IMG/VR virus record: IMGVR_UViG_3300008107_005172
Location: 1-40,124 of that record
Origin: a virus
Length of the DNA: 40,124 nucleotides
Strand: one strand, 5' to 3'
The position numbers were made by a program, and so were the translations under genes. Below, piece by piece: positions 1 to 40,124 of this stretch; position 1 is the stretch's first letter, and the number at the start of each line of letters is the position of its first letter. The notes beneath the pieces were generated by a model. The model ran no database searches, was not told the DNA's origin, and worked only from the letters and a program-made list of their open reading frames with translations.

Positions 1-218
1 TCCTTGATTCAATGTGCGGGGATGGTCAATTTCTATTAGGGGTTGCTAATAGACAATTTGGAAATGCCGACAATATATATGGAATTGATCTTACTCCTGC
101 AAATGTTGATGCTGCTACGAGACGAACTGGATCTAAAAATATAGTATGCGGTGATAGTTTATCATATGAATTCTCTAACATAGAAAAAGACACAAATCCA
201 CTATTTGTGTTCCCTTAA
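1..218 (+). CDS. SAM-dependent methyltransferase, C-terminal part (5' end outside window)
   Basis: The reading frame is open from the window edge (frame starting at base 3) to a stop at 216-218. It shows the SAM-binding motif I, LDSMCGDGQFL, followed by an acidic strand end (YGIDLT) and a GDSL segment that could precede motif IV. This pattern is typical of N6-adenine or other Rossmann-fold DNA methyltransferases. No complete NPPY/F catalytic motif follows; only NPLF is seen just before the stop. Either the protein is unusually short at its C-terminus or the catalytic motif lies upstream as in a permuted enzyme. Substrate is unknown. Confidence 0.6.
   Translation, partial: LDSMCGDGQFLLGVANRQFGNADNIYGIDLTPANVDAATRRTGSKNIVCGDSLSYEFSNIEKDTNPLFVFP
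190..210 (+). terminator. possible hairpin overlapping the methyltransferase stop region
   Basis: ACACAAAT / ATTTGTGT form a perfect 8-bp inverted repeat with a 5-base loop, inside the last codons of the methyltransferase gene and just before the next promoter. There is no clear T-run after it, so a terminator role is only a suggestion. Confidence 0.3.
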
Positions 219-221
219 GGC

Positions 222-250
222 TTGACTTCTGCTGATATATAGTGTAATAT
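222..250 (+). promoter_or_regulatory. sigma70-type promoter for the exonuclease gene
   Basis: TTGACT (222-227), a 17-base spacer, then TAATAT (245-250). Same architecture as the other promoters of the window, with a weaker -10. It lies 28 bases upstream of the exonuclease start. Confidence 0.55.
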
Positions 251-278
251 ATGTATATATTAACAGAGAAAGTACCAC

Positions 279-1214
279 ATGAAATACGCACTGATTGACA
301 CTGCTAACACTTTCTTCCGCGCTCGTCACGTTGCTTCTCGCAATAGTGACACGTGGGAGAAGATTGGCATGGCTATGCATCTTACTATGTCGTCCGTCAA
401 TATGATCGTTCGCCAGTATGGCATTGACCATGTTGTGTTCTGTCTTGAGGGTCGTAGCTGGCGCAAGGAGTTCTATCCCCGCTACAAGGCTCATCGCAAG
501 CTTGACGAAAGCGCAATGACCGAGCGTGAAGTAGAAGAAAATCAGATGTTTTGGGAAACGTATGATGTTTTCACTACTTACTTGCGTGAGAAGACTAACG
601 CTAGCGTATTGCGTGTTCCCAATGCAGAAGCAGACGATATCATTGCCCGCTTCATTGACTTGCATCCTAACGATGAACACTTCATTATTTCTAGTGACAG
701 TGACTTTGTCCAGCTTATCAGCGAGAATGTAAAGCAATACAACGGTGTTGCTAACCAGCTTATCACAATTGATGGTTACTTCAATGATCGCGGTAAGCCC
801 ATCAAGGACAAGAAGACTGGCGAGCCTAAGTTGCTTGAAGACCCTGAGTATTTGCTGTTCAATTCTAAGAACACTATCGGCATTCGTGATGCGTTTGAAG
901 ATCGCGTAAAGCAGGGCTTCAAGTGGAATAACTTTCTCTTGCAGAAGTGGGTCGATCATGAGGGCGTTGAACACCGCGTTAAGGATGATTATGAACGCAA
1001 CCGCACTCTGATTGATCTTCGTGCTATGCCCGACAATATCAAAGAAACCGTAGATAACATCATTAAGAGTGATGTTCGTACTACTACGACTCCGATGGTC
1101 GGCGTACAGCTAATGAAGTTCTGCGGTAAGTATGAGTTGACTAAGATTAGCGAACAGGCTGAAACTTACAGCAAGTGGCTTAACTCCCCGTATAAGGGTG
1201 TACTCAATGGCTGA
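279..1214 (+). CDS. 5'-3' exonuclease / RNase H of the FEN superfamily
   Basis: 311 residues, close to T4 RNase H (305). It carries the FEN/PIN-like metal-binding motifs: LIDTANTFFRARH with Asp7, the CLEGRSWRKEFYPRYKAHRK region, AEADD (Glu117, Asp119, Asp120) and SSDSDF (Asp140, Asp142). The family removes RNA primers and 5' flaps during lagging-strand DNA synthesis, which fits with the phage DNA ligase encoded downstream at 10685. The gene has its own promoter at 222-250 and its 3' end overlaps the next gene by 8 bases. The start is the first ATG, with a weak GAGAAAG ribosome site. Confidence 0.9.
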   Translation: MKYALIDTANTFFRARHVASRNSDTWEKIGMAMHLTMSSVNMIVRQYGIDHVVFCLEGRSWRKEFYPRYKAHRKLDESAMTEREVEENQMFWETYDVFTTYLREKTNASVLRVPNAEADDIIARFIDLHPNDEHFIISSDSDFVQLISENVKQYNGVANQLITIDGYFNDRGKPIKDKKTGEPKLLEDPEYLLFNSKNTIGIRDAFEDRVKQGFKWNNFLLQKWVDHEGVEHRVKDDYERNRTLIDLRAMPDNIKETVDNIIKSDVRTTTTPMVGVQLMKFCGKYELTKISEQAETYSKWLNSPYKGVLNG

Positions 1215-1578
1215 TAGCATTCCGTGGTTCAAAGCATTACAGAGTAAGTCACGTGGTTTCCGTCCTGGTATGGAAATTCATGTCATGACCGCAGGTAGTA
1301 AGACCGGTAAGTCCGTCATTCTTGATTTTGAGAGTGATGATTTTAAGCCTTGGCGTGAGACAATGCGCCCTCACTATGCTGAATATATTGACTTTGATAC
1401 TGGTGAGACATACTGGAAGAAGTTAAGTCGCCTGCCCGCAGCAAGCTGCCTGTATCGTGCTAATAATGTAATTCGTCATAATGAAGACGGAACATATCAG
1501 TACGTAAAAAATCGTAAAGACGGAAATCTTCGGCAGCTAACCGAAGACGAAATTATGTGGGTATTGTTACATGTCTAA
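1207..1578 (+). CDS. hypothetical protein with a P-loop-like motif
   Basis: 123 residues from ATG 1207, which overlaps the exonuclease stop by 8 bases; an in-frame GTG at 1198 is a less likely start. Residues around 30-37 read AGSKTGKS, which satisfies the Walker A pattern A/G-x4-GK-S, but no Walker B or other NTPase motif is visible and the protein is short for a P-loop NTPase. Function unknown. It begins a chain of overlapping genes running to 2318. Confidence 0.75.
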   Translation: MADSIPWFKALQSKSRGFRPGMEIHVMTAGSKTGKSVILDFESDDFKPWRETMRPHYAEYIDFDTGETYWKKLSRLPAASCLYRANNVIRHNEDGTYQYVKNRKDGNLRQLTEDEIMWVLLHV

Positions 1579-1870
1579 AGAAATGTTGTTGTGCAAAGAT
1601 TGTAAACATTCTACTATGCTTCTGGTGGATAGGATTTTCACATTGAATGGTCTTGTGGGGGCACAGGATGTTAACTATAAATGCTCCAAATTTCCACAGA
1701 ATGCGACCGTAGTTGAGAATATGGTTACTGGTCCACAGAAGATAAAGGCTAAACTTCCATACTGTGAAATTACTCGTCGTCATGGTGAATGCGGGCAAAA
1801 TGCAAAGTACTGGCAACCCAAACATAAGAAAGATTTATTTAAAATGCTAACAAAGGAAGAACATGACTGA
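1571..1870 (+). CDS. small Cys-rich protein, probable zinc binder
   Basis: 99 residues. An N-terminal CKDCKHS motif, a central YKCSKFP and a C-terminal YCEITRRHGECGQNAKYWQPK give six cysteines and several histidines in a metal-binding arrangement. Small Cys-rich proteins ending in an AKYWQP-like segment occur in many large phages; function unknown. Overlaps both neighbours by 8 bases (start inside the previous gene, end inside the next), so translation is probably coupled. Confidence 0.8.
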   Translation: MSKEMLLCKDCKHSTMLLVDRIFTLNGLVGAQDVNYKCSKFPQNATVVENMVTGPQKIKAKLPYCEITRRHGECGQNAKYWQPKHKKDLFKMLTKEEHD

Positions 1871-2318
1871 ACTAGTAGCAAAGCCAATCGTTAAAAATCA
1901 GTTTTGGATTGTTACTGACGGCAATAAGAAGGTCGGTAACATTGAAGCAAACAACGCGGGATACGGGGTGCAGATTAACGGCACCTTCCTTCAGTTCAAC
2001 AACACAGATGAATTGAAGAAATCTACTAAGATTCGCTTTGAATCCATTGCAAACACTATCTCAAAGCCCACACATCCATACCCTGAATATCCTACTACAA
2101 AGAGAGTATATAACAGTATCTTGGATATTCAGCGAGGATTGCATCTGTTCACTAAGACTAAAAAGAGCAAGTGTCTTCATGCTGCCGGCTATTTTGTCAT
2201 GGAACAGAATGGTGTCAAGCAAGTAGTATTTTGCCCTAAGTATATCTTTATCCAACGATATTCGTATCAAGGACCGTTTAAAACAGAAGATGAAGCTAAA
2301 AGTGTGATAAATATATAG
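1863..2318 (+). CDS. hypothetical protein
   Basis: 151 residues. Starts 8 bases before the previous stop. The N-terminal half is a probable beta-rich domain (FWIVTDGNKKVGNIEANNAG), followed by a Lys-rich loop and a second beta-rich part ending FIQRYSYQGPFKTEDEAKSVI. The FKTEDEAK ending resembles that of other small phage proteins in this window with an F-x-E-x-D tail. No function recognised. Confidence 0.75.
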   Translation: MTELVAKPIVKNQFWIVTDGNKKVGNIEANNAGYGVQINGTFLQFNNTDELKKSTKIRFESIANTISKPTHPYPEYPTTKRVYNSILDIQRGLHLFTKTKKSKCLHAAGYFVMEQNGVKQVVFCPKYIFIQRYSYQGPFKTEDEAKSVINI

Positions 2319-2321
2319 ATT

Positions 2322-2528
2322 ATGTTACACATTAAGAAGTTTATGGACCGAATGTCCATGGTAGAATCCAAAATGAACAAGGATGTGGTTCTTCCCATTA
2401 TGGACGCCCGCGGGCTTAGAGACGATATTGCTAGGCTTTTGGCTGATTTACACGAACTTTCATCTAACAAAAATGAAGGTTCCGATCAAGCAATTGAACT
2501 AGAAATTAAAGGCGGTTCATTCAAATGA
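2322..2528 (+). CDS. small hypothetical protein, helical
   Basis: 68 residues, predicted largely helical with an acidic and hydrophobic pattern (MLHIKKFMDRMSMVESKMNK). A GATAAATA box at 2306-2313, inside the end of the previous gene, could be a late-type promoter but would give an almost leaderless message. Its stop overlaps the next start (ATGA). Confidence 0.65.
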   Translation: MLHIKKFMDRMSMVESKMNKDVVLPIMDARGLRDDIARLLADLHELSSNKNEGSDQAIELEIKGGSFK

Positions 2529-2836
2529 GCAGAACACAGCCAACTGTACTGGTTGAGTACGTAGACAAGAAGACCTACAAATGTGATCAGATTGTAGAGG
2601 CAGCAGGTATTTGGGCCGTGTTCTACGATGATCAACCTATCAATCTAAAGTCTAGTCATTATCTAGTAAATGACGTTGCTCCTAAATACAAGAAGACCAG
2701 TTTCAGTAACCCTGGACACGCTCGTAACCTTTGTCGCAAACTTAACGCACAGTTTAAGACAGACAAGTTTACTGTAGTGTTTATGAACAGCGGTAGAACG
2801 GTCTACCCCGATGACCTATCCCAAGACCAAAACTGA
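2525..2836 (+). CDS. hypothetical protein
   Basis: 103 residues, starting with an ATGA overlap to the previous gene. Mixed alpha/beta composition, with basic C-terminal third (HARNLCRKLNAQFKTDKFTVVFMNSGR). Not recognised. Confidence 0.7.
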   Translation: MSRTQPTVLVEYVDKKTYKCDQIVEAAGIWAVFYDDQPINLKSSHYLVNDVAPKYKKTSFSNPGHARNLCRKLNAQFKTDKFTVVFMNSGRTVYPDDLSQDQN

Positions 2837-3230
2837 AATAGTAAAATTATTAGTAGATCAGCTAAAAGATGATCCTGACTTTCCATGGAAAGACAAGCCA
2901 TACGATAAAGTAGTGTTTGAATGGTTTGTTACTGGTAGAGCAGGGTCTGGACTACGATTATCAGACGCCGGCAAAGTTGCATTTGAATATGCAAAGATAG
3001 CACATTATGAGTTTGAATTTTCGCCGCCGGGCTTAAAGACTAGAGATATAAATGCCTGGCACAAATATGCATTGGTTCTTGACAAAAAGATTAAATGCCC
3101 CTACTACATCGGTGTAAAACAAGTTGACAAAACTAAGAAACAACCCTACATCAGATTTTATGACAACAAGATAGCAATGATGATGGCCTTATACGGTGAT
3201 CTACAAAGCTACATTGATTCAGTAAAATAG
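2811..3230 (+). CDS. conserved phage-type hypothetical protein
   Basis: 139 residues, with a 26-base overlap to the previous gene. The segment FTGRAGSGLRLSDAG-like (here FVTGRAGSGLRLSDAGKVAF) followed by a YYIGVKQ...KKQPYIRFYDNKIAMMMALYGDL C-terminus is of a type seen in other large phages. Function unknown. It is the last gene before an 81-base gap holding a late-type promoter. Confidence 0.75.
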   Translation: MTYPKTKTEIVKLLVDQLKDDPDFPWKDKPYDKVVFEWFVTGRAGSGLRLSDAGKVAFEYAKIAHYEFEFSPPGLKTRDINAWHKYALVLDKKIKCPYYIGVKQVDKTKKQPYIRFYDNKIAMMMALYGDLQSYIDSVK

Positions 3231-3255
3231 TATTATTTTATGTTCGCAGTTGCAG

Positions 3256-3263
3256 CATAAATA
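3256..3263 (+). promoter_or_regulatory. late-type promoter box (CATAAATA)
   Basis: CATAAATA differs from the T4 late box TATAAATA in one base. It lies in an intergenic gap 49 bases before the EF-hand gene, where no TTGACA promoter is visible. The short motif occurs by chance several times in 40 kb of AT-rich DNA, so position is the main support. Confidence 0.45.
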
Positions 3264-3268
3264 ACATG

Positions 3269-3284
3269 CTTAGCCATTGCTAAG
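3269..3284 (+). other. 5' leader hairpin before the EF-hand gene
   Basis: CTTAGC-catt-GCTAAG, a perfect 6-bp stem with a four-base loop, positioned to form at the very 5' end of a transcript started at the 3256 box. Could stabilise the message. Confidence 0.4.
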
Positions 3285-3311
3285 TTACACAACACACACA
3301 GGAGAAAAATT

Positions 3312-3560
3312 ATGAAGAATATTGCAATTAGCCTTTTAGCGGCTCTCACACTATCGACCCCAGCACTCGCTTCTTGGAAGAGCGATTTGTTTGCTAAGCT
3401 TGATGCAGACAAGAGCGGGGAAATTGCCCTTACTGAATTGACTGGCGCAGGATGCCGCACTCAGCCTAAGCTTTTTAACTATGCTGATAAGGATAACAGC
3501 AAGGGTCTTAGCAAGGCTGAATATTTCAACAACCGAGACCTTCTCGGTCGTTGCAGCTAA
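3312..3560 (+). CDS. secreted EF-hand calcium-binding protein
   Basis: 82 residues. Residues 1-20 form a Sec signal peptide ending in ALA, followed by SWKSDLFAKLDADKSGEIALTEL and YADKDNSKGLSKAEYF. Both 12-residue loops have EF-hand ligands: Asp1, Asp3, Ser5, Gly6, Glu12 in the first, and Asp1, Asp3, Ser5, Glu12 in the second (Lys at the Gly position). Two cysteines (in GAGC and at the C-terminus, GRC) could form a periplasmic disulfide. EF-hand proteins of this kind are common in alphaproteobacterial periplasms, so this looks host-derived. A strong GGAG site precedes the ATG. Probably a calcium sensor or buffer in the periplasm; exact role unknown. Confidence 0.85.
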   Translation: MKNIAISLLAALTLSTPALASWKSDLFAKLDADKSGEIALTELTGAGCRTQPKLFNYADKDNSKGLSKAEYFNNRDLLGRCS

Positions 3561-3572
3561 GGAGTAGGTAAT

Positions 3573-3851
3573 ATGTTGGCTACTTTAATTAATAATACCG
3601 TTGACGCCATCCAAACTTCAAAGAAGATTTTCGTTGATACTTTCGTCAAGCACGAAGGTCTAGCAAAGTCTCTCAATGAGTTTGTAGATGCCCAAACCAA
3701 CTATACAAAGCAAGCAATTGATGCTAGTATGAAAGCTGGTAATGAGGTGTACAAGACTGTCTCTGACAGAACGTTTTACACTGATACCGCAAAGGCTATG
3801 CAAGAATCTGCACAGGCTTTGTTTCACACACAGAAGAAAGAAGGAAAGTAA
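3573..3851 (+). CDS. phasin-like helical protein
   Basis: 92 residues, almost entirely helical, 12 bases after the EF-hand gene with a GGAG site. The segment LAKSLNEFVDAQTNYTKQAIDASMKAGNEVYKTV resembles the amphipathic core of phasins, the proteins that coat polyhydroxyalkanoate granules and that have Q-x-x-Y/F-x-K-x-A-x-E/D-A repeats. Typical phasins are longer (110-190 residues), so it could instead be an unrelated amphipathic helix protein. If a phasin, it might bind host storage granules or membrane surfaces. Confidence 0.55.
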   Translation: MLATLINNTVDAIQTSKKIFVDTFVKHEGLAKSLNEFVDAQTNYTKQAIDASMKAGNEVYKTVSDRTFYTDTAKAMQESAQALFHTQKKEGK

Positions 3852-3949
3852 TGTTTAATCATAATTACATAGTAACTGTTTCGCGGGCTGCACACATGTC
3901 CGTGATAGCGTTATCCGCAGTATGTTTGTACGGCATACTCACACTTTAA
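3851..3949 (+). CDS. very small membrane protein (32 residues)
   Basis: ATG 3851 overlaps the previous stop (TAATG). The product has a short polar N-terminus (MFNHNYIVTVSRAAH) and one hydrophobic segment (SVIALSAVCLYGILTL) that ends the protein. Its tight coupling to the phasin-like gene and complete single membrane span support it as a real gene; function unknown. Confidence 0.5.
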   Translation: MFNHNYIVTVSRAAHMSVIALSAVCLYGILTL

Positions 3950-3961
3950 GGACCATTAACT

Positions 3962-4228
3962 ATGAGCGATAGTAAAATTCCAGGACTTCCTGAGATTAAG
4001 TTCAATAAGAATGGATATGAAATCCGTTCTGATATCTTAGGTCTAGCTGAAAAGCTAGTCATTGAAGAATACAAGGCTAAGTTACTTGGTTGGGAAGTCT
4101 CGCAGAAAAAAGACGAAGAAGGTAAGATTGTTACCAAAGTCTCTGCTCCGGAGTTTCCTGGACTTGATAAGGTCCTTGAGACTGCTCAAAAGATGTATGA
4201 TTTCGTAAATCAAAATCCAAAAAAGTAA
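3962..4228 (+). CDS. hypothetical protein, acidic helical
   Basis: 88 residues, preceded by AAGGA. Composition and pattern (DILGLAEKLVIEEYKAKLLGWEV...LDKVLETAQKMYDFVNQ) suggest a helical soluble protein. It closes the group beginning with the EF-hand gene. A similar protein with MSDSKIPGLPEIKF-like start is not known to me by function. Confidence 0.7.
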   Translation: MSDSKIPGLPEIKFNKNGYEIRSDILGLAEKLVIEEYKAKLLGWEVSQKKDEEGKIVTKVSAPEFPGLDKVLETAQKMYDFVNQNPKK

Positions 4229-4236
4229 AAAAACGG

Positions 4237-4265
4237 TTGACAAAAGGTCTCCTTGGAGCTATAGT
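4237..4265 (+). promoter_or_regulatory. early-type sigma70 promoter
   Basis: TTGACA (4237-4242), 17-base spacer, TATAGT (4260-4265). The leader carries AAGGAGA before the ATG at 4294. Confidence 0.85.
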
Positions 4266-4293
4266 GATAATATAGCTTCTAAGGAGATTTTTT

Positions 4294-4500
4294 ATGGGTA
4301 AGGAAGATTTCATCAGCTACGTGCTTAGTTTCTATAACGGTACAGATGGTATCTACAAGGATGTAGATGCTACTCATGCCGAAGTGATTGATGCTACCCG
4401 TAAGCTTGAATATATGTATCGCAGCAACGGCGATGAACCTGTTTATGACAGTATTGACCGTGAGCGTGTTCGTGACTTTATTCTAGAGAGCCGCAAGTAA
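4294..4500 (+). CDS. small hypothetical protein
   Basis: 68 residues, with an excellent AAGGAG site and its own promoter. Charged, mostly helical (LSFYNGTDGIYKDVDATHAEVIDATRKLEYMY). Its stop TAA shares a base with the next ATG (TAATG). Confidence 0.75.
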   Translation: MGKEDFISYVLSFYNGTDGIYKDVDATHAEVIDATRKLEYMYRSNGDEPVYDSIDRERVRDFILESRK

Positions 4501-4877
4501 TGAAACAGTATTATGTTATTGCAGGGGCAATTGCTATATTGTCTACTACTGCTGGAATGATTTATTTTGCAACACGCAACGATCACTTCAAAAACGCTCC
4601 TACTGAAATTGCAGGATGTAAGGATCCGGCGGTAACTGCGGTAATTCATTCTATTAGAAATTATCCTAATAGTTGGGAAACAGATAATTACCAAATGTGG
4701 CATGATGAAGATGTTAGCATTTGGACTGCAAATGAGGATTATGGCCTATCGCTCACGATGGGAAGTAGTAACGCTAGCCCCGATCACTATGCTATGGACG
4801 ATCAGTGCCGTGCAGTATTATATGACACAACTCAAACTTGGCTTAGGAACACACTCAATGAAAAACTCCGAGGTTAA
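4500..4877 (+). CDS. membrane-anchored or exported small protein
   Basis: 125 residues. A single N-terminal hydrophobic segment (residues about 4-24, YYVIAGAIAILSTTAGMIYF) is followed by a mostly polar domain containing two cysteines (AGCKD and DDQCRAV). This fits a periplasmic domain on a membrane anchor. Not recognised. Overlaps the next gene by 20 bases. Confidence 0.7.
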   Translation: MKQYYVIAGAIAILSTTAGMIYFATRNDHFKNAPTEIAGCKDPAVTAVIHSIRNYPNSWETDNYQMWHDEDVSIWTANEDYGLSLTMGSSNASPDHYAMDDQCRAVLYDTTQTWLRNTLNEKLRG

Positions 4878-5019
4878 TTACAAAGAAGTAGCTGTGCCTG
4901 CAGGTACGTTTCGGATGTACGATGATCGCCCCAACGTGTGGGTAGAAGTTCCGCGTGGCGATGGTTATGCGAATTGGATGGATCGCGGCGCTGCCATGGC
5001 AGCAGAAAGTGAAAAGTAA
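4858..5019 (+). CDS. small hypothetical protein (53 residues)
   Basis: The frame is open upstream to 4702, but that would overlap the previous gene by 176 bases; ATG 4858 (MKNSEVNYKEVAVPAG) fits the tiling of the neighbours. It ends AAMAAESEK with a TAATG junction to the next gene. Confidence 0.6.
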   Translation: MKNSEVNYKEVAVPAGTFRMYDDRPNVWVEVPRGDGYANWMDRGAAMAAESEK

Positions 5020-5327
5020 TGCCTTATACTGTTCTTGATGCTATGCAGGATGAAATTGACTTTCTCCGTGAAATGGCGAAGGTTGAGGAAAAACGTGATA
5101 AATTCATCCTCGTAGGGATTTACCGCGAGATTGCTAACTCTCACCAACGAGTTATCAACCGCGTAAAGAGCGGCGTTGACTATTCTCTTGAAATCGTAGA
5201 TGGTGAAATAAAGAGAGTACATAAGAAGTCCGATCGTAAGACTCTTGAGGAAGAGTATCCTGCACTCAAGAAAGCTGCTGAACAGTACGATCTTGTTAAA
5301 GATTTGGTTGACAGTACTCCAGATTAA
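5019..5327 (+). CDS. hypothetical protein, helical
   Basis: 102 residues, mostly charged helices (DEIDFLREMAKVEEKRDKF...HQRVINRVKSGVDY). Starts at a TAATG overlap. No function recognised. Confidence 0.7.
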   Translation: MPYTVLDAMQDEIDFLREMAKVEEKRDKFILVGIYREIANSHQRVINRVKSGVDYSLEIVDGEIKRVHKKSDRKTLEEEYPALKKAAEQYDLVKDLVDSTPD

Positions 5328-5347
5328 ATAACACAAAGGAAAGAACA

Positions 5348-5551
5348 ATGAAGGAAAATATTTTTAATGCGCTTAAGGCTCACTTTGAGTCTCATATTCT
5401 TAAGCATAAGATGAACGTTGAAATTATGCTTAACAACCCAATGGCAATCCATGAACACACTGATTTCATGGGTGCAGTTGAACTTGAACTTGCACAGATT
5501 GCCGAATACGAAGATAAGCTTGAGGCATTGACCAAACACTTTAATACCTGA
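5348..5551 (+). CDS. small hypothetical helical protein
   Basis: 67 residues, with AAAGGAAAG ahead of ATG. Two helices are likely (NIFNALKAHFESHILKHKMNVEIMLNN and ELELAQIAEYEDKLEALTKHF). Proteins of this size and pattern are frequent in T4-like phages; function unknown. Confidence 0.7.
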   Translation: MKENIFNALKAHFESHILKHKMNVEIMLNNPMAIHEHTDFMGAVELELAQIAEYEDKLEALTKHFNT

Positions 5552-5569
5552 TATTTGGTAATTTTTTGG

Positions 5570-5598
5570 TTGACATTGTTTGCCCATTTTGCTATAAC
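5570..5598 (+). promoter_or_regulatory. early-type sigma70 promoter cassette
   Basis: TTGACA, 17-base spacer TTGTTTGCCCATTTTGC, TATAAC. The same spacer recurs at 26493-26509. A T-run (ATTTTTTGG) sits directly before the -35, and the leader ends in TAGCAAGGAGA. Confidence 0.9.
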
Positions 5599-5623
5599 AA
5601 GATTATAGCAAGGAGACAATGTT

Positions 5624-5845
5624 ATGATTATTATTTCAACTAATAAGTGGACCATCTATTTCAATGGATGGCGTCCCCAAATCGTGAAAACTTGGGTTAG
5701 TGGTCTTGAAACTGCAATCCTCAAGGGAACTCCGGAACAGCAGGTTGAGGAGCTTAAGGTTCGCCTGCGTTATGCAGGGGTCAGCAACAACGTCACTGAC
5801 CCCAATTGGAAGCCAAAAAAGACAAGAAATCGTCGTAAACGGTGA
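5624..5845 (+). CDS. small basic hypothetical protein
   Basis: 73 residues with an AAGGAGA site; the ATG at 5619 is followed by a stop two codons later, so 5624 is the start. It begins MIIISTNKWTIYFNGW and ends in a basic tail (KPKKTRNRRKR), which suggests nucleic-acid contact. Highly promoted. Function unknown. Confidence 0.7.
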   Translation: MIIISTNKWTIYFNGWRPQIVKTWVSGLETAILKGTPEQQVEELKVRLRYAGVSNNVTDPNWKPKKTRNRRKR

Positions 5846-5853
5846 TTTTTTGG

Positions 5854-5882
5854 TTGACTTCGGTTACCCATTTTGCTATAAC
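5854..5882 (+). promoter_or_regulatory. early-type promoter of rIIA
   Basis: TTGACT, 17-base spacer TCGGTTACCCATTTTGC, TATAAC (5877-5882). A GATTTTTTGG T-run precedes the -35. Confidence 0.9.
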
Positions 5883-5912
5883 TAATATATCAAGACAACA
5901 CAGAGGCACACA

Positions 5913-8066
5913 ATGATTATCAAGAACAAGATTGACAACGAACCGGTTCTCTCTAACGTCGGTGAAGTTGGTGAGTTTCGCATTCGCAACAGTGCGAAGG
6001 CTTTCAGCATTCTTTCGTCAGGTCTGTATGCGAACAAGGTTCGTGCTATCATTCGTGAATATTCGTGTAACGCAGTTGACTCGCACGTTGAAGCTGGTCG
6101 TGCTGACACTCCCTTTGATGTTCATCTTCCGAACTCGCTTGAGCCTTGGTTCGCAGTTCGTGACTATGGTGTGGGTCTTGACGAACAGCAGGTTCGTAAT
6201 ATCTTCACTACTTACTTTGAATCCACTAAGACTGCTACCGACGAACTGATTGGTGGCCTGGGTCTTGGTTCTAAGTCGGCTTTCAGCTATACCGACAACT
6301 TCACTATCGTTGCAGTTAAAGCTGGTATCAAGCGTGTGTTCACTGCTTTCATCAACGATCAGGGTGTTCCTTCTATCGCTCCGATGGGAGAAGAAGCCAG
6401 CAACGAACCGAATGGTGTTGAAATTCGTTTTGCAGTTGAAGACTCGTATGACTTCCGCAAGTTCTACAACGAAGCCCAGCATGTTTATAAGCATTTCAAG
6501 CTTCGTCCTATCGTAAGCGGTGGCATCGGTGAGTTTACGTTCATTGATCCTGAATACAGCGATGTTGACATTATCCCGGGTGTTCACGCTAACGACCGTG
6601 GTTATGGTAACAGCTACGCTATCATGGGCAATATTGAATACCCGCTTGACATTCCTGGCAACATGGACCTCGGTGATGTTGGTCACCTTCTGCGTTGTGG
6701 TCTGACCATTGAGTTTGCGATTGGCGAACTTGACATTCAGGCTTCTCGTGAGGGTCTGTCCTACATTCCCGAAACTGTTGCTGCTGTTAAGGCTAAGCTG
6801 GAAGCACTGAATGCTGTCCTCGCTGACCGTGTCGCAGAAGAAGTTGCTAGCATCAAGAATGATTGGGAAAAGGCATACATTCTTGCTAAGAAGCTTGACA
6901 GTGATCTTTGGGGTGCAGCTACTAACAAGTATGTTACTGACACTGGCTTTGCACTGATCACGAACAGCCGCTATGCTCGTTCTAAGAAGTTCCAGTTTGA
7001 CGAAAAGACTCTTGAAAAGAAGTTTAATATCGTTATTCGTGGGTTCTACATCAATCACGGTTATGGTTCGTCTACTGCTTCTCGTATCAATCTTGACAAT
7101 GTGTATAACAATGAAACGCATACTTACGAAAAGCACGTAGGCATCCCTGTTTCTAAGGATACGCAGTTTGTCGTGAATGACACTAAGGTTGGTGCAAGCG
7201 AACGTGCTAAGTATCACTGGAAGAATGCAAGCGGTCTCGGTCGCAATCATCATGTTTATGTGATTGAAAAGGCTGACAAGAACGCTGACATGAAGCTTAC
7301 TGCTTTCTTCAAGGCTCTTTCCAATCCCCCCAAGACGCAGATCCACAAGGCTTCTACGCTTCTGGTAAAGGAACGTGCTGCTGGTATCGGTAAGGATGTG
7401 AGCATCCTCAAGCTTGAGCGCCGCAATCATCGTGGTCACATGAACAGCAATGACATGGTGTGGCGTGATGCTGGTAAGCTTGATCAGTTTGACGATAGCA
7501 AGACTTACTACTATCTCCCGCTCGTCGGCTTCAAGTGTGAAGGTGTTGCTCGTGCATACGATATGAAGACCTTTGCTGGTGCTCTTGTTGACAGTGGCGT
7601 TCTCACTGAAACTGTTTACGGTGTTCGTAAGGCTGATCTTGAAAAGATCAAGGACAAGGCTAACTGGGTCAATCTTGATACTTACGTTGCTGACAAGCTT
7701 TCGCAGCCGAATATCATTGATGTTAAGGGTGTGATTAAGGAAGCTATCGGCTTTGATAGTTTCTACAAGTTCACTTATGTTCAGAACCACGTAGCGGCTA
7801 ATAGCCCCTATCTCAAGCTGTACAACGAGTTTGTTGGTGTTAAGGCATCTAATGCAAACGTTCGTCGTGGACTCCAAACTCTGTGCGCCATCTACAAGGT
7901 GGAAGCAGGAAATGTCAACGTGACTGATGAAGTTGCTAAGTATACTAATGAAATGAAGGAGCTTAGCAATCGTTATCCGCTGCTTGACGACCTCAGCCGT
8001 TACTACCGCAATGCGGAAGCGATTGCTGAATATATCAACGCAATTGATGCTTTCAAGGGCATTTAA
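5913..8066 (+). CDS. rIIA: rIIA-like protein, GHKL-type ATPase
   Basis: 717 residues, near T4 rIIA (725). The N-terminus carries a GHKL (gyrase/Hsp90/histidine kinase/MutL) ATP-binding fold: N-box IIREYSCNAVD with Glu49 and Asn53, G1 box DYGVG at 84-88, and G2 box GGLGLGSKSAF at 114-123. T4 rIIA and rIIB are membrane-associated proteins acting in lysis inhibition and in countering lambda Rex exclusion. Followed directly by rIIB, as in T4. Codon use is strongly biased (Arg as CGT/CGC), consistent with high early expression. Own promoter at 5854. Confidence 0.92.
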   Translation: MIIKNKIDNEPVLSNVGEVGEFRIRNSAKAFSILSSGLYANKVRAIIREYSCNAVDSHVEAGRADTPFDVHLPNSLEPWFAVRDYGVGLDEQQVRNIFTTYFESTKTATDELIGGLGLGSKSAFSYTDNFTIVAVKAGIKRVFTAFINDQGVPSIAPMGEEASNEPNGVEIRFAVEDSYDFRKFYNEAQHVYKHFKLRPIVSGGIGEFTFIDPEYSDVDIIPGVHANDRGYGNSYAIMGNIEYPLDIPGNMDLGDVGHLLRCGLTIEFAIGELDIQASREGLSYIPETVAAVKAKLEALNAVLADRVAEEVASIKNDWEKAYILAKKLDSDLWGAATNKYVTDTGFALITNSRYARSKKFQFDEKTLEKKFNIVIRGFYINHGYGSSTASRINLDNVYNNETHTYEKHVGIPVSKDTQFVVNDTKVGASERAKYHWKNASGLGRNHHVYVIEKADKNADMKLTAFFKALSNPPKTQIHKASTLLVKERAAGIGKDVSILKLERRNHRGHMNSNDMVWRDAGKLDQFDDSKTYYYLPLVGFKCEGVARAYDMKTFAGALVDSGVLTETVYGVRKADLEKIKDKANWVNLDTYVADKLSQPNIIDVKGVIKEAIGFDSFYKFTYVQNHVAANSPYLKLYNEFVGVKASNANVRRGLQTLCAIYKVEAGNVNVTDEVAKYTNEMKELSNRYPLLDDLSRYYRNAEAIAEYINAIDAFKGI

Positions 8067-8069
8067 TAG

Positions 8070-8098
8070 TTGACAATGTAAACGTAGTGTGCTATAAC
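8070..8098 (+). promoter_or_regulatory. early-type promoter of rIIB
   Basis: TTGACA, 17-base spacer, TATAAC (8093-8098). It starts three bases after the rIIA stop, so rIIB has its own start of transcription. Confidence 0.88.
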
Positions 8099-8131
8099 TT
8101 AATTCTTAACTCTCACTGAAAGGTAAATCTA

Positions 8132-9028
8132 ATGTCGTTTCCGTATATCGTCCAGGGTTCGAATATCACTGTTGTTATCGGCACTACGCCGCATACTGTG
8201 AGCAAGAGCCACATTGCATACAATAAGCTGCTTTCCGCTATCAAGGCTGGTGAGTGGGAGACTGTTCAGGATATCATCGAACCTAAGCAGGTTGTTCTTA
8301 ACGTCGGTCAAGGCAACGTCAGCATTCAGGGCGATAAGATTTTCTGGAAGGGTCGTGAAATGCACAATGCGCTTACCAAGCGTATGGTTGCTATGATCCA
8401 GGAAGACTTCCCGGTTGACCCGCTCGTTGCTTTCATGGAAAATCTCATGGAGAATCCGAGCAAGCGGGCAGTCAACGAACTGTATGGCTTCCTTGAAAAG
8501 AACACTCTTCCGATCACTTCGGATGGTTGCTTCCTCGCTTACAAGAAGGTTCGTCAGGACTATCTTGATTGTCATTCGGGCACCGTGCTTAACAAGCCTG
8601 CTGCTTACATGACTGATGAAGATACTGCTGCACTTGAAGAAGCTGCTGGTAAGAACAGCGAAGTTACGGTTGAAGTTGTTGACGGGGTGACTGTCGTTTC
8701 TATGGAACGCAATCTCGTTGACGATGATCAGAACCGCACTTGCTCTACTGGTCTGCACTTCTGTTCGAAGGATTATCTGAATCACTTCGGCGGTGAGCGT
8801 ATCGTCATTCTCAAGATCAATCCGCGTGATGTTGTCAGCATCCCGAACGACTACAATGACTCTAAGGGTCGTTGCGCTCGTTACGAAATCGTTGACGAGA
8901 TTGACAAGGATAAGGCTGACGAGGCGTTCGCTAAGAGCGTTCAGGAAGCTGCTGATGCAGAAGCAAGCACTCTCACCCCCGAGAAGCTTGTTGAGGCTCT
9001 TAATCAGCTTATTGCTTCGCAGAAGTAA
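8132..9028 (+). CDS. rIIB: rIIB-like protein
   Basis: 298 residues (T4 rIIB has 312). Recognised by the central block DPLVAFMENLMENPSKRAVNELYGFLEKN followed by SDGCFLAYKKV and the STGLHFCS segment, which are hallmarks of phage rIIB proteins, and by its position after rIIA. The pair acts together at the membrane in T4. Contains an Ala/Glu-rich helical C-terminus. Preceded by an AAAGG site. A terminator follows at 9042. Confidence 0.9.
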   Translation: MSFPYIVQGSNITVVIGTTPHTVSKSHIAYNKLLSAIKAGEWETVQDIIEPKQVVLNVGQGNVSIQGDKIFWKGREMHNALTKRMVAMIQEDFPVDPLVAFMENLMENPSKRAVNELYGFLEKNTLPITSDGCFLAYKKVRQDYLDCHSGTVLNKPAAYMTDEDTAALEEAAGKNSEVTVEVVDGVTVVSMERNLVDDDQNRTCSTGLHFCSKDYLNHFGGERIVILKINPRDVVSIPNDYNDSKGRCARYEIVDEIDKDKADEAFAKSVQEAADAEASTLTPEKLVEALNQLIASQK

Positions 9029-9041
9029 TCAATAAAAAACT

Positions 9042-9082
9042 GTGCCCGGAGCAACTTTTTGGTTGACTTCGGGCACCTTTTT
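9042..9082 (+). terminator. intrinsic terminator overlapping the next promoter
   Basis: GTGCCCGGAG (9042-9051) pairs with CTTCGGGCAC (9067-9076), ten pairs with one G-U, followed by CTTTTT. The 3' arm begins inside the -35 of the next promoter (TTGACT at 9063-9068), so one sequence ends rIIB transcription and starts the next unit. Confidence 0.75.
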
Positions 9083-9091
9083 GTCTATAGT
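9063..9091 (+). promoter_or_regulatory. early-type promoter embedded in a terminator
   Basis: TTGACT (9063-9068), 17-base spacer, TATAGT (9086-9091). The leader carries TATAGCAAGGAGA. Confidence 0.85.
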
Positions 9092-9115
9092 GAATATATA
9101 GCAAGGAGATAGCAA

Positions 9116-9775
9116 ATGGCTCGTTACACTCGTCCCGTCTACAACACTGCTGATGTTTTCGCTGCTGCTTGTGCAGCCCAGCGTATCAACGGTGAATATC
9201 TCAAGACCGATGATGTTACCTATCATGACGATGGGCACGAATATAGCCATACCGTCAATCGTGTCGCTAATAAGACTCTTACTCACCAGTTTTTGAAGGG
9301 TGATTTTGATATTAGTGACGAAGACCGTGAAATGGCTGAGAAGGTCATGCAGTATTGCCGCGGTCTTACATTCAAATTGCTGACTGATAAGCGTTTGAGC
9401 GACTTTGAACAGACCATGCTCACTATCGTTGAAAAGCCTACCACCGACAGCAACTATGATATTGCTGTTACTGCCTCTCTTCCTGCTAGCTACGAACGTT
9501 CTATTGCTCGTGCAGCACAGAACATTCGCCTTCGTGAGAATGCTGGTTGCATTGAAGCGCCTGTTGGCTCTAAGATTGAACTTGACATTGAGGTTGTTCG
9601 CTGCAATTGGAGCAATGAATGGGGCGTTTTCTATGTTACTGCTATCGCTGATGCCGGTGTAGTGTTCTTTGCACAGCAGAATAAGATTGAAGTTGACTCC
9701 AAGATTCGTATCAAGGGTAAGGTCAAGCGTCACAAGGAAGATCGTACCCAGCTTAGTCATGTAAAGTTTCTATGA
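9116..9775 (+). CDS. hypothetical protein with OB-like C-terminus
   Basis: 219 residues. The N-terminal half is helical with several conserved-looking acidic positions (ADVFAAACAAQRINGEYLKTDDV). Residues about 150-219 form a beta-rich unit (GSKIELDIEVVRC...VFYVTAIADAGVVFFAQQNK...RIKGKVKRHKEDRTQLSHVKFL) that looks like an OB-fold nucleic-acid-binding domain; this is an inference from strand pattern and basic loops. Strong promoter and AAGGAG site. The last bases overlap the next ATG by four (ATGA). Confidence 0.75.
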   Translation: MARYTRPVYNTADVFAAACAAQRINGEYLKTDDVTYHDDGHEYSHTVNRVANKTLTHQFLKGDFDISDEDREMAEKVMQYCRGLTFKLLTDKRLSDFEQTMLTIVEKPTTDSNYDIAVTASLPASYERSIARAAQNIRLRENAGCIEAPVGSKIELDIEVVRCNWSNEWGVFYVTAIADAGVVFFAQQNKIEVDSKIRIKGKVKRHKEDRTQLSHVKFL

Positions 9776-10182
9776 TTGAACAACTCAAGAAACGCTGGAA
9801 AGGGTACAAAGAAAAGCGATTCTTAGAAACGCACGGTTGCAAGACCTGGCGTGAGTATGAGCGTAGATACGATAAGGATATTGGGCCTATGGCAAGATGG
9901 GCCCACACCTTTTACCACGGATACCCTTACATATTTCCCCTAGATCCTCAAGGGCTTCGTGATTACGGAATGCTCGGAGTTATGCCATATCATGATTTAG
10001 TAGACCAAATGATGGAATGGTGCGAACAAAATTGTCAAGGTAAGTGGCGCAATGATTGGCACCGTGGATTTTGGGATGGCCATGGCAACTACGAATTAAA
10101 TGGTATCGGCGGCGGCGATATTATGTTCTTTGCATTCAAAGAAGAAGCCGACTATGTTTGGTTTACATTGGTGTGGTCATGA
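9772..10182 (+). CDS. small protein of the WCxxNC / F-x-L-x-W-S tail family
   Basis: 136 residues. The central MMEWCEQNCQGKWRNDW and the GGDIMFFAFKEEADYVWFTLVWS ending are matched by the protein at 36705 (MIEWCERNC...NGDTMFYGYEFFFESEKDYVAFLMWKK), so the two are paralogs. The C-terminus follows the F-x-x-E-x-D-x-x-x-F-x-L-x-W-S pattern shared by a set of small proteins in this window. The last five codons (10168-10182) overlap the next start. Function unknown. Confidence 0.75.
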   Translation: MIEQLKKRWKGYKEKRFLETHGCKTWREYERRYDKDIGPMARWAHTFYHGYPYIFPLDPQGLRDYGMLGVMPYHDLVDQMMEWCEQNCQGKWRNDWHRGFWDGHGNYELNGIGGGDIMFFAFKEEADYVWFTLVWS

Positions 10183-10391
10183 CATATACGTTATGCATAA
10201 ACGATAAAAATAATCAAACCCAAGTTTGGTGGATAAACTTCTTACTTAGTTTGCCTAATGATATTAAAGATATTCCCAAAGAACTTAAAGCCTGGGGTGC
10301 AACAATTCCATACGATAGAAATGGTTATAGCGATACTATCGTGTTTGACAGAGAAGAAGATTTAGCATGGTTTCTGTTGAAATGGGGATAA
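10179..10391 (+). CDS. small protein with F-x-L-K-W-G tail
   Basis: 70 residues from ATG 10179 in an ATGA overlap; the same frame is open upstream but covered by the previous gene. It starts MTYTLCINDKNNQTQVWWINFLLSLP and ends IVFDREEDLAWFLLKWG, the same tail type as its neighbours. Its VWWINFL segment resembles IWWKNFM of the protein at 29419, a probable paralog. Confidence 0.75.
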   Translation: MTYTLCINDKNNQTQVWWINFLLSLPNDIKDIPKELKAWGATIPYDRNGYSDTIVFDREEDLAWFLLKWG

Positions 10392-10624
10392 GAAAATATA
10401 AACTTGTCAGACGCGGACCAAAGTATTGTGTTCGTGTCAAAGGTATTATTAATACAACTAAAGCCTACCATTGGTGCCGCGAAAGGAACATGAGTTATCA
10501 TATCAAGCAGCATTGGAACACTAGATGGGACCAAATGTACTTATATGAAGTTCGGGACTGGGATTATAGCTTCATCTTTGACAAAGAGTATGAAGCCACT
10601 GCCTTTATGATAGGCTTCCTGTAG
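10382..10624 (+). CDS. small basic protein with related tail
   Basis: 80 residues from ATG 10382, within the end of the previous gene; an in-frame ATG at 10367 is less likely. Basic N-terminal half (GIRKYKLVRRGPKYCVRVKG) and an ending FIFDKEYEATAFMIGFL that keeps the F-x-x-E-x-x-A-x-x-F pattern but loses the final Trp-Ser. Function unknown. Confidence 0.7.
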   Translation: MGIRKYKLVRRGPKYCVRVKGIINTTKAYHWCRERNMSYHIKQHWNTRWDQMYLYEVRDWDYSFIFDKEYEATAFMIGFL

Positions 10625-10626
10625 GA

Positions 10627-10655
10627 TTGACAAGCACTTTTAATCGTGCTATAGT
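10627..10655 (+). promoter_or_regulatory. early-type promoter of DNA ligase
   Basis: TTGACA (10627-10632), 17-base spacer, TATAGT (10650-10655). The spacer holds a short AGCAC...GTGCT inverted repeat. Confidence 0.85.
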
Positions 10656-10684
10656 GATAAACTAAATTGAACAAAGGATACTTT

Positions 10685-12028
10685 ATGTCGGCCTCGTGGA
10701 TTAAGAAACTGAATGAGGATAACGGTCGTCTCCATAAAGAAGACGTTCTCAAGCAAGCACTTGAAGCTGCTATCTTGGGTAGCGAAAACGCCATTACTTT
10801 TCTAGGCGGCGTCAAGGCATGTTATAACCCATATGAAACGTTTGGTGTAAAGCAGATTCCTGATTCGTTGGGAATTACCGATGCTGAAAATCCTTGGGAC
10901 GAATTCTTTGATCTATTGCAGTCATTGAGTGACCGCCGTATTACGGGCCATGCTGCTCGTGACGCTATTCAAGAAATGTCCGAACGTTTTGATAGTGAAG
11001 AATGGAACTTGTTCCTTGCTCCTATCCTTCGTCGTGATATGCGCTGTGGCGTAAGCACTACTACATTTAACAAGATTGTCAAGAAAACTCATTACGAGAT
11101 TCCCGTGTTCAGTTGTCAGCTTGCTACGAATAGCGAGGGGCGTCCTGAAATGAAGGGCATCAAGCGTCTTGAGCCTAAGCTTGACGGTGTCCGCGTTCTT
11201 ATGGCTGTTGGCTTCCCCGACTATGGTGGTATCAATATTGTTTGCTACAGTCGCAATGGTAAGATTTTTGAAAACTTTCAGCACATTGAAGAACAGATTG
11301 AAAACTATGCTGACCATCTGCTAAAGGCAACTGGTGTTAAGTCAGGTGGCTTGTCAGGTGGCTTTGTCCTTGATGGTGAAGTAGTTGGCAATAGCTTTCA
11401 GGAACTGATGCGTCAGGCTCGTCGTAAGGAAGACGTACAGAATGACGATAGCGTGTTTCATATCTTTGACGTTATTCCCATTGAAGATTTCCTTCGCGGA
11501 CATTGGAATGCACAGTTGAGCAAGCGTCTTGCTATCCTCGAGAAGATGCAGCCTACTATTGACAAGATGGCTAACGTAGAGTTGCTTCCGCATATTCAAG
11601 TTGATCTTGACACGGAAGAAGGTCAGAAGGCGCTCCACAAGTACGCACAGGACATGGTAGCGGCTGGTTATGAGGGCATTATGATCAAGGACCTTGATGC
11701 TCCTTATGAATGCGCCCGTAGCAAGTTTTGGCTAAAGTGGAAGCCCACTATCACTGTTGACTTGCAGGTTATCGGCATTGAAGAAGGCACTGGTCGCAAT
11801 AAGGGTCGGCTTGGTGCCCTTGTCTGTGCAGGAAACGATCACGGTAAGGATATTGTTGTGAACGCAGGTAGCGGATTTAGTGACAGTGATCGTATTCAGT
11901 TTTGGGAAGACCGTAACTTTGTGTTTGGTCGCACCGTTGAGATTATGGCTGATGCTATTACACAGAACCAAGACGGAACCTACAGCCTGCGGTTCCCTCG
12001 CTTTGTTCGCTTTAGAGACGATAAGTGA
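10685..12028 (+). CDS. ATP-dependent DNA ligase
   Basis: 447 residues from ATG 10685 with an AAAGGA site; T4 gp30 has 487. It shows the nucleotidyltransferase motifs in order: motif I EPKLDGVR with the adenylated Lys165, the YSRNGKIFENF region, motif III FVLDGEVVG, motif IIIa HIFDVIP, motif IV EGIMIKD, and motif V FWLKWKP. An OB-fold follows (VIGIEEGTGRNKGRLGALVC). It seals nicks between Okazaki fragments and repairs phage DNA. Arg codons are mostly CGT, as in the other early genes. Overlaps the next gene by one base. Confidence 0.95.
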   Translation: MSASWIKKLNEDNGRLHKEDVLKQALEAAILGSENAITFLGGVKACYNPYETFGVKQIPDSLGITDAENPWDEFFDLLQSLSDRRITGHAARDAIQEMSERFDSEEWNLFLAPILRRDMRCGVSTTTFNKIVKKTHYEIPVFSCQLATNSEGRPEMKGIKRLEPKLDGVRVLMAVGFPDYGGINIVCYSRNGKIFENFQHIEEQIENYADHLLKATGVKSGGLSGGFVLDGEVVGNSFQELMRQARRKEDVQNDDSVFHIFDVIPIEDFLRGHWNAQLSKRLAILEKMQPTIDKMANVELLPHIQVDLDTEEGQKALHKYAQDMVAAGYEGIMIKDLDAPYECARSKFWLKWKPTITVDLQVIGIEEGTGRNKGRLGALVCAGNDHGKDIVVNAGSGFSDSDRIQFWEDRNFVFGRTVEIMADAITQNQDGTYSLRFPRFVRFRDDK

Positions 12029-12195
12029 TGGAAACTATTTGGAAAAAGAAGTTTGTTTGGTTACCTGAATATGTTGAAGATGGTGATCCTACTAAGTTAG
12101 GTTGGCGATGGTTGACATTTGGCTGGTATCGTTGGTTTAAAGGCCATTACAGTGATTACTGGCGCCCCGCAACACATAACTGGGATGATAAGTGA
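12028..12195 (+). CDS. Trp-rich small protein (55 residues)
   Basis: ATG at 12028 shares the A of the ligase stop TGA. The product contains nine Trp in 55 residues (for example METIWKKKFVWLPEYV and GWRWLTFGWYRWFKG). Its stop again shares a base with the next ATG, so it is tightly embedded in the operon. Function unknown. Confidence 0.65.
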   Translation: METIWKKKFVWLPEYVEDGDPTKLGWRWLTFGWYRWFKGHYSDYWRPATHNWDDK

Positions 12196-12380
12196 TGAAC
12201 ATAAAACTTAAAGCATTTTTAATCACATTCGCTGTTTTGTTTGGATTATTCGGTAGTGTATATACCTTGTTTTTCTATCCTGAGTTAATTCTATTAGTAG
12301 GATTAGCAGCAGCATTTTACGGATTATATAACATAGTTTTAGATAGCCTACAAGGAAAGGAAGTAAGAGGTCCACGATGA
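12195..12380 (+). CDS. small membrane protein, two spans
   Basis: 61 residues from ATG 12195. Two hydrophobic segments (about 7-25 and 32-50) with a basic C-terminal tail (GKEVRGPR). Uses ATA, TTA and AGA codons, unlike the ligase upstream. ATGA overlap with the next gene. Function unknown. Confidence 0.65.
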   Translation: MNIKLKAFLITFAVLFGLFGSVYTLFFYPELILLVGLAAAFYGLYNIVLDSLQGKEVRGPR

Positions 12381-12565
12381 CCGTTTTTAAAATCATTTAC
12401 GAAGAACCGCCGCAGCGTTGCGAACATTGCGGTATCATTGACGAGTGCCGTCCGTATGGATTGAACCATGAAGAAATCTGCCATGACTGTGCTGTAAAGG
12501 ATCCTGCACTGACAGAGATTCGCATGAAGGAATTTTATGTAGGGGATGAAAATGTCTGGTTTTGA
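12377..12565 (+). CDS. small zinc-ribbon-like protein
   Basis: 62 residues. CEHCGIIDEC and ICHDC supply five cysteines in a CxxC...CxxC arrangement with nearby His, the signature of a small zinc ribbon. Possibly nucleic-acid or protein binding. ATGA overlap upstream. Confidence 0.7.
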   Translation: MTVFKIIYEEPPQRCEHCGIIDECRPYGLNHEEICHDCAVKDPALTEIRMKEFYVGDENVWF

Positions 12566-12812
12566 AGACGAGACTGAATATGATCCAGTGAAGGATACCC
12601 AAGATTGGATAGAAAAGCTATTAGGTAAGTCTTATACGTTTGAAGATGGTGACACGATTGAAGTTGTCCAAATAAAACGTAGGGATACGGGTCCGTGGGT
12701 CACCTATCATATCACTCAGGGACCCGGTATTCCGCGTAAGATGGTGATGCAAGCAGAGGAATTTGATCAAACATATGGACACTTATTTGGGTTGAGAGTC
12801 ATAGAAGACTAA
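12552..12812 (+). CDS. hypothetical protein
   Basis: 86 residues from ATG 12552 (an in-frame ATG at 12546 is also possible); the GGGG of the preceding coding region can serve as ribosome site. Acidic N-terminus, then a beta-rich core (SYTFEDGDTIEVVQIKRRDTGPWVTYHI) that looks like a small SH3-like barrel. Function unknown. Confidence 0.7.
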   Translation: MSGFEDETEYDPVKDTQDWIEKLLGKSYTFEDGDTIEVVQIKRRDTGPWVTYHITQGPGIPRKMVMQAEEFDQTYGHLFGLRVIED

Positions 12813-12815
12813 ATA
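12808..12815 (+). promoter_or_regulatory. possible late-type promoter box (ACTAAATA)
   Basis: ACTAAATA ends four bases before the ATG of the next gene, so a late transcript from it would be nearly leaderless. The same spacing is seen at 17517 and 39121. Confidence 0.3.
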
Positions 12816-12819
12816 CTAC

Positions 12820-14334
12820 ATGCTTTTAAGAAAAATATTTAGTTTTCCGACACTAACCCTGCTTGTAGCACTTACTCTTAGTGCAATTGCTGCTTGGTAT
12901 TCTGTATTAGGATTGACTGCAATTTTTGCGGCTGCTGTCATTCCAATCATTATCATGGGTGGCTCACTTGAGATAGCTAAAGTCGTAACTACAGTTTGGC
13001 TACACAAATACTGGGATAGAGCAGGATGGAAGCTTAAGCTATATTTGATTCCTGCTGTCGTGGCACTTGCGTTCCTAACATCTATGGGCATCTTCGGATT
13101 CTTATCTAAAGCGCACAGTGATCAAACACTGGTGAGCGGTGACGTTGGTGCTAAGGTAGAACTAGTTGACGAACAAATTAAGATTGCCCGCGAAAACATA
13201 GCCATGAACCAAAAGGCTCTTGAGCAGATGAATAGTCAGGTTGATCAGTTGCTAGGTCGTACTACCGACGATAGGGGTGCAAATCGTGCTGTTCAAGTCC
13301 GTAGACAACAAGCAGCAGAAAGAAATAGATTAAACAACGAGATTGAAGCCGAACAAGCTAAAATCGCAAGACTTAACGAAGAAGTTGCTCCTATTCGTGC
13401 AGAGATTCGCAAGATTGAAGCAGAAGTCGGTCCTATCAAATACATCGCAGCCATGATCTACGGCGATAATCCAGACGCCAATCTATTAGAACGTGCAGTG
13501 CGTTGGATGATCATTCTTATCGTTTTAGTTTTTGATCCTCTAGCACTAGTCCTAGTACTTGCTGCACAGTCTAGTTATAGATGGTTAGACGATGATTTGC
13601 GTAATCGTAAAAAAGACGAAGAGGAAGAAGCAGAGGAAAAGTTTAAGGAAGCATTCTTAAACACAAAACTTGATGAAGATTCTAACAAGCTTCTAGACGA
13701 AGCCTTAGATAATGTACTGCATGAAACTGCATATGATGTTCCAAAGGAGGACAAACATGTTTCAGAAACTATTCAACCAAATACTATTCCATCAGATGAT
13801 GTGGTACGAGAGGATGTACCTGAAACATCTGTTCCCGATGCAGTTGCGTCAGGGGACAGCATGGAACAAAGTGAAGCAGGAGAAAGCAGCAGCGGAGAAG
13901 AACTCGCCAAACCAGTAAAGTCTGCCGAAATAAAAACAGAAGGTGTAACACTACAGGAGTCAGACGGAGGCTATGTAAAGTTTGAAGGTAGGTCTATCAG
14001 CAAGGATGCTCTTAAGGGGATGCACCCTGAGTTATTCTTACAAGTTGACGGTGGCAATCAAACTTCTACTAACTTTGGAACTGAATTCCCGCGCTTCGCT
14101 AAGAAAGGTGATACGTTCGTTAGGGTAGACACGTTACCAAACCGAGTATTCAAGTTTAGCGGTTCATCTTGGATTGAAGTTAATAAAGACGTAACATCAT
14201 CTTATCTATATGATGATGAGTATATCAAGTATTTGGTATCCAAGATTGAAACTGGTGAATACGATGTAGATTTGCTTTCAGATAATGAAAAGATGCAAAT
14301 TGAAGAATACCTAGACAAGATTTCTAAACCCTAA
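12820..14334 (+). CDS. multi-span membrane protein with long coiled coil
   Basis: 504 residues. Transmembrane segments at about 10-30, 33-52 and 75-95 are followed by a coiled coil (about 115-205; VELVDEQIKIARENIAMNQ...NRLNNEIEAEQAKIARLNEEVAPIRAEIRKIEAEV), another hydrophobic segment (RWMIILIVLVFDPLALVLVLAA, about 225-247) and an acidic disordered C-terminal region ending in a small folded piece. Proteins of this architecture, with a GGSLEIAK-like motif after the second span, occur in other T4-like marine phages; function is not established to my knowledge. It opens the block with AGA/CTA/ATA-rich codon use. Confidence 0.8.
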   Translation: MLLRKIFSFPTLTLLVALTLSAIAAWYSVLGLTAIFAAAVIPIIIMGGSLEIAKVVTTVWLHKYWDRAGWKLKLYLIPAVVALAFLTSMGIFGFLSKAHSDQTLVSGDVGAKVELVDEQIKIARENIAMNQKALEQMNSQVDQLLGRTTDDRGANRAVQVRRQQAAERNRLNNEIEAEQAKIARLNEEVAPIRAEIRKIEAEVGPIKYIAAMIYGDNPDANLLERAVRWMIILIVLVFDPLALVLVLAAQSSYRWLDDDLRNRKKDEEEEAEEKFKEAFLNTKLDEDSNKLLDEALDNVLHETAYDVPKEDKHVSETIQPNTIPSDDVVREDVPETSVPDAVASGDSMEQSEAGESSSGEELAKPVKSAEIKTEGVTLQESDGGYVKFEGRSISKDALKGMHPELFLQVDGGNQTSTNFGTEFPRFAKKGDTFVRVDTLPNRVFKFSGSSWIEVNKDVTSSYLYDDEYIKYLVSKIETGEYDVDLLSDNEKMQIEEYLDKISKP

Positions 14335-14357
14335 TTTTAAGCTAACTAAGTACTGAT

Positions 14358-15557
14358 ATGTCTGATAAAAAGTTACATCACTGTTCATTCTGCGGAAACC
14401 ACAAAGACGAAGTTACTAAACTGATCGTAGGTGAAGATGTTGCGATATGCAGCAATTGCATTAACTTGTGCAACCAACTCATTGATGAAGAAGCTACTAA
14501 TAAACCCAATGAAAAGGCTGAAAGCAAAGATTTTGATGCCTACGCTATCAAAGAACACCTAGATAAATTAGTCATAGGTCAGGACAAAGCCAAAGAAGTA
14601 TTAAGCGTTGCTATTAGCAATCATTATAAAAGAATCAATAATCCCAGTCCCGATCTAGAAATACAAAAGGGCAACGTATTACTGATTGGACCAACTGGCT
14701 CTGGTAAAACGTTGCTTGCTAAATCAGTTGCCAAATATCTTAACGTCCCATTCGTAGTAGCTGACGCCACTAGTCTTACCGAAGCAGGCTATGTAGGTGA
14801 AGATGTTGAATCAATGATTTCTATGCTGTTATCAATGGCAGATGGTGACGTAAGTAAGGCAGAAAGAGGAATCGTCTTCATTGATGAAATTGATAAGATT
14901 TCTAGGAAGAGCGAGTCTACTAGTATAACCCGTGACGTTAGCGGTGAGGGTGTGCAACAAGCACTATTGAAGCTTGTAGAGGGTACGAAGTGCAGAATAA
15001 GCACAGGCGCAAAGAGAAAGCATCCTCAAGGAGACACAATTGAAGTAGACACTAAGAACATATTGTTCATTGCAGGCGGTGCCTTTGTTGGTTTAGATAA
15101 GATTGTCAATAACAGAGTAAATCAAACTGCGATTGGGTTTGGTGCTACTATCAAGTCAAAGAACGATAGTGAATCGTTAGATGGATTGACACCAGAAGAT
15201 TTGACTAGATTTGGCATGATTCCTGAGTTCATTGGTCGCTTCACTACAACAGTTACACTTGAAGAACTTACCTTGGATCAACTTGTATCTGTCCTAAAAA
15301 ATGTAAAGAATAGCTTCATTGATCAGTATAAGCATCTATTTTCAATTGATGATATTGAACTAGAATTCACTGATGAGGCATTGAAGACTATTGCACAGAA
15401 CTGTATTGATTTGAAGACTGGCGCAAGAGGGCTGCATACTGAAATAGAACGTGTTCTCATGCCCCACATGTTCCATATTAGAAAATACAAGAACAACAAG
15501 ATCAGTAATATCACGATTGATGAAACACTGGTTAAGAACCCTAAAACACTAGTTTAA
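14358..15557 (+). CDS. clpX: ATP-dependent protease unfoldase ClpX
   Basis: 399 residues (E. coli 424). Order: N-terminal zinc-binding domain with CSFC (9-12) and CSNC (31-34); Walker A GPTGSGKT (111-118); pore-1 loop GYVG (144-147); Walker B IVFIDEID (172-178); RKH loop (220-222); IGF loop (259-261), the tripeptide that docks into ClpP; and the sensor-2 [10 protein letters not shown]. All functional motifs are present, so it should unfold substrates and hand them to a ClpP. A phage ClpP (19149) and ClpS (16180) lie nearby. AGA is the main Arg codon, unlike the early genes. Weak ribosome site. Confidence 0.96.
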
Positions 15558-15577
15558 CCAAAATACTAGATTTTTTT
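15549..15577 (+). terminator. probable weak terminator after clpX
   Basis: CTAGTTT pairs with AAA-(ta)-CTAG, a seven-pair stem with a two-base bulge, followed by ATTTTTTT. The stem starts in the last codons of clpX. Confidence 0.4.
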
Positions 15578-15592
15578 GCGAAATAATAGTAG

Positions 15593-15600
15593 TATAAATA
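15593..15600 (+). promoter_or_regulatory. late-type promoter box (TATAAATA)
   Basis: Exact match to the T4 late box, in the gap between clpX and hsp20, 61 bases before the hsp20 ATG. Confidence 0.55.
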
Positions 15601-15602
15601 AT

Positions 15603-15630
15603 GTTGTAGATGCTATTAGAGGTCTACAAC
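15603..15630 (+). promoter_or_regulatory. inverted repeat in the hsp20 leader
   Basis: GTTGTAGA (15603-15610) and TCTACAAC (15623-15630) are perfect 8-base arms with a 12-base loop. A very similar element lies before clpP at 19104-19130. Position just after the promoter box suggests an operator or a leader RNA structure. Confidence 0.55.
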
Positions 15631-15660
15631 ATAGTCTTGCTTAATAAAGGAGATAAAAAC

Positions 15661-16116
15661 ATGACTAGAGAATTAACCCTTCGTTCCCTTGATATCCCAT
15701 CAATTCACAAGTTTGCTGTAGGATTTGATAACATTTTTGATGAAATCTTACGCATTAATGCACAGCAATCAAACACAAACTATCCCCCATACAATATCGT
15801 AAAGCATGATGAGGATCATTTTGCTATTGATATTGCTGTTGCCGGGTTCCGTGAGGGTGATATCAATATCACGGTTGAGAAGAATGTTCTTACCATTAAG
15901 GGTGAACAGGTTCAAGACCTGGATGAACTAGAGAAGGAAGTAGAGTATTTGCATCGCGGTATTTCAGCCCGCAACTTTACTCGTACTTTCACTCTTGCCG
16001 ATCACGTAGAGGTGCTCGGTGCTAAGGCTGAAAATGGAATTCTCAGAATTGAACTTGAACGTCAAGTTCCTGAGGAACAAAAGCCCAAAACAATTGCAAT
16101 CGCTTACAATAAATAA
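15661..16116 (+). CDS. small heat shock protein, Hsp20 / IbpA type
   Basis: 151 residues from ATG 15661, chosen because AAGGAG lies 8 bases upstream; the frame is open further up to 15610. The N-terminal FDNIFDEILR is typical of alphaproteobacterial IbpA-type proteins, followed by the alpha-crystallin domain (YNIVKHDEDHFAIDIAVAGFREGDINI...LTIKGEQ...YLHRGISARNFTRTFTLADHVEV) and the A-x-x-x-NGIL-x-I-E-L motif (about 125-137). These chaperones hold unfolded proteins in oligomers for later refolding or degradation. Placed between clpX and clpS, it fits a phage proteostasis set. Confidence 0.95.
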   Translation: MTRELTLRSLDIPSIHKFAVGFDNIFDEILRINAQQSNTNYPPYNIVKHDEDHFAIDIAVAGFREGDINITVEKNVLTIKGEQVQDLDELEKEVEYLHRGISARNFTRTFTLADHVEVLGAKAENGILRIELERQVPEEQKPKTIAIAYNK

Positions 16117-16122
16117 TATAGT
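16094..16122 (+). promoter_or_regulatory. possible promoter for clpS
   Basis: TTGCAA (16094-16099), 17-base spacer, TATAGT (16117-16122) followed by GATAAA as in the other -10 regions. The -35 is weaker than the early consensus and lies in the end of hsp20. Confidence 0.45.
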
Positions 16123-16130
16123 GATAAAGT

Positions 16131-16160
16131 GTGCTTGCGGGTAATAGTGCCCGCAAGCAC
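16131..16160 (+). other. strong GC-rich hairpin in the clpS leader
   Basis: GTGCTTGCGGG (16131-16141) and CCCGCAAGCAC (16150-16160) form a perfect 11-bp stem with an 8-base loop. There is no T-run, so it is not a classical terminator. It ends 19 bases before the clpS ATG and could be a transcript-stabilising 5' structure, a processing site or a control element. Confidence 0.7.
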
Positions 16161-16179
16161 AATCTGAAGGATACTTAAA

Positions 16180-16488
16180 ATGGCTAATACCGAAATCAAT
16201 ACCAAAATCAAGCCAAACGTAGCATTGAAGGAGCCCCCTCTGTTTAAGATCATCTATTTGAACGATGATCGTACTTCAATGGAATTTGTTGTTTCCAGCT
16301 TGATTGAGTATTTTAATTATAACCCCGACACTGCTACGCAGATCACACTTGACATTCACGAAAAGGGTAGTGCGGTTGTAGCGATCCTTCCATACGAGAT
16401 TGCTGAACAAAAGGGTATTGAAGTTACTCTTGACGCTAGAGCGCAAGGATATCCCTTGCAAGTTAAGGTAGAAGCTGAATCAAATTAA
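16180..16488 (+). CDS. clpS: ATP-dependent Clp protease adaptor ClpS
   Basis: 102 residues. The LFKIIYLNDDRTSMEFVVSSLIEYFNYNPDTATQITLDIHEKGSAVVAILPYEIAEQKG run matches ClpS: the NDD-x-T-x-M-E-F N-degron pocket and the conserved His (IHEKG) are present, with a short N-terminal extension that in ClpS contacts the unfoldase. By alignment, the pocket residue equal to E. coli Met62 is Thr here. ClpS normally brings N-end-rule substrates to ClpA; with only ClpX encoded here, it may act on the host ClpA or on the phage ClpX. AAGGA site upstream. Its last 9 bases overlap the end of the convergent minus-strand gene. Confidence 0.93.
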   Translation: MANTEINTKIKPNVALKEPPLFKIIYLNDDRTSMEFVVSSLIEYFNYNPDTATQITLDIHEKGSAVVAILPYEIAEQKGIEVTLDARAQGYPLQVKVEAESN

Positions 16489-17178
16489 TACAGTAAGTCT
16501 TTTTGCCCAGTAGGGACCATAGCGATGGTATGGATTGCTTAGGTAGTTGATTTCATCTATTGTAGTGTCTACTGGCTTATTGTATGTGCCAAATACCCAG
16601 TGAGATACTTTCTTTTCAGTGTCAGCAGTAAGAATATTATATAGTGGCATTTGATCTACAGTGTTGTCAGGCTTTTCACCAAAGTATAGATCCTCGTTAG
16701 GGACTGCGCTAGTGACTACAACGATCTTTTTTACATCTAAATGTTTCTGTAATTTTCCTAAACATTTGAATAAGTAACTAAAATCTTCATACTTTGCAGC
16801 AGTCATTGCAGTGTTTCTAAAATCTAGCGTGGTTTCTATATTGCCCCAACCGTTAGAACCTAGTATTGCTATGCCATCAACAACTATAACATTCTGATAT
16901 AGCATTACTAGGTTCGGTATGCCTTGAGCAATTGAACTCAATTCTTCGGTTCTTTTAGCAAAATTATCAGAAGTTTCATATTCTAGTCTGCCGGGAACAA
17001 AAAACACACCTTGGTACTTAGTAGACAAGTGTAGTAGTACCTGAATAACTGTTCTTAGATTGGAACTGATGTTCCCGGCGACTATGCAGTAAAGACTAGT
17101 TGCTTTGTTTTCCCAATTGAAACTATCATTTGGGTCAAGATTTAAATCGCTTATTATATCAAAGCCGATTTCTTGCAT
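16480..17178 (-). CDS. metallophosphoesterase-fold pseudoenzyme
   Basis: 232 residues on the minus strand. It follows the calcineurin-like phosphoesterase pattern step by step but lacks most metal and catalytic residues: DxH becomes D11-L-N13, GD becomes G35-N36, GNHE becomes G63-R-L-E66, the VxxH motif becomes VVVTS157, and GHxH becomes G197-T-Y-N200. The strand and loop framework (IISDLNLD, YCIVAGNIS, YQGVFFVPGRLEY, IAILGSNGWGN, HWVFGTYNKP) is intact. It is therefore probably a structural or binding protein, not a phosphatase. A normal enzyme of the same fold is encoded at 33969. It forms a minus-strand pair with 17184. Confidence 0.8.
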   Translation of the reverse strand: MQEIGFDIISDLNLDPNDSFNWENKATSLYCIVAGNISSNLRTVIQVLLHLSTKYQGVFFVPGRLEYETSDNFAKRTEELSSIAQGIPNLVMLYQNVIVVDGIAILGSNGWGNIETTLDFRNTAMTAAKYEDFSYLFKCLGKLQKHLDVKKIVVVTSAVPNEDLYFGEKPDNTVDQMPLYNILTADTEKKVSHWVFGTYNKPVDTTIDEINYLSNPYHRYGPYWAKRLTVLI

Positions 17179-17183
17179 AAGTG

Positions 17184-17456
17184 TTACTTAACAATCTTCA
17201 TAGTTGGCTTTTTCTTAGCAGCAGGCTTCTTTGGCTTTTCAGCGGTTTCTGCCTTCTTTACCGTTTTCTTGGGAGCGGCCTTCTTAACTTCGGGCTTTGC
17301 TTCTGCTACGACAGCAGCAGCCTCAACAGGTGCTACTTCAACTTCTGCTGATAAGGGCAGATCATATGTAGTAGGGGCAGCCTGCTTGGCTAGATAATAT
17401 TGATATCCGAGATATCCAGCAACGAGAAGAACTGCTGCTACAATTAGAAATTCCAT
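17184..17456 (-). CDS. membrane-anchored Lys/Ala/Pro-rich protein
   Basis: 90 residues on the minus strand, from ATG 17456 with an AGGAG site. The N-terminus has a short hydrophobic span (FLIVAAVLLVAGYLGYQYYL) and the rest is low complexity: an acidic/Ala section (AEVEVAPVEAAAVVAEAKPEV) then a basic, histone-H1-like tail of KKAAPKK/AEKPKKPAAKKKP repeats ending MKIVK. The tail could bind nucleic acid or an acidic surface. Lies 5 bases upstream of the pseudoenzyme gene in the same operon. Confidence 0.75.
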   Translation of the reverse strand: MEFLIVAAVLLVAGYLGYQYYLAKQAAPTTYDLPLSAEVEVAPVEAAAVVAEAKPEVKKAAPKKTVKKAETAEKPKKPAAKKKPTMKIVK

Positions 17457-17489
17457 TTGTTTTCTCCTATAAGTTGGTTTTTCCATTTC

Positions 17490-17497
17490 TATTTATG
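17490..17497 (-). promoter_or_regulatory. late-type promoter box for the minus-strand pair
   Basis: On the minus strand this reads CATAAATA, 33 bases upstream of the 17456 start. Same box as before the EF-hand gene. Confidence 0.45.
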
Positions 17498-17516
17498 AGT
17501 TTACCCATACCCATAG

Positions 17517-17524
17517 AATAAATA
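17517..17524 (+). promoter_or_regulatory. possible late-type promoter box (AATAAATA)
   Basis: Ends four bases before the ATG of the 17529 gene, so it would give a nearly leaderless transcript. It is divergent from the box at 17490-17497. Confidence 0.35.
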
Positions 17525-17528
17525 CAAT

Positions 17529-19076
17529 ATGCGCGACATTCTAGATAAATTAGAGAAACTAAATGAAAGCACCGGTCTTGCCAATCGCAAGTCGGGCGAT
17601 GTATTCCGTGATAGCCAGGGAAACGAAATCGTATTCAACAATATCAGATTTTTTCCTGAGCAGGGCGGAAGACTAGAACCAAACGAACTTGACATGATGA
17701 TTACCCGAGTCAGTGACGAACTAGGCTCTGATATTCAATGGCTAAACAGTAGAAGTCCAAGATCGGGTGGGTTTGCGATATCTAGCTTCAACACTCCTGA
17801 GGGAGAACTGTTTTTCGGCAGATATCTTGAAAGTATCAAACCAGACTTTACGGGGAACTATATACCCAACCAAGTAGGCGATTATAGATTTGCAGGTAAA
17901 GCAGCAGCAAAGATTCAATCAGGTCTTACTCCACAAGACCTGTTGACTGATAGAATTGATCTAACTGTAGACGATATTCTTAAGCAGCTAGCAAGTAAGC
18001 TAGGAACTGATAACGCACTATACAAGGTAGCATATGGGCTAGCAAATGGCGAGCCACTGCCTATGACCTTTGACGCTCCTGCCAATGAAAGCTTCACTGG
18101 ATTTAGAGATTACTTCTGCGAAATACTACAACCTATTGCGTTACAGCGTGGACAATACACCGGCAATGCAGGTGAAGCTGCTGAAATCTTCTTAGGTGGA
18201 ACGTTTGAAGGTACATTGATTAGTTTTGATGATAGCAAGACTGCTGGGCTAAGCGATAGTATCATGACCAATAGTGAAGGCAAGAGTATCAAAGTCAGTA
18301 CAAAGGGCGGCAAAGGCGCTACTGCAAGTACAAAGAACTTGATTGATAGTGTAAACGAGTTACAAGAAACAGACAATGGTCGTAAGCTTATTGCAAAATA
18401 TGAAGACACCATTGAGATTATGCGAGAGATTCAAAAAAGAGGGCAAGCAGGCGCTCCCCTTTATCTTGGCGTAAAGTATGATATCATTGACGAAGATGAT
18501 GCACGTACCATAATGAATATGAAAAATAATGCACCTATCAGCCTAGATCAGATTGATGACCTTGATCTTTCACCCGCATTAGTGAAATTAGCAAAGGGTA
18601 GAGGTACAGATAATCCAGAGAAAGTTAATCTATATTATCACTTGATTGCAGCCGTTGCACACAAAGCAGCAGATGAAGTCAATGATAAGAGTGATTTTAG
18701 CAAAGCAGCCGCCGACATTCTCAATAACGGCGCATTGGTCCAAGTTTATACTAAAGCTAAAGAAGGTAAAGGACAGTGGACGCTTAGCGAGTTTAGTACT
18801 GTATATCCAGGTGACAGCATTAAGGGCGTATATCTAAGTGCAGGTAAAACATACTATAGCACAGGTATCAAGGGCAACTATACATTCAAGATTGATAAGG
18901 GTCAGGGCAAACCAAAAGATGAACCTGAAACGGCTGGTCCTGGTAGAACTAAGCGTCCTCCTACTGAAAAAGAGTTTGTTGATAAAGCCAAAGACATTGC
19001 TTTAGGAAGAAATAGAGATACTATGTTTGATAAGACTCCTAATACTATGGGCGGTGTTGGACGCAAGAAAAGGTAA
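17529..19076 (+). CDS. large hypothetical protein, probable virion or packaged protein
   Basis: 515 residues. The N-terminus MRDILDKLEKLNES is a short helical peptide ending in L-x-E, which resembles T4 capsid-targeting peptides cut by the prohead protease. The middle has IFLGGTFEGTLISFDD...GKSIKVSTKGGKGATAST, a segment seen in large proteins of other T4-like phages. The C-terminus is basic and disordered (GKPKDEPETAGPGRTKRPPTEKE). No enzyme motif can be assigned with certainty. AGA/CTA/ATA-rich codons place it in the late class. Confidence 0.75.
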   Translation: MRDILDKLEKLNESTGLANRKSGDVFRDSQGNEIVFNNIRFFPEQGGRLEPNELDMMITRVSDELGSDIQWLNSRSPRSGGFAISSFNTPEGELFFGRYLESIKPDFTGNYIPNQVGDYRFAGKAAAKIQSGLTPQDLLTDRIDLTVDDILKQLASKLGTDNALYKVAYGLANGEPLPMTFDAPANESFTGFRDYFCEILQPIALQRGQYTGNAGEAAEIFLGGTFEGTLISFDDSKTAGLSDSIMTNSEGKSIKVSTKGGKGATASTKNLIDSVNELQETDNGRKLIAKYEDTIEIMREIQKRGQAGAPLYLGVKYDIIDEDDARTIMNMKNNAPISLDQIDDLDLSPALVKLAKGRGTDNPEKVNLYYHLIAAVAHKAADEVNDKSDFSKAAADILNNGALVQVYTKAKEGKGQWTLSEFSTVYPGDSIKGVYLSAGKTYYSTGIKGNYTFKIDKGQGKPKDEPETAGPGRTKRPPTEKEFVDKAKDIALGRNRDTMFDKTPNTMGGVGRKKR

Positions 19077-19085
19077 CCATAACAG

Positions 19086-19114
19086 TTGTAATATCCTGCT
19101 AGTTGTTGTAGTAT
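19086..19114 (+). promoter_or_regulatory. possible promoter of clpP
   Basis: TTGTAA (19086-19091), 17-base spacer, TAGTAT (19109-19114). Both boxes match the sigma70 consensus in four of six positions. Weak, but the spacing equals that of all other promoters here. Confidence 0.35.
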
Positions 19115-19130
19115 GACAATCTAGACAACA
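19104..19130 (+). promoter_or_regulatory. inverted repeat in the clpP leader
   Basis: TGTTGTAG (19104-19111) faces CTAGACAACA (19121-19130): eight pairs with a two-base bulge. The arms match those of the hsp20 leader element (GTTGTAG and CTA..ACAACAT). It overlaps the -10 of the proposed clpP promoter, as an operator would. Confidence 0.5.
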
Positions 19131-19148
19131 TTATAAAGGATTATTACA

Positions 19149-19739
19149 TTGGCACTAGTTCCTATCGTACTTGAACAGACTTCACGCGGTGAACGTTCAT
19201 ACGACATTTATTCCCGACTGCTTAAGGATCGTGTTATTTTGCTTGAGGGCGAAGTACACGATCAGATGGCTAATCTTATCGTAGCACAGTTGCTTTATCT
19301 TGAATCAGAAGATCCGAGTGCTGATATCTCTATGTATATCAATAGCCCCGGCGGAAGTGTCACTGCTGGTATGGCAATCTATGATACTATGCAGTTTATC
19401 AAGCCCGATGTTACTACTATCGTAATGGGTCAGGCTTGTTCAATGGGTTCGTTTCTCGCTCAAGCAGGTGCACCCGATAAGCGTCTTATGCTTCCTTATG
19501 CACGACACATGATTCACCAGCCCTCAGGCGGTGCAAGGGGTATGGCATCTGATATTGAAATCTCTTACAAGGAGATTATGCATATCAAGAAGACCTTGAC
19601 TGAATTGTATGTCAAGCACAACAGCAAGGGCAAGACCTACGAAGAATTTGAACGTGATATGGATCGTGATACGTTTATGAGTGCCCAAGAAGCACTTGAT
19701 TATGGACTCGTTGATCGTATCGTTACAAAAAGAGACTAA
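19149..19739 (+). CDS. clpP: ATP-dependent Clp protease proteolytic subunit ClpP
   Basis: 196 residues. The start is TTG at 19149, set by the AAAGGA site 8 bases upstream and by the family N-terminus ([24 protein letters not shown]); no ATG is available there. Catalytic Ser98 (GQACSMGSF), His123 ([11 protein letters not shown]) and an Asp in DRDTF (about 174) form the triad; SPGGSVTAG forms the oxyanion region. It should assemble as the tetradecamer with the phage ClpX, whose IGF loop is intact, or with host ClpX/ClpA. It lacks a long propeptide. Codon use is intermediate, with both CGT/CGC and CGA. Confidence 0.95.
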
Positions 19740-19753
19740 AATTATCGTTGCGT

Positions 19754-19761
19754 AATAAATA
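19754..19761 (+). promoter_or_regulatory. possible late-type promoter box (AATAAATA)
   Basis: Lies 23 bases before the ATG at 19785, leaving room for the GGGAGG ribosome site in the leader. Confidence 0.4.
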
Positions 19762-19784
19762 CTATGTTAATAAGGGAGGATGTT

Positions 19785-19985
19785 ATGAATTCATATCGTA
19801 CAGTAACGAAGCAGGCTTCTCCCGGATCTAGTAAGAACCTAGATTACGTAGTAAACATTTATCACAATGGTAAGTTTAAATTTGCATATCGTTTTAGAGA
19901 CTGGTCCGAAGAAGCTGTAGACAAAGAAGTAGGCTTTATAAAGGCTAGGTTTGCTGATAGCAATGGATTTACGGTAACTTGGTAA
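19785..19985 (+). CDS. small hypothetical protein
   Basis: 66 residues from ATG 19785, preceded by GGGAGG. Beta-rich with aromatic residues (YVVNIYHNGKFKFAYRFRDWSEEAVDKEV), ending in NGFTVTW. Function unknown. Confidence 0.65.
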   Translation: MNSYRTVTKQASPGSSKNLDYVVNIYHNGKFKFAYRFRDWSEEAVDKEVGFIKARFADSNGFTVTW

Positions 19986-20130
19986 AGGCACCTTGCACTA
20001 AAATATGTAAACTGGATAACTCCCGCGTCTGTATAGGATGCGGGAGAACCATTGATGAGATTGCTACCTAGACTAACAAGAATGCTGATGAGCAACAATT
20101 TGTGCTATCAAGGATAATTTCAAAAACGCA

Positions 20131-20159
20131 AAAAACCCACTGTTAATATTAGGGTTTTT
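20131..20159 (+). terminator. intrinsic terminator
   Basis: AAAAACCC and GGGTTTTT form an 8-bp stem with a 13-base loop; the 3' arm supplies the T-run (GGGTTTTTCC). With A-run upstream it could work in both directions. Confidence 0.65.
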
Positions 20160-20168
20160 CCTTTTGGT

Positions 20169-20176
20169 GCTAAATA
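20169..20176 (+). promoter_or_regulatory. possible late-type promoter box (GCTAAATA)
   Basis: Follows the terminator and lies 48 bases before the TonB-dependent receptor start; no TTGACA promoter is present in this gap. Confidence 0.35.
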
Positions 20177-20224
20177 AATTTGTCGTTGAACAAAATTAAC
20201 AGCGACACGGAGACAGACAGAGAA

Positions 20225-22549
20225 ATGAAGTTAAAAACTATTATCACAGCCGCTGTGCTGTGCTTTTCCTATGGGACCGCACAGGCAGAAGAAGCTTATA
20301 TTGCTGATGAAGCAGCAGAAATTGTAGTGACCGCTACAAAAAGAGAAACTAATCTACAAGATACCCCAATTTCAATTGCAGTAATGCAAAGCGAAGACCT
20401 AAAGAAGCGTCAAGTGCAAAGTTTACTTGATCTATCTGATGGTGCTATCCCAAGCTTACGAGTAGCAACCTTTGAATCCAGACAGTCCGCACTCACAGTT
20501 GGTATGCGCGGTATTGTTCCGGGTGACGCAAATCAGCCCGCTCGTGAACAGGGTGTGGGTGTTTACATTGACGGCGTGTATCTAGGTCGTCAGCATGGTC
20601 TTAATGCTGGGTTCTTAGATATTGAACGTATTGAAGTGTTACGTGGCCCTCAGGGAACACTGTTCGGTCGTAATACCGAAGGCGGCGCAGTCAATATTAT
20701 CAGTAAGGCCCCAACAGGAGAATGGGGAGGTTCAGCAACAACTGGATTTGGCAACTATGGTTCTTATAACAGTAACTTGCGTTTGAACTTACCTAAGTTT
20801 GCAGGCTTTTCAATTAAATTAGACGGTGCAATTCAGCATCAAAATGCAACAACCAAAAACCCATTAGAAGGTCAATATGGTTGGAACTACTTTCATCGCT
20901 ATGGTGGTCGTGCTGCTATTCGTTGGGAGCCAACTACTAACTTGACAGCGGATATTGCAGTAGACCTTGGCAGAGATAACAACACCCCGTTTCTAAGCCA
21001 ACTAATCAACTACAACCCATACAATCGTCCAGTAGCAACACTTGCACAGATTGCTGCCGCTGGTAACAGAATCCCAAGTGGATTCATTGCTCCGCTACCT
21101 TCATTGGTACAGGTTCAACCTGAGAGAGCAGATGTTGCTGCGATCGGTGTTCCGCAAGAGCCTAGCGTAGGTAAGACATTCGGGGTAATGTCTACTGTTA
21201 AGTATGCAGTTTCCAGCGATGCTGAATTACGTTCAATCACCGCTTGGCGTACTGTAAGTGATCGTCAATTTGATAACTCAGGTGGTGCTAACCGTATTCC
21301 TGTATTCTTGCCAAACGCTACATTTAGCAGATATTCAATTGCTAGATTAGACCAACGTCAATTTAGTCAGGAGCTACAGTTAGTAGGAACTGCTGGCAAC
21401 CTTGATTATGTTTTGGGTGCTTACTACTTCAACGAAAGCGCAAGCGACGAAGCGAAGACTCCAAATACAAATAGATGGAATGCAACAGGCACTGGATACA
21501 CTATCGTAGATCCTGCAACATATCCACTAGCGATTGTTGCTCGTGCATCAACTGCTTATGCTAAGAGTTACGCACTCTATGGTCAAGGAACATACAATCT
21601 AAATGACTTGCACTTGACCTTAGGTGGCCGTTTCACGCAAGACAAGAAAGATGGTATACTATTCAAGGTGAACGGTGTATCAACTAACTTTACGTTTGTA
21701 CAAAATAACAAGCGTTTTGATCCAATCGTAACACTTGCGTATGACCTTAGCAGAGATATTAATGTATATGCAAAGTATACAACAGGATATCGTGCAGGTG
21801 GTGCCAGTTCACGCTCACTTAACTATCGTTCTTTTGGTCCAGAAGAAGTAAAGAGTTATGAAATTGGTTCTAAGCTAGAACTATTCAATCGTGCGGTTCG
21901 TTTTAACACTGCACTTTATCACATGGATAGAACAAACAGCCAAGTTGACTTTAACTTCTTTATTCCGCAACCAAACGGAACGGTTAGAAACACACTTGAA
22001 ACTGTTAATGCTGAAGGTACAACAAAGATCAGAGGTATCGAAGCTGACTTAACTGTACAACCACTTGAAGGTCTTTCATCTACTATATCATATGCATATA
22101 CTGATGTAGATATGCCACTGGCTCGTAACACAGTGCAGGAACAACTTAATGCATCATTGACACCGGCTATCACTACTCCGGTATTTCAAGAGGTGTTCGT
22201 TGTTTATACACCAAAACACGCATTGACTGCATCAATTGATTATCAAACATTTGTTGGAAACTCTGACACTGTTGCAAGATTTCATATTGATGCTAACTAT
22301 GCTTCTCCTTCATACGCATTTGATAATGAGAATGTAAGAGGTGATGCGAGTTTCATTATTAATGGTCGTATAACATTAGACGATATTAAGATTGCGAAGC
22401 AAAAGTTATCAGTTGCATTGTGGACTCGTAATCTTCTAAACAAGTCATTTATCTTTAGACGCTCTAATGCTAACGGATTGGTGCTCGGAGATTATGCTAA
22501 CTTCAATCCTCCTCGTACATTCGGCATTGAAGCCACAGTTAAATTCTAA
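20225..22549 (+). CDS. TonB-dependent outer-membrane receptor, sphingomonad type
   Basis: 774 residues from ATG 20225, where the signal peptide begins (MKLKTIITAAVLCFSYGTAQA, cleavage after AQA); the open frame starts earlier at 20180. Then a TonB box region (AEIVVTATKRETNLQDTPISI), a plug domain with the family signatures (VGMRGIV, VYIDGVYLGR, IERIEVLRGPQGTLFGRNTEGGAVNII) and a full beta-barrel ending in the terminal Phe (EATVKF). Length matches bacterial TBDRs, and no frameshift is seen. Such receptors import siderophores, vitamins or glycans using TonB energy, and many serve as phage receptors. Codon and base use resemble the neighbouring phage genes, so the gene is not a recent unameliorated insert. 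Substrate unknown. Confidence 0.95.
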   Translation: MKLKTIITAAVLCFSYGTAQAEEAYIADEAAEIVVTATKRETNLQDTPISIAVMQSEDLKKRQVQSLLDLSDGAIPSLRVATFESRQSALTVGMRGIVPGDANQPAREQGVGVYIDGVYLGRQHGLNAGFLDIERIEVLRGPQGTLFGRNTEGGAVNIISKAPTGEWGGSATTGFGNYGSYNSNLRLNLPKFAGFSIKLDGAIQHQNATTKNPLEGQYGWNYFHRYGGRAAIRWEPTTNLTADIAVDLGRDNNTPFLSQLINYNPYNRPVATLAQIAAAGNRIPSGFIAPLPSLVQVQPERADVAAIGVPQEPSVGKTFGVMSTVKYAVSSDAELRSITAWRTVSDRQFDNSGGANRIPVFLPNATFSRYSIARLDQRQFSQELQLVGTAGNLDYVLGAYYFNESASDEAKTPNTNRWNATGTGYTIVDPATYPLAIVARASTAYAKSYALYGQGTYNLNDLHLTLGGRFTQDKKDGILFKVNGVSTNFTFVQNNKRFDPIVTLAYDLSRDINVYAKYTTGYRAGGASSRSLNYRSFGPEEVKSYEIGSKLELFNRAVRFNTALYHMDRTNSQVDFNFFIPQPNGTVRNTLETVNAEGTTKIRGIEADLTVQPLEGLSSTISYAYTDVDMPLARNTVQEQLNASLTPAITTPVFQEVFVVYTPKHALTASIDYQTFVGNSDTVARFHIDANYASPSYAFDNENVRGDASFIINGRITLDDIKIAKQKLSVALWTRNLLNKSFIFRRSNANGLVLGDYANFNPPRTFGIEATVKF

Positions 22550-22558
22550 TAAAAACGG

Positions 22559-22590
22559 TTGACTCTACACTCATTTGGGTGTAGAGTCAA
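22559..22590 (+). promoter_or_regulatory. palindromic promoter or hairpin before the Toprim gene
   Basis: TTGACTCTACAC (22559-22570) and GTGTAGAGTCAA (22579-22590) are perfect 12-base arms around an 8-base loop. It also reads as TTGACT-17-TAGAGT, so the hairpin may contain the promoter; the message would then start at or near the ATG 22594. Without a T-run it is a poor terminator for the receptor gene. Confidence 0.55.
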
Positions 22591-22593
22591 TCT

Positions 22594-23115
22594 ATGAAAA
22601 CGGTACTTGAACATCTAAAAGATCGTCATGTTGACCTTGAACTTCATCGCCCCGCGATAGACGAAGTTGAGAGGACAGCGACCTTTTACCTGTACAATCA
22701 GAGTGGTTGTATCATCGGGTACCAGCAGTATCGTCCTGATGCTGACAAGACTAAGAACAATCATCCCAAAGAGGCTCGCTATTTCACATATCGTAAGCAG
22801 CCTACCCTCGCTGTATGGGGATTAGAATCGCTTCATTTGACCCCTCACGTTGTCTTTCTGACAGAGGGTATCTTTGACGCTGCCCGTCTGACAGAGCGTG
22901 GATACAGCGCCCTAGCAGCATTGACGAACAACCCTACTAAGGACTTGCGTAACTGGTTGTCTATGCTGAACCGCAAAGTTGTAGCAGTGTGCGATAACGA
23001 TAGTGCTGGTCGTAGGCTTGCTAAGTTTGGTGATGTTGCAGTGTTCACCGAAGACAAAGACTTGGGTGAAGCTGATGACGAGTTTGTAACGAGATTGTTG
23101 AATGAGCATGGATAA
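22594..23115 (+). CDS. stand-alone Toprim-domain protein (primase-like)
   Basis: 173 residues. The C-terminal two thirds form a Toprim fold: the acidic motif FLTEGIFDA (Glu91) and the DND motif VVAVCDNDSAGR (Asp134, Asp136), followed by EDKDLGEADD. The N-terminal part (YLYNQSGCIIGYQQYRPDADK...ARYFTYRKQP) is like the substrate-proximal part of phage primase/helicase proteins. It lacks a zinc-finger primase domain and a helicase domain, so it is either a primase remnant, a partner protein or a Toprim nuclease. Overlaps the next gene by 14 bases. Confidence 0.8.
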   Translation: MKTVLEHLKDRHVDLELHRPAIDEVERTATFYLYNQSGCIIGYQQYRPDADKTKNNHPKEARYFTYRKQPTLAVWGLESLHLTPHVVFLTEGIFDAARLTERGYSALAALTNNPTKDLRNWLSMLNRKVVAVCDNDSAGRRLAKFGDVAVFTEDKDLGEADDEFVTRLLNEHG

Positions 23116-23365
23116 CGAGGATTTCTATAACAAGTGCGCTGAACTGTTGGGTGTTGAACACGAATACCTGCCGTTCACCCACTATAAGCGCACTCGTTGG
23201 AACAACCGTACTCCTGGATCAGGACGATTCTCGGGATGCGGTATCATACGCAAGTTTGGTAGTCAGATACATGTAGCACTGACTAACCCTATCAGCCATC
23301 ATGGTATCTACAACTCTGAGGAAGAGGTCCTAACTTTTTTGCGTAGTTTGGATATTTCTGGTTGA
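23102..23365 (+). CDS. hypothetical protein
   Basis: 87 residues (ATG 23102; another in-frame ATG at 23108). Basic central stretch (THYKRTRWNNRTPGSGRFSGCGIIRKFGSQIHVAL) and an acidic C-terminus (SEEEVLTFLRSLD). Expressed with the Toprim gene. Not recognised. Confidence 0.7.
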   Translation: MSMDNEDFYNKCAELLGVEHEYLPFTHYKRTRWNNRTPGSGRFSGCGIIRKFGSQIHVALTNPISHHGIYNSEEEVLTFLRSLDISG

Positions 23366-23390
23366 CATTGGTTACCCATTTTGTTATAAA
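23362..23390 (+). promoter_or_regulatory. early-type promoter cassette
   Basis: TTGACA, spacer TTGGTTACCCATTTTGT (17), TATAAA (23385-23390); leader with TATAGCAAGGAGAG. Confidence 0.9.
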
Positions 23391-23414
23391 GAGTGTATAG
23401 CAAGGAGAGATATT

Positions 23415-23567
23415 ATGCGTTGCACTAAAGTTCTTTCGTTTGATGAGGTTCAGGCAATCTGCGAGGCTCTCCAAAACTCTCAAAACCCCGTGTTGAGCGA
23501 CCTTGCCAAAGAGTTGCGTAACGAAGAAGATATTGCTATTGCTATCCTTGAAAAAGACGAACTGTAA
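23415..23567 (+). CDS. very small early protein (50 residues)
   Basis: ATG 23415 follows a strong promoter and AAGGAGAG; the frame runs 50 codons to TAA 23565-23567. The product is acidic and helical (MRCTKVLSFDEVQAICEALQ ... EEDIAIAILEKDEL). Its own promoter, ideal ribosome site and early-type codon use argue that it is real. Such short early proteins often act on host proteins, but no target can be named. Confidence 0.65.
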   Translation: MRCTKVLSFDEVQAICEALQNSQNPVLSDLAKELRNEEDIAIAILEKDEL

Positions 23568-23575
23568 TTTTTCGG

Positions 23576-23604
23576 TTGACACTGGTTACCCAAAATGCTA
23601 TAAC
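23576..23604 (+). promoter_or_regulatory. early-type promoter cassette
   Basis: TTGACA, spacer CTGGTTACCCAAAATGC (17), TATAAC (23599-23604); leader with TATATAGCAAGGAGA. Confidence 0.9.
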
Positions 23605-23629
23605 AAATATATAGCAAGGAGACATTGAT

Positions 23630-23896
23630 ATGACTAAGTTTGAAACTCTCTCGCACTTCGTTCTGACCCAGGCTTCGAACGATGAACTGAACACCCTCAA
23701 CGAATATATCAAGATGCGCCGTCAGCAGCTTACTAAGGCTGTTGTTCGTAGCGTTGTGAAGGGTGATAAGGTCACGTTTACTAGTCGCAATCGTGTCTAC
23801 AACGGTACTGTGATGGACGTTAAGATTAAGAACCTCGTTGTTGAAACGCAGTATGGTCGCTATCGTGTCCCTGCTAGCATGGTTAAGGTCGTTTAG
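23630..23896 (+). CDS. small KOW/SH3-like protein
   Basis: 88 residues: an N-terminal helix pair (FVLTQASNDELNTLNEYIKMRRQQLTKAVV) and a C-terminal beta-barrel-like unit, VVKGDKVTFTSRNRVYNGTVMDVKIKNLVVET, which looks like KOW or Tudor/SH3 domains that bind RNA, DNA or ribosomes. This type with the VKxGDxVxF-x6-GxV pattern is common in phage early regions. Followed by an AGGAGG site for the next gene. Confidence 0.75.
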   Translation: MTKFETLSHFVLTQASNDELNTLNEYIKMRRQQLTKAVVRSVVKGDKVTFTSRNRVYNGTVMDVKIKNLVVETQYGRYRVPASMVKVV

Positions 23897-23906
23897 GAGG
23901 CGTAAG

Positions 23907-24116
23907 ATGAAGCTTGAAACTATCTTTCGTGTCCGCATTGTATACAAGAACGGATATACTCACGATTTTGAATGCACCGACTTTGAAATTTCAAACAGTC
24001 AGGTTACTTGGAAGAGCGCAAACGAGCGTAATCGCCCTATCAAGATCGGTCTTGATGATATCGCTGCTGTTTGGCAGGTAGGATATCGTAAGCGCATTAA
24101 GTTTTTCGGTAAGTAA
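23907..24116 (+). CDS. small basic beta-rich protein
   Basis: 69 residues from ATG 23907, preceded by the strong site AGGAGG. The frame is open to 23838 but that part overlaps the previous gene. Composed of strands with a basic C-terminus (VGYRKRIKFFGK). Function unknown. Confidence 0.7.
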   Translation: MKLETIFRVRIVYKNGYTHDFECTDFEISNSQVTWKSANERNRPIKIGLDDIAAVWQVGYRKRIKFFGK

Positions 24117-24127
24117 GGAGAAGTAGA

Positions 24128-24373
24128 ATGGATAAGTTTCTTGAGTTTGTTGTAGATAAGGTTTTCAGTGGATTTACGTTGGCGCTGATTTTGGCTGGAG
24201 TTTTCCTCTATACGATAGTCAATATTTCCGAGTCACATGAAGCTGCTCGTCAGGCTGACCGAGAAAACACACAAAAGATCACCGAAGCCTGCTATGCTCA
24301 GGGGATGGTTCTCGTTCGCACTGATGCTGGTCAGCGTTGTGTTCTCCCACAGTCTCTCGTAAAGGTGAAGTAA
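24128..24373 (+). CDS. small membrane protein with periplasmic tail
   Basis: 81 residues, AAGGAGAAG site. One membrane span (FTLALILAGVFLYTIVNI, about 16-33) then a polar domain with two cysteines (ITEACYAQGM and AGQRCVLP) that may form a disulfide. Function unknown. Confidence 0.7.
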   Translation: MDKFLEFVVDKVFSGFTLALILAGVFLYTIVNISESHEAARQADRENTQKITEACYAQGMVLVRTDAGQRCVLPQSLVKVK

Positions 24374-24374
24374 A

Positions 24375-24575
24375 ATGACTTTTTGGTTGGTAGTATATCT
24401 GTTTACACAGGAAGGCGAGTTTGTTGCTAAGGATATCTATGAGACTGCCGGTAAAGAGCAGTGCGTAGAGTTTGCAGGGCAGGTCACTAAGACCATCGTC
24501 AACAGCAAATTGCAGGCGCAGTTTCATTGCCTTAGCGATGAAGAATATCGTATCGAACGGAGGCTCGACCAGTGA
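24375..24575 (+). CDS. small protein, tandem paralog 1
   Basis: 66 residues. MTFWLVVYLFTQEGEFVAKDI followed by a Cys in KEQC and a Cys-Leu-Ser-Asp-Glu-Glu-Tyr-Arg ending. It aligns along its length with the next protein, which suggests tandem duplication. GTGA overlap with the next gene. Confidence 0.7.
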   Translation: MTFWLVVYLFTQEGEFVAKDIYETAGKEQCVEFAGQVTKTIVNSKLQAQFHCLSDEEYRIERRLDQ

Positions 24576-24769
24576 AGTTTTGGCTCATTATCTTTTTCCT
24601 CACTCCACAGGGTGAGTTTATTAGCAAGAAAGAAATTGCTTATAAGGATGAAGCATCCTGCTATTTAGCAATGGATAAGGTAAAGGTCAAGCGGATCACA
24701 CAAATGGTCTGCGTGAGCGATGATCACTACAGGGGTCGTAAGCAGGATCCCGGTGTTCCCTACGATTAA
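24572..24769 (+). CDS. small protein, tandem paralog 2 (GTG start)
   Basis: 65 residues from a GTG in a GTGA overlap. MKFWLIIFFLTPQGEFISKKEI matches the start of its upstream neighbour, with the paired Cys (DEASC, MVCVSDDHYR) in the same places. A more distant relative may be the protein at 28082. Function unknown. Confidence 0.7.
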   Translation: MKFWLIIFFLTPQGEFISKKEIAYKDEASCYLAMDKVKVKRITQMVCVSDDHYRGRKQDPGVPYD

Positions 24770-24780
24770 GGAGAAGTAAA

Positions 24781-25233
24781 ATGGGTCTTGATATGTATCT
24801 TCACGCCAAGCGTTATCTTTGGGGTTGGCAGGATGAAAGCGAAGATAAGACTATCGCTAACGAAGTCCAAAAGCTTGCTAAGATTCCCGAAGATTTTGAA
24901 GTTAAGGAAATCGTAATCAAAGCTGGTTATTGGCGTAAGGCTAACCAAATTCATCGTTGGTTCGTAGAACAGGTTCAAGAAGGTAAGGATGATTGCGGAT
25001 ACTACTATGTTAGTAGGCAGCACCTAGTTGATCTTAGAGACTTGTGCAAGCGAGTAATTGAGAACAAGGACCTTGCAGCAATTCACTTGCCAACTGAAAG
25101 TGGTTTCTTTTTTGGTAGTACAGAATATGATGATTGGTATTATCAGGATCTTACCGAAACGATTGAGATTATTGACAAGGCATTGACGCTTGACCAGTCG
25201 CAATGGGACTTTGAGTACCACTCAAGCTGGTAA
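24781..25233 (+). CDS. conserved phage protein of the MGLDMYL type
   Basis: 150 residues, AAGGAGAAG site. The N-terminus MGLDMYLHAKRYLWGW and the YWRKANQIHRWFV and DCGYYYVSRQHLVDLRDLC segments are hallmarks of a protein family found in many phages and some bacteria, with no established function. Ends in a terminator that overlaps the next promoter. Confidence 0.85.
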   Translation: MGLDMYLHAKRYLWGWQDESEDKTIANEVQKLAKIPEDFEVKEIVIKAGYWRKANQIHRWFVEQVQEGKDDCGYYYVSRQHLVDLRDLCKRVIENKDLAAIHLPTESGFFFGSTEYDDWYYQDLTETIEIIDKALTLDQSQWDFEYHSSW

Positions 25234-25240
25234 AAAATCA

Positions 25241-25280
25241 TACCCGAGGTCATTTTTTGGTTGACTTCGGGTACCTTTTT
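25241..25280 (+). terminator. intrinsic terminator overlapping the next promoter
   Basis: TACCCGAGGTCA (25241-25252) pairs with TGACTTCGGGTA (25262-25273), 12 pairs including one G-U, loop of 9, followed by CCTTTTT. The 3' arm includes most of the next -35 (TTGACT, 25261-25266). Same design as 9042-9091. Confidence 0.78.
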
Positions 25281-25289
25281 GTCTATAGT
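25261..25289 (+). promoter_or_regulatory. early-type promoter embedded in a terminator
   Basis: TTGACT, spacer TCGGGTACCTTTTTGTC (17), TATAGT (25284-25289). Confidence 0.85.
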
Positions 25290-25320
25290 GAATTATAAGC
25301 TGAAAAGACGGAGATACAAA

Positions 25321-25623
25321 ATGTCGTATGTAATCTACAACAACGAAACTTCTAAGATTCTCGGTGGACACAACAAGTCGTATAAGACTCTTGCTGCTGC
25401 TAAGTCTGCTATCTCTCGTCTTCGCAAGACTGTTCCTGTCACTGATCTTAACACTGATCGTGATCCGCTCTTTGTCTATGCGATTGCTGAAATCAATTAC
25501 TTCTATGAGAACATTGATCAGACTGTTGAGCGTGTCAACCTCATGAGTGGTAAGACTTTCCGCGAGAGCGTGAACACTCCCTCGTATTGCTCGCCTTCTT
25601 CGGAAAGCTATTGGAGCATGTAA
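25321..25623 (+). CDS. hypothetical phage protein
   Basis: 100 residues from ATG 25321 (the frame is open to 25261, inside the promoter). MSYVIYNNETSKILGGHNKSYKTLAAAKSAISRLRK resembles small phage proteins with a V-x-Y-N-x-x-T start followed by a Y-K-T-x-x-A-A-K-x-A-I-x-R helix. C-terminus Ser-rich. Function unknown. Confidence 0.75.
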   Translation: MSYVIYNNETSKILGGHNKSYKTLAAAKSAISRLRKTVPVTDLNTDRDPLFVYAIAEINYFYENIDQTVERVNLMSGKTFRESVNTPSYCSPSSESYWSM

Positions 25624-25624
25624 G

Positions 25625-25840
25625 ATGATCCAGTATATTGATAATTCTGCTGCTCGTCCTTGTAACAGCAGCTTTTATCGGTATCGCAACTTTGATTTCA
25701 ACTGGTACAAAACCACTATTTTAGTTAAGTTTGGATTCAGTAAGTCATTCTATGCCGACCCAGCCGAGCCCCATAAGCCATGCTGGCATTACTCACTTAG
25801 CCTTATCTTTTTCAGAATCTGGTGGATAGTAAGGAATTAA
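25625..25840 (+). CDS. small aromatic-rich protein
   Basis: 71 residues, starting one base after the previous stop. Rich in Phe/Tyr/Trp with a hydrophobic C-terminus (WHYSLSLIFFRIWWIVRN) that could be membrane-associated. Function unknown. Confidence 0.6.
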   Translation: MIQYIDNSAARPCNSSFYRYRNFDFNWYKTTILVKFGFSKSFYADPAEPHKPCWHYSLSLIFFRIWWIVRN

Positions 25841-25845
25841 ATATT

Positions 25846-26022
25846 ATGGAACTCGCCCGCGCAACTCATATCGTCAACAAGATGGCCAAAGAGCGTTATA
25901 ATACGCTCGGTGACGTTCTTACTGAATTCCTCAAGTATCAGAAGAATGGTGAATGCACTCACTTTTGGCCTGACGAAAATACCGCTTGCATGATGCTTCT
26001 TGAACGTAGGGTATCAAAGTGA
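25846..26022 (+). CDS. small hypothetical protein (58 residues)
   Basis: Starts at ATG 25846 with AAGGA 10 bases upstream. Helical (MELARATHIVNKMAKERYNTLGDVLTEF) with two cysteines. Shares bases with the next GTG start (GTGA). Confidence 0.65.
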   Translation: MELARATHIVNKMAKERYNTLGDVLTEFLKYQKNGECTHFWPDENTACMMLLERRVSK

Positions 26023-26195
26023 TTATCAAACTTAAAGGCGTTACCAAACACGGTAAAAATCGTATTCACGAACACGGTAACGAATGGATCGTGCTTGAAC
26101 CACGTGTCACACCTGCACCTAATATGCTATACATTCAGAGCGTAAAGACCGGCGATATACGTTGGCTAAATCATAACTTTGAGATTGTAACGTGA
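26019..26195 (+). CDS. small beta-rich protein (58 residues, GTG start)
   Basis: GTG 26019 in a GTGA overlap, running to TGA 26193-26195. The product (IIKLKGVTKHGKNRIHEHG...EWIVLEPRVTPAPNMLYIQSVKTGDIRWLNHNFEI) is of a form common in phages: a K-G-x-x-x-x-G-K-N-R-I-x-E-H-G core that suggests a small nucleic-acid or protein binding barrel. Found by reading the gap; coupled to both neighbours. Confidence 0.65.
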   Translation: MIIKLKGVTKHGKNRIHEHGNEWIVLEPRVTPAPNMLYIQSVKTGDIRWLNHNFEIVT

Positions 26196-26254
26196 TACAC
26201 TATAAGGTTCCCGGCGGGGTGACGCAAAAAACTATTAATCGTAAGGAACGTAAA

Positions 26255-26473
26255 ATGAATACTCTTGTTAAGATTGTTGGTCTGCTTGCGGCCGCTGCCG
26301 GGGTCATTGTATTTTTTGGACTGCTTCTTAGCCTTCCGGTAATGTTGCTTTGGAACGCTGCACTTGTTCCTGCTATCCCCGGACTCGTTGAGATTGGCTG
26401 GTTGCAGGCTTGGGGTATTATGATGTTGTGTGGTTTCTTGTTTAAGCCTATCACTGCCTCAAAGAACGACTAA
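26255..26473 (+). CDS. small membrane protein, two spans
   Basis: 72 residues from ATG 26255 with AAGGA upstream; an alternative GTG at 26192, in a GTGA overlap with the previous gene, would add 21 residues. Two hydrophobic segments (about 6-33 and 39-65). Function unknown; holin-like in form only. Confidence 0.65.
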   Translation: MNTLVKIVGLLAAAAGVIVFFGLLLSLPVMLLWNAALVPAIPGLVEIGWLQAWGIMMLCGFLFKPITASKND

Positions 26474-26486
26474 GGTAAAATACCGG

Positions 26487-26515
26487 TTGACATTGTTTGC
26501 CCATTTTGCTATAAC
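26487..26515 (+). promoter_or_regulatory. early-type promoter cassette
   Basis: TTGACA, spacer TTGTTTGCCCATTTTGC (17), TATAAC (26510-26515). Spacer identical to that at 5576-5592. Leader TATATAGCAAGGAGA identical to the one at 23605 onward. Confidence 0.9.
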
Positions 26516-26541
26516 AAATATATAGCAAGGAGACAGTGACT

Positions 26542-26826
26542 ATGACTATCGCTCAAACGATTCTTTCGCAAATCAAGACGATTGACCCGATGGCAACTTT
26601 TGCCTGGGGCGCTAAGGAACTCGTCAATATGGGCGATGGTCTTAAGTTTAAGACTTCTGGTATGGTCAAGTGGAAGGGCTATGTGTATATCAAGTACAAT
26701 GAAGGCACTGACCTCTATGACATTGAATTCTTCCGTATTCGCGGTGCTAATATCAAGACCGATAAGGGCATGACTGATATTTTCGCAGAAGACCTTGTTA
26801 ACGTTATTGACAGTGTGGTGGGTTAA
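26542..26826 (+). CDS. conserved phage protein
   Basis: 94 residues from ATG 26542 (GTG at 26536 also in frame). Contains QIKTIDPMATFAWGAKELV and LKFKTSGMVKWKGYVYIKYNEGTDLYDIEFFRI, the pattern of a small protein family widespread in T4-like phages, with no known function. Strong promoter and AAGGAGA site. Confidence 0.78.
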   Translation: MTIAQTILSQIKTIDPMATFAWGAKELVNMGDGLKFKTSGMVKWKGYVYIKYNEGTDLYDIEFFRIRGANIKTDKGMTDIFAEDLVNVIDSVVG

Positions 26827-26827
26827 G

Positions 26828-27526
26828 ATGCCTAAGATTAAAGCATATAAGGGTAACGAACGGTCCGTTCTTATTCCAGTGGATGATGCTAAGATTGTCA
26901 CTGCATTCAAGTGTCCTTGGACCGAGCAGGTGTATGCGACTAAGAAAGCATATGTAAAGCATCTTCGTGAACTTCGGGAAGACCGCATTCATCGCGCCAT
27001 CCGCGCCCGCATTCAGAACAAGATTTTTGAAGAACTGATTAATCAGGATAGTTTTGAAAAGGTAATTGAGTGGATTGAAACTCATCCTGAGTTTTTCTTT
27101 GATCGTGTCATTCACAACGGCCGTGTTGGCTGGCGTGATCGGCGTGAGCATCTTCGTGACAAGTTTTGGATCAAGATCACTTATCTTGATGTTCACTGGA
27201 GCGATAACGTGAGCAACAGTCATAGTCGTCCCCGAAATGGAGTTTCTAATTGGGGCCGAGATAATGATAAGCCGACTGGATACCCTGGTTGGGGAGGTCG
27301 TATTGAATTCCAGCTTAGTCACGATCTTGGATTCGGCAGTGATGTTTTCCGTAATGTTGGTATTCATACCGGCACTGGCGGAGGCATTAGCGACAATCGC
27401 TATGGCTATGATGTTAAGTTTTTCACAAGTGATTGGCCTGGTCTTGAAAAGAATCAACTCTTTGATATCATCAAGGGCGTTAGGCCCGCAGGATATCGTT
27501 ACGGCGAACCTCGCTATTTTAGATAA
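26828..27526 (+). CDS. hypothetical protein
   Basis: 232 residues from ATG 26828. N-terminal part with FKCPWTEQVYATKKAYVKHLRELRE, like half of a zinc finger, then a basic helical part (RIHRAIRARIQNKIFEELI) and a Gly/Asn/Ser-rich C-terminal region (WGRDNDKPTGYPGWGGRIEF...HTGTGGGISDNRYGYDVKFF). Early-type codons. Function unknown. Confidence 0.75.
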   Translation: MPKIKAYKGNERSVLIPVDDAKIVTAFKCPWTEQVYATKKAYVKHLRELREDRIHRAIRARIQNKIFEELINQDSFEKVIEWIETHPEFFFDRVIHNGRVGWRDRREHLRDKFWIKITYLDVHWSDNVSNSHSRPRNGVSNWGRDNDKPTGYPGWGGRIEFQLSHDLGFGSDVFRNVGIHTGTGGGISDNRYGYDVKFFTSDWPGLEKNQLFDIIKGVRPAGYRYGEPRYFR

Positions 27527-27542
27527 TTGAAGGGAGTTATGT

Positions 27543-28082
27543 ATGCGTATTTGGTTTAAGCGTAATAAAAATTCAAAGGATATTCCAGCTACTGTGCTTT
27601 TGAAAGAAGTAGATGATCCTGTAATCTTGCATGAGCATGACTTAGCAAAGTGGAATTATCTTGGGTATACACGCTGTTGTTATATTGATGAAAATGGCAA
27701 CATTCAAAGCGAATATCCTATTTTTCTCTTTGTCAGTAAGGATGACGAAAAGCGACGGTCTTACTATATTGACAGCGAATATGTTGAAAAGAATCACCAG
27801 TACGTCAATAAAAGTGTAAAACCGTGGGCTGTTGGCGAAGGCGAGATTTATCATCTTATTAAGGGCGAAGGTAACTATCCTAGCGATTATCTTAAAGAGT
27901 ATATGCTTGACCGCTTTAGTGCTGAATGGGACGCAGAAACTAATTGGTGGGGTACCAGCGATAAGGCTAAGTACAATTCTGCTCAAACCAAACAAAAGCG
28001 TGAGCGAAAGCCTAAGGAAGTCAAAACCGAAACTAATCCTGAAAGTAACGTAGTAACTGTAGAATTTGGAAAGCAAGCATAA
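27543..28082 (+). CDS. hypothetical protein
   Basis: 179 residues, preceded by AAGGGAG. Mixed alpha/beta with a charged C-terminus (KQKRERKPKEVKTETNPESNVVTVEFGKQA). TAATG junction to the next gene. Function unknown. Confidence 0.75.
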   Translation: MRIWFKRNKNSKDIPATVLLKEVDDPVILHEHDLAKWNYLGYTRCCYIDENGNIQSEYPIFLFVSKDDEKRRSYYIDSEYVEKNHQYVNKSVKPWAVGEGEIYHLIKGEGNYPSDYLKEYMLDRFSAEWDAETNWWGTSDKAKYNSAQTKQKRERKPKEVKTETNPESNVVTVEFGKQA

Positions 28083-28282
28083 TGTTTACTCTTATCGTAC
28101 TAGCTACTATGACTAATCTTGGTTCATATCCTACTCAGGCTCGCTGTGAGGCGGCTATACGGGGTATCTATGAGCAACGGATTGATCCATATGATATGAT
28201 GGATCGGGCCACACTCAAGCGAGTCGTAGACCTAAAAATGAGGTATTCTGCTCCTAGGGAGTACCGCTGCCAAAAGGTTTAA
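28082..28282 (+). CDS. small hypothetical protein
   Basis: 66 residues. MFTLIVLATMTNLGSYPTQARCEAAIRGIYEQ and a C-terminal YRCQKV. Its short hydrophobic start and paired Cys resemble the paralogs at 24375 and 24572. Confidence 0.65.
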   Translation: MFTLIVLATMTNLGSYPTQARCEAAIRGIYEQRIDPYDMMDRATLKRVVDLKMRYSAPREYRCQKV

Positions 28283-28323
28283 ACTAAATATGTCTGTACC
28301 CGATAACAAAAAGGATAAGTGGT

Positions 28324-28566
28324 ATGGACATATTAGGAAAACTCAATGGTATGCTTGCCGAAGGGGACGGTAAGCTTAGCAACAAGCGTGTAATTACCCT
28401 ATTAAGTACAATTATGCTAGTTGTAGCATTCGTAGCCAATCTGTTCTTTGGTTACAAAATTGATGATAATATTTTAAACGCCATCATGTTTGTAATCATT
28501 GGTGGTATGGGCATCACTGGCATGGAAAAGTTTGCCCCAAAAATTACTGATCAAATCAAAAAATAA
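28324..28566 (+). CDS. small membrane protein, holin-like in form
   Basis: 80 residues. An amphipathic N-terminus (MDILGKLNGMLAEGDGKLSNKR) then two membrane spans (ITLLSTIMLVVAFVANLFFG and ILNAIMFVIIGGMGITGMEKF) and a basic tail. Size and topology would suit a holin or antiholin, and similar proteins occur in other large phages, but no lysis gene is adjacent. A CTAAATA box at 28284-28290 may drive it. Confidence 0.65.
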   Translation: MDILGKLNGMLAEGDGKLSNKRVITLLSTIMLVVAFVANLFFGYKIDDNILNAIMFVIIGGMGITGMEKFAPKITDQIKK

Positions 28567-28569
28567 CGG

Positions 28570-28598
28570 TTGACATTACCTCGTTTTGGGCATATAGT
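28570..28598 (+). promoter_or_regulatory. early-type promoter flanked by an inverted repeat
   Basis: TTGACA, 17-base spacer, TATAGT (28593-28598). ACCTCGTTT (28578-28586) in the spacer and AAACGAGGT (28613-28621) in the leader are perfect inverted 9-base arms either side of the -10, as an operator would be. The right arm contains the GAGG ribosome site. Confidence 0.8.
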
Positions 28599-28626
28599 GA
28601 ATCTATAGTCTGAAACGAGGTTTGTT

Positions 28627-29016
28627 ATGTTCAACGTAGGCGACACTGTTACGATCAAAGTTCGTAACGCTCTCTATGACATTCGTGACCGTTATGCTAA
28701 TGGTTATGTTGGTCCCGAATTCAACGAATATACTGGCACCATTGTGCGTGAAAAGTGGTTTGATGCTGACGAAATCGGCATCACCAGCGATGTGCCTGGC
28801 CTTAAGTTTCGTCGTATTCACCGTAGTCGTATTGTTGAAGTCAGTGGTGCTAAGATTGATTACACTACGGTCAAGAGCAACCGTGAAGTTATCACTGTTC
28901 AGGGTAGTAAGGGTAACACTTACACTGTTATCAAGGAAAATGGTAAGGCTACTTGCACTTGCGTAGGCTATTCGTTCCGCAAGACTTGTAAGCATGTTCA
29001 AGAGGTTCTTGCATAA
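28627..29016 (+). CDS. SWIM zinc-finger protein with KOW-like N-terminus
   Basis: 129 residues. N-terminal beta unit FNVGDTVTIKVRNALYDI...EYTGTIV (KOW/SH3-like), a middle section, then a C-terminal SWIM-type zinc finger: TCTCVGYSFRKTCKHV gives C-x-C-x8-C-x-H. SWIM domains bind DNA or proteins in transposases, SWI2/SNF2 ATPases and similar proteins. Here the finger is stand-alone. Early codons, own promoter. Probably a nucleic-acid binding early protein. Confidence 0.8.
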   Translation: MFNVGDTVTIKVRNALYDIRDRYANGYVGPEFNEYTGTIVREKWFDADEIGITSDVPGLKFRRIHRSRIVEVSGAKIDYTTVKSNREVITVQGSKGNTYTVIKENGKATCTCVGYSFRKTCKHVQEVLA

Positions 29017-29213
29017 TGCGTGTTCGTGCTGTTATTGAGTTTGACCTCACATTTAACGATGATATTCCAAACATTGAGGAGTTAACTGCATACCATAACG
29101 CTAACCTAAGCGAGAGTATTGCTTTGGAAATCAAAAATCTTCTAGAGGATGAGCATCGCGGTTTAGCAGAATATGATAGTGCTGTTGTGTCTGTTCAGGA
29201 AGTTCTAGCATGA
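29016..29213 (+). CDS. small hypothetical protein
   Basis: 65 residues, TAATG junction. MRVRAVIEFDLTFNDDIPNIEEL...AVVSVQEVLA: a beta-alpha-beta pattern common to small phage proteins. ATGA overlap to the next. Confidence 0.7.
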   Translation: MRVRAVIEFDLTFNDDIPNIEELTAYHNANLSESIALEIKNLLEDEHRGLAEYDSAVVSVQEVLA

Positions 29214-29422
29214 TCATTGATATTACAGAATCTTCATTCATGAAAGTATCTGTTGACGAGGGTAATGCTTGGATGGTCAAACATGTCGGTGAGCTGATAC
29301 AGGATGATCCTGACCATTCGGTTGGTGAAGGCTGGGCCATCATATTTGAAAAAGACACCGGCTCTTGGGTAATGAAAATTGATGATGCTAAGGCGGCATT
29401 CTTTCTATTGAGGTGGTCATGA
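29210..29422 (+). CDS. small protein with F-x-L-R-W-S tail
   Basis: 70 residues, first of a run of genes joined by the same junction. Acidic (MIIDITESSFMKVSVDEGN) with the ending MKIDDAKAAFFLLRWS. The last codons TTGAGGTGGTCATGA (29408-29422) encode Leu-Arg-Trp-Ser-stop and supply ribosome site AGGTGG and ATG for the next gene. Function unknown. Confidence 0.75.
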   Translation: MIIDITESSFMKVSVDEGNAWMVKHVGELIQDDPDHSVGEGWAIIFEKDTGSWVMKIDDAKAAFFLLRWS

Positions 29423-29646
29423 AACTCTCGTACAATCTTAAGACTTGGTACTGGGGCATCGAAAGCGGGGAAGAACAGCCTCCTATTTGGTGGAAAAACT
29501 TCATGAAAACTATAGATGATCATAAGGACTATGCGATAAAGCTAAAACCTTATGCTACCTTTAGACCTAAGGGTATGACAAATAAGTGCCGTGTTGTGTT
29601 CAACAGTCCCGAAGACCTTACATTTTTTATCTTGAGGTGGTCATGA
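29419..29646 (+). CDS. small protein with F-x-L-R-W-S tail
   Basis: 75 residues from ATG 29419. Contains PPIWWKNFMKTIDDHKDYAIKLKPYATF, similar to the 10179 protein (VWWINFLLSL...). Ends VVFNSPEDLTFFILRWS, with the same TTGAGGTGGTCATGA junction at 29632-29646. Function unknown. Confidence 0.75.
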   Translation: MKLSYNLKTWYWGIESGEEQPPIWWKNFMKTIDDHKDYAIKLKPYATFRPKGMTNKCRVVFNSPEDLTFFILRWS

Positions 29647-30011
29647 CTAGCGATCCTAAGAAGAACGATATAAAGATTGACCCGGTGATGTTGCCTGTTA
29701 TCAAGAACATTATGTCTAATGTTGTTGTTAATGAAATTATCGGTGTCCAGCCAATGGTTAATGTAGCTGATATGATTAATCCCTTCACTAAGAAGTGGGA
29801 AAAGATTGGCATGGATGTGCCTACTGACAAGTGGGTATATAATGTTCGTTCGCAAGAAATTAGAGCATGGATTGAAGAACAACCCGCACATATGTGGAAG
29901 GTCTACGATATTGATAAGTTCAATAAGGATACACCTATCTCTGCAATAACGGGAGAGAACTATATCTTTACAGAAGAAATGGAAGCTTGGTTTATGTTGA
30001 GGTGGTCATAA
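29643..30011 (+). CDS. protein with F-x-L-R-W-S tail
   Basis: 122 residues from ATG 29643. A variable N-terminal body (PVMLPVIKNIMSNVVVNEII) followed by IEEQPAHMWKVYDID and the tail YIFTEEMEAWFMLRWS. Junction TTGAGGTGGTCATAATG at 29997 onward. Function unknown. Confidence 0.75.
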   Translation: MTSDPKKNDIKIDPVMLPVIKNIMSNVVVNEIIGVQPMVNVADMINPFTKKWEKIGMDVPTDKWVYNVRSQEIRAWIEEQPAHMWKVYDIDKFNKDTPISAITGENYIFTEEMEAWFMLRWS

Positions 30012-30235
30012 TGGCATTTTATTTTGATGGGATGGGTCCAGCAGTGTTAAAATGGCATTGGAAAGAGCGTAGGGTTTGGTCACCTTTTCTTAGGTGCCAA
30101 CGTACTCGCAAGTTTTTATTTCTTAAAAAAGCATATTATGGTCGCTTTTATGTTGACTGGGAGTTTGAGCGTGATCTATGGCTTTCGTCAGAGGAGTTTA
30201 TGATCGCCGTGTTGAAGGGCGAGTTTGATGAGTAA
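30011..30235 (+). CDS. small basic protein, paralog of 31739
   Basis: 74 residues from ATG 30011. The RKFLFLKKAYYGRFYVDWEFERDLWLSSEEF part aligns with LWLKKAWRCRFYDWSGEEDEWYSEQ of the 31739 protein. Many Trp, Arg and Lys. It does not carry the RWS tail. Function unknown. Confidence 0.7.
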   Translation: MAFYFDGMGPAVLKWHWKERRVWSPFLRCQRTRKFLFLKKAYYGRFYVDWEFERDLWLSSEEFMIAVLKGEFDE

Positions 30236-30443
30236 AGTGACTGTAGTTAGAACCAATAAGCGGTTCACGATGTATAAGAAAGTTGCTAGGCGTAAGGGTC
30301 GGGGCAGCAAATTCCAGTGGAACGCAAAATCTCAATATGTTATTACCTACTCCGGTGAGAATTATCCTAACAAGCCGGCTAAAGTCTTTAAGTCACTTGA
30401 AGAAGCTGACAAAGAGTGGGTTTATCTGACGTTGAGGTACTGA
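30228..30443 (+). CDS. small basic protein with related L-R-Y tail
   Basis: 71 residues from ATG 30228, inside the end of the previous gene. Highly basic N-terminal half (NKRFTMYKKVARRKGRGSKFQW), then FKSLEEADKEWVYLTLRY, a variant of the shared tail (TTGAGGTACTGA at its end). Function unknown, possibly nucleic-acid binding. Confidence 0.7.
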   Translation: MSKVTVVRTNKRFTMYKKVARRKGRGSKFQWNAKSQYVITYSGENYPNKPAKVFKSLEEADKEWVYLTLRY

Positions 30444-30445
30444 AC

Positions 30446-30652
30446 ATGGACGCTGAAAAGGAAAACACTTTTAGAATGTTAAGAGAAGAGGAATTGCTCG
30501 TGACCTTTTGGGGCTGTAGGATTGGTTGGCATAAGTGGACCAAATATCGTGAACCCGAAAAGTATAAAGAATCATACTATGAGGTTGTTAGTCAGCAGCG
30601 TAGATGCGGTTCGTGTAATAAAGCTGACCGAAGAATCATAAGCAGAGTATGA
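30446..30652 (+). CDS. small Cys/Trp-containing protein
   Basis: 68 residues from ATG 30446. WGCRIGWHKWTKYREPEKY and a C-terminal RRCGSCNKADRR supply Cys and His residues for a possible zinc site. ATGA overlap to the next gene. Confidence 0.65.
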   Translation: MDAEKENTFRMLREEELLVTFWGCRIGWHKWTKYREPEKYKESYYEVVSQQRRCGSCNKADRRIISRV

Positions 30653-30903
30653 AAGATTACACTCCCTATCGGAACACTTTCTTAGTACACAAGTGGACCC
30701 ACATACCAGTGCGGGATGAATGGCTACATCCTAATCATGTGTTTGGACTAAGGAACCCATTATCTCAAGAAATGAAAGAATGGCTTGACAAAAACGTTAA
30801 AGCACACTATGCTTTTCTTGAAGATGAAGATAATTACGTGAACCATGTGTTGGCGTTTTCTCGTGAATATGATGCAACTTTTTTTCTATTGAGGTGGACA
30901 TAA
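30649..30903 (+). CDS. small protein with F-x-L-R-W-T tail
   Basis: 84 residues. MKDYTPYRNTFLVHKWTHIP, a VFGLRNPLSQEMKEWLDKNVKAHY section similar to the IRAWIEEQPAHMW part of the 29643 protein, and the tail LAFSREYDATFFLLRWT. Junction TTGAGGTGGACATAATG (30889 onward). Function unknown. Confidence 0.75.
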   Translation: MKDYTPYRNTFLVHKWTHIPVRDEWLHPNHVFGLRNPLSQEMKEWLDKNVKAHYAFLEDEDNYVNHVLAFSREYDATFFLLRWT

Positions 30904-31247
30904 TGCAAATCGCAATCGCAGATACTACAGGCAATGTTTCTATTTGGTGCAACGTCAATAGCATCAATGAAGATGGTTCCATTAACTTTTGGGTAATCAA
31001 CGGTGCCTGGCCAGGTAGGTATCATAATAATCGGATTTTCATTGAGAAAGATACCGAGGCTAGTTTTCCCGGTATGCTAGTATGGGTTGGCAAAGCCAAA
31101 TTCAGTAATTGGGACTATAACGAAGCTATCCACTGGATTCAAGATCAGATTGATGACCCTGACTATGTAATGACGCAGCCCGATCAATATGTTGAACCTG
31201 TTAGGGAATACAAAGATGAAGACGAATGGGATGATGTTCCTTTCTGA
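30903..31247 (+). CDS. hypothetical protein, OB- or SH3-like
   Basis: 114 residues from ATG 30903. Beta-rich N-terminal part (MQIAIADTTGNVSIWCNVNSINEDGSINFWVING) followed by a negatively charged C-terminus (REYKDEDEWDDVPF). The acidic tail is like those of single-stranded DNA-binding proteins (which end DDDIPF), but the domain is short and this is only a resemblance. Function unknown. Confidence 0.65.
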   Translation: MQIAIADTTGNVSIWCNVNSINEDGSINFWVINGAWPGRYHNNRIFIEKDTEASFPGMLVWVGKAKFSNWDYNEAIHWIQDQIDDPDYVMTQPDQYVEPVREYKDEDEWDDVPF

Positions 31248-31506
31248 ACCAAAAGAGAAGGTGATGTACTTAGCCCTGCAGGATTGTTATCCTCTGGTTA
31301 CTCCATCTATGGAGTTTGTCAGCAATCTCTTTCATGCGTTTGATAGAGATTCTGATGATAACGCACTTGATACTTGGGCAACACGGCTAGAACGTTGGTT
31401 GCCACAGAACGTTGGACTATTGCGTGATCCAGTAGATGTTAACTGGGATAAATTTAGGGTAGTGGACGAGAAGCTATATAGTTTTGCGCTATTGAAATAT
31501 TCATGA
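31216..31506 (+). CDS. small protein with F-x-L-K-Y-S tail
   Basis: 96 residues from ATG 31216, chosen for the AGGGA site 8 bases upstream; later ATGs at 31231 or 31264 are possible. It overlaps the previous gene by 32 bases. Ends FRVVDEKLYSFALLKYS, a variant of the shared tail (TTGAAATATTCATGA, 31492-31506), overlapping the next ATG. Confidence 0.65.
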   Translation: MKTNGMMFLSEPKEKVMYLALQDCYPLVTPSMEFVSNLFHAFDRDSDDNALDTWATRLERWLPQNVGLLRDPVDVNWDKFRVVDEKLYSFALLKYS

Positions 31507-31739
31507 CAGAAAACGAAGCAACACAGAAATGGTGTCCACACGCCAGAAAATATCACGGTAACGGTTCTTTCAATCGTACTGATAATGATGCTAAGCCTGG
31601 TGGCACTCATTGCATAGGGTCAAAGTGTATGGCTTGGCGCTGGGTAAAGGATCCGCTGATTGCATTCGTAGCCAACGGTCAACCAGTTCCTGACTATACA
31701 GGTGAACACGGTTATTGCGGGTTAGCAGGACCATTATAA
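31503..31739 (+). CDS. small Cys-rich conserved phage protein
   Basis: 78 residues. KWCPHARKYHGNGSF...GGTHCIGSKCMAWRWV...GEHGYCGLAG has four Cys and several His in a zinc-binding arrangement. The CIGxxCMAWRW and GYCGLAG motifs mark a family I recognise from many phages, without known function. Confidence 0.78.
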   Translation: MTENEATQKWCPHARKYHGNGSFNRTDNDAKPGGTHCIGSKCMAWRWVKDPLIAFVANGQPVPDYTGEHGYCGLAGPL

Positions 31740-31945
31740 TGGCACCTTTACTTGACGATGATTTCGTTTGGAATCGTGCTGTGCATAGCAGACGAATATC
31801 GTTTCTTCCTAGAAAATGCTACATATCAGGCGAATCATTGTGGCTAAAGAAAGCATGGCGTTGTAGATTTTATGATTGGTCCGGAGAAGAAGATGAATGG
31901 TATTCTGAACAAACATATGTTTGGAAAAAATTACAATACGGTTGA
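31739..31945 (+). CDS. small basic protein, paralog of 30011
   Basis: 68 residues from ATG 31739 (TAATG junction). SLWLKKAWRCRFYDWSGEEDEWYSEQTYVWKKLQYG matches the C-terminal part of the 30011 protein. Last gene of the run; the next promoter begins in its final codons. Confidence 0.65.
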   Translation: MAPLLDDDFVWNRAVHSRRISFLPRKCYISGESLWLKKAWRCRFYDWSGEEDEWYSEQTYVWKKLQYG

Positions 31946-31970
31946 CAACGGTCCTATAATTTGATATAAG
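31942..31970 (+). promoter_or_regulatory. early-type promoter
   Basis: TTGACA, 17-base spacer, TATAAG (31965-31970). Leader TATTGCAAGGAGAT matches the other cassettes. Confidence 0.88.
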
Positions 31971-31992
31971 AGTATATTGCAAGGAGATATCT

Positions 31993-32406
31993 ATGACGAT
32001 GCATTTGCTCGGCCCACAGTTTTCTACTACTTCTACTCGTAAGCGTAAGAAGAAGCTTACCGATGGTCAATACACTAAGATGTGTATTGATTGGGTCGCC
32101 TATAACAAGCAGATGAAGAAGATGGGCTGCAAGACTAAGACTCTTGAGGAGTATATTGCATATCGTCAGGGCAAGTATAAGCCCCAGCTTAAGGGCGTTG
32201 TCAAGGACCCTATGCAAGCTGCTACCCTGCGCCGAGAATCTCCTAAATACGAATCCGGTGTTGGTATTGGTGTTGGGGGCGCACGTAAGGAAAATGTCTA
32301 CACTGGTACATTGATTAAGGGCATCGCTACTATGCATAAGAGCAACGCTGTTCCTATCATTGATCAAAAGCAAGCAGAAGAAATTGCAAGAATGCGGCGC
32401 GGATAA
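31993..32406 (+). CDS. hypothetical phage protein, basic
   Basis: 137 residues. MTMHLLGPQFSTTSTRKRKKKLTDGQY then a helical WVAYNKQMKKMGCKTKTLEEYIAYRQGK, as in a protein family of T4-like phages with an N-terminal L-G-P-x-F-S-T-T signature. The C-terminus has a Gly-rich turn (SGVGIGVGGARKENVYTG) and a helix. Function unknown. Confidence 0.78.
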   Translation: MTMHLLGPQFSTTSTRKRKKKLTDGQYTKMCIDWVAYNKQMKKMGCKTKTLEEYIAYRQGKYKPQLKGVVKDPMQAATLRRESPKYESGVGIGVGGARKENVYTGTLIKGIATMHKSNAVPIIDQKQAEEIARMRRG

Positions 32407-32510
32407 TGGGCTGTTTGTTTCTAATCATTGCATTGTTGCTGTTTCCCAGCTACCCGTGGTTAGTAGCACTGTGTTTGATTCTCGCCTATCTATGTTTTAA
32501 GGATGATTAA
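32406..32510 (+). CDS. very small membrane protein (34 residues)
   Basis: ATG 32406 shares a base with the previous stop. The whole product is one or two short hydrophobic helices (MGCLFLIIALLLFPSYPWLV ... LCLILAYLCFKDD). Tight coupling to both neighbours supports it. Confidence 0.5.
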   Translation: MGCLFLIIALLLFPSYPWLVALCLILAYLCFKDD

Positions 32511-32512
32511 TA

Positions 32513-32800
32513 ATGCCCCTAAGTGATGAAGAAGTTATTACCACAGCAGATGGTAGATCGTTTACAGTAGCAGAACTAAAAAGTTCGCACAGCACTACAC
32601 CTAAGGGTGATATAACTTGGTATATCAAGTGGATTGCAAGTATTATCACATTGTTTGCTGTAGACATGGTGGGTAGTTGGATCGGTGCCGTTGGTTGGTT
32701 TGTTGTGGGCTTCATGTGGAAGGACCGCGCACTTATTATTCTTAACGGAGTGATTGGTGTTATTCTATTCTCTGGTATAATAAAACTATTTTTTGGGTGA
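32513..32800 (+). CDS. small membrane protein, two to three spans
   Basis: 95 residues. Soluble N-terminus (PLSDEEVITTADGRSFTVAELKSS), then hydrophobic spans at about 35-52, 57-71 and 76-94. Function unknown. Confidence 0.7.
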   Translation: MPLSDEEVITTADGRSFTVAELKSSHSTTPKGDITWYIKWIASIITLFAVDMVGSWIGAVGWFVVGFMWKDRALIILNGVIGVILFSGIIKLFFG

Positions 32801-32803
32801 CAT

Positions 32804-33193
32804 ATGATTTCTAATGAACACATGGACGCTATCGTTAGTGATGGCATTGCATTCATTCGTAGTATCACGACTGCATACGGTAGTGAGACCGGTATGGAGT
32901 TGTGGGACACTATTGCAAATACTCTTGACCCTGATGTTAAGGGCAAGATTTTCTTCGCCATGCTGACCGGCAGTCATGAGGATCGTGTTACGTTGACTGG
33001 TGCTGTTGCAGGTTCTAACAAGATTACTTGCATTAAGCTCATCCGTCAGTACACCGGGATGGGTCTTGTTGAAGCTAAGAACGCTTATGAATCAGCAGGT
33101 GACTATGGTCAGAAGGTTTCTCTCAAGGTTAATCCTAAAGAGCGCCGGAATATGATTGATGACCTGAGACAGAATGGGATGGTCGTGTCGTGA
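32804..33193 (+). CDS. protein with ribosomal L7/L12 C-terminal-like domain
   Basis: 129 residues. Residues about 60-129 align with the bL12 C-terminal domain: SNKITCIKLIRQYTGMGLVEAKNAYESAG compares with the bL12 pattern K-x-x-V-I-K-x-x-R-x-x-T-G-L-G-L-K-E-A-K-x-x-V-E. The residues that in bL12 contact translation GTPases (Lys78, Arg81 and the G-x-G-L turn here) are kept. The N-terminal 60 residues are helical and unlike the bL12 dimerisation domain. Could recruit or compete for EF-G, EF-Tu or IF2; bL12 homologs are known in some large phages. Confidence 0.75.
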   Translation: MISNEHMDAIVSDGIAFIRSITTAYGSETGMELWDTIANTLDPDVKGKIFFAMLTGSHEDRVTLTGAVAGSNKITCIKLIRQYTGMGLVEAKNAYESAGDYGQKVSLKVNPKERRNMIDDLRQNGMVVS

Positions 33194-33456
33194 TTGTTTA
33201 CAAGATTAGGAATAAGAATAACAGTGAGCAGTTCCTATTAGGTACCCCTACATATAATTCTTGGGATAAGACTGGCAGAATGTTTCAGACTATCGGTAAG
33301 CTCCGCACCTTTCTTACCAACTCATTGAAGTCCCAGCGCACCTCAAAAAATATAGGTGATTGGGAAGTAGTAGAATACGAACTTGCTGAGCAATCCACTA
33401 AGAATGTCCATGAAATGTTTGACGCTAAAAAGATTATGGAGCTGTTAAGGAAATGA
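33190..33456 (+). CDS. conserved small phage protein (GTG start)
   Basis: 88 residues from GTG 33190 in a GTGA overlap. IVYKIRNKNNSEQFLLGTPTYNSWDKTGRMFQTIGKLRTFLTN follows a family seen in many T4-like phages (V-x-K-I-R-x-K-x-x-G-x-x-x-x-G..W-x-K-x-G). Function unknown. ATGA overlap to the next. Confidence 0.78.
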   Translation: MIVYKIRNKNNSEQFLLGTPTYNSWDKTGRMFQTIGKLRTFLTNSLKSQRTSKNIGDWEVVEYELAEQSTKNVHEMFDAKKIMELLRK

Positions 33457-33935
33457 CACCCGAACTAGACCAACATATTAGAGAAAAGTATCCTCTTATC
33501 TTTGCCGAACGCTGTGAAATGAGCGTCGGTGATGGGTGGTTTGATATCATTGACATGCTTTGTGCCAACATTCAAAATCGCATTGACAATGCTGCACAGC
33601 AGCGAGAATGGACCATTAAATGGAACGAAGACGTAAACGATCCTGAGTATGTATGGACTAAATTTGGACCTCGTGAAGAACGAGAAGTTCCTGAACTTGT
33701 TAACCAAGTTGTAGCTAGGCAGATTAAGGAAAAGTTTGGAACCTTGCGTTTCTATTACGATGGCGGGGATGATTATATTCGCGGTCTAGAAGCAATGGCA
33801 GAGTCAATGACTGCAAGAATCTGTGAAGATTGCGGCGGTCCCGGTGCTGCACGTAGTACTGAAAAGCAACGTTGGGTCCGTGTATTGTGTGAAAAACATG
33901 CATTTGAGCATGGTTACATTGAAGATAATGATTGA
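33453..33935 (+). CDS. conserved phage protein with C-terminal Cys motif
   Basis: 160 residues. ...ERCEMSVGDGWFDIIDMLCANIQNRI..., then VARQIKEKFGTLRFYYDGGDDYIRGLEAMAESMTARICEDCGGPG...VRVLCEKHA. The IKEKFGTLRFYY and CEDCG motifs are typical of a common tailed-phage protein of unknown function with a probable zinc site. Confidence 0.82.
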   Translation: MTPELDQHIREKYPLIFAERCEMSVGDGWFDIIDMLCANIQNRIDNAAQQREWTIKWNEDVNDPEYVWTKFGPREEREVPELVNQVVARQIKEKFGTLRFYYDGGDDYIRGLEAMAESMTARICEDCGGPGAARSTEKQRWVRVLCEKHAFEHGYIEDND

Positions 33936-33960
33936 CACTAATCGTACAATCTGCTATAGT
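33932..33960 (+). promoter_or_regulatory. early-type promoter giving a nearly leaderless transcript
   Basis: TTGACA (33932-33937), 17-base spacer, TATAGT (33955-33960). The ATG at 33969 is only eight bases past the -10, so the message would start at or just before the start codon; there is no ribosome site. Confidence 0.82.
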
Positions 33961-33968
33961 AAGTTATT

Positions 33969-34808
33969 ATGAAAATTGCACTTGCATCTGATCTCCATTT
34001 GGAGTTTGAAACAATCACTTTGCCCAACACAGAAGGGGCAAATGTGTTGATCCTTAGTGGTGATATCTGTGTAGCACATTCATTGCACGATCATCCTGTT
34101 GATAAGCCTGTACCAGAAGATGCGATGAAGCCGGGCCGAAATCAAAGTGCTGCATACAAGTATCGTGAATTCTTTGATCATGTGAGTCAGGAATACGATC
34201 ATGTTGTTTATGTAGCGGGCAACCACGAGTTCTATCATGGTCGTTATCCCGACGCTATCACTTGGCTGCATGAAGAAATGAAGCGTTATGAAAATATTCA
34301 TTTCCTTGACAAGGACGAAGTTGAGATTGATGGAGTAACGTTTGTTGGAGGAACCCTTTGGACAGATATGAACAAGGGTGACCCCACTACGTTGCAGTTA
34401 ATTGAAAGCATGATGAATGACTTTAGAATCATTCGTCACAGTCAGCACAACTATCGCAGATTCCTGCCTATGGACTCTGTAATCCATCACAAGGCGACCC
34501 TAGAGCATATTAAGAAGGTAGTTGACAGTGATCCTACTAAGAAGTATGTTGTAGTTGGTCATCATGCCCCTACCCCATTGAGCATTCACGAGCGATATAA
34601 GAATGAATTTTACATGAATGGTGGCTATCATAGCAACCTTGCAGAATTCATTCTAGATCGCCCTCAGATCGTTCTGTGGACACATGGACACATGCATGAT
34701 CCGTTTGACTACATGATGGGCGATACTCGCATTGTGTGCAATCCTAGGGGCTATAAGGGGCACGACCCTGCGGCTGATCACTTTCAACTTAAGTTTTTGG
34801 AGATTTAA
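33969..34808 (+). CDS. metallophosphoesterase (calcineurin-like)
   Basis: 279 residues with the full motif set: SDLHLEF (Asp8, His10), LSGDIC (Asp32), GNHEFYHG (Asn85, His86, Glu87), VVGHHAPTP, and LWTHGHMH. This is an intact two-metal phosphoesterase, unlike the pseudoenzyme at 16480. Similar phage proteins act on nucleotides, phosphodiesters or protein phosphates; the substrate cannot be told here. Downstream genes follow closely. Confidence 0.92.
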   Translation: MKIALASDLHLEFETITLPNTEGANVLILSGDICVAHSLHDHPVDKPVPEDAMKPGRNQSAAYKYREFFDHVSQEYDHVVYVAGNHEFYHGRYPDAITWLHEEMKRYENIHFLDKDEVEIDGVTFVGGTLWTDMNKGDPTTLQLIESMMNDFRIIRHSQHNYRRFLPMDSVIHHKATLEHIKKVVDSDPTKKYVVVGHHAPTPLSIHERYKNEFYMNGGYHSNLAEFILDRPQIVLWTHGHMHDPFDYMMGDTRIVCNPRGYKGHDPAADHFQLKFLEI

Positions 34809-34809
34809 T

Positions 34810-35145
34810 ATGGACTTTGTTACTGTTATCCTCATGGTTGTGTATGGGTACGCTATGTACGCAATCGGTAAGTCTGCTGCTATGAAGATGGTTGGATCAA
34901 AGCATATCCAGGATACACTAGCCAGAGCAGCTATTCCTATTGGCGTGTTGGAAAAAGTAGAAGGTCACTATTATCTTTATGAGAAGGATAGTACTAACTT
35001 TCTATGTCAGGCTGAAAAGCTAGAAGATATTCCATTGAATCTTTGGGAAAACAAGAAGATTTCCCTTGCTGTAATCTTGTATCCAGAAGAAGCAGGAGAG
35101 CAGACCTTTTGGTGCATCAATGGAAAACTTAGGATGGTTGGATGA
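34810..35145 (+). CDS. small membrane-anchored protein
   Basis: 111 residues from ATG 34810. One N-terminal span (DFVTVILMVVYGYAMYAIG) followed by a soluble beta-rich domain (VEGHYYLYEKDSTNFLCQA...EEAGEQTFWCINGKLRMVG), which may face the cytoplasm. ATGA overlap with the next gene. Confidence 0.7.
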   Translation: MDFVTVILMVVYGYAMYAIGKSAAMKMVGSKHIQDTLARAAIPIGVLEKVEGHYYLYEKDSTNFLCQAEKLEDIPLNLWENKKISLAVILYPEEAGEQTFWCINGKLRMVG

Positions 35146-35672
35146 AGGCAAATTTTAGGAACTTCAACAAAGGTCCAAAAGAAAGAAAAGTAGAAGTATC
35201 TATTGAGCGGTGGGATACCTATAGTATGGATCACACCGCTGCATTGATTATTCTACCGCTACTGCTACAACTTAAGCAATCCAAACAAGGTGTTCCGAGC
35301 GGTCTCGTCACTCGTATCGGAGGCGACATGGATGATAACCTTTGCTTTGATTTCGTTAAAGACGATGAAAACGAAGTGTTTGACAAACTGTGTGATCAGT
35401 GGGATGAAATCCTTAATAAGATGATTTGGAGCTTCCAGCAAATCGTAGATGATAGTTATGACAGTAAATATCATCACGGTCATATGAAGCTTGGCTGGAA
35501 GCCCATTGAAATTACTAATCCGGCAACCGGTGTAGTTGAAGAAATGTATGAAATGGTTGACGAGAATCCCGGCGAACACTGGTATGATCATGTTGGACAT
35601 AGACTACATGAAGATCGTATTCAAGAAGGTCTAGAACTGTTCGGCAAATATTATAGAAATTTATGGGATTAA
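35142..35672 (+). CDS. conserved T4-like phage protein
   Basis: 176 residues. SIERWDTYSMDHTAALIILPLLLQLKQSKQGVP, then CDQWDEILNKMIWSFQQI, HMKLGWKPIE and a C-terminal HEDRIQEGLELFGKYYRNLW form a pattern I know from many T4-like phages. No established function. Confidence 0.82.
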   Translation: MKANFRNFNKGPKERKVEVSIERWDTYSMDHTAALIILPLLLQLKQSKQGVPSGLVTRIGGDMDDNLCFDFVKDDENEVFDKLCDQWDEILNKMIWSFQQIVDDSYDSKYHHGHMKLGWKPIEITNPATGVVEEMYEMVDENPGEHWYDHVGHRLHEDRIQEGLELFGKYYRNLWD

Positions 35673-35682
35673 GGAATACTAA

Positions 35683-36315
35683 ATGAATATAGTTAATTTT
35701 TTACCGTTGTCCGTATATGAGTTCACATGTGATGAGAGCCTAATAGATAGGCTTGTATCAACCTTTGCTGATATGCCTATTGAAAAAAACGTAAGCAACA
35801 TGGTTTCTGATACAGACTTATTTTACGATGCTGAACTTTATGATTGGTTCAACTCCTGCATTGAGGAAGCTAAAGAAGACTTACATATACCAAACGAAGT
35901 CAAATTAGATATTACAAGTTGCTGGGTAAATAAGACAAGAAAGCTTCAAGCGCACCATCAGCATTTTCATCCTAATAGTTTTATGAGCGGTATTCTATAT
36001 CTGACGGAAGATCATTCGGGTGGACTCACGGAGTTTATGACTGACAATCTTTGGTGGAATAATTTTAAGTGGCTTATGTTTGGAGGCAATAAGAGTGTCA
36101 AAAGAACCATTAAGCAGACATACACTCCTCAAAAAGGAAAACTATTATTATTCCCCTCACAACTAATACACGGAGTGACTGCTGTAATAGATAACTCTAC
36201 TCGGTACACTATATCTTTTAATACCTTTTTTTCAGGTCCAATAAGTGACACTAAAAAAGGAAGCATTCGTTTGGAATTAAAGAGTAAATCTGTGATAGAT
36301 AGCAATGAAACTTAA
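35683..36315 (+). CDS. 2OG-Fe(II) oxygenase-like protein
   Basis: 210 residues, preceded by AAGGA. Double-stranded beta-helix signatures: HHQHFHPNSFMSGILYLTEDHSGG with the first iron-binding His group, and LLLFPSQLIHGVTAVIDNSTRYTISFN with the distal His and the 2-oxoglutarate-binding Arg. This is the putative oxygenase type that is very frequent in T4-like cyanophages and other marine phages; substrate unknown. Uses AGA/ATA/CTA codons more than its neighbours. Overlaps the next gene by 11 bases. Confidence 0.85.
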   Translation: MNIVNFLPLSVYEFTCDESLIDRLVSTFADMPIEKNVSNMVSDTDLFYDAELYDWFNSCIEEAKEDLHIPNEVKLDITSCWVNKTRKLQAHHQHFHPNSFMSGILYLTEDHSGGLTEFMTDNLWWNNFKWLMFGGNKSVKRTIKQTYTPQKGKLLLFPSQLIHGVTAVIDNSTRYTISFNTFFSGPISDTKKGSIRLELKSKSVIDSNET

Positions 36316-36733
36316 GTTTATAGATTATTTTATGAGGGTAGCAGAACTTACTGCTACACTTAGTTACGCTAAACGTTTGCAAGTTGGTGCTGTTATTGTT
36401 AAGGGCAATCAGACTATCGGCACTGGCTACAACGGTATGCCTACTGATTGGGAGAACACTTGCGAGATTGAACTTGAAGATGGTTCACTTAAGACTAAGC
36501 AGGAAGTCCTCCACGCTGAAACAAACGCTATTGCAAAGGTAGCAAGGTCAACTGTATCAAGCGAGGGCGCAACGCTATTCTGCACTCACGCCCCCTGTAT
36601 TGATTGTGCAAAGCTTATCTATCAAGCCGGCATTGAAACTGTGTACTATAAAGAAACATATCGCAGTGAAGACGGCTTAAACTTTCTTAGAAAGAGCGGC
36701 ATCAATGTCCATCAATATACCGACCGCACATAA
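36305..36733 (+). CDS. dCMP deaminase-family protein
   Basis: 142 residues. Zinc-dependent cytidine/deoxycytidylate deaminase fold with HAETNAIAKVA (His ligand, Glu proton shuttle) and APCIDCAKLIYQAGI (two Cys ligands). It would convert dCMP to dUMP for dTMP synthesis, as T4 Cd does, or, as in ComE-type proteins, a related nucleotide. Overlaps the next gene by 29 bases. Confidence 0.9.
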   Translation: MKLKFIDYFMRVAELTATLSYAKRLQVGAVIVKGNQTIGTGYNGMPTDWENTCEIELEDGSLKTKQEVLHAETNAIAKVARSTVSSEGATLFCTHAPCIDCAKLIYQAGIETVYYKETYRSEDGLNFLRKSGINVHQYTDRT

Positions 36734-36923
36734 GGCTAATGTAGCAGTAGAGTTTGGACAACTTTCCTCCATGATAGAGTGGTGTGAAAGAAACTGTGTC
36801 TCTGATTGGCGAATGTCAGGAGAAGCTACAGAACAATGGAACGGCGATACTATGTTTTATGGTTATGAATTCTTTTTTGAATCTGAAAAAGATTATGTAG
36901 CATTTTTGATGTGGAAGAAATAA
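36705..36923 (+). CDS. small protein, paralog of 9772
   Basis: 72 residues from ATG 36705 (29-base overlap; a later in-frame ATG near 36769 is possible). MIEWCERNCVSDWRMSG and NGDTMFYGYEFFFESEKDYVAFLMWKK match the C-terminal half of the 9772 protein, so this is a shorter relative. The tail ends MWKK instead of the common RWS. TAATG junction. Confidence 0.65.
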   Translation: MSINIPTAHKANVAVEFGQLSSMIEWCERNCVSDWRMSGEATEQWNGDTMFYGYEFFFESEKDYVAFLMWKK

Positions 36924-37186
36924 TGAAGTTTTTAATGTTCACTAGAGAGAATAACAACTTTGATGATATCCTAAAAGATTCTTCTCTGATTAAGCAGTAT
37001 AAGACAAAGATTGAATATAAACAAAACCTAATATTGGGTTTCCCCGAAGATAAAGAGTTTGGTAAGATTCTGTCATATATTATGTTGAAGTACGGGGATG
37101 ATATGCAAGACTTTCATAGCATCGTTCCTGATCGCTCACCTATTCCAAACGTAGATTACGTGCCGGTTCGTAAGAAGCGCCGCTAA
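36923..37186 (+). CDS. small protein with internal tail-like motif
   Basis: 87 residues from ATG 36923. GFPEDKEFGKILSYIMLKYG at about 40-59 resembles the shared F-x-x-E...F-x-L-K-W-G tail, but here 29 further residues with a basic end (VPVRKKRR) follow, as if a former end had been read into the next segment. Function unknown. Confidence 0.7.
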   Translation: MKFLMFTRENNNFDDILKDSSLIKQYKTKIEYKQNLILGFPEDKEFGKILSYIMLKYGDDMQDFHSIVPDRSPIPNVDYVPVRKKRR

Positions 37187-37193
37187 TATTAGG

Positions 37194-37222
37194 TTGACAT
37201 ACGTTTTCTGCTGTGTTATATT
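37194..37222 (+). promoter_or_regulatory. early-type promoter of the HAD gene
   Basis: TTGACA (37194-37199), 17-base spacer, TATATT (37217-37222). Confidence 0.8.
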
Positions 37223-37252
37223 AAATAGTAATCACAGTTTTGGATGTTATTT

Positions 37253-37801
37253 ATGAAGATCAGTGAACTACTGCTAGAAGACACCGTAGAAAGCAAGCCC
37301 ATTGTTTATGTTGATATGGATGGGGTGTTAGCTGACCTCTACAATCACGCTGCTGAAATACATGACGTTGATCACTACAACGACATGACCAAAGAAGAAT
37401 GGGAAGCATTCTTCCGCGACAGTGATGCTTATCACTTGTTCCGCGACATTGACCCCTTTCCTACTGCTAACAAGCTTCTCAACATTGTAAAGAGTTATGC
37501 AGGTGGATATCGTATTCTAAGCAGCCCTCTCAACTTTGATCGTGAGGGTTCTATTAAGGGCAAGCGTGAATGGCTTGCAAAACACATTAATGTTCCTGCT
37601 GACAAAATCGTGTTTGAACATGACAAGTACAAGTATGCTGTTCAGCCCGACGGTACGCCTAATGTCTTGATTGACGATTACGGCGTCAATACTCGTGCTT
37701 GGGATGCAGCAGGCGGCATTGCAATCAAGTATCAGGCAGACGAAGATGATTTGTCTAAGGTAGACAATGTGTTGCGGAAGGTCTTCCCGAAAGATAAATA
37801 A
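37253..37801 (+). CDS. HAD-superfamily 5'-nucleotidase-like phosphatase
   Basis: 182 residues from ATG 37253. VYVDMDGVLADLY has the nucleophile and acid (Asp21, Asp23); RILSSPL supplies motif II; KGKREWLAKHI and LIDDYGVNTRAWDAAGG give motifs III and IV. The pattern fits the 5'(3')-deoxyribonucleotidase branch. An N-terminal extension MKISELLLEDTVESKP precedes the enzyme and contains L-x-E sites like T4 capsid-targeting peptides, so the enzyme could be packaged in the head; that is speculation. Confidence 0.85.
   Translation: MKISELLLEDTVESKPIVYVDMDGVLADLYNHAAEIHDVDHYNDMTKEEWEAFFRDSDAYHLFRDIDPFPTANKLLNIVKSYAGGYRILSSPLNFDREGSIKGKREWLAKHINVPADKIVFEHDKYKYAVQPDGTPNVLIDDYGVNTRAWDAAGGIAIKYQADEDDLSKVDNVLRKVFPKDK
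37793..37800 (+). promoter_or_regulatory. late-type promoter box (GATAAATA)
   Basis: Lies 23 bases before the 37824 ATG, at the end of the HAD gene. The leader has CGGAG as ribosome site. Confidence 0.45.
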
Positions 37802-37823
37802 TAGAATACATTTCGGAGATTTT

Positions 37824-39098
37824 ATGGATACCAGAGACATTTACAAACTTATTAGAGAGTTTGAAGAAGAACGTGATGATGTTGTCAACCTTTATGACAG
37901 CATGGACATTGAACTTAGCGAAGACTTTGTAATTGAAACAGGCGTAGTCGGATTCACCGAAGATGGTGTAATCATTCACCTTGACGAAGACGCTATGGAA
38001 ATGCTTGACCTAAACGGTATCCTATTAGAATCCGAAGATGCAGAAGAAGCCATCGACGAATCCGTTATGAATGAAGATGCAGTTGATGCATTCAAGAACA
38101 AACTATCCAGAGTCAGTGATCCATTTGAAATGATCTATGACGCTATCAAAGGCGATTACGGCGATGAGATCCGTGATGCAATGCAAGAAATGTATGATGA
38201 TGTAGTCAACGATAGCGGTTATCGTCTACATCCAGACGATGATTTTGAAAAGATTATTGAGATTGTAGTAGACCAGCTGGTTGCAGATTCAGATATGAAT
38301 GAAGCTAGTTATGGCGACCGAGAAGAGGCTCATCCCGTATCTACTGCTATCTACAGAAGAATCGTTAATAGCCACCCAGAGCTACTACAGACTTTCACTG
38401 TACGTGAAATTAGCGATGCCTGCAATGATTATGCAGATATGGTCGGTGATGTAGAAGAAATTGGTTCAAGTGACGTTAGCATTTGGACTAAAGAAGTAAT
38501 TGACGATTTGCAGTCACGTAGCAAAGAACTTTCAGAAATCAAGAAGCTTGCATTAGGACACGATGAACTTGATGAGGGCATGGGTAAGGCGCTCCTAGGC
38601 GGTGTTGCATTGATTGCTGCACTCACCGGTCTCAACAAGATGAGCGCACATCATCTTATGACAACCGAACCCCAGCTTATTACTCTCACACAAATGCGTC
38701 AGGAAGCTGAACAACGCGGTGACGAGTATGAAGTTGAACGTCTTGACGACCGTATCAAGAAGACACTAGACCACATTTCAGTAACTGGTCGCCCTGTAAT
38801 GGGAGGCGACGGCGAACCCATTGATCCTAGAAAGCCTTGGGCAGGTGAATCAGTTCAAGAAGCAGAGTATCAAGGACGCAAAGTCCCTCTTGGCAAGCCT
38901 ATGAAGGGTGATGTTAAGAAGTCTAAGGTATACGTGAAGAAGCCAAATGGCAAGGTCGTAAAGGTTAACTTCGGTGATAAGAACATGCGTATCAAAAAGT
39001 CAAATCCAAAGCGCCGCAAGAGTTTCCGTGCTAGACACAATTGCGACAATCCAGGACCACGCTGGAAAGCAAGATACTGGTCATGCAGAGCTTGGTAA
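37824..39098 (+). CDS. probable head-packaged protein with conserved basic C-terminal domain
   Basis: 424 residues from ATG 37824. A long acidic helical N-terminal part (MDTRDIYKLIREFEEERDD) has possible prohead-protease sites (IRE, LLE, IDE), followed by a short hydrophobic stretch (GKALLGGVALIAALTGL) and a basic C-terminal domain: GRKVPLGKPMKGDVKKSKVYVK, VKVNFGDKNMRIKKSNPKRR, KSFRARHNCDNPGPRWKARY and a final WSCRAW. This domain is known to me from T4-like cyanophages and pelagiphages, where it recurs near structural genes. Late-type box upstream. DNA or scaffold binding inside the head is likely but not proven. Confidence 0.82.
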   Translation: MDTRDIYKLIREFEEERDDVVNLYDSMDIELSEDFVIETGVVGFTEDGVIIHLDEDAMEMLDLNGILLESEDAEEAIDESVMNEDAVDAFKNKLSRVSDPFEMIYDAIKGDYGDEIRDAMQEMYDDVVNDSGYRLHPDDDFEKIIEIVVDQLVADSDMNEASYGDREEAHPVSTAIYRRIVNSHPELLQTFTVREISDACNDYADMVGDVEEIGSSDVSIWTKEVIDDLQSRSKELSEIKKLALGHDELDEGMGKALLGGVALIAALTGLNKMSAHHLMTTEPQLITLTQMRQEAEQRGDEYEVERLDDRIKKTLDHISVTGRPVMGGDGEPIDPRKPWAGESVQEAEYQGRKVPLGKPMKGDVKKSKVYVKKPNGKVVKVNFGDKNMRIKKSNPKRRKSFRARHNCDNPGPRWKARYWSCRAW

Positions 39099-39120
39099 TT
39101 TTAAACCGACCTGCATAGAT

Positions 39121-39128
39121 TATAAATA
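39121..39128 (+). promoter_or_regulatory. late-type promoter box (TATAAATA)
   Basis: Exact T4 late consensus in the gap after the 37824 gene. It ends five bases before the next ATG, so transcripts would be nearly leaderless. Confidence 0.55.
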
Positions 39129-39133
39129 TAGAT

Positions 39134-39313
39134 ATGACTACAGAAACGACTAACACACCAAAGCAAGCTAAAGGTGGTGCTTTTGCATCAGCCGATATAC
39201 CTCTCATTAAAAAGGTGCTACTAGCAGTACTTAGCGAGAGTAACGAAAAGCTTACGGTTGAAGAAGAACGCCAAGCAGCACATTTGCTGCATCGCTTAGG
39301 AAGAATCTCCTAA
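39134..39313 (+). CDS. small hypothetical protein (59 residues)
   Basis: ATG 39134 to TAA 39311-39313. MTTETTNTPKQAKGGAFASA then a helical part (IPLIKKVLLAVLSESNEKLTVEEERQAAHLLHRLG). Directly abuts the next gene and follows an exact late box. Function unknown. Confidence 0.6.
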   Translation: MTTETTNTPKQAKGGAFASADIPLIKKVLLAVLSESNEKLTVEEERQAAHLLHRLGRIS

Positions 39314-39496
39314 GTGACTAAAACAACTAATAGTGATATTAGGTATGAGGTAATTACCCAAGAAGATTCTGAGGGTGATATCATCATACCTTTACCCATG
39401 CCTCTCCTAAAAAGTTTAGGATGGAAGGAAGGCGATGACCTTACTATCAGCATTGATGATGAAGGCAAAATTTATTTAAAGAAAGCAGACAAGTGA
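39314..39496 (+). CDS. AbrB-like (swapped-hairpin) small protein, GTG start
   Basis: 60 residues from GTG 39314, immediately after the previous stop. [40 protein letters not shown] matches SpoVT/AbrB domains (x-I-P-L-P-x-x-L-L-x-x-L-G-W-x-x-G-D-x-L-x-I), which bind DNA as dimers and occur in antitoxins and regulators. In T4-like phages similar short proteins lie among structural genes, so a regulatory role is not certain. GTGA overlap with the next gene. Confidence 0.78.
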   Translation: MTKTTNSDIRYEVITQEDSEGDIIIPLPMPLLKSLGWKEGDDLTISIDDEGKIYLKKADK

Positions 39497-40011
39497 ACGA
39501 AGACACTATCACAATTACACCGGATGACCTAATTGCCATTACAGACGATGATAATATGACATTATCGGGTTGGAATTCTCCCTTAAAAACATCGCTATCT
39601 GATGCATATTCTATTACAGGAACATTGGGAACGGCTGTTAATGCGGGCGGGGGTAGTGGGGCAACATTAACCACCACTACCGGTGGAAGTTTAACGTGGA
39701 ATAATACTAACTATACTGTTACTGCAACCCCCTACACAATATCTAATGGAACAACCGGTTGGGCTAACTATAACAATCAACCGTCAATCATGAAGGTAGA
39801 TTGTGACGCAGTGTTCAATGGTGATATCAAAATTAGAGGCGTAAGCTTAGACGAAAGACTTAACGTTATCGAAGAACGTTTGGGCATTCTACGTCCACAC
39901 AACGATCTTGAAGGTCGTTGGGAAAAGCTAAAGGCTCTCGGTGAAGAGTATCGCAGACTAGAGAAAGAGATTCTAGAAGGCGAGAGTATTTGGGATACTC
40001 TCAAAAAGTAA
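39493..40011 (+). CDS. probable structural protein with Gly/Thr-rich region, GTG start
   Basis: 172 residues from GTG 39493. A Gly/Ser/Thr-rich part ([20 protein letters not shown]...[26 protein letters not shown]) looks like a fibre or decoration segment. It is followed by [54 protein letters not shown], a coiled coil with an I-x-E-R-L-x-I-L-x-P pattern seen in virion-associated proteins of T4-like phages. Function inferred only. Confidence 0.7.
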
Positions 40012-40016
40012 AAGTT

Positions 40017-40124
40017 ATGGCTAAAGAAGATACTATTAAATTAGAAGGGGAAGTTATTGATGTTTTACCGAATGCTACATTCAAGGTAAAACTAGAAAAC
40101 GGACACACTGTATTGAGTTATGTG
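40017..40124 (+). CDS. infA: translation initiation factor IF-1, N-terminal part (3' end outside window)
   Basis: 36 codons in frame to the window end. [20 protein letters not shown] followed by [16 protein letters not shown] matches bacterial IF-1 (pattern MAKE-D-x-I-x-x-E-G-x-V-x-x-x-L-P-N-x-x-F-x-V-x-L-E-N-G-H). IF-1 binds the ribosomal A site during initiation. The remaining half, including the R-I-L-x-G-D-x-V end, must lie beyond 40124. Five-base gap from the previous gene. Confidence 0.88.

Follow-up and report, generated by a model that had tools for sequence, protein, structure and literature searches.

Arrays of tiny genes in T4-like phages whose conserved C-terminal codons may double as the ribosome site of the following gene

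In a 40,124-nt stretch of viral DNA (IMG/VR virus record IMGVR_UViG_3300008107_005172, positions 1-40,124; hereafter the window), small genes that follow one another end in nearly the same codons, those for Leu-Arg-Trp-Ser and a stop, and these nucleotides also contain what looks like a ribosome site and the start of the following gene. This raises the question of whether the repeated sequence serves the protein that it terminates, the translation of the next gene, or the exchange of genes between phages. The original prediction, made from the sequence, favored a modular cassette system in which unrelated proteins carry a common tail and tail and junction are selected together.

Junctions between the small genes of the window

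The sequence TTGAGGTGGTCATGA is present in the two exact copies that had been predicted, both on the plus strand, as are all features described here. At 29408-29422, the LRWS-stop codons of the first array gene (29210-29422, 70 aa, ending AAFFLLRWS; E = 0.0011 with the profile of non-window members described below) coincide with the putative ribosome site and ATG of the second, and at 29632-29646 the same sequence joins gene A (29419-29646, 75 aa, ending TFFILRWS; E = 1e-5) to gene B (29643-30011, 122 aa, ending AWFMLRWS; E = 4e-5), in which a gp23-like N-terminal segment precedes the family domain. The near copies proposed at 29997 and 30889 are TAA variants: TTGAGGTGGTCATAATG (29997-30013, 1 mismatch, TAA) ends gene B and provides the start of a small gene without the tail (30011-30235), for which profile and library searches gave no family match, while TTGAGGTGGACATAATG (30889-30905, 2 mismatches, ACATAA) ends gene D (30649-30903, 84 aa, ending TFFLLRWT; E = 9e-10) and provides the start of another small gene without the tail (30903-31247). 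The dual use of the LRWS-stop DNA is therefore as proposed, since the four frames end in LRWS, LRWS, LRWS and LRWT and the next start lies inside or adjoining each stop (ATGA or TAATG).

Three further near copies, at 10168 (TTGGTGTGGTCATGA), 10377 (TTGAAATGGGGATAA) and 31492 (TTGAAATATTCATGA), encode a similar peptide end and overlap the next start, but they lack the AGGTGG ribosome site, and AGG is thus absent from 3 of the 7 listed junctions. The first two belong to a run of three family genes, one of 136 aa with an N-terminal extension (9772-10182, ending WFTLVWS; E = 6e-5), one of 70 aa (10179-10391, ending WFLLKWG; E = 3e-4) and one with the degenerate end AFMIGFL (10382-10624; E = 3e-4), whose ATG start sits within AAATGG of the preceding gene. 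The third is the degenerate junction of gene E (31492-31506; gene at 31189-31506, ending FALLKYS, assigned by sequence and synteny), whose relatives end LLRYS in place of LLKYS. A junction that had not been listed closes gene C (30228-30443, 71 aa), which was also assigned by sequence and synteny, being under the profile threshold, and which has the tail-like end WVYLTLRY encoded by TTGAGGTACTGA (LRY). One family gene with the degenerate end YVAFLMWKK lies outside the array (36705-36923; E = 3e-5). A search for the junction allowing up to 3 mismatches returned 5 matches against 1.21 expected, a number reached in 2 of 100 shuffles. AGG makes up 9 of the 249 arginine codons (3.6%) in twelve large genes of the window and all 5 of those at the LRW/LRY position in the genes of 29.2-30.9 kb.

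Upstream of this co-directional gene run, a promoter-like site (TTGACA-17-TATAGT, 28570-28598, 11 of 12 matches in a consensus scan) is a possible promoter of the operon holding the array; the region has 10 such sites against 9.4 expected, which is chance level for a consensus scan, with other promoter types outside its scope. No Rfam matches were obtained in 28.0-32.5 kb, and no DNA similarity of the array region to known phages was found.

A shared domain of about 60 residues

The N-terminal bodies, which the original prediction had taken to be unrelated, are for the most part the diverged first half of one domain. Alignments and an AlphaFold model (pLDDT 90.5) place the tail as strand 3 and helix 2 of a beta-alpha-beta-beta-alpha domain of about 60 residues, whose last helix ends F-x-L-R-W-x at the C-terminus. 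The truly different N-terminal bodies are extra modules upstream of a complete domain, several of them being pieces of gp23. The LRW-tail domain family was defined in this analysis with a profile drawn entirely from sequences outside the window; it recovers 8 genes of the window at E < 0.002, and the best reversed-sequence control reaches E = 3.7.

When 89 members were scanned, no Pfam or PHROG family matched the domain itself at E < 0.001; the PHROG matches were to the major head protein, and those in Pfam were to Gp23 plus three isolated single-member ones. A fold search of the PDB with the predicted domain gave nothing significant (no Foldseek match below E 2.3), and in structural comparisons examined for an RRM/ferredoxin-like fold the best VIA Z was 6.4, for a designed minibinder, with 4.6 for the RRM of KIAA0430. 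The same predicted fold occurs in BFVD in uncharacterized proteins of uncultured Caudovirales phages such as A0A6J5LU01 (TM 0.88, E 1e-4), relatives that bear no function or family name. Literature searches on LRW tails, paralogous small-protein arrays and capsid-fragment fusions yielded nothing relevant. The proteins of the window's short array probably belong to a large, so far uncatalogued phage protein family built on this one domain, a judgment that we make jointly with the rest of our preferred explanation.

Arrays of up to dozens of these tiny related genes are carried by large T4-like phages, with up to 41 copies per record in related phage contigs and one array nearly gapless over 15 kb. 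Searching known isolates by tblastn with four members as queries gave weak matches only, and these pointed to the cultivated Sinorhizobium phage Phosso, in which the profile then confirmed 41 copies. Seven of the 8 isolates examined contain no family member and HTVC008M has one marginal match; T4 has no family member, and S-PM2 has no member of the domain family.

Junction DNA is conserved where a gene follows

The arginine of LRW is encoded by AGG in 220 of 312 members with an adjacent next start and in 0 of 16 without one (Fisher p 9e-9), against an AGG background of 8.8% for this comparison; an independent first set gave 51 of 75 and 2 of 12, respectively. The original prediction would have given way if ordinary homology explained the tails and their DNA were conserved only as far as the amino acids demand. 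Whole-domain homology does explain the tails, but in the junction DNA conservation exceeds what the amino acids require, and it does so only in front of a following gene.

Stop-start overlaps of the ATGA and TAATG types are known for translational coupling in which the upstream gene contains the ribosome site. Family junctions comprise 234 ATGA and 12 GTGA overlaps and 54 of the TAATG type, and they show both a start overlapping the stop and a Shine-Dalgarno sequence within the upstream gene. In a pairing of our own, GAGGTGGTC can pair with the 3' end of 16S rRNA over 9 bases, one of them G-U. A 6-nt match to TAAGGAGGTGATC occurs at 45% of 196 family ATGA junctions, compared with 9.7% of 361 other ATGA junctions of the same loci and 1% sixty nt upstream. 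Unlike in stop-start overlaps generally, a single protein family supplies the site here, gene after gene, through its conserved C-terminal peptide.

Gene content and order change at the junctions

Comparison of gene order in related phages, which had been proposed as a check, showed that content and order change at the junctions. One and the same slot holds 2 genes in contig L004, about 6 in L006, about 8 in the window and 13 in L081, in permuted order. Gene A has orthologues in L004, L005, L006 and L081, and that of gene D is at L081:5417-5671 (81% identical), while gene E lies directly after A in L005 and L006, two genes after A in L081 and after D in the window. The block of DNA homology between the window and L004 stops at the 29632-29646 junction and resumes at 31501. 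Single genes are also shared, as between L016 and L043, which have one gene in common whose DNA is 93% identical while the flanks match only at random, and 32 one-gene homology blocks have both ends on junctions.

Of 811 family junctions, 22.1% have a homology-block end no more than 12 nt away, 15.6 times the shifted control, and the same measure gives 11.7% for 1440 other small genes (6.1 times). The share is 29.7% at AGG-type junctions and 14.2% at other family junctions, a difference that over-representation of AGG-type junctions in dense arrays may inflate. Because whole-gene replacement breaks at gene ends and other small genes also show about a 6-fold enrichment, any extra role of the junction is quantitative. 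The cassette interpretation is largely right, since the junction DNA is conserved with its codon bias, block ends fall on junctions, single genes are shared and gene order is permuted; the part of it that fell is tail swapping.

Alternative explanations

The stronger form of the prediction, in which unrelated proteins exchange the tail as a mobile module, drew on pairs of genes with 86-91% identical tail DNA and low ungapped identity upstream. Once gaps were allowed, the strongest of these pairs proved to be whole-gene paralogues (alignment z 9 to 28), and in the remaining pairs the bodies are at chance (z about 1) and the tails alike only at family-consensus residues. With the best candidates for tail-only exchange resolved in this way, and with the tail integral to the predicted fold, this interpretation is largely refuted and we consider it extremely improbable. 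Only slightly less remote is the view that LRW does nothing for the protein and is conserved solely as the code for a ribosome site. The strong tie of AGG to a following start speaks for it; however, LR(W/F/Y) persists, with different arginine codons, in the sixteen members that no adjacent start follows, the motif extends upstream (F..E.DA..F) to where a ribosome site is unneeded, and Phosso retains FKLxW without AGG.

A more serious contender, although still an unlikely one, is an ordinary fast-evolving array of paralogues in which generic phage compactness and the usual turnover of accessory genes account for the pattern and the junction sequence has no special role. It gains from the 6-fold enrichment of block ends at the stops of non-family small genes, from embedded ribosome sites at ATGA overlaps being commonplace (non-family junctions exceed background too), and from Phosso, which holds the family without AGG junctions. 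Against it, breakpoints at family junctions are about twice as frequent as at other small genes (2.5 times by enrichment ratio), within the family breakpoints meet AGG junctions at twice the rate of the remaining junctions, and family ribosome sites are stronger than those at non-family ATGA overlaps in these loci. The Phosso tails vary (LAW, LTW, LMM) and most junction codons there are not AGG, so the coupling is not universal even where the family is abundant.

Proposed mechanism and comparison with known systems

The explanation that we judge probable is a cassette array in which an embedded ribosome site and an overlapping start would let units shuffle while staying translated. In compact arrays, the (L)RW codons are TTG AGG TGG, which can pair with the 3' end of 16S rRNA, and the stop codon overlaps the next start as TCATGA or TAATG, so that each gene's 3' end would carry the ribosome site of its successor while its own start falls inside the stop of its predecessor. 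A unit 'ATG...TTGAGGTGGTCATGA' could then be inserted, deleted, duplicated or permuted at the repeated junction of about 15 bp with translation still coupled, and, as the last codons would double as the ribosome site of the next gene, the gain, loss or reordering of single genes would leave expression unbroken. We infer that translation is coupled in vivo; the repeated junction may itself be the recombination site, and the arrays may constitute accessory repertoires (host-interaction or anti-defence).

PeSLs are reportedly mobile regulatory cassettes of T4-type phages, consisting of units with an intergenic promoter and a stem-loop. Like them, the arrays occur in T4-like phages and have short repeats that separate small accessory genes and permit modular shuffling, but the repeated joint here lies inside coding sequence and, as we propose, acts through translation. 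Neither PeSL component was evident at the joints: 28.5-32.1 kb contains one terminator-like site, not at a junction, against 2.3 expected, and the consensus scan showed no excess of promoter-like sites that would provide an early promoter at each joint. The arrays are also like the 'ORFanage' of cyanophage S-PM2, another T4-like phage with a block of many small orphan genes, which are gained or lost as a region with synteny rarely conserved (PMC4503421).

If correct, the cassette mechanism would give T4-like phages a concrete way, inside protein-coding sequence, to alter dozens of small accessory genes with each still translated, peptide motif, ribosome site and start codon being a single sequence. 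A second outcome is a domain that is very abundant yet has no entry in the libraries, and its 41 copies in a cultivated Sinorhizobium phage make its function open to laboratory testing.

Capsid segments at the N-termini of array proteins

The N-terminal segments of several array proteins are homologous to segments of the major capsid protein gp23. In gene B, the segment at 29673-29759 (containing NEIIGVQPM), identified by Pfam and BLAST, resembles the N-arm/Gol region: it scores 19.7 bits with Pfam Gp23 (E 6e-4), under the Pfam cut-off of 24.4 bits, and matches the gp23 of a related contig at 55% over 31 aa (BLAST, E 1.6e-7), whereas shuffled N-termini gave 0 of 1530 at E <= 1e-5. Five other fusions are over the Gp23 cut-off (24.9 to 47.5 bits), and a related fusion in contig G003 has a clear match of 52 bits. 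Compared with gp23 itself (PF07068), the array proteins hold only 30-60 gp23 residues, fused to the new domain. One such segment corresponds to the region around T4 residue 113, which by our own reading falls in Gol, known to bind EF-Tu and to activate the Lit protease (PMC3014915). Candidate fragments of NrdA, DNA polymerase or helicase occur in other array members, identified solely by BLAST to related phages and motif permutation; a family search for NrdA (PF02867) gave no match in small ORFs, and phmmer against the PDB gave no support for any of the three.

These fusions suggest, tentatively and with the odds somewhat against it, a 'collage' system in which the domain would present short N-terminal copies of conserved segments from hallmark proteins of the phage itself; purifying selection would maintain these copies, which would be exchanged between domain units. 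The gp23 capsid protein would contribute three different segments; more tentative are the NrdA active site (NLCxEI...LCTLG), polymerase B motif A and a DnaB-type helicase P-loop. Where a host defence recognizes conserved phage proteins, as Lit does Gol, the copies may serve as decoys or competitors; alternatively, they may be interfering peptides aimed at rival phages. The capsid-segment fusions pose a directly testable question, that of the binding partners of array proteins. Several of the phages that bear gp23-segment fusions also encode full-length gp23.

Repeated junctions in the window

The window, whose record describes a virus contig of 40,124 bases, is a T4-like phage fragment (rIIA, rIIB, ATP-dependent ligase), and the repeated junction described in the original prediction, where the 3' end of one small gene doubles as ribosome site and start of the next, is real. 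Its sequence holds exact copies of TTGAGGTGGTCATGA at 29408 and 29632 and TAA-type variants at 29997 (TTGAGGTGGTCATAA) and 30889 (TTGAGGTGGACATAA); at all four, TTG AGG TGG TCA/ACA encodes the LRWS or LRWT end of a small protein, while AGGTGG and an overlapping ATG begin the next gene. At the near copies proposed at 10168, 10377 and 31492 the peptide theme survives but AGG is gone. Arg at the LRW/LRY position is AGG in 5/5 cases from 29.2 to 30.9 kb, and of the 249 Arg codons that twelve large window genes contain, 9 (3.6%) are AGG.

We compared codon use among family members, small proteins ending in this tail, in a set made non-redundant at 60%. The LRW Arg was AGG in 220/312 members with an adjacent next start versus 0/16 without one (Fisher p 9e-9), and AGG made up 8.8% of the Arg codons at internal positions in these members; a first, smaller set gave 51/75 versus 2/12. 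A 6-nt match to TAAGGAGGTGATC occurred at 45% of family ATGA overlaps, 9.7% of other overlaps of the same loci and 1% of positions sixty nt upstream of family ATGA junctions, and AGG lay at -8 from ATG in 53% of family ATGA overlaps versus 10% of others. Judged by codon choice, junction DNA is conserved beyond protein need, as had been predicted. The LRW peptide persists, in other codons, in members without a following gene and is therefore selected for the protein as well.

A small domain behind the tail

The tail pattern [ED][ED][AED]xxFxLRWx-stop, run against IMG/VR with the Arg codon left open, often occurred several times in tandem among the matches listed. Alignment gave a common layout of strand 1, a helix with W(C), strand 2 with W, an F-x-F strand and a final helix EDAxxFxLRW. 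A profile of 81 members, none from the window, matched eight window genes at E < 0.002 (reversed sequences, E 3.7), and AlphaFold predicted a beta-alpha-beta-beta-alpha fold for a 58-aa member (mean pLDDT 90.5). Thus, what the proteins have in common at the tail reflects ordinary homology over one whole small domain, and the idea of a common tail on unrelated N-terminal bodies is not supported. The strongest candidate pairs for tail exchange collapsed once gaps were allowed in the alignment. Among predicted structures, those nearest to the domain belong to uncharacterized proteins from uncultured Caudovirales phages; no solved structure was significantly similar to the predicted domain, and scans of family members found it absent from Pfam and PHROGs.

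The profile gave 669 matches in 1.21 Mb of fetched loci, with a maximum of 41 members per whole record (G009, 154 kb) and 29-32 in several others; in a 19-kb stretch of G009, members or tail-like genes are most of the 65 called genes. It found no members in T4, S-PM2, P-SSM2, phiM12, Cr30, RpAliso and XacN1 and one marginal match in HTVC008M. In cultivated phages the profile found 41 members in Sinorhizobium phage Phosso (469 kb) and 6 in Agrobacterium phage Atu_ph07, with none in RaK2, phage G, phiM9 and S-SSM7. Phosso tails are more diverse (FKLAW, FKLTW), and AGG is missing at most of its junctions.

Shuffling of array genes

One slot, with a homologue of the 28627-29016 gene on one side and homologues of the 31739-32406 genes on the other, has two members in L004 (L-numbers denote related phage loci), about six in L005/L006, about eight in the window and thirteen in a row in L081, nearly all of the latter ending LRWS, LRYS or LRFS. 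As expected from the proposed modularity, gene order is permuted: gene E (31189-31506) follows D (30649-30903) in the window, directly follows A (29419-29646) in L005/L006 and stands two genes after A in L081, while in L004 the 31503 homologue follows A directly and homology changes at TCATGA. The conserved left-flank gene (28627-29016), by whose homologues the slot can be recognized in L004, L006 and L081, has a Cys/His-rich end (CTCVGYSFRKTCKHV) resembling a SWIM zinc finger.

Across all loci, 22.1% of 811 family junctions have the end of a DNA-homology block no more than 12 nt away (15.6x a shifted control; AGG junctions 29.7%, non-AGG 14.2%) versus 11.7% of 1440 other small genes (6.1x), although any replacement of a gene that leaves a viable phage would have its breaks at gene ends, and gene density is unequal between the classes. 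For 32 blocks (140-450 nt) both ends lie at family junctions. L016 and L043 have a single gene in common, about 93% identical as DNA, between flanks no more alike than random sequence; in L124 and L137 the sharing is confined to the domain half, at 90-98% identity, up to the stop codon. On permuted order, block ends and single-gene sharing, the cassette idea is therefore largely right, with the reservation about breaks at gene ends and gene density.

We consider it probable that these are translation-coupled units, each 3' end furnishing the ribosome site for the next gene, which would recombine at the repeated junctions and yield an accessory repertoire in rapid turnover. From their abundance, small size and turnover, we infer that the domain proteins may act in anti-defence or host interaction. 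The nearest known concept is that of PeSLs, which, in contrast to this array, act via intergenic promoter stem-loops; scans of the array region found neither promoter nor terminator excess, and no known RNA.

Capsid and enzyme-like segments at the N-termini

The window gene at 29643-30011 matches Gp23 weakly at its N-terminus (29673-29759), and five relatives exceed the Pfam Gp23 cut-off (best 47.5 bits). Many contigs have such gp23 segments joined to the tail domain on its upstream side, among them L124:2715-3098, L101:4270-4566, L120:8473-8811, L058 11793-12171 and L175 (whole virus record G003). The segment aligns to T4 gp23 around GVQPM, residue 113; the Gol region we take to be residues 93-121 (29 residues). 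A 29-residue gp23 region binds EF-Tu (PMC3014915). In 24 records searched, small ORFs carried short Gp23 matches, several of these records having a full-length gp23 gene elsewhere. In an unbiased comparison of members' N-terminal extensions with 1142 other ORFs, 22/306 matched at E <= 1e-3 versus 1/1530 shuffled queries, and 16 versus 0 at E <= 1e-5, the targets being mostly three gp23 regions; motif permutation found GVQPM 11 times versus 0. On sequence grounds the gp23 homology is solid. Where computable, dN/dS of the segment was 0.09-0.44, the domain being similar. Between L124 and L137 synonymous divergence is 0.79 in the gp23 segment and 0.25 in the domain behind it, as would follow from replacement of the N-terminal piece. 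In Phosso (L150 3436-3874, XYS97328.1) a C-terminal gp23 segment (DAAVFYTPYVPL) is joined to the tail domain.

Weaker matches were to NrdA, the P-loop of a DnaB-type helicase and a GH19-like motif, and permutation favoured NLCxE[IV] (7 vs 0.01), the P-loop (5 vs 0.005) and polymerase motif A (2 vs 0). Pfam and PDB sequence searches gave these enzyme snippets no support, and we treat them as leads to candidate identities; the apparent preference for conserved motifs may partly be a detection effect, because only conserved segments are recognizable. The gp23, NrdA-like and polymerase-like segments each occur in two domain subfamilies, independently. NLCKEI, as in the ribonucleotide reductase active site, is found at member N-termini of two subfamilies (L043, L016, L139, L143, L145, L097, L019), followed by LCTLG in L043 and L016, and L143, L145 and L097 additionally carry a P-loop. 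KGRGxxQ(L/I)TGRQ, GH19 endolysin-like, opens two small proteins (L054 907-1321, L090 985-1834), one a family member. Member N-termini with strings resembling polymerase B motif A (DVSSMYPS, DISSMYPS, DVNSLYP) occur in L050 (gene ending 5770), L161 19506-19812 and L081:4831-5106, the last a homologue of window gene B (29643-30011) with the polymerase-like string where B has its gp23 segment.
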